DNA of 22,502 nt from a virus: positions 1 to 22,502 of the IMG/VR virus record IMGVR_UViG_3300020183_004012, one strand, 5' to 3'. Below the pieces are notes generated by a model. The model had not been told where the DNA came from and searched no databases. It saw only the letters and a list, made by a program, of their open reading frames with translations. Made by a program: the position numbers and the translations under genes. Below, piece by piece: positions 1-22,502 of the stretch (positions are counted from its first letter, which is position 1; every line of letters starts with the position of its first letter).

Positions 1-429
1 CTTGCCGTCCTTGCGCGGGTGGGGTTCGATGATCACACTGTCCACCAACCGCTTGCGGGGCGTCAGGGGCTTGCCCTTGAACGCGATGTAAACATCCTCG
101 GCGTTGCTGGCAGTCGTGTAGCCGGGGCCCCGGAAGGTCTTGCCGCTGAGATAGGTCTTGACCCACACGAACGCCCTCGTGCAGTACCTGAAGCCCCACC
201 GCTCGATGACCTGCTGGGTCAGGGCCAGACCCTTGCTTGGGGTCGCCCACAGGAACAGCACAGCCTGGTCGTCCAGCAGCGGCGCCAGATTGTTGACCAG
301 CCCCATGATGTCGCCGTCCGTCATCACGGGATACTGCCCGTGGACGCCGCCACCAAACTTGGTGTCGGTGTGGACAGCCCGCTGGTTGAACGCCCACGGC
401 GGGTCCGCATAAACAAGCTGATACTTCAC
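1..429 (-). CDS. MT-A70 family adenine methyltransferase, C-terminus beyond window
   Basis: The 143 visible codons begin at a GTG and run off the left edge, so the C-terminus is missing. Near the N-terminus is YADPPWAF, the catalytic DPPW motif of MT-A70-like N6-adenine methyltransferases. It is followed by AVLFLWATPSKGLAL and a WGFRYCTRAFVWVK segment, both typical of that family. The GTG start overlaps the stop of the upstream gene as GTGA and has a GGAGGT Shine-Dalgarno a few bases before it, which supports this start over an internal one. The family transfers a methyl group from S-adenosylmethionine to adenine. In phages this usually serves as defence against host restriction, an inference here. 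It is one of three methyltransferases in this leftward cluster. Confidence 0.85.
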   Translation of the reverse strand, partial: MKYQLVYADPPWAFNQRAVHTDTKFGGGVHGQYPVMTDGDIMGLVNNLAPLLDDQAVLFLWATPSKGLALTQQVIERWGFRYCTRAFVWVKTYLSGKTFRGPGYTTASNAEDVYIAFKGKPLTPRKRLVDSVIIEPHPRKDGK

Positions 430-734
430 CTGACCTCCGTGACTTCTTTGATGGCCGCCTTCAGCAGGTCTGCGATGATCGGCTCGGCTAGGATTTCTTC
501 ACGGCTGATATCCCACATCACGCCAGTTTCGCCCAGCTTACGGGCGATGGACACCGCCTCAGCACGTTGCTGAAATGGCCCGCAGATGCGGGTCAAGCTT
601 TCCTCGTGCGTGACTTCGTAACCAAACCAGTTGGATTCCGTGATAAGCAGGCCAGGTGTCGAACAACTCCACGCTTCGACCTTGGCAGTGCCGCCGTCCA
701 AAAGCGGCACCTCCACATACCGCGACGATTTCAT
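426..734 (-). CDS. Hypothetical protein, 102 aa
   Basis: I do not recognise this protein. It is soluble-looking, with no signal peptide or membrane segment. The N-terminal part is beta-rich (KSSRYVEVPLLDGG, then AKVEAWSCSTPGLLI) and the C-terminal part is helical and acidic (ISREEILAEPIIADLLKAAIKEV). The ATG start has a strong AGGAGG site, and that site overlaps the TAG stop of the upstream ribbon-helix-helix gene. Its TGA overlaps the GTG of the MT-A70 gene downstream. It is therefore the middle gene of a three-gene coupled unit driven by the promoter at 971-999. Position suggests an accessory role to DNA modification, but nothing in the sequence shows it. Confidence 0.8.
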   Translation of the reverse strand: MKSSRYVEVPLLDGGTAKVEAWSCSTPGLLITESNWFGYEVTHEESLTRICGPFQQRAEAVSIARKLGETGVMWDISREEILAEPIIADLLKAAIKEVTEVR

Positions 735-742
735 TGTTCCTC

Positions 743-946
743 CTAGCTAAGTGTTTCGTAAATCTTTGATGGCCCCAGACTGAGCAGCAGCTCTACGCCC
801 GTTCGCACAAGTTCCGATTTTGACACTTTGACCCCGTGTGTCAGTCTAAGGTCGAGCGCTATTTGTTCCATCCTCACATCCAGCTCTTGCGGAATGTAAT
901 ACGTCACTCGCAGGTTTAGCGGCGACGAACTCTGGTTGTTACTCAC
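743..946 (-). CDS. Ribbon-helix-helix DNA-binding protein, 67 aa
   Basis: The sequence has the layout of a CopG/Arc-like ribbon-helix-helix protein. A short disordered N-terminus precedes a beta strand (LRVTYYIP, about residues 12-19), a first helix (ELDVRMEQIALDLR) and a second helix (SKSELVRTGVELLLS). Such proteins dimerise and bind operator DNA with the paired strands. The start is a GTG preceded by AAGGAGG. It is the first gene after a near-consensus promoter at 971-999, so autoregulation of the downstream unknown and MT-A70 genes is plausible but inferred. Its small size is normal for the fold. The DNA target is unknown. Confidence 0.65.
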   Translation of the reverse strand: MSNNQSSSPLNLRVTYYIPQELDVRMEQIALDLRLTHGVKVSKSELVRTGVELLLSLGPSKIYETLS

Positions 947-970
947 ACAAGCCTCCTTTCACTTGCACTA

Positions 971-999
971 AGCATACCGTACCACTTTACGAACGTCAA
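971..999 (-). promoter_or_regulatory. Sigma70-type promoter for the RHH/MT-A70 unit
   Basis: Reading leftward, TTGACG (994-999) and TATGCT (971-976) are separated by exactly 17 bases. The -35 box overlaps the TGA stop of the beta-class methyltransferase gene. The predicted start, near 964, lies just ahead of the AAGGAGG site of the RHH gene. This is one of the best promoter matches in the window. Confidence 0.7.
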
Positions 1000-2216
1000 G
1001 CATGCCTTAACGCTACTTGCCTTGCAGCGTCGATCCTGGCGTTGGCGAGGTCAGTGTACTCGGGCGATAGCTCAAATCCGACAAATTCAAATCCTTCCAT
1101 TACTGCGCCCTTTCCAGTCGATCCTGACCCAGTGAATGGGTCAAGTACCGTCCCGCCAACTGGCGTGATCATTCTGCACAGGTACCGCATCAGGTCCGTG
1201 GGCTTCACGGTCGGATGCGTATTGCGGCGTTTGGTGATGCTGCCGAGGGAGCCATCGTTACGTCCTTTCAGGCCGCCGGCATCTTGAATATCGAAATCGT
1301 TCAGGCCCTCGTCCCGGTCCTTGGCAGACGCCTTGCTGCAATAGAAGAACCTAGCCGCCGAGCCGAAGTCCGCGGTGCCGGCGTCGAACTGCTGCACGGT
1401 CTGGAGGTCGCCCTTCTCGATGAAGCGAAACCCACCGTCCAGCTTCTTCATGCCGACCTGCCCTTTGACTTCGGGGAACAGGTCCACAACATCCTTGCTG
1501 CCGTCGTGCAGGAAGTTGGCGGGCCAGCGGCCACCGATCGGTCTCTCGCATTCTTTGGCGTACCCCCATTTTCCAACCGCGTTATCATGCTTGCCACTTT
1601 TCCCACCAGAGATCCTGTCGTCTCCTGTCCCCACCCGGCACCCGTCGATGTTGATCGCCCCCGTTCCGTGAGTCAGCAGGTTCTGGGCGACCGTGCCAGC
1701 TAGGGGTTTGCGAGCCAGAATGATGGGTTCATACGCCGGCTTCAGCGCCGTGCCCCAGCCTTGCCACTTCTGGGCCTCGGGCGTAATGCCCACGTGGGCT
1801 TCCATATCCCCGCCCGACCGAGTGAAGCCTGCGTCTACGCCTGCCGTGTTGAACGCCATGCCCCGATGTCCCATCGCCCCCAGCAGTTTGTCTATTGCCG
1901 GAGCTGCGTTGTGTGACTTTGGAAAGCCGCTTGAGTACACCCACATCAGGGTGTCCCTGATCTCGAATCCGGCGTCCTCGATGGCGACGGCGACTCGATG
2001 GAAAGTTCGAGGTGCGCCAAAAACCAGCATATGTCCGCCTGGCTTCAGTACCCGCAGGCATGCGCGCCAGACATCAGGCTTGTAAACAATGCCGCTGTTG
2101 TCCCAGCCCCGCCCCATGAAGTTCAACTCGTAGGGCGGGTCGGTGACGATGGCATCAATGCTGCCTTCCTCAAACCACGACATGCCTTCGATGCAATCGC
2201 TGTTGATGACGGCCAT
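996..2216 (-). CDS. Beta-class DNA methyltransferase (N4-cytosine or N6-adenine), 406 aa
   Basis: The catalytic motif IV, TDPPY (residues 25-29), lies near the N-terminus. The S-adenosylmethionine-binding motif I, DPFTGSGSTGKGAV, lies near the C-terminus. This IV-to-I order defines beta-class amino-methyltransferases. Between them are LKPGGHMLVFGAPRTFHRVA and a long variable segment likely to hold target recognition. NTHPTVKPTDLMRYL just before motif I is also characteristic. DPPY is compatible with either N6-adenine or N4-cytosine methylation, so the base cannot be named. The ATG has a GGAGG site and overlaps the stop of the tiny zinc-finger-like gene upstream (TGATG). No partner restriction enzyme is visible, so it is probably a solitary protective phage methylase. 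Confidence 0.9.
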   Translation of the reverse strand: MAVINSDCIEGMSWFEEGSIDAIVTDPPYELNFMGRGWDNSGIVYKPDVWRACLRVLKPGGHMLVFGAPRTFHRVAVAIEDAGFEIRDTLMWVYSSGFPKSHNAAPAIDKLLGAMGHRGMAFNTAGVDAGFTRSGGDMEAHVGITPEAQKWQGWGTALKPAYEPIILARKPLAGTVAQNLLTHGTGAINIDGCRVGTGDDRISGGKSGKHDNAVGKWGYAKECERPIGGRWPANFLHDGSKDVVDLFPEVKGQVGMKKLDGGFRFIEKGDLQTVQQFDAGTADFGSAARFFYCSKASAKDRDEGLNDFDIQDAGGLKGRNDGSLGSITKRRNTHPTVKPTDLMRYLCRMITPVGGTVLDPFTGSGSTGKGAVMEGFEFVGFELSPEYTDLANARIDAARQVALRHA

Positions 2217-2335
2217 CAGTCCTCCAGATCAGCGCGTTCTGCCGAATACTGGCAGACCACAGCGCAGTAACGGTTGTAGGCGCCGACCATCTTCTTGAAG
2301 TCGCTGCCGCACCAGAGGCACTGATCAGTTTCCAC
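2216..2335 (-). CDS. Small Cys-rich zinc-finger-like protein, 39 aa
   Basis: This short gene begins with GTG and encodes a protein with CLWC near the N-terminus and YCAVVC about twenty residues later. The C-x2-C and C-x3-C pairs suggest one structural zinc site, similar to small treble-clef or zinc-ribbon phage proteins. An AGGAGG Shine-Dalgarno sits about seven bases before the GTG, inside the end of the upstream gene. The stop overlaps the ATG of the beta-class methyltransferase (TGATG). The precise coupling on both sides argues that it is expressed. It may bind nucleic acid or a partner protein, but the sequence does not say which. Confidence 0.6.
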   Translation of the reverse strand: METDQCLWCGSDFKKMVGAYNRYCAVVCQYSAERADLED

Positions 2336-2495
2336 GAAGCAGCCTCCTGAAGGCGTCGATGCGTTCCACGTCTTTGTCCATCTTGGTCAGGTATGAGCCC
2401 TTGAACCTGAGACAATGCTCCCACTCTTGGAGCGCCTTCTCAAGGGCTAGTTCTAGTTCTTCGATGCGCTCGGCGGCGCGTTTGGTTTGGCTCAT
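2325..2495 (-). CDS. Coiled-coil-like hypothetical protein, 56 aa
   Basis: This is a small charged protein. Its first half (KRAAERIEELELALEKAL) has heptad-like spacing of Leu and Ile and is probably a coiled coil. The second half is basic and helical (DVERIDAFRRLLRGN). The ATG overlaps the TGA of the C5-cytosine methyltransferase gene (ATGA), and no strong separate ribosome site is seen, so translation probably depends on re-initiation. Its last 11 bases overlap the start of the zinc-finger-like gene and contain that gene's Shine-Dalgarno. No function is recognised. Its place between two methyltransferase genes suggests only co-expression. Confidence 0.6.
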   Translation of the reverse strand: MSQTKRAAERIEELELALEKALQEWEHCLRFKGSYLTKMDKDVERIDAFRRLLRGN

Positions 2496-3754
2496 TGGTT
2501 GCTTTCTAGTGCGTTGACAAGGGCGATGCGTTGTCCGATCCAGCGCATGACGGGCACGGCCATGCTGTTGCCGCAGGCTTTGTACCTAGGGCTGTCCGGC
2601 GCCATCTTGTTCTTGTATGGGATGAGTGTCCAGTCGTCGGGGAATCCTTGCAGCCGCTCGCACTCTCGGGGCGTCAGGCGACGGACGATAGAAGTGCGCT
2701 CGTACTCTGCTGCCGTTACATCCGCCCAGTTCCGAATCCACTGATCGTTGCGTTTCCACTGAGACGCATTCAGGCAGGGGGCCACGGCAATTTCTGCCGC
2801 GTTCATAATAGATTGCGGCGTAGCTCTGGCTTCCAGCGTATAGGCAACGTCATCTTGTCTTATGCCGATACCACCTAGGCCATTCATAAGATTGATTGAG
2901 CTTGCTCTTTCTTGAATTGCGAAAACGTTTTTAGCGGTAGACGTTAAGCATCCGATCTGAGCATTTGCGGCCAAAGCAGGCGATATGGGCCCGCTGATCG
3001 GATCTTGTGTCGCATGGAAAGCGATCAGGGTTTCGGTTACAAACAGCGGAGCGCCTCCCCTAATATGCTGATCCTCTAGTCCCATCTTTGAGCCGAACGC
3101 CGCATTAAGGGTTGATGCTACTTCGGCTGGCCAACTACGGCCCGCAGGGCCACGGCGAGCGTCGGCGGCAACTTGAACCCCCTCGCCGCGGCCCTTCGCA
3201 AGATCCCCTCGCAGGCCCGATGGCTCAAAAAGAACCGCGGCGGCACGTCGCCAGTCTCCAAGATGTCCGACAACGAAGACTCGACGACGACGCTGGGGAA
3301 CTCCGAAGTACTGAGCGTCCAGGACTCGGTAGGACCACCCATACCCGAGGTGCCCCAGCGCGGCGAGGAAGGAACCAAAGTCTCGTCCTCCGCCGCTTGA
3401 CAAGACGCCGGGGACGTTTTCCCAGACGATCCAACGTGGCCGAGCCAGCTCAGCAAGTCGTAGGAAGACGAGTGCCAGGTTGCCACGAGGGTCATCAAGT
3501 CCCTTTCGTAGTCCGGCGACACTGAAGGACTGGCAAGGTGTTCCTCCGACAAGGAGGTCGATGGGTCGGTCACGAAATTCCTCCCGCTCGTGGAGCGTTG
3601 TCATATCCCCGAGGTTTGGCACATCCGGGAAGCGGTGCGCCAGCACGGCATTTGGAAATGCCTCAATCTCGCTAAACCAAGCCGGCGTCCACCCGAGGCC
3701 GTGCCACGCCACGGTGGCAGCCTCAATGCCGCTGCATACCGAACCGTACCGCAT
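2492..3754 (-). CDS. C5-cytosine DNA methyltransferase, 420 aa
   Basis: The C5-methyltransferase motifs appear in order. Motif I is SVCSGIEAATVAW (residues 5-17). Motif IV is GGTPCQSFSVAG, with catalytic Cys74. Motif VI is WIVWENVPG, motif VIII is PQRRRRVFVVG, motif IX is RRLTPRECERLQGFPDDW, and motif X is YKACGNSMAVPV. The variable stretch between motifs VIII and IX, roughly residues 180-355, should carry target recognition. The enzyme methylates carbon 5 of cytosine through a covalent Cys intermediate. The ATG overlaps the upstream stop (TGATG). A second reading frame inside this gene, at 3118-3573, looks coding and is annotated separately. No cognate endonuclease is nearby, so this is probably an anti-restriction methylase. 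Confidence 0.93.
   Translation of the reverse strand: MRYGSVCSGIEAATVAWHGLGWTPAWFSEIEAFPNAVLAHRFPDVPNLGDMTTLHEREEFRDRPIDLLVGGTPCQSFSVAGLRKGLDDPRGNLALVFLRLAELARPRWIVWENVPGVLSSGGGRDFGSFLAALGHLGYGWSYRVLDAQYFGVPQRRRRVFVVGHLGDWRRAAAVLFEPSGLRGDLAKGRGEGVQVAADARRGPAGRSWPAEVASTLNAAFGSKMGLEDQHIRGGAPLFVTETLIAFHATQDPISGPISPALAANAQIGCLTSTAKNVFAIQERASSINLMNGLGGIGIRQDDVAYTLEARATPQSIMNAAEIAVAPCLNASQWKRNDQWIRNWADVTAAEYERTSIVRRLTPRECERLQGFPDDWTLIPYKNKMAPDSPRYKACGNSMAVPVMRWIGQRIALVNALESNQ
3118..3573 (-). CDS. Putative gene nested in another frame of the C5-methyltransferase, 151 aa
   Basis: This same-strand reading frame lies wholly within the C5-methyltransferase gene, shifted by one base. It starts at a GTG with an excellent internal Shine-Dalgarno (GGGAGGAATTTC just before the GTG). 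The product starts MTDPSTSLSEEHLASPSVSP and has a mid segment PRWGTSGMGGPTESW. It ends with SLSDILETGDVPPRFFLS and a basic helix, CEGILRRAAARGFKLPP. From memory, proteins with this ending are common among phage hypothetical proteins, often beside cytosine methyltransferases. I cannot confirm that by search. It could be an overlapping gene or a conserved by-product of the methyltransferase frame. The ribosome site and 151 open codons favour the first. Function unknown. Confidence 0.5.
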   Translation of the reverse strand: MTDPSTSLSEEHLASPSVSPDYERDLMTLVATWHSSSYDLLSWLGHVGSSGKTSPASCQAAEDETLVPSSPRWGTSGMGGPTESWTLSTSEFPSVVVESSLSDILETGDVPPRFFLSHRACEGILRRAAARGFKLPPTLAVALRAVVGQPK

Positions 3755-3951
3755 CAGCCCTTCAACGTCTCATCCAGCCGATGCTCGGCTGCACGAAGGG
3801 CTTGGACGTTCACGTTGGTTGGGTGCGCCGCCCACTCGCGCATCGCCTCGATGACCGCCATGGCGGCGGCCAACTGGGTTTGCAAGCGGTCTTCGTTGGC
3901 CCCGGCACTTGCCCAGGCGTCGCTCATCTTCACCAGCATGTCGCTAATCAT
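3754..3951 (-). CDS. Hypothetical protein, 65 aa
   Basis: This is a small, mostly helical protein (DRLQTQLAAAMAVIEAMREWAAHP, then VQALRAAEHRLDETLKG). I do not recognise a family. Both ends are coupled: its ATG overlaps the stop of the 108-aa gene upstream (ATGA), and its stop overlaps the ATG of the C5-methyltransferase (TGATG). That arrangement supports real translation. There are no Cys, membrane or export features. It may simply be a small helical phage protein expressed with the methylase. Confidence 0.65.
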   Translation of the reverse strand: MISDMLVKMSDAWASAGANEDRLQTQLAAAMAVIEAMREWAAHPTNVNVQALRAAEHRLDETLKG

Positions 3952-4274
3952 TGAATGGTCCTCCCTAGACCGTCAAACAGATTCTTCGCCTCGGCCCTCA
4001 CCGCCGACGACGCTGCCACTTCGCACGCCAAATGCATGACCGCCAGCGAGAGGTCATCGCTACGACCGGGCTCGTCGTCCAACCACTCCTCGAACTCCGC
4101 TTGGTCGGCATCGTCAGGTAGACCCAGACCTGTCACGTCTATAGCGATGCGTGTGCGCTTGATATAAACGCCCTTGTCGCCGACGGGAATAGGCACCGGG
4201 AAGTCCGTCAGGATGACGTACTGCCGTCCATCCTCTTGCTCCCTGGCACCATCCACGAACACGTCAAAGTCCAT
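3948..4274 (-). CDS. Hypothetical acidic protein, 108 aa
   Basis: I do not recognise this protein. It has a beta-rich first half (MDFDVFVDGA, then RQYVILTDFPVPIPVG and KRTRIAIDVTGL) and a very acidic middle (DDADQAEFEEWLDDEPG). A helix (LSLAVMHLACEVAASSAV) lies near the end. The ATG lies inside the last 11 bases of the upstream gene, and its TGA overlaps the next ATG. Continuous overlaps with both neighbours place it in the same coupled leftward mRNA. No enzyme motif is visible. Confidence 0.65.
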   Translation of the reverse strand: MDFDVFVDGAREQEDGRQYVILTDFPVPIPVGDKGVYIKRTRIAIDVTGLGLPDDADQAEFEEWLDDEPGRSDDLSLAVMHLACEVAASSAVRAEAKNLFDGLGRTIQ

Positions 4275-4902
4275 CGGGCTCGCTCACCTTGGTCACGTCG
4301 TAGAAATACGCCCTGCTCGCCTCTGTCGCCCACTTGCCCGTGCCCTCGCACTTCCAGACATGCGTGTTGACTAGGTAGTCAGGCTTTGCGGCAAACGGGT
4401 TGACGACGAAACTGGGGTCAGCCCACAGGATGCGGTTGTTCGGCTGAGCGGCGAAGTTGCCGTTCTCAAGCCGGATGATGTGCGCGCACTTGTGGCCGAT
4501 TTCCCCGGGGTTCTCGGCGTACTCGCTGCCGTACCAGTCCACCGTGAACATGTACTCGCCGTCGTACCACTTGCCGTCCTTCAGGACCGTGCGGCAGGCG
4601 GCCCGTTCGATGTGGCTGTAGGTGTGAACCGCCACCTCGTAGCTCATGCAGTCCCACAGTTGCAGATGGTCAAGTTCCTGCGAGGGGGCCGACTCCTTCC
4701 AGCACAGAGCGTGGATGGGCAGCCGGGCAATCTGAGCGCCGTCCTCGGTCAGGACATGGAAGCCCAGCGCCCTGCCTTGGACGCTGGCGACACCGAACAC
4801 GATGCAGGGGATGTGCTCGCCCTTCTCGCGCACAAGATCGTACAGGAACTCGGCTCGAATAAACGCTTGAAATACGGGAACGTCTGTGTTTAGCGTGCTC
4901 AC
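4264..4902 (-). CDS. Conserved-looking phage protein of unknown function, 212 aa
   Basis: The protein has distinctive aromatic-rich blocks: RALGFHVLTEDGAQIARLPIHALCWK, LQLWDCMSYEVAVHTYSH, YMFTVDWYGSEYAENPGEIGHKCAHII and QPNNRILWADPSF. I recall similar blocks in unannotated phage proteins encoded near polymerase and nuclease genes, but know no function. The start is a GTG overlapping the stop of the RecB-like nuclease (GTGA). There is no signal peptide or membrane segment. The conserved His, Cys and Asp residues inside these blocks could form a metal or active site, which is inference. Its position suggests a DNA metabolism role. Confidence 0.75.
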   Translation of the reverse strand: MSTLNTDVPVFQAFIRAEFLYDLVREKGEHIPCIVFGVASVQGRALGFHVLTEDGAQIARLPIHALCWKESAPSQELDHLQLWDCMSYEVAVHTYSHIERAACRTVLKDGKWYDGEYMFTVDWYGSEYAENPGEIGHKCAHIIRLENGNFAAQPNNRILWADPSFVVNPFAAKPDYLVNTHVWKCEGTGKWATEASRAYFYDVTKVSEPDGL

Positions 4903-5900
4903 TTACCAGCCTCCGGGACCGCCGCAGCGTACTTGGGATGACACCGTTCCAGATACGGGCAGACCATCTTCCCGTTGTGACACGGGCTGTTGAACTGGAC
5001 CGGGCTGGCCATGGGAAACACGTCCTTGTTGATACCGTCGATGAAGCGATGCCGCCGCGCCATGGTCTCCTCGGCAAGATCGGCGTCGTACTCAGCCAGC
5101 ACCAAGTCGTTTGAGCGCAGGAACCCAATAGCAATCTGGTCCGGGCGCTGGCCCGTCAGACTCTCGTAAATCCACCCGTACAGCAGAAGCTGGGGATGGT
5201 GAGCGATCTTGTAACTATCGCGGTGCGTCCGGCTGTTGGTCTTCCAGTCGATGATGACCAGCTTGCCGTCCGGGGTCTTGGCGATGAGATCAAGAAAGCC
5301 ACGGAACTCGGCACCTTGGACACTGACATTGAATTCGTACTCGATGTCCACCACTTCATGAATAGCGAGAGACGTGGTGTGGTTCTCAATGATTTCAGAC
5401 ACGTCAACGAACACGTCGATGAAACTGACCGTCTGCCAGATGGAGCCCGCCTTGTGCGCCGCCTTGTCCAGCAAGACCTTGCGCTTGGGCAGGCCAGACG
5501 CGCCAAGCGCCTGCTGCCAGCTTGCCGTCATCGCCAGATTCTTCGGCACCTCGCCCGATGCCGTGCGAATGGCATTCGGCCCTGTATATTCCTTGCTGGC
5601 CCTGAACTTCAGGCGAGCGTAATCGGTGCGATACTCATCCAGCATCTTGCCGATGAAGCCGATGTTGACGTTCGCCAAGAACGTGTCCCAGTAGGACTGT
5701 GCGGCGTCGGCCAGCGGGATGCGTGTTCCAGCCTTGATGGCGCGGTAGTACGTCTCAAGGATGGCGTGGGCGTGAACGCCGACCAAGGTATGAAAGCTCT
5801 CGTTGCTGGGTCGATTGTCCGGGTCAGCGATATACCAAAGACGGTACTTCTCGCCGCACGCTGAGTACATCTCCAGCGCGGAGTGGCTATACGACTTCAT
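4899..5900 (-). CDS. RecB/Cas4-like PD-(D/E)XK nuclease with probable Fe-S cluster, 333 aa
   Basis: The active-site pattern of the PD-(D/E)XK superfamily is visible. FRGFLDLIA (Asp204) precedes KLVIIDWKTNS (Asp218 and Lys220), and HPQLLLYGW (from residue 236) supplies the conserved Gln. Cys15 near the N-terminus plus Cys307, Cys314 and Cys320 at the C-terminus match the split four-Cys arrangement that holds an iron-sulfur cluster in AddB and Cas4 nucleases. Members cut single-stranded or end-resected DNA. It lies directly after the DNA polymerase gene, with an ATGA overlap, so it probably serves replication or recombination. No cas1 or CRISPR array is in the window, so it is not part of a CRISPR locus here. 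Confidence 0.85.
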   Translation of the reverse strand: MKSYSHSALEMYSACGEKYRLWYIADPDNRPSNESFHTLVGVHAHAILETYYRAIKAGTRIPLADAAQSYWDTFLANVNIGFIGKMLDEYRTDYARLKFRASKEYTGPNAIRTASGEVPKNLAMTASWQQALGASGLPKRKVLLDKAAHKAGSIWQTVSFIDVFVDVSEIIENHTTSLAIHEVVDIEYEFNVSVQGAEFRGFLDLIAKTPDGKLVIIDWKTNSRTHRDSYKIAHHPQLLLYGWIYESLTGQRPDQIAIGFLRSNDLVLAEYDADLAEETMARRHRFIDGINKDVFPMASPVQFNSPCHNGKMVCPYLERCHPKYAAAVPEAGK

Positions 5901-7852
5901 TTCTTCCAGCTATCCTCGATATGAACTTCGACCACGACAGGGACGTGTTGCAGGTACCGCTGCCCCGCTTCTACCATACGTTGTTTCATAATGTCTGCAT
6001 AGACCTCGGCGGCATCTTCGTCCACTTCCGCAATCAATTCGTCGTGGACACCCAGCAGCAGGGGCATCTCGTGAGTGAGCCAGGTCTGGGCCAGCTTGGT
6101 CATATCGCCGCTGGTGCCTTGGATGCGATGGTTCAGGGCTTCCGAGTAGCCTGTGACCCAACGCCCGCGACCCTCGGCGGTAGCCACGAGCAGTCCTGCT
6201 TCCCCGGCCACCTTGAGCCGCTTGCCCATCTCTCGATGGTACTGTGCCACGCCGCGATACAGCGTCATCCACATCGTACGTTTGGCCGCCGCTTCCTCAA
6301 GCGTCCAGCGAATATCGTAATCCCTCCAAGCCAGCTCCTGTAGCTTCTGGGCCCCGGCCCCGTAGGCCAATCCAAAGTTCAGAGCCTTGGCGTCCTGCCG
6401 GGCTTTCTTCAGCACCTTGTCGCCGCTTTCCATCAGGGCCTCGGCTTCCCTGTAGGCAGGGAGCAGCGTTTCCCAACTGGTGTCTTGCAGGTTGTAGTAC
6501 ATCATCGCAGCGGTTAGCAAATGCAGGTCCAGTCCGTCCTTGAACGCCCTGGCCATCGTCTGCTCGCCGAAGTACTCAGCGACCAGACGAAGCTCGATGT
6601 TCGAGTAATCGGCCACGATCAGCTTCTTGCCGGACTTCACCCTGAAGCACTCGCGGATACGCGCACCCATCGGCGACCGTGACGGAATCTGTTGTAGGGC
6701 TGGCTTCTCGACCGAAGCCCGCCCGGTCGTCGTGGACGTGACCTTGTAGTCACAATGGATGCGCCCCGTGTTCGGATTCACGAACGTCGGCAAACCCTCG
6801 ACGTAGGTGTTCAGCAACTTCGTCAACTTCTTGTAGGCGATAATGGCCGGGACCACTGGGTCAAGGTTCCGAAACGCCTTCAGGTCTTCTGACTTGTAGC
6901 TCTCGGCGGGTATCCCTGCGTTGTTCAGCCGTTCAACCATCTTGTCGCTGCTGTTGAAGGGTACGTCTTGGATGACAACCGAGCCCTTGACGGTCTTGGT
7001 GCGACCCGTGGCGGTCAGGACAGGCTCGCCGTCCCCGGGTTCCCACAGCGATACGCGAATGCCCTCCTTCAGGCTTTCGACCTCCTCCGTGAACTCTGCC
7101 TCAAGGCTCTGGCAGAACGCTACATCGAACGGCATGCCGGCCAGCATCATCCTAGCGACCGCCTCGGTGTGGGCACAGTCCATGTGGAACAGGCGCAGCA
7201 TGTCCTCGTCCATCTGGGCACGCTGCACCTCGGCCAAGCGTGTCGCATACACGGCGTCAAAGGCAGCGTAATCAAGTTGTCGGGGCGTCAGGGTGCCACC
7301 ACGACGGAACGACAGACGCACGGCAGGGTCTTTGTCCATCTCGACCCCGAACCGCCGCAGTATCGTGTCCCCCAGCGACAACTTCATATGGGGCTTGATC
7401 CCCTGCTGGGGCACGCTGTACGTCCCGTCTGGATTGATGATACGACCTTGAGCCAGATCGTACTCGCCGATCTGGGTGTCCCAAACCGGACTCATCCGCA
7501 GGTCCGACTCGAACCTGAAGGCGTGCATCAGATGAGAATGCTCGAAGATGGCATTGTGGATTGCCTTGATCACATCTCGACATTCTAGGTACTTGCGGAA
7601 CCAAGCAGCACCAGGCAGCCCTGCCAAGTAGACGCCATGCGGAACGTGGACGACCCAGACCTCGCCGGCCAGCTCTATCTGGACCGTGGCAATCTCGCCG
7701 TCGTGGGGATTCAGGCCCGAACGGCGACCATTCGGAAGGTCGATGACCTCCGTCTCTATGTCCAGCCCAGATAGCGTCGGACCTATCCACACGTCCCGGT
7801 CAAAGCGGGTTTCAAGAAACAGGAAGTCGTTTGTTCGGTGTATAGTCGGCAT
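5897..7852 (-). CDS. Family A DNA polymerase with 3'-5' exonuclease domain, 651 aa
   Basis: The N-terminal half holds a 3'-5' exonuclease: LSGLDIETEV (Exo I, Asp31 and Glu33), IHNAIFEHSHLM (Exo II, with Glu where Asp is common) and DYAAFDAVYATRL (Exo III). The C-terminal half holds the polymerase: KKLIVADYSNIELR (motif A), KKARQDAKALNFGLAYGAG (motif B) and LLGVHDELIAEV (motif C). There is no 5' nuclease domain, as is usual for phage family A enzymes. I chose the ATG at 7852, just after an AGGAG site. A GTG 14 codons further upstream lies within a strong hairpin and has no good ribosome site. It is the main replicative polymerase candidate and shares a promoter with the coiled-coil gene. Confidence 0.93.
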   Translation of the reverse strand: MPTIHRTNDFLFLETRFDRDVWIGPTLSGLDIETEVIDLPNGRRSGLNPHDGEIATVQIELAGEVWVVHVPHGVYLAGLPGAAWFRKYLECRDVIKAIHNAIFEHSHLMHAFRFESDLRMSPVWDTQIGEYDLAQGRIINPDGTYSVPQQGIKPHMKLSLGDTILRRFGVEMDKDPAVRLSFRRGGTLTPRQLDYAAFDAVYATRLAEVQRAQMDEDMLRLFHMDCAHTEAVARMMLAGMPFDVAFCQSLEAEFTEEVESLKEGIRVSLWEPGDGEPVLTATGRTKTVKGSVVIQDVPFNSSDKMVERLNNAGIPAESYKSEDLKAFRNLDPVVPAIIAYKKLTKLLNTYVEGLPTFVNPNTGRIHCDYKVTSTTTGRASVEKPALQQIPSRSPMGARIRECFRVKSGKKLIVADYSNIELRLVAEYFGEQTMARAFKDGLDLHLLTAAMMYYNLQDTSWETLLPAYREAEALMESGDKVLKKARQDAKALNFGLAYGAGAQKLQELAWRDYDIRWTLEEAAAKRTMWMTLYRGVAQYHREMGKRLKVAGEAGLLVATAEGRGRWVTGYSEALNHRIQGTSGDMTKLAQTWLTHEMPLLLGVHDELIAEVDEDAAEVYADIMKQRMVEAGQRYLQHVPVVVEVHIEDSWKK

Positions 7853-7887
7853 AAGTGCATCATAGCTCCTACGCAATCCTAGATCAA

Positions 7888-7915
7888 GGGCCACCGCCCC
7901 GAAGGATGATGGCCC
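7888..7915 (-). promoter_or_regulatory. 12-bp hairpin with UUCG tetraloop ahead of the polymerase gene
   Basis: On the leftward RNA the arms 7915-7904 and 7899-7888 pair over 12 positions with one A-C mismatch and two G-U wobbles, closed by a UUCG tetraloop. The wobbles are valid only on the minus-strand RNA, the direction of transcription. No U-run follows, so it is not a standard terminator. It may protect or pause the mRNA, or lower polymerase expression relative to the upstream gene. Confidence 0.55.
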
Positions 7916-7938
7916 CGTGCCCGATCCAACCGACCGGA

Positions 7939-8211
7939 TCAGACAGTCTTGGCGACGCGCAGAACCGCCCGGCGGCGAAGCTGCAACTCCTTGATCTGCT
8001 CCTCCAGCTCGGCCTGGACAATATCGGGTTCGCGCCCTTCCAGAGCCTCGACCCCGAGTGCCAGAACCGAGTAGCGGGTCTCCAACTTTTCGATCTTGGC
8101 CACAAGGCGGGCACGCTGGCGCTCGACCTTGGCGTCAAACGCCGCCAGATGGTCCTTGTAGTCAAGCAGTAGCTGGGCAAACGACCGCCGGATACGCTTC
8201 TTTTCCGTCAT
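7939..8211 (-). CDS. Coiled-coil hypothetical protein, 90 aa
   Basis: The protein is almost entirely helical and highly charged. Leu, Ile and Val spacing in LLLDYKDHLAAFDAKVERQ and in VQAELEEQIKELQLRRRAV suggests coiled coils separated by a short segment. No enzymatic motif is seen. The ATG has a good AGGAGG site about six bases upstream. It is the first gene after a promoter at 8230-8258 and precedes the DNA polymerase by about 86 bases, a gap that contains the UUCG hairpin. It may be a small replication accessory or scaffold protein, but only the position suggests that. Confidence 0.75.
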   Translation of the reverse strand: MTEKKRIRRSFAQLLLDYKDHLAAFDAKVERQRARLVAKIEKLETRYSVLALGVEALEGREPDIVQAELEEQIKELQLRRRAVLRVAKTV

Positions 8212-8229
8212 AGGTGCCTCCTGATAATG

Positions 8230-8258
8230 ATCTTAGTTAAGTATCTATTGCTGGTCAA
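8230..8258 (-). promoter_or_regulatory. Probable sigma70-type promoter before the coiled-coil and polymerase genes
   Basis: Leftward TTGACC (8253-8258) and TAAGAT (8230-8235) are 17 bases apart. The -35 box lies in the last codons of the SF2 helicase. The predicted start falls right at the AGGAGG site, giving a very short leader, which lowers confidence. Confidence 0.45.
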
Positions 8259-9633
8259 GCGGCACTTGGATGGTTTGCGACCGAAACAATGCCTCGGTCT
8301 GGTAGATTTTGTTTCGAGCGTAGAATTGCCGCTTGAACACGGGATGCTCGTCCACGATGTCAGCAACATAGGCGCTGCTCTTGCCCGGCGCTGGTCGGAT
8401 AACCCTGCCGATGCGCTGTAGAGCCCTTGTGGACGACGCCCCGGCACCTGCCAGTATCAAAGCGTCTGCCGCCGGAATGTCCACACCTTCATCGCAAAGG
8501 CTCGTTCCGATCAAGCACTGTACAGCACCACTGCGGAAACGGTCGAAGGCACCGGCACGGTCAGCCACGCTGTCCGAGCCTTCGACGAATACGCTGCCAG
8601 GTATCAGCGCGGACAAGGCCTCGCCGTGTTCGATATGCTTGACCAGAACCAGCAACCGCCGACCCAGCCGCAACTGCTCTTTGGCCAGCCGGGTGACAAG
8701 CCGTAGCCGGGCTGGGTCTCGCACCACGATGTCCTGATAGGCCTTGGCGTAGCCTAAGGTCGTTGCGGCCTTGCGCGTCCGCAGCTCGGGCGCAATCTGC
8801 CGCCTATAGATATGAATGTCAGGGGCCACGAGATAACCCTGCTGCACGAGGTCGCTGGCCGTCACCCTGTAGCGCACGGGGCCGCAGGCGGCCTCGATGA
8901 GCAGGTCGTGACCATCGTCCCGCCACGGGGATGCAGACAGGCCGACGACCAGCGGGCAGTCGGCCATCTTGCCGCGAACCGTGTACAGGGTCGGCGCTGC
9001 AACGTGGTGGCACTCGTCAAAGATAACCAGCTCGACCTGCCGCAAGTAGTCGTCGTGCCTACCCTTGGCCAAAGTCTGGATGGTGGCAACGGTCACAGGC
9101 AGGATGTTGTCCTTGCCGTCGCCTATCTGCCCGACCTCGATGTTCAAGAACTTCCGAAAGGCGTCGTGCGCCTGCTTCATCAAGTCCTTTGTATGCACCA
9201 CGAACAGCGTTCGCACGCGCATCGTCTGGATTAGCTTGGCCGCCATAGCCGTCTTGCCGGCGCCCGTTGCGGCTTGCAGGATGCCACCAGGTCGTGCGGC
9301 ATTCAACAGCGACATGATGGCGCTGGCTTGATAGGTACGAATGGGAAACGTGGACGCCTCGAATTGACCGCGCTGTAGCTTCGGGCGCGCTTCGGTACGC
9401 ACAAGCTGTATCCCCGTGGACGCCAGCGTAGGCTCGACACGCTCAAGCAGCCCTGTGGGGAACTGCCAAGTCCGATTGCCGATGTATTTCAGCAGGTACA
9501 TGAAGGGTCCGCTGTTCGTCGGCTGGTAGGTCAGCACGTTGTTTAGGGCCGTGATGAGCGGGTGCATGGCCGTAGCGCCAGGCTCCAGCGGACCAATCGT
9601 GGTCCACAGGGGTTCGATGCGAAGGTTGTACAT
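8245..9633 (-). CDS. SF2 DEAD/DEAH-type DNA helicase, 462 aa
   Basis: Superfamily 2 motifs are clear. AATGAGKTAMAA (Walker A, about residues 121-132), VIFDECHHVAAP (DECH box) and VGLSASPWRDD (motif III) form the first RecA-like lobe. IGTSLCDEGVDIPAAD (motif V) and ALQRIGRVIRP (motif VI) form the second. The layout resembles phage UvsW and bacterial RadD/SSL2-like helicases that remodel forks and recombination intermediates. The start is the ATG at 9633, preceded by AAGGA. The same frame stays open for 83 more codons upstream, but that extension is low-complexity and crosses the structured RNA region, so I excluded it. The gene sits between an AT-hook protein and the polymerase. Confidence 0.9.
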   Translation of the reverse strand: MYNLRIEPLWTTIGPLEPGATAMHPLITALNNVLTYQPTNSGPFMYLLKYIGNRTWQFPTGLLERVEPTLASTGIQLVRTEARPKLQRGQFEASTFPIRTYQASAIMSLLNAARPGGILQAATGAGKTAMAAKLIQTMRVRTLFVVHTKDLMKQAHDAFRKFLNIEVGQIGDGKDNILPVTVATIQTLAKGRHDDYLRQVELVIFDECHHVAAPTLYTVRGKMADCPLVVGLSASPWRDDGHDLLIEAACGPVRYRVTASDLVQQGYLVAPDIHIYRRQIAPELRTRKAATTLGYAKAYQDIVVRDPARLRLVTRLAKEQLRLGRRLLVLVKHIEHGEALSALIPGSVFVEGSDSVADRAGAFDRFRSGAVQCLIGTSLCDEGVDIPAADALILAGAGASSTRALQRIGRVIRPAPGKSSAYVADIVDEHPVFKRQFYARNKIYQTEALFRSQTIQVPLDQQ

Positions 9634-9641
9634 GGAATTCC

Positions 9642-9669
9642 TTGACGTAGTTAATGATTCGGTTATACT
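9642..9669 (+). promoter_or_regulatory. Plus-strand promoter for a candidate structured RNA
   Basis: TTGACG (9642-9647) and TATACT (9664-9669) are 16 bases apart on the plus strand, opposite to all neighbouring genes. Transcription would start near 9676 and run away from the helicase ATG into a region rich in stable hairpins. Confidence 0.5.
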
Positions 9670-9675
9670 AAGTGA

Positions 9676-9950
9676 GTCGAGCGCGGCGCCCCACACCGTT
9701 CGCGTCTCGCCCGACCCGCTCCTAGCGGAGGCTTCGGTTTCCGTTCCGGGTCGAGACATCTTTCTTACTGGGAAGCTGTCTGCCTTGTTCGCCCGAGGCG
9801 GCTTCGACACCGCAAGGCGGGGACGACCTTCATCGGTTGTCCCCGCCTCTGCCGTAAGTGCGGGCGGACGGTCGCTGTACATCGGCAGGAAACTTGCCTA
9901 CGCCTGACGACCGCCACCTTGCGCCTTTACTCCCAGGCTACACGAGGCGC
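9676..9950 (+). ncRNA. Candidate structured non-coding RNA, plus strand
   Basis: This gap between helicase and AT-hook genes holds no convincing protein but many hairpins. The arms 9816-9828 and 9835-9847 form a 13-bp stem. A seven-bp stem with a UUCG loop follows the pattern CGGAGGC-UUCG-GUUUCCG. GTCTCG and CGAGAC close a larger domain around it. GGCAGG-AAA-CUUGCC (9884-9898) is enclosed by CGGTCG/CGACCG (9869-9874 with 9908-9913). GCGCCT/AGGCGC (9921-9926 with 9945-9950) closes the end. All four wobble pairs in the three main stems are G-U on the plus strand and would be A-C mismatches on the minus strand. That and the plus-strand promoter indicate a rightward RNA. The 3' end is uncertain, as no U-tract is seen, and the class is not recognised. 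Confidence 0.45.
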
Positions 9951-9960
9951 ACCCGCTCAA

Positions 9961-11013
9961 TCAGTCGATCATGAGTGCCCTGCGGACCATTCCGACAACC
10001 TGCGAGAGCAGGAACTCGGGGTTCTCCTCAGCGCCCAATACCATGAGCAGGTTTGCAGCCAACTCCACGGCGACCGGGGATGGTGCAAAGAACACCGCAT
10101 CGGACTTGGTGACACGAGCCTGCACTTCCTCGGTATCGGGCTTCAGGTACTCGCTGAAATGCCGACCCTCGTGGGCAACGGGCGGCAGGTTGTCCAGAGC
10201 CGCCGCAAGCACGGGCTCCTCGACAACCCGGACGGCGGGCTGCTGGATCAAGGGCTCGGCAGTTTCAGCCGCCTTGTTCTTGCTTCCAGGCGGACGGCCA
10301 CGCTTCTTCGGTGCAGCCGGCTCAGGGCCGGACAGCGGCTGCTTCACGTCAGGATGGATGAAGATGGCAGGCTTGGATTCCTGCGGCGGAACAACGGGCT
10401 GGCCCATCCGCTTCAGGTGTTCGGCCACGGTGGTGCCGATCTCGTCTTCGGTCGATGGGTCTTCCTTCTGGACTTCGGTCAGCAGCATCAGCATCTGCGT
10501 CACGTTCACGTCCGACCAATGAGCGTGAGGGCGAACCTTTGCCGCACGCATCAAATCGTCCAAGAATTCGGTATCGAACTCGCTATGTTCGTTGGCATAG
10601 GCCAAGAACAACTCCTTGGCCGTATCCGAATCAGGTGCCACCCGATAGAACGCCTCGTACAGCGGAGCGTCCACGTCGAACCCGTCCAACTGGAACTCGC
10701 CTCGAATCTCGATCGGCAGATCAGGATTGATCGGGGCAGGCGTAGCAGCTACAGGTTCCGCCACTTCCGGGGCAGCAGCAGGCAGGTCGGCCGCCAGACG
10801 GAAATGCAGGTAGGGCGCAAAGAACCCCTTACCGCCGCCGACGGGGGAAACGGCAATCACGCACGTTCCGCCGAGGTTGTTGCAGCTCTTTATGACCCAC
10901 TCGGACCCTGCCTTGTTGGTCATGTAGTCCTTGGTCAATTGGACTTTTCCGCCGAGGTTAGCCTTGACCAGGGTCGTAGCCTCGGATGCTGTCATTTCGG
11001 ACAACTCAATCAT
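9961..11013 (-). CDS. AT-hook-containing hypothetical protein, 350 aa
   Basis: The protein has a compact N-terminal domain (residues 1-75) with a possible nucleotide- or metal-binding loop, GTCVIAVSPVGGGKG. A Pro/Ala linker follows, then a helical middle (about 110-205). A basic AT-hook, KKRGRPPGSKNK (about 236-247), would insert into the minor groove of AT-rich DNA. The C-terminus is helical and hydrophobic (VAVELAANLLMVLG). The ATG has AAGGA about nine bases upstream. It lies between the Rad52-like gene and the helicase, consistent with a DNA-bound recombination or replication accessory factor. Outside the AT-hook I recognise no family. A plus-strand RNA may converge on its 3' end. Confidence 0.75.
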   Translation of the reverse strand: MIELSEMTASEATTLVKANLGGKVQLTKDYMTNKAGSEWVIKSCNNLGGTCVIAVSPVGGGKGFFAPYLHFRLAADLPAAAPEVAEPVAATPAPINPDLPIEIRGEFQLDGFDVDAPLYEAFYRVAPDSDTAKELFLAYANEHSEFDTEFLDDLMRAAKVRPHAHWSDVNVTQMLMLLTEVQKEDPSTEDEIGTTVAEHLKRMGQPVVPPQESKPAIFIHPDVKQPLSGPEPAAPKKRGRPPGSKNKAAETAEPLIQQPAVRVVEEPVLAAALDNLPPVAHEGRHFSEYLKPDTEEVQARVTKSDAVFFAPSPVAVELAANLLMVLGAEENPEFLLSQVVGMVRRALMID

Positions 11014-11033
11014 GATGATCTTCCTTTTGTGGA

Positions 11034-11061
11034 GGGGCCGACGCTTTCACACGCCGGCCCC
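11034..11061 (-). promoter_or_regulatory. 11-bp intercistronic hairpin
   Basis: GGGGCCG (11034-11040) pairs with CGGCCCC (11055-11061), and the stem continues four pairs inward with two G-U wobbles that exist only on the leftward RNA. The loop is six bases. No U-run follows, so this looks like an mRNA-stabilising or attenuating element between the annealing protein and AT-hook genes. Confidence 0.5.
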
Positions 11062-11070
11062 GGGGGTTAC

Positions 11071-11916
11071 TCAGAACGGCGTGGCGACGAACTGAAGCAG
11101 CAGAAGCTGGACCTCTTCGGGAGCCAACTGGCTAGGCTCCTTGCCGAAGCTGTCCACGCTGGCGTCCTTCACGTCCGCCCAGTTCTGGCCGACGGCCTTG
11201 GCGGCATCAAGCAAGGACTTCATCTCGGCGGTACCAGCCTTGGCAGCGGGTGCCGACGGGGCAGAAGCAGGGGCGGGAGCCGTGGTGGCGATGGGCAACG
11301 GAGCCGTGCCGCCGCCTTGACGACGGGCGATCTCTTCACGCAGTGCCTGACGCTGTGGCTCGTTCGGGCTGCCGTCCTTGTTTTTCGCGTTGTTGGCGCC
11401 CCACTCCAGGCTGCGGATATCCACGGACGGGTCGCTGAAGTGCTTGCCCTTGACCGAGCCGAACCAAAGCAGGCCGTTCCATCCGGGCACGTTCAAGCCC
11501 GTGGCCGTCGGGGCACTGCCACCAGCAGCGACCGCGCCGCCGCCGTTCACGGCATCGCCACCGTAAAGGCTGGCGCCCAGGCCGTGCTTGGCCCACGCAC
11601 GACGGAAGGCCATCGCCTCCGCGTTGGACGTGGGATCGCCATAGCTGCTGGTAGACTTGGCCTCATAGCCGATCGCCTCCCGTGCCACGTCCCCGTCGTC
11701 GGCCCGGACGACGATCCGGTAGATCACGGCCACCGCCTCGCCCAAGTTTTCGACACGCGCCTCGCCCGCCCAGCCCGGAGCCCGCTCGTCGGCTAGCGCC
11801 AAGCAGTTATACCAGGGAAGAAACGTCAAGATTTGCCCGCCTTGCTGGCGCTGGCGGAGCATGTCCGGCGGAATTTGCGCTTTGAGCGCATCTTGGATTT
11901 CCTGATAGGTCGCCAT
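11071..11916 (-). CDS. Rad52-like single-strand annealing protein, 281 aa
   Basis: The N-terminal 120 residues resemble the Rad52/22 annealing core. They show LPWYNCLALADERAPGW, a beta-sheet VAVIYRIVV and the helix YGDPTSNAEAMAFRRAWAKHG followed by LGASLYGG. This ending corresponds to the family pattern of a basic helix and a Gly-Leu-Tyr-Gly turn. The C-terminal part is Pro/Ala-rich and probably flexible, ending in an acidic helical tail (QLAPEEVQLLLLQFV) that may bind partners. Such proteins anneal complementary single strands during phage recombination. The ATG has an AGAGG site. The gene has its own promoter at 11962-11990. A nearby RecB-like nuclease could provide resected ends. Confidence 0.75.
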   Translation of the reverse strand: MATYQEIQDALKAQIPPDMLRQRQQGGQILTFLPWYNCLALADERAPGWAGEARVENLGEAVAVIYRIVVRADDGDVAREAIGYEAKSTSSYGDPTSNAEAMAFRRAWAKHGLGASLYGGDAVNGGGAVAAGGSAPTATGLNVPGWNGLLWFGSVKGKHFSDPSVDIRSLEWGANNAKNKDGSPNEPQRQALREEIARRQGGGTAPLPIATTAPAPASAPSAPAAKAGTAEMKSLLDAAKAVGQNWADVKDASVDSFGKEPSQLAPEEVQLLLLQFVATPF

Positions 11917-11938
11917 ATAGCCTCTTTCTTTTCTTGTG

Positions 11939-11955
11939 CCGGCGTCGGTAGCCGG
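11939..11955 (-). promoter_or_regulatory. Small 5'-leader hairpin of the Rad52-like gene
   Basis: CCGGC and GCCGG pair over five bases around a seven-base loop. The predicted transcription start is near 11955, so this would be the very 5' end of the mRNA, where a hairpin often slows decay. Confidence 0.3.
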
Positions 11956-11961
11956 ACCTTC

Positions 11962-11990
11962 ACCCTACACCGTTTACGCCATACCGTCAA
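11962..11990 (-). promoter_or_regulatory. Probable promoter of the Rad52-like gene
   Basis: Leftward TTGACG (11985-11990) and TAGGGT (11962-11967) are 17 bases apart. The -35 box is strong and the -10 box is weak, suggesting moderate or activated expression. It lies between the stop at 12005 and the ATG at 11916. Confidence 0.45.
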
Positions 11991-12004
11991 CCGCCGTCGC
12001 TCAG

Positions 12005-12217
12005 TTAATCCTTTTTCCGGTACTTGTCGGCGTCCAAGTATAGCCGGGACTTAATCGTGATGTCATAAAGAGAATGGAGGTTTTCCTCGACAACCCAGAT
12101 CATGAGCTGGCGAGCCGCCTCCTTGGCCGTCATGTCGGGTCCAAGGTAAAAGCGATCGGCCAGCAGGACCGAGGTCGTGTCGGTCTCCCCTACGGCCTGC
12201 GCCTGGTAGATGGCCAC
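12005..12217 (-). CDS. Hypothetical protein, 70 aa
   Basis: I chose the internal GTG at 12217 because AAGGAG stands six bases before it. The open frame continues upstream to another GTG at 12316, but that extra part is Ala/Pro-rich and overlaps the Cys-rich gene. The product has a beta-like start (VAIYQAQAVGETDTTSVLLADRF), a helical centre (TAKEAARQLMIWVVEENLHS) and a basic tail (LDADKYRKKD). No family is recognised. It is the last gene of the second leftward block, before the promoter of the Rad52-like gene. Confidence 0.6.
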   Translation of the reverse strand: MAIYQAQAVGETDTTSVLLADRFYLGPDMTAKEAARQLMIWVVEENLHSLYDITIKSRLYLDADKYRKKD

Positions 12218-12251
12218 TTTGATCTCCTTGTCGGGGCTGTCGGGTGTCGGG

Positions 12252-12485
12252 TCAGCAGCAGCAGCAGTATCGGGGCTGGCGGCACAGGTCACAAGGGTAG
12301 CCCTTGGCGGGGTCACAGACCAGGCAGACGGCGCCGTACCAAGGCATGCCGCGCCGTGTCGGGTGCCCCTTGTCGCACGTCTCGACGGGGCGGCCGGCGG
12401 GTGTCGGGGCCAGGCCGGCGGGTGTCGGGGCCAGGCCGCCGGCCCCCGTCAGGGGGCCAGCAGAGGGGCTCAAGCTAGCGTCCAT
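12252..12485 (-). CDS. Cys-rich zinc-binding-like protein, 77 aa
   Basis: The first half is low-complexity Pro/Ala/Gly and contains a perfect heptapeptide repeat, LAPTPAG twice, encoded by a 21-bp tandem duplication. The second half carries TCDKGH, AVCLVCDP, YPCDLC and a run of four Cys at the very end. The two C-x2-C pairs plus C and H suggest a double zinc-ribbon or zinc-knuckle. The ATG lies two bases after the stop of the membrane protein gene. No strong ribosome site is visible, so coupling is likely. The unusually high GC and the duplication make the N-terminal half look recently altered. Function unknown. Confidence 0.5.
   Translation of the reverse strand: MDASLSPSAGPLTGAGGLAPTPAGLAPTPAGRPVETCDKGHPTRRGMPWYGAVCLVCDPAKGYPCDLCRQPRYCCCC
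12392..12433. repeat. 21-bp perfect tandem duplication
   Basis: Two identical 21-bp units (12392-12412 and 12413-12433) each contain GCCGGCGGGTGTCGGG. The same 16 bases occur once more at 14515-14530, about 2.1 kb away in the same orientation. The tandem pair is in frame and encodes the repeated LAPTPAG. Confidence 0.9.
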
Positions 12486-12487
12486 AC

Positions 12488-12667
12488 TTAATCCAACCCA
12501 TAGCAGTCTGACGGGTAAATCACGACGGGCTCTGACAGCCCGTTCCACAGGGCCAGAACGGCCGTAGCCAAAACCAGGATCACAATCAGGCGACGCTCCC
12601 GGCCGGCCCGGGCTAGTTCAGCCCGGGCGCGGAGGGTAGCGATACGGCCCATGGGCGCGCTTGTCAT
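12488..12667 (-). CDS. Single-pass membrane protein, 59 aa
   Basis: The N-terminal 27 residues are basic (GRIATLRARAELARAGRERR). A hydrophobic helix, LIVILVLATAVLALW, follows, then a short polar tail with one Cys. The positive-inside rule predicts a cytoplasmic N-terminus. The ATG at 12667 overlaps the TGA of the upstream gene (ATGA) and follows AGGTGA. The frame is open further upstream, but that part overlaps the neighbour and is not needed. It resembles many small phage inner membrane proteins of unknown role. Without holin-like pairing or an endolysin nearby, a lysis function is not supported. Confidence 0.65.
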   Translation of the reverse strand: MTSAPMGRIATLRARAELARAGRERRLIVILVLATAVLALWNGLSEPVVIYPSDCYGLD

Positions 12668-12969
12668 GGCGTCACCTGGTGGCGCTGTGCCTCGAACCGC
12701 CGGCCGTCGGCCCAGCAGTGAAGGCGGCGCCACAGGGCGTCATAGGACCGGGCCGGCGACAAGGCGAAAATGTCGGCCGTGTCCCCGTCCGCCGTCGTGA
12801 CTTGGTGGACGGTGTACCCAATGGAGGTCCGGCGTAGGACCAGGGCCCCGATCGTCCACCGGGTTTCCCCGGTGGACGGCTCGAGCCCGGCCGCGGCCGT
12901 GATGCCAAATTCCCGGTTTAGAATGGAGATCAGTGTCTCCACAGCCCGCCGTCCGGCACGGCCGCTCAT
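12664..12969 (-). CDS. Hypothetical protein, 101 aa
   Basis: The chosen ATG at 12969 has a strong GGAGGAG site and overlaps the upstream stop (ATGA). The product starts with a basic helix (SGRAGRRAVETLISILNREFG). A beta-rich body follows (TRWTIGALVLRRTSIGYTVHQVTT, then DGDTADIFALSPARS), and then a Trp-rich helix (SYDALWRRLHCWADGRRF). I do not recognise the family. Similar size, order and coupling link it with the next gene upstream. The sequence is GC-rich like the rest of this block. Confidence 0.7.
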   Translation of the reverse strand: MSGRAGRRAVETLISILNREFGITAAAGLEPSTGETRWTIGALVLRRTSIGYTVHQVTTADGDTADIFALSPARSYDALWRRLHCWADGRRFEAQRHQVTP

Positions 12970-13277
12970 GGCGTCTCCTCCCGCCGGGCGGCCAGCTCGA
13001 GCCCAAGCCACAGCCCATCCCGGTAGGCGTGCAAGAGATGGTACATTTCCCGCCGGGTGACGCGGCCGGTTATGTCGGAAGTACCGCTCCCGCCGGTCAA
13101 GGACATCCGGCAAAGCCGGGCCCCACCATACGCCCACTCCAGGTGAAAATTGCCGGGGTTAGCCCGCGGGCGGCCGGTCTCGTCCGGCGGGCTGTAGGGG
13201 GTCGCCGGCATGCCGGCGATCGCGTTAATTCTCTCGACTATACGCTCGAGGTCGGCCGCGGTGATACGGTTAGCCAT
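12966..13277 (-). CDS. Conserved-type small phage/plasmid protein, 103 aa
   Basis: The sequence has a helix (ITAADLERIVERINAIAG), then TPYSPPDETGRPRANPGNFHLEWAYGG, a beta strand (ARLCRMSLTGGSG) and a C-terminal helix (REMYHLLHAYRDGLWLGLEL). I recall this pattern from many small unannotated phage and plasmid proteins, with the aromatic N(F/Y)HL and YGG core. Its function is unknown. The ATG at 13277 has AAGGAG eight bases upstream. A promoter at 13315-13343 precedes it, so it probably starts a transcript that continues into the next three genes. Confidence 0.7.
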   Translation of the reverse strand: MANRITAADLERIVERINAIAGMPATPYSPPDETGRPRANPGNFHLEWAYGGARLCRMSLTGGSGTSDITGRVTRREMYHLLHAYRDGLWLGLELAARREETP

Positions 13278-13314
13278 GGGGGATCTCCTTCTGATTAGGG
13301 TAAGGCACAACGTC

Positions 13315-13343
13315 ATAATAACACCTAAGCGCCCGGCGGGCAA
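13315..13343 (-). promoter_or_regulatory. Probable promoter with a palindromic spacer
   Basis: Leftward TTGCCC (13338-13343) and TATTAT (13315-13320) are 17 bases apart. A perfect palindrome, GCCCGGCGGGC (13331-13341), overlaps the -35 box and could bind a regulator. The element lies across the end of the upstream gene. Confidence 0.45.
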
Positions 13344-13729
13344 TCCCACGCATGATCCCGATCGGGGCAATCGACATGGGAATCGTCGCGGTCCCCGGCG
13401 CCCGTCTCCAGGCAATCCGGGCCGCATGTGCGGCCGGGCCAATGGACGGTCACGTCATAGACGCTCCCGTCCGCGTAGCTGAGCCGGGCCACCTTGGCAT
13501 GAGAGCGATCGCGCGCACGGTGGCCGGTGTCGCTCCAGGCGGCCCGGAGGGCCTGCTCCCCCTGGGGGTTCATCCGGCTCCCGGCGTCGTGGCCGACCCC
13601 GGGGAAAATTCCCCGGACCTGCTCTAGCAGGTCGTCGGGGGACGTGGCGCGGATGGTCCGCCACCCTTGGAGAACCCCGTAGGGCACGGGCCACCCCTTT
13701 ACACCCCACAGGGACATGAAAAGGACCAT
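13325..13729 (-). CDS. Hypothetical protein with Cys-rich C-terminus, 134 aa
   Basis: The N-terminus is hydrophobic and aromatic (MVLFMSLWGVKGWPVPYGVL) but too mixed for a clear membrane helix. The middle contains DDLLEQVRGIFPGVGHDAG and a strand-like VARLSYADGSVYDVTVHW. The C-terminus has RTCGPDCLE, HVDCPDRDHAWDCPPG, a set of Cys, His and Asp residues that could bind a metal. No family is recognised. The ATG overlaps the stop of the clamp-like gene (TGATG), so the two are probably translated together. A second ATG four codons in is an alternative start. Confidence 0.6.
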   Translation of the reverse strand: MVLFMSLWGVKGWPVPYGVLQGWRTIRATSPDDLLEQVRGIFPGVGHDAGSRMNPQGEQALRAAWSDTGHRARDRSHAKVARLSYADGSVYDVTVHWPGRTCGPDCLETGAGDRDDSHVDCPDRDHAWDCPPGA

Positions 13730-14412
13730 CAGCGCCGGACCGTCATGACGATCGTCACGTCCCCGTCGTGATGGCCGGATCGGCCATCACGCGACCCCGG
13801 GGAATTCTCTTCTGTCACGATTGCCTGCTTGGAACCCGGCACGTAGTACCCGCGGGGGATGATGGAAATTGGGGACATCACTCCCCGGACCTCCAGCAGC
13901 GCCTCCGGGCTATCCAAGCTGGCAAGCATACCCAACAGCCATGCCCGGTTTACCCTTGCCAGGGTGGCGGTCTCATCCCCGGCACCGGTGCCGGTGCCGG
14001 TGCCGGTAACGGCGCCGGCGATCGTGACGGCCATGCCGGATGCGACATGAGACAACGTGACCATGCCGGCCGTGGCCGTTATGTCCACATGGTCATCCCC
14101 TTTTGCCCCGGTGGCCGGCTTGAGGCTCTTGAGGGCGTGGCACGCCGCGCCCAAATCGACCTGGACGGTCGCCACCGGCTCATCGTCCGGAATGATTCGA
14201 GACCAGTCTGGGAAAGATTGGCTCCGGCCATGGGTAACTCCCACTGACACCAGCTTGTAGCCGTCTGTCGTAGTGAACCGTAGTTCCTTTTCATCCATGC
14301 GGACTTGCACCGCGCCGCCGAGGTCAGACCAGGCGGACTTTCCACTCGTCCCGGCCTGGAGCCGTTTCAAGACGGCCTCCAGCTCTTGGAGGGGGATGAC
14401 TTTCTCTAACAC
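13729..14412 (-). CDS. Two-domain DnaN-like sliding clamp candidate, 227 aa
   Basis: Several segments resemble the bacterial beta clamp: an initial helix (LQELEAVLKRLQAG), ELRFTTTDGYKLVSVGV (like the clamp TDG-hL strand), SFPDWSRIIPDD (like the FPDYRRVIP signature), VQVDLGAACHALKSLKP, and near the end NRAWLLGMLASLDS followed by VMSPISIIPRG. These match the order of clamp domains 2 and 3. Domain 1 is absent, since full DnaN is about 370 residues. The GTG start at 14412 has AAGGAAA and follows a TTGACA promoter. The open frame extends upstream through that promoter and is rejected. A Gly-Thr repeat lies in the C-terminal half. The family call is inferred from motifs only. Confidence 0.5.
   Translation of the reverse strand: MLEKVIPLQELEAVLKRLQAGTSGKSAWSDLGGAVQVRMDEKELRFTTTDGYKLVSVGVTHGRSQSFPDWSRIIPDDEPVATVQVDLGAACHALKSLKPATGAKGDDHVDITATAGMVTLSHVASGMAVTIAGAVTGTGTGTGAGDETATLARVNRAWLLGMLASLDSPEALLEVRGVMSPISIIPRGYYVPGSKQAIVTEENSPGSRDGRSGHHDGDVTIVMTVRR
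13985..14007. repeat. Hexanucleotide microsatellite in the clamp-like gene
   Basis: CCGGTG repeats in tandem (about four units, the last incomplete) and encodes alternating Gly and Thr. The unit is six bases, so copy-number changes keep the reading frame. Confidence 0.85.
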
Positions 14413-14443
14413 GGCGGCTTTCCTTCCGGTATTAGGTGTGGGG

Positions 14444-14463
14444 TATGTCGTAAATATGACATA
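14444..14463. promoter_or_regulatory. Operator-like inverted repeat at the clamp promoter
   Basis: TATGTC and GACATA are separated by eight bases and overlap the -10 box. The right half-site with its flank, CTATGTCATA on the minus strand (14464-14455), is identical over 10 bases to a site at 15786-15795 in the repeat hub. A perfect palindrome, GGGATATATCCC (14488-14499), lies just upstream of the -35 box. Confidence 0.55.
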
Positions 14464-14481
14464 GGGCATGACGACTGTCAA
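14453..14481 (-). promoter_or_regulatory. Promoter of the clamp-like gene
   Basis: Leftward TTGACA (14476-14481) is a perfect -35 box. CATATT (14453-14458) follows after 17 bases. The predicted start near 14446 gives a short leader before the GTG at 14412. The overlapping inverted repeat suggests repression. Confidence 0.65.
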
Positions 14482-14569
14482 GTGTCGGGGATATATCCCT
14501 CCGGCCGGATGCCCGCCGGCGGGTGTCGGGACGGCCGGCCGGGTTGCCCCAAGCCAGGCGGGCAAAGGA

Positions 14570-14607
14570 AAGCCCTCCCCCGGCCAGCTTGACCGCGGGG
14601 AGGGTTT
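14570..14607 (-). terminator. Rho-independent-type terminator, possibly bidirectional
   Basis: CCCTCCCC and GGGGAGGG form an eight-bp GC stem, extended by A-T pairs on the outside. A short T-run follows on both strands. It stands nine bases after the stop of the 68-aa gene, and separates that transcript from the clamp promoter. Confidence 0.55.
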
Positions 14608-14615
14608 ATGGACGA

Positions 14616-14822
14616 TCAGCAGGCGAGCGCGTAGACGCGCAAGCCCTCGAAGTCTTCGGGCCAGAGGGCAAGGGGATGAGCCTGGTCGACCGCTTGCCAG
14701 TCCTTGGCCGAGAGGTCCGATACAGATATTTGGTTTATTTCGCTCGTGCCGAGAAGCTCCTCGGCGGCCTCCCAGGTTGCGGCCCATGTGGCCGCTGTTC
14801 CGTTCGACATAGTGAATTTCAT
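14616..14822 (-). CDS. Hypothetical protein, 68 aa
   Basis: The ATG at 14822 has a strong GGGAGG site. The product begins MKFTMSNGTAATWAATWEAAEELLG and continues SEINQISVSDLSAKDWQAVDQ, ending EDFEGLRVYALAC. It is acidic, with Trp-rich helices and no Cys cluster or membrane span. I do not recognise it. It is the last gene of a three-gene leftward unit (15574 to 14616) that ends at the terminator at 14570-14607. A longer frame starting upstream is rejected because it overlaps the preceding gene. Confidence 0.65.
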   Translation of the reverse strand: MKFTMSNGTAATWAATWEAAEELLGTSEINQISVSDLSAKDWQAVDQAHPLALWPEDFEGLRVYALAC

Positions 14823-14835
14823 TTTTGCCTCCCTT

Positions 14836-15381
14836 TCAGACATCCGACGCGCCTGGCCACCAGGTGGCGTACACGTCCACGTGGGATACCTCATCCTCTC
14901 CTGGATACGTGACATAGCCTACCCATGCCCGCTGAGCATTGCCGAGAGCCAGGGCGCCAAGCGCTCCGGCGCGGATCGTAACGTATCCGCCGTGAGTGTC
15001 CTGAATATCAGATAACACTTCTTTCACGGCCTGCTCGAGGTTGTGAGCCGAGACCGTGAAGCGGATTTTATTATCAAGATTCTCGGACGATTCAGAGCCG
15101 GAGGTCTGAATTTCCCAATGGCCGACCTCCTGCCCTCCGTGGTCCCGATCGTTAAAATCGGCGGTTTCTTCGCAATCCGCCACTTCCTCAATTACGATCG
15201 CGTACTGGTAGCTAGGACCGTAAACCGCGAAATCCCAGGCCATTTGAGAATACGGCCAGTGCTCTTGAATGTTGTATAGCTCCTCGTTCATGTACGCTTT
15301 TGCCTCGTCAAGTGTGGCGAAGCACACGACATGATCGGGCAAGTAGCAGCCTCTCAGCCCTTGGGTCACTTGATATGGCAT
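14836..15381 (-). CDS. Hypothetical protein, 181 aa
   Basis: The ATG at 15381 lies one base after the TAA of the upstream gene and about ten bases after GGGAG. The first half contains CYLPDHVVCFATLDEAKAYM and an aromatic strand (MAWDFAVYGPSYQYAIVIEEV). An acidic link is followed by NKIRFTVSAHNLEQAVKEVLSDIQD, and the end is VSHVDVYATWWPGASDV. The two halves look like small alpha/beta modules, but I cannot assign a family. It shares its transcript with the 63-aa and 68-aa genes. Base composition is less GC-rich than the block to its left. Confidence 0.65.
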   Translation of the reverse strand: MPYQVTQGLRGCYLPDHVVCFATLDEAKAYMNEELYNIQEHWPYSQMAWDFAVYGPSYQYAIVIEEVADCEETADFNDRDHGGQEVGHWEIQTSGSESSENLDNKIRFTVSAHNLEQAVKEVLSDIQDTHGGYVTIRAGALGALALGNAQRAWVGYVTYPGEDEVSHVDVYATWWPGASDV

Positions 15382-15382
15382 T

Positions 15383-15574
15383 TTAATAGTTCTCCCTGGT
15401 CGTTTCCATAAGATGGGCTTCCGCAATCGCATTCCTCTTTTTAATCTTCTCGATGGCCTCGAGAAGGTTAAAAAGAGCGCGGTGTAGTTCGGGGGATAGG
15501 CCCCCAGCTTGGTACAGCACCATGTAAATTTGATTTAGGCCCTTCCTGGCCTGTCGATACTGTTTGGTGTCCAT
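15383..15574 (-). CDS. Helical hypothetical protein, 63 aa
   Basis: This small protein is nearly all helical and basic in its second half (LHRALFNLLEAIEKIKKRNAIAEAHLMETTRENY). No domain is recognised. The ATG at 15574 has only a G-rich stretch upstream rather than a clear Shine-Dalgarno. It is the first leftward gene beside the repeat and origin region. A 16-bp palindrome at 15631-15646 lies about 57 bases ahead of it. A regulatory role early in infection is possible from position alone. Confidence 0.6.
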   Translation of the reverse strand: MDTKQYRQARKGLNQIYMVLYQAGGLSPELHRALFNLLEAIEKIKKRNAIAEAHLMETTRENY

Positions 15575-15630
15575 TTTCTGGCCCCCCTATCGGCCACTAT
15601 AAGTATGAACTATCGTACTTGGGCTGTATA

Positions 15631-15646
15631 TAGAACGGCCGTTCTA
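15631..15646. promoter_or_regulatory. Perfect 16-bp palindrome, probable operator
   Basis: TAGAACGGCCGTTCTA is its own reverse complement. It lies 57 bases upstream of the first leftward gene. A dimeric regulator site is the likely meaning, but no matching promoter boxes are obvious. Confidence 0.5.
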
Positions 15647-15756
15647 ATTTCGGCTTTTCTAGCTGGCTGGCCCATGTCCGACACTGCCATGTCGTGCCAT
15701 CCGCAATTGACCGTTAACCTCGTTCATGATGTGGCCCAGGCTTTGACATTGTGACG

Positions 15757-15796
15757 TTATGATATAGGACGGATTCGAGACCGTGCTATGTCATAA
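15757..15796. repeat. 40-bp imperfect dyad
   Basis: Two 16-base arms (15757-15772 and 15781-15796) are inverted repeats matching at 14 of 16 positions, around an eight-base centre. The outer parts, TTATGATATAG and CTATGTCATAA, are also copies of the YATRTCATWA half-site found across this region. Confidence 0.7.
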
Positions 15797-15803
15797 TCGG
15801 CGG

Positions 15804-15910
15804 CATATCATTAACCTAGTGTATGATATGGCATACCCGCCTGGCTTTCTCATATCATTAACCTAGTGTATGATATGGCATGCCCGCCTGGCTTTCTCAT
15901 ATCATTCACC
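15804..15910. repeat. 47-bp tandem repeats with internal inverted half-sites
   Basis: Two 47-bp units (15804-15850 and 15851-15897) differ at one base. A third starts at 15898 and diverges after CCTAG. Each full unit has CATATCAT, an 11-base centre containing CCTAG, and ATGATATG, an inverted pair. A degenerate earlier copy is recognisable near 15711-15745. This is an operator or iteron array rather than CRISPR. Confidence 0.85.
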
Positions 15911-16097
15911 TAGTTAACCAATTCCCTCGGCCTGGTCCTTCGCCTAGTTAAATATTGCCCGGCCTGGTCCTTCGCCTAGTTAAACTTTCTGAGGCATCTC
16001 TGAGGGCCTAGAGGGGGCCATAGGGTATGGCAGGCCATATCATAAGGGGATGCCCTCGAAGCAGGGCTTCCTCCGCGTCAACTATTCACCTAGTTAA
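15909..16097. repeat. CCTAGTTAA elements and 25-bp direct repeats
   Basis: CCTAGTTAA occurs at 15909-15917, 15943-15951, 15975-15983 and 16089-16097. The two middle ones lie inside 25-bp identical direct repeats (15928-15952 and 15960-15984) with a 32-bp period. The first and last share the longer context ATTCACCTAGTTAAC. They look like iterons. Confidence 0.75.
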
Positions 16098-16427
16098 CTA
16101 ATTTTCTGAAATCAAGCTGTGACGCGGTTTTCAGGCGAAAATGGACGGGCAGCCTCCGGATTTCGCGCGTCTCGTCTCCGCAGTTATTTTCCTTATTGAG
16201 AACCCTTTGCGAACGTGACATTTCATACACAAAATACGGAACACCCTCTAACGCAGTAGCCGTGCGGGTCTCGACGAATTGCGTTCTCCATTCGCCCTCG
16301 TCTGTGCTGTATTAACCGTGTAATGTCTCGCAATCTCGCAAGGCCTCAAACCCGCACCGCTGCTAGAGCCTGGCCATTCTCAAGATCCGTTGCTCCATTT
16401 TTAGGCGTTATTAATGGGCATGGAGTT

Positions 16428-16466
16428 AAAAAGGGGGTCGGGGTGTTGATCCCCCCCCCCCTTTTT
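16428..16466. terminator. Strong bidirectional terminator
   Basis: AAAAAGGGGG and CCCCCTTTTT flank a GC-rich stem and a short loop, so either strand gives a G/C hairpin followed by five U. It insulates the repeat hub from the origin and primase promoter. A second inverted repeat, CTCCAT (16393-16398) with ATGGAG (16420-16425), lies beside it. Confidence 0.7.
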
Positions 16467-16598
16467 CTCAGGCATGGATGAAAAACGCTGTCGAATCCCG
16501 CAATGGAGATCAGCCGTCTCCACAACCCGCGTCCCTACTGCGTTTGAGACCTGTTCCGTATTCTGTACACTCTATCGTTCCTGTCGCAATTCTCAAAG

Positions 16599-16735
16599 TT
16601 TTCCACCACGCCGCCCGCCTTGCATTTATTTATCCACCAAATCATTTAGTTTTCCACCACCCAGCATTTCTTTTATTTAATTTATACAGCCAAATTTCAC
16701 AAATTTATTTTATATTATTTTATTTGTGGCGGTTT
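16599..16735. other. Probable replication origin: DnaA-box-like sites and AT-rich tract
   Basis: Three related sites, TTTTCCACC (16599-16607), TTATCCACC (16630-16638) and TTTTCCACC (16650-16658), resemble the DnaA box TTATNCACA. The middle one matches at 8 of 9 positions. They are spaced 31 and 20 bases apart, about whole helical turns. A very AT-rich stretch (about 16666-16730) follows, suitable for unwinding. The primase-helicase gene is immediately downstream. Confidence 0.55.
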
Positions 16736-16751
16736 ACCCCCATATCGACGC

Positions 16752-16781
16752 TTGACAGCTTGGCCTGGACGGGGTTACGCT
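16752..16781 (+). promoter_or_regulatory. Probable promoter of the primase-helicase gene
   Basis: TTGACA (16752-16757) is a perfect -35 box. TACGCT (16776-16781) follows after 18 bases and is a weak -10 box, suggesting dependence on an activator or regulation by the origin region. Confidence 0.4.
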
Positions 16782-16794
16782 ACGAATCCGGCCC

Positions 16795-16855
16795 GTTTTG
16801 GTGCCGACTAGTCCCCAAAACCAAGCCCCGCCAGAGCAGCGAACTCTAGCGGGGC
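16795..16855 (+). promoter_or_regulatory. Two leader hairpins before the primase-helicase gene
   Basis: GTTTTGG (16795-16801) pairs with CCAAAAC (16815-16821). GCCCCGC (16825-16831) pairs with GCGGGGC (16849-16855), and after one mismatch AGAG pairs with CTCT inside. The second hairpin ends close to the AAAGGAG site. No U-run follows either stem, so a role in translation or RNA stability is more likely than termination. Confidence 0.5.
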
Positions 16856-16871
16856 GATAAAGGAGCCATCT

Positions 16872-19109
16872 GTGCCCGACTCCAGAACGATTGTAGTCCA
16901 TCCGTCCGCTCGTGTCAACGCCTTTACGCTTGGCAAGGGCGTTCACACCACTTCAGCGGTCGAGATTCTGCTGCCTTCGGGCGTCTCCCGCGTAGACGCG
17001 ATTCATCAGGTTCTTTGTTCGCAAGAAGCCGCTGTTGAGGGCTGGTGGTCAATGGCCGTATTTGAGAATCGGCGCAGAAGTGCCCGCAGTTGGGTGCTTG
17101 GACACGGGTTTGTCGTTGATTTGGACTACCAGGACGAAAAGAGCGAGCATTCGGCGCCGCCGGATGCCGCTCGTATGGCGATGATGGACGCTGTTTTTGA
17201 GGGCGTCTTCGGTGCCAACCTGTTTCACGAGACGCCTCGGGGCTGCCGCCTGATATTCGTGCTGGATCGGCCCGTTGATAACGTCGATGCGTGGAAGGCG
17301 GCATCAAAGGCCGTCGGCAAGATGGTGGACACGGCGCTTCGCGAGAGGACGTTGGCCCCTGACCAAGCTGGCAGGAACGGATACCAGGTGGATAGCACCG
17401 TGCAGAACGATTGTGCCAAGCTGATTTACCTGCCGAACGCCGTGGTCAAGGGTGTGGCTCGGAACTCGGACGTGTTGCTGCTGGATGATGCGCCTGTCAC
17501 GTTGGACCGTTATTTTCGGGACGACACACTTGCCGACGCAGTGGCGCGGTGGAACGAAGCTCACGTCGCCGAGGCCGATCAATGGCCGACAAGCGGCGGC
17601 GAATGTCCGGCCTGCGGGCACGACAAGTGTTTCGGCAAGGTGCCGGATACGGACTGGCGCTGGGCTTGTTTCAGTGCTTCGCACGGAACGGACGGCGGTA
17701 TCGGCATCCAGCACGAGAATCACTGGTCTGGTGACGTGTTGGACTTCGAGGCCGCCAGAAGGGGCTGTAGCCGTGTTCAGGTGCTGGTGGCGGATGGGTA
17801 CCTGGAATCACGGGCTCAGGGGCGCCCACGGGCCTCTGGGAGGCCTCAGCGTGCGGCAGAGCCGGAGGACGTGAACGAGTTGACCGAAATCGTGAACAAC
17901 GTGGCCCTTGTGGACGGCACGACGACGGTGATTGATACCCGGTCGTTGACGATCGTGCCGAAGGAAGCGTTTTCGATGCGGTATCCCCGGTCGTACCAGC
18001 ACTGGCTGACGCATCCCGAGCGGCGGGTCTTGCGGCTGGACCAGATTCGGTTCTCGCCAGCAGGCGTGCGGGACGGGGAAGTGAACTTGTATCGCGGGCT
18101 GCCTTTGACGCCTTCGCCCCAGATAGCCTGCGAGCGCATCTTGGCGCATGTGTTCCTGATGTGCGGGCAGGATGCGGCGCTCGCTCACGATTTGTTGTGC
18201 TGGCTGGCGTGGCCCTTGCAGCATCCGGGACGACGCGTGAAGTACGCCTATGTCGTGCATGGTGGGCAGGGTACGGGCAAGTCGATGTTCTTCGAGCAGT
18301 TGATCATGAAGATTTACGGCGTCGAACACTCGATCCAGATTGGGCAAAACGAGTTGGAGTCCAAGTACACGGGCTGGTTGAGCAAAAAGCTGTTTGTGGT
18401 GTGCAACGAGGTGTCAACGTTTGCTAACGAGCGCAAAGCTACCAAGAATAAGTTGAAGTCCTTGATTACGGACAACGTGTTTACCATCGAAGAGAAGTTC
18501 ATGCCGATTCGGATGGAAGAAAATCACGCCCAGTTCGTGTTCTTGAGTAACGAGATGCAGCCAGTCGTGCCTGAAAGCGACGACAGGCGGTACGCCATCA
18601 TCGAGTTCGACACCAAGATGCCGCCTTCGTATTACGAAGAACTGGCACAAGAGATAAATGGTGGCGGTGCGGCGTCGTTTTACGACTATCTGCTCAACTA
18701 CGACTTCCGCGGGTGGGACGGGGACAGTGCAAAGCCGCCGATGACGGCCGCAAAGCAGGATTTGGTGTCGATTTCGCGCCTTCCGCAGGAACAGTTCCTG
18801 GCCGAGTGGGTTGCGGGCGAGTTGCCGTTCCCCTTTACGGCGTGTTCGACCAGTGATTTGTGGCATGCTTACCAGTTGTATTGCAAGATGAACGGGTTTG
18901 CAGCGGGCTCAAGGAATCTTTTTGGTCGGTATGTCACCAAGCGCACGACCACAGTGGAAGATCGCATTCGGATGGGCAACCAGACGGTCTGGATTCGGGT
19001 GCCGTTTGGCTTTACGCCGGACCAGAACGAGCGGCTGAAGGCCTTGGGGGCGTTTGCTACGGCCTATGGTGACACTTACGCCAAGTTCATCACCCGAATC
19101 AAGCTGTAG
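16872..19109 (+). CDS. Primase-helicase with SF3-type ATPase, 745 aa
   Basis: The N-terminal part has VVDLDYQD (residues 81-88), compatible with the metal-binding motif of archaeo-eukaryotic-type primases, followed by GCRLIFVLDRP and CAKLIYLPN. A zinc site follows: CPAC (245-248), WACFSASHG (264-272). The C-terminal ATPase has VVHGGQGTGKS (Walker A, about 461-471), LFVVCNE (Walker B, 507-513) and FVFLSNEMQPV (sensor motif). This is the arrangement of phage primase-helicases of the D5/SF3 type. The protein would unwind the origin and lay primers for the family A polymerase. The GTG start has AAAGGAG upstream. It is the first rightward gene and begins just downstream of the probable origin. Confidence 0.88.
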   Translation: MPDSRTIVVHPSARVNAFTLGKGVHTTSAVEILLPSGVSRVDAIHQVLCSQEAAVEGWWSMAVFENRRRSARSWVLGHGFVVDLDYQDEKSEHSAPPDAARMAMMDAVFEGVFGANLFHETPRGCRLIFVLDRPVDNVDAWKAASKAVGKMVDTALRERTLAPDQAGRNGYQVDSTVQNDCAKLIYLPNAVVKGVARNSDVLLLDDAPVTLDRYFRDDTLADAVARWNEAHVAEADQWPTSGGECPACGHDKCFGKVPDTDWRWACFSASHGTDGGIGIQHENHWSGDVLDFEAARRGCSRVQVLVADGYLESRAQGRPRASGRPQRAAEPEDVNELTEIVNNVALVDGTTTVIDTRSLTIVPKEAFSMRYPRSYQHWLTHPERRVLRLDQIRFSPAGVRDGEVNLYRGLPLTPSPQIACERILAHVFLMCGQDAALAHDLLCWLAWPLQHPGRRVKYAYVVHGGQGTGKSMFFEQLIMKIYGVEHSIQIGQNELESKYTGWLSKKLFVVCNEVSTFANERKATKNKLKSLITDNVFTIEEKFMPIRMEENHAQFVFLSNEMQPVVPESDDRRYAIIEFDTKMPPSYYEELAQEINGGGAASFYDYLLNYDFRGWDGDSAKPPMTAAKQDLVSISRLPQEQFLAEWVAGELPFPFTACSTSDLWHAYQLYCKMNGFAAGSRNLFGRYVTKRTTTVEDRIRMGNQTVWIRVPFGFTPDQNERLKALGAFATAYGDTYAKFITRIKL

Positions 19110-19145
19110 CTTGTACGGTTACGACGGTTCGTATAGGATGGCGGT

Positions 19146-19679
19146 ATGCCTGAAAAGCTGCCGCCTAACAGCCAGCGTGCCATGGAGGCCGCGAAGATCA
19201 TGAAGCGCGCCAAGCAGGCCGCTGCTCAGAATGCCCTGGTCGCCAAGCAGGCAGCCGAGTTCATCGAGCAACAGCCGCCAGAAGTGCGCGATGGCTTGAA
19301 GAAGATACTCGGGGACTTGCCCGAGGGCGTGCGGATCGACCCTACCGCCATTGACTTTGCCATCATGAAGCCGGGGATGGGCTTGGCCAAGATGGTGCAG
19401 ATGGCCACGAACAATGGCCAGCGTGTGCTGGAACTGTGGATGCGAGTGCTTCTGGATGAGAATCAGGACTTGGGTGTCAGGCTTCAGGCGGCCGAGCAGT
19501 TGGCCAATCGTGGATTTGGCCGGCCGCCTACGGAAGTGGTGCAAGACATCAGTGTCACGCATAAGTTCATCCAGTCCCGACTTGGCGGGCTGTCCGACGA
19601 CGAACTTGCCGCCCTTGATAGCCCGGCAGACTTGGCTCGCTACACGGTGGTAGACGCCGAGGTCATTGATGACAGTTGA
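19146..19679 (+). CDS. Probable small terminase subunit, 177 aa
   Basis: The protein is largely helical and charged. It has a basic N-terminus (RAMEAAKIMKRAKQAAAQNAL) and a central helical region, TNNGQRVLELWMRVLLDENQDLGVRLQAAEQLANRGFGRP. The acidic C-terminus is DDELAALDSPADLARYTVVDAEVIDDS. The LQAAEQLANRGFGRP block recurs in proteins next to large terminases. Its position directly before, and 11 bases overlapping, the large terminase gene is the main support. Small subunits recognise phage DNA and load the packaging motor. The ATG is preceded by a weak GGATGGCGG. It could also be an unrelated packaging protein. Confidence 0.6.
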   Translation: MPEKLPPNSQRAMEAAKIMKRAKQAAAQNALVAKQAAEFIEQQPPEVRDGLKKILGDLPEGVRIDPTAIDFAIMKPGMGLAKMVQMATNNGQRVLELWMRVLLDENQDLGVRLQAAEQLANRGFGRPPTEVVQDISVTHKFIQSRLGGLSDDELAALDSPADLARYTVVDAEVIDDS

Positions 19680-21144
19680 TCCCGTAGCTTTCAAGCGGGC
19701 ACAAGAAGTCGCAAAGCGCAAGGCGGCGGCGCGTCGATCCTGTGCCGCGTTCATTGACCTGTGCGTGAAAATCGAGGACTTGGACGCGCCGTCTGCCGAG
19801 ACGCGATTTGACATGTGGCAGGCGCAGCGGGACGCGCTGGACGAGTTTGAGGCCAACAAGCTGAACATTGTCCTGAAGGCGCGGCAGCTTGGGCTGACGT
19901 GGCTGGCGCTGTCGTACGTGCTGTGGAAGATGGTTTTCAACGTCGGCTTCACCGTCGTGGGCCTGAGCCGAGGCGAAGACGAAGCGAAGGAAATGGTCCG
20001 CCGCTTGAAGTTCATGCTGGAACGCATGCCGAAGTGGCTGATCCGGTTCCACAAGGACGCGCCGGAAGACTGGGATGGCCCTGTCTGGGACGACCAGACG
20101 CTGAACATGAAAATCCACCACCCGACCGGAGCACCTTCGCGGTTCTTGGCAGACGCCGCCAACAAGGACTCAGGCCGGTCGTTCACCGCAAACGTCGTCA
20201 TCATTGACGAGTGGGCCATCCAGCCGTGGGCCTACGACATCTGGCAGGCCGCATATCCGGTGGTAAACCGACCCACGGGCGGTAAGGTCATTGGTATTTC
20301 CACTGCAAAACCCGGCACACTTTTCCACGACATCTGGAAGACGGCGCCAGGTAACGGGTTCAACCGCATCTTCCTGCCGTGGAGCAGCGACCCGAGGCGG
20401 TCATTGGATTGGTACGACGCTACCAAGCGCGCACTGCCCCGGACGTACCGCGCCGAATATCCCAGCACGGCAGTCGAAGCGTTCAGCGTCGGCGTGGACC
20501 GCTTCTTCAGCGGGTTTGACGGCGCCATTCACGTCTACGACCACAACGACATCGAGATTCCTGACGACTGGTACCGGTTCACGATGATGGACTGGGGCTA
20601 CTCGTCCCCGTTCTGCGTCCTGTACGGTGCGGTGGATTACGACGGGCGCATGTGGATTTATCGCGAGTTGTACGACAAGCAGATGACGGCATCGCAGGTG
20701 GCCGAGTGGATGCTGTCCATCGAGCAGGACGCGGGTGACGTGATTGCCTACCGAGTAGGCGACCACATCTGGGACAAGCGGGGCAGCAGCGCGCCCAGCA
20801 TCGGGGAAGAGTTCGCCAAGCACGGCATCATCTGGGACCGTGCCGACAAGAACCGGGTACAGGGATGGAACCAAGTCCACCTGCGTTTGGAGGCCATGAG
20901 TGAGGGCGAGTTGCCCGGGCTAATGATTTCCAAGTCGTGCGAAAGCCTCATCAACCAGATGGTGGACCTGCTTCAGGCCAAGACAAATCCCGAAGATGTG
21001 GACACAAAGATGGAAGATCACGCCGCAGATGCGTTACGGTATGGGTGTATGAGCAGGCCCTTGACTCCGTTGCAGAAGGAAGAACGAAGTTTCTGGCGCA
21101 CGGTCAGACAGCAGGACACCAGCGTAAGCTGGATGGCTTACTAG
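19669..21144 (+). CDS. Large terminase subunit, 491 aa
   Basis: The ATPase domain has a Walker A-like LKARQLGLTW (residues 69-78), a Walker B VVIIDEWA (176-183) and IGISTAKPGT as the coupling motif. The nuclease domain has MMDWGYSSPF (Asp308), a Glu in YRELYDKQ, and DTKMEDHAADALRYG near the C-terminus, matching the RNase H-like fold of terminases. It cuts concatemeric DNA and drives it into the capsid. The ATG at 19669 has GAGGT upstream and overlaps the small subunit gene. The TTG one codon earlier is less likely. Phage packaging proteins of this kind usually precede the portal gene, as here. Confidence 0.93.
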   Translation: MTVDPVAFKRAQEVAKRKAAARRSCAAFIDLCVKIEDLDAPSAETRFDMWQAQRDALDEFEANKLNIVLKARQLGLTWLALSYVLWKMVFNVGFTVVGLSRGEDEAKEMVRRLKFMLERMPKWLIRFHKDAPEDWDGPVWDDQTLNMKIHHPTGAPSRFLADAANKDSGRSFTANVVIIDEWAIQPWAYDIWQAAYPVVNRPTGGKVIGISTAKPGTLFHDIWKTAPGNGFNRIFLPWSSDPRRSLDWYDATKRALPRTYRAEYPSTAVEAFSVGVDRFFSGFDGAIHVYDHNDIEIPDDWYRFTMMDWGYSSPFCVLYGAVDYDGRMWIYRELYDKQMTASQVAEWMLSIEQDAGDVIAYRVGDHIWDKRGSSAPSIGEEFAKHGIIWDRADKNRVQGWNQVHLRLEAMSEGELPGLMISKSCESLINQMVDLLQAKTNPEDVDTKMEDHAADALRYGCMSRPLTPLQKEERSFWRTVRQQDTSVSWMAY

Positions 21145-21158
21145 CCAAGGCGGTGTAA

Positions 21159-22502
21159 GTGGACGAGATGATGAAGGACTTGCTGGACCTGTTCCGGCGA
21201 GATGAATCAACCTCGGTTGCCGGCCCTGACGCGATGCTAAACCTTGTGCGTTCGACAACCGCCGCCGTGAAGGGGGAATCGGACAAGAAGCTGGTTGCCC
21301 GGCTTCAGAAGATGCTGAAGCAGGCCAAGTACGCCGACAGCCGTTGGCGTAAGCGGGCTCAGGAGTGCTGGGAGTTCTACGACAACGACCAGTGGACCAG
21401 TGCCGACAAGGAAGCCCTGCGTCAACGCCGGCAGGCCCCGGTCGTCATCAACCGAATCGCGCCCACCATCGACCTCGTGGTTGGCTTGCAGGTCACGCAG
21501 CCCATCGACTGGGTGGCCAAGCCCGTCGGACTAGATGACGACGGTGTGGCTCAAGCGATGTCGGCGGCCCTCAAGTTTGTTGCGCGCCAGAACAACGCGT
21601 TCCACATTACCATCGACGCTTACCGTGACAGCCTGATCTACGGCATTGGCTGGATCAACACCGGCTTCCATATCCGGGACGCGGACCCGCGCACGGAACC
21701 TGTCCAGATTATGCGGTGCGATCCCCGAGAAGTTCGGCTTGATCCCCAGTCAAAGCAGGCAGATTTGTCCGACGCTCGTTACGTCATTTGGTCGCGACAG
21801 GTTGAATATGCCGACGCGCTTCGGGCTTTCCCCAAGTTGCGGTCTAAGTATGCACAGAGCGGGCTAGAGTACGACGGATACGACGATACCATCGACGGCA
21901 ACTACAAGGTTTATGACGGCGTTGTGGATTTGGTTCCGCCGCCCTCGATGTGGGACCAGTTGGAAGACTGGAACATGTACGAGAAGGACGACAACGACCC
22001 AGAAACACAGCACGTTACCGTTCACGAGCTTTGGGAACGCGCCAGCCGCAAGCGCCTTGTAATGGAATACAACAACGGCCTTGTTGAAGAGTTTGACCCA
22101 GAAGACGATAACGCGATGGAATTGATGATGAGTTCGCGGGTTCGTCGCGTGTACGAGGCAGACGTTCCGTACGTTCGTTATCACGTTTTCAGCGGCACAA
22201 CGCTGCTTGTTAGCGAGGACTCTCCGTACAAGCACGGGCGTCTGCCGTTTGTCCCTGTGTGGCACAAGCGCGATCGCCACGGTGATCCGTTCTCGATGAT
22301 CGAGACCTTGAAAGACCCGCAGCGTGAAATCAATCACCGCCGGTCACGTCTGCTGTGGGAATTGATTTCCAGCAGCATCCGCATCAGCCAGAAGGCGTTT
22401 GCTGCCACGCAGATGACGCTTGAAGAAGTGCAGATGAAGGCCGCACGTCCTGACGCCATCTGGATTGGCGACCGCGATGATATTGACATGATGCCCAAGC
22501 CA
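21159..22502 (+). CDS. P22-like portal protein, C-terminus beyond window
   Basis: Only the first 448 codons are present, open to the right edge. Recognisable features are the early helical segment with RWRKRAQECWEFYDNDQWT, then APVVINRIAPTIDLVVGLQ. YGIGWINTGF and MRCDPREVRLDP follow, and later FVPVWHKRDRHGDPFSMIETLKDPQREINHRRS. These match the P22-type portal family, which forms the dodecameric channel for DNA packaging. I chose the GTG at 21159, with AAGG about eight bases upstream. ATG codons at 21168 and 21171 in the same frame are alternatives. It lies 14 bases after the terminase stop and belongs to the same rightward packaging unit. Confidence 0.9.
   Translation, partial: MDEMMKDLLDLFRRDESTSVAGPDAMLNLVRSTTAAVKGESDKKLVARLQKMLKQAKYADSRWRKRAQECWEFYDNDQWTSADKEALRQRRQAPVVINRIAPTIDLVVGLQVTQPIDWVAKPVGLDDDGVAQAMSAALKFVARQNNAFHITIDAYRDSLIYGIGWINTGFHIRDADPRTEPVQIMRCDPREVRLDPQSKQADLSDARYVIWSRQVEYADALRAFPKLRSKYAQSGLEYDGYDDTIDGNYKVYDGVVDLVPPPSMWDQLEDWNMYEKDDNDPETQHVTVHELWERASRKRLVMEYNNGLVEEFDPEDDNAMELMMSSRVRRVYEADVPYVRYHVFSGTTLLVSEDSPYKHGRLPFVPVWHKRDRHGDPFSMIETLKDPQREINHRRSRLLWELISSSIRISQKAFAATQMTLEEVQMKAARPDAIWIGDRDDIDMMPKP

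Follow-up and report, generated by a model that had tools for sequence, protein, structure and literature searches.

A candidate structured RNA opposite the helicase leader in the replication cluster of an uncultured phage

ColE1 RNA I and R1 CopA are highly structured antisense RNAs that lie opposite the leader of a replication function. Among phages, lambda OOP is a 77-nt RNA that acts in cis and targets the cII mRNA with RNase III, lambda aQ is a cis antisense RNA of ~220 nt, and the cyanophage S-PM2 encodes CfrI, a cis antisense RNA of ~225 nt from an intergenic region (PMC12197685). The phage locus described here has a layout like that of OOP or of RNA I and CopA, but is a member of neither group.

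The stretch of DNA analysed, referred to as the window, is a complete virus record of 22,502 bases. Leftward genes extend from ~15.6 kb to the left end and include methyltransferases, an exonuclease, a DNA polymerase, a helicase and a Rad52-like annealing protein; the genes from 16.9 kb onward, including a primase and a terminase, run rightward. Between the helicase gene and an orphan gene lies a gap of 327 nt (9634-9960), which exceeds all other gene gaps in this part of the leftward cluster, each of them below 90 nt. The following features bear on this gap:

8245-9633, minus strand: superfamily 2 DNA helicase gene (ResIII/DEAD and Helicase_C domain matches)
9633-9643, minus strand: upstream edge of the helicase start codon and Shine-Dalgarno AAGGA (9639-9643), outside the predicted RNA
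9641-9656, plus strand: operator-like site TTGACGTAGTTAA, resembling the repeats TTC[AG]CCTAGTTAA and overlapping the -35 box and spacer
9642-9669, plus strand: sigma-70-type promoter TTGACG-16-TATACT (10/12 match)
9662-9677, minus strand: second operator-like site, inverted, overlapping the -10 box and start site
9676-9857, plus strand: predicted structured RNA of ~182 nt (z -6.1, rank 1/446, low ensemble diversity)
9676-9680, plus strand: 5' half of the closing helix P0, GUCGA, 5 bp (probability 0.94)
9685-9706, plus strand: weak 5' hairpin with C-rich loop CCCACAC (9690-9696), helix probability ~0.6
9712-9753, plus strand: hairpin P1, 7 bp + 9 bp, cUUCGg tetraloop, CUCCU 9719-9723 unpaired, three G-U pairs
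9754-9781, plus strand: hairpin P2, 5 bp + 6 bp, abutting P1, two G-U pairs
9782-9799, plus strand: hairpin P3, 6 bp, loop UUCGCC, abutting P2, one G-U pair
9804-9808, plus strand: 3' half of P0, UCGAC, partner of 9676-9680
9809-9855, plus strand: 3' hairpin P4, loop UUCAUC, with lower extensions and no U-tract, one G-U pair
9857-9960, minus strand: rest of the gap, where folding leans to the minus side (z -2.7 vs -1.8 on the plus strand)
9961-11013, minus strand: orphan protein with an AT-hook-like RGRPPGSK stretch in its translated sequence
15804-16110: divergent control-region repeat array, two 47-nt direct repeats and four TTC[AG]CCTAGTTAA copies

Like OOP, the candidate would be a small RNA with its own promoter, antisense to a phage early mRNA in the replication region; the promoter opposite early and replication genes is present as a sequence match. 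Unlike the 77-nt OOP, the phage RNA would span ~182 nt and at least six helices, no intrinsic terminator that would end a short RNA was found, and it lies opposite a leader and not a coding 3' end, 9676-9857 being entirely intergenic and free of overlap with target coding sequence. No sequence relation between the two was found. With RNA I and CopA it shares a predicted structure antisense to a replication-gene leader, its stem-loops being complementary to the leader upstream of the ribosome-binding site of a replication gene; it differs in its phage origin, its fold, its helicase-leader target, with which pairing is predicted, and its lack of a terminator, and homology to a curated RNA family was not found. 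The host of the studied phage may be cyanobacterial, as for CfrI, but CfrI lies opposite a photosynthesis gene at an unrelated locus. Lambda aQ is opposite the late regulator gene Q and not a replication-gene leader.

Protein comparisons against IMG/VR and INPHARED revealed no close relatives of this phage. The best identity of the helicase was ~34% in IMG/VR and 37% in INPHARED, the polymerase and primase had no relatives in IMG/VR, and the orphan protein (9961-11013) had no PHROG or Pfam match. Relatives of the annealing protein in genomes are cyanobacterial in 12 of 14 cases and the closest matches of the polymerase are Pseudanabaena phages, whereas those of the primase and terminase are mostly phages of proteobacteria; because these relatives point in different directions, a cyanobacterial host is only possible. 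Tandem Rad52-like annealing genes were also seen on a Synechococcaceae MAG contig (L112:3988-4930) that encodes a ParA-like protein and is possibly a plasmid. Elsewhere in the window, 12317-14835 is a high-GC stretch of overlapping leftward ORFs containing other strongly folding segments; the ORF tested there (13729-14787) had no Pfam match.

Coding scores for all six frames of 9634-9960 fell below the 5th percentile of true genes from the same window, which supports an earlier note, made from the DNA sequence, that the gap holds no convincing protein. A gap-encoded protein was therefore rejected, including one from the open minus-strand frame upstream of the helicase, for which 9633 is the better start. 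On the minus strand, 9857-9960 probably belongs to the leftward gene upstream, as its 3' untranslated region. A hammerhead ribozyme was dismissed: CUGACGA and GAAA occur near 9889-9910, but inspection by eye showed that the required stems are absent. An insertion element was likewise rejected, as the inverted ends are imperfect and, like the 13-nt direct repeat (77%), look like chance.

For 9676-9860, the predicted plus-strand fold has an energy of -95.9 kcal/mol (z -6.1, 200 shuffles), vs z -2.6 for the minus strand, a strand energy difference of z ~-2.9 to -3.2. This plus-strand segment was the most over-stable of 446 185-nt segments scanned on both strands, a rank to be read with the facts that the grid was placed so as to include 9676-9860 and that these boundaries were picked after inspecting the sequence. 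The minimum free energy (MFE) structure of plus-strand 9676-9857 has a frequency of 0.09 vs a shuffle median of 0.006 (0.7% of shuffles reach 0.09), with an ensemble diversity of 15 vs 41; the minus-strand ensemble is diffuse and shows no MFE-frequency signal. The earlier note had placed the RNA element at 9642-9950 and had taken an asymmetry of G-U pairs, four wobbles in three stems, as the mark of a rightward RNA. The element holds for 9676-9857 and not beyond, its core ending near 9857. The G-U pairs are indeed present, and more numerous than claimed (seven in P1-P4 and one in the 5' hairpin). The strand asymmetry stands for 9676-9860, but on extension to 9958 the strand preference is gone (plus z -4.3, minus z -5.0, with a strand difference that is exactly average, z 0.0). 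For 9670-9960 the minus-strand fold itself contains 11 G-U pairs, vs 10 in the plus-strand fold, so that G-U counts across the whole gap are circular as a strand argument.

Helices P1-P4 have pair probabilities of at least 0.97; the earlier claim of at least four stable stems thus holds at a pair probability of at least 0.95. No unpaired base separates P1, P2 and P3 from one another, and the P4 stem comprises 14 bp (9815-9828/9835-9848). Formation of P0 depends sharply on the ends of the RNA, its probability being 0.94 for 9676-9857, 0.03 with a start at 9678 and 0.04 with an end at 9900, and a transcript running past ~9900 would therefore lose the closed form. Of the arguments for a real RNA, the best is that the fold boundary coincides with the start predicted from the promoter. 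An intrinsic terminator was not found after P4, where a U-tract is absent, and the next plus-strand terminator-like site (10441-10459) is weak. The earlier note had also proposed two competing folds through pairing of GCCTTG near 9782 with CAAGGC at 9813-9818; these complementary sequences exist, but the switch is energetically disfavoured, and a two-state RNA was rejected because the forced alternative is ~11 kcal/mol worse (-84.1 vs -95.0 kcal/mol).

The promoter proposed earlier, TTGACG-16-TATACT on the plus strand, is confirmed at 9642-9669 as a sequence match stronger than expected by chance: local shuffling of 9634-9676 gave a site of at least 10/12 in 0.5% of trials, and the window contains four such sites vs 0.86 +/- 1.0 in shuffles. 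A -10 box ending at 9669 with a start near 9676 is the sigma-70 placement. The sites at 9641 (plus) and 9677 (minus) are, in that order, the top two off-array matches of the whole window to a matrix built from four control-region repeats, and remain so with a matrix from all six. Taken singly, they score at about the shuffle maximum (11.8 on average); what is notable is that both lie at the promoter, which they flank. The heptamer TAGTTAA occurs seven times in the window vs 0.43 expected, with one copy inside the 9642-9669 promoter and another upstream of the gene at 7939-8211. A promoter-like TTGACC-17-TAAGAT on the minus strand (8230-8258) overlaps TAGTTAA just upstream of that gene.

The control-region repeats are perhaps operators or origin iterons, and the array was not found in IMG/VR. 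Further right, 16428-16466 forms a hairpin (AAAAAGGGGGTCGGGG / CCCCCCCCCCCTTTTT), a possible bidirectional terminator. On the minus strand, 16814-16918 carries a promoter TTGACA-17-TACAAT (11/12) at 16918-16890, followed by a predicted RNA of ~70 nt with a 7-bp hairpin and a 13-bp terminator with a U-rich tail. This predicted RNA lies opposite the Shine-Dalgarno (16860-16865) and start (16872) of the primase gene, and the unit may encode an antisense RNA of the OOP type or be an attenuated leader for the leftward genes.

Searches of Rfam 15 with the gap RNA returned no family at gathering score, consistent with the earlier statement that no known RNA class has this layout; up to E 10, the best match was an unrelated family at E 0.27. 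No tRNA or tmRNA was detected, and both identities were rejected. No homologue of the RNA was found in Rfam, related IMG/VR loci, INPHARED, PLSDB or 386 cyanobacterial genomes, and blastn revealed no homologue of the element. A single-sequence covariance model, which reaches only fairly close relatives, gave no match in 100 loci or in the 386 cyanobacterial genomes; within the window it found itself and a second, minus-strand match (9807-9919) overlapping the palindromic P4. Routes via the helicase, orphan gene, Sak, polymerase, primase and repeats led to distant relatives only (identity up to ~34-37% for the helicase and 48% for Sak), none with the element. Support for the RNA rests on one sequence, because no relative is present in the collections searched.

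For 9676-9857, the reading with the best support is a predicted structured RNA transcribed rightward, given the strand-specific fold, the promoter spacing, the lack of a protein and the lack of an Rfam class, and we put the probability that the segment specifies a real RNA at about 0.6. The hairpins might instead work in the leftward polycistronic mRNA, as an RNase III site or 3'-end stabiliser that would separate the upstream products from the helicase, the plus-strand promoter being incidental. The flanking genes are all leftward, P4 folds nearly equally on either strand, minus-strand 9776-9960 is the second most over-stable segment in the window, and across 9676-9958 the minus strand is as over-stable as the plus. 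We nevertheless regard this explanation as unlikely, as the fold of P1-P3 with the cUUCGg loop is specific to the plus strand (z -3.3 for 9708-9802, vs -0.9 on the minus strand), the minus-strand ensemble of 9676-9857 is diffuse, and the promoter is improbable by chance. Chance itself, in the form of a non-coding, GC-rich remnant that happens to carry one strong hairpin and a promoter, has to contend with the z of -3.3 that P1-P3 keep on the plus strand without P4, with the first rank of the segment in the window, and with the agreement of fold boundary and promoter. The single 14-bp P4 does supply much of the z-score (9805-9856 alone, z -6.7 plus and -5.2 minus), and the absence of homologues leaves one sequence as support; we judge a chance origin to be quite unlikely.

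Equally low odds attach to a trans-acting RNA whose antisense position is incidental, and which would bind a host or phage protein or mRNA as a sponge, decoy or counter-defence factor, with the exposed CUCCU or the C-rich loop as possible contact sites. Pairing alone would not require so elaborate and well-defined a fold, and CUCCU 9719-9723 and CCCACAC 9690-9696 are exposed, but the loops are short and the searches above gave neither an Rfam class nor a homologue. An undescribed phage RNA class, defined by a start-closed multibranch domain and a 3' hairpin and binding a host or phage protein in trans, is doubtful to the same degree; the locus is an interesting candidate and not yet evidence for a new RNA class. 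The strand-specific G-U pairs and the cUUCGg loop are RNA signatures that argue against a DNA element acting through single-strand hairpins as a replication or primosome-assembly site, as does the well-spaced promoter, which would lack an explanation. Such an element would fit the position of the hairpins between helicase and recombination genes, with sites like the control-region repeats close by, and is very unlikely.

The specific reading that we favour, tentatively and at somewhat less than even odds, is a structured antisense RNA of ~180 nt whose target, in cis, is the helicase leader, because of the promoter, the plus-strand fold, the match of P0 to the start, the non-coding gap, the operator-like sites and the candidate antisense unit at the primase start. 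Transcription would initiate from the 9642-9669 promoter and oppose the replication genes on either side. The 5' end of the RNA would pair with UCGAC 9804-9808, enclosing a multibranch domain whose hairpins abut, and the strong 3' hairpin would come next, with the 3' end near 9857. Every base of the predicted RNA is complementary to the leftward mRNA, in the leader that separates the orphan gene from the helicase, and pairing there may recruit double-strand cleavage or impede leftward transcription, which would leave less helicase relative to the upstream products. The predicted RNA stops ~33 nt before the helicase Shine-Dalgarno AAGGA, making duplex cleavage or transcriptional interference likelier than direct occlusion. 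The promoter would probably be under a putative phage regulator that binds the TTC[AG]CCTAGTTAA repeats.

From its layout, control of the helicase or 'AT-hook' mRNA, as the earlier note suggested, is plausible. If real, the RNA would place a structured antisense transcript, whose fold resembles that of no curated family, within the replication cluster of a phage. Taken with the candidate antisense unit at the primase start, it would make this uncultured phage an example of replication genes controlled at the RNA level.
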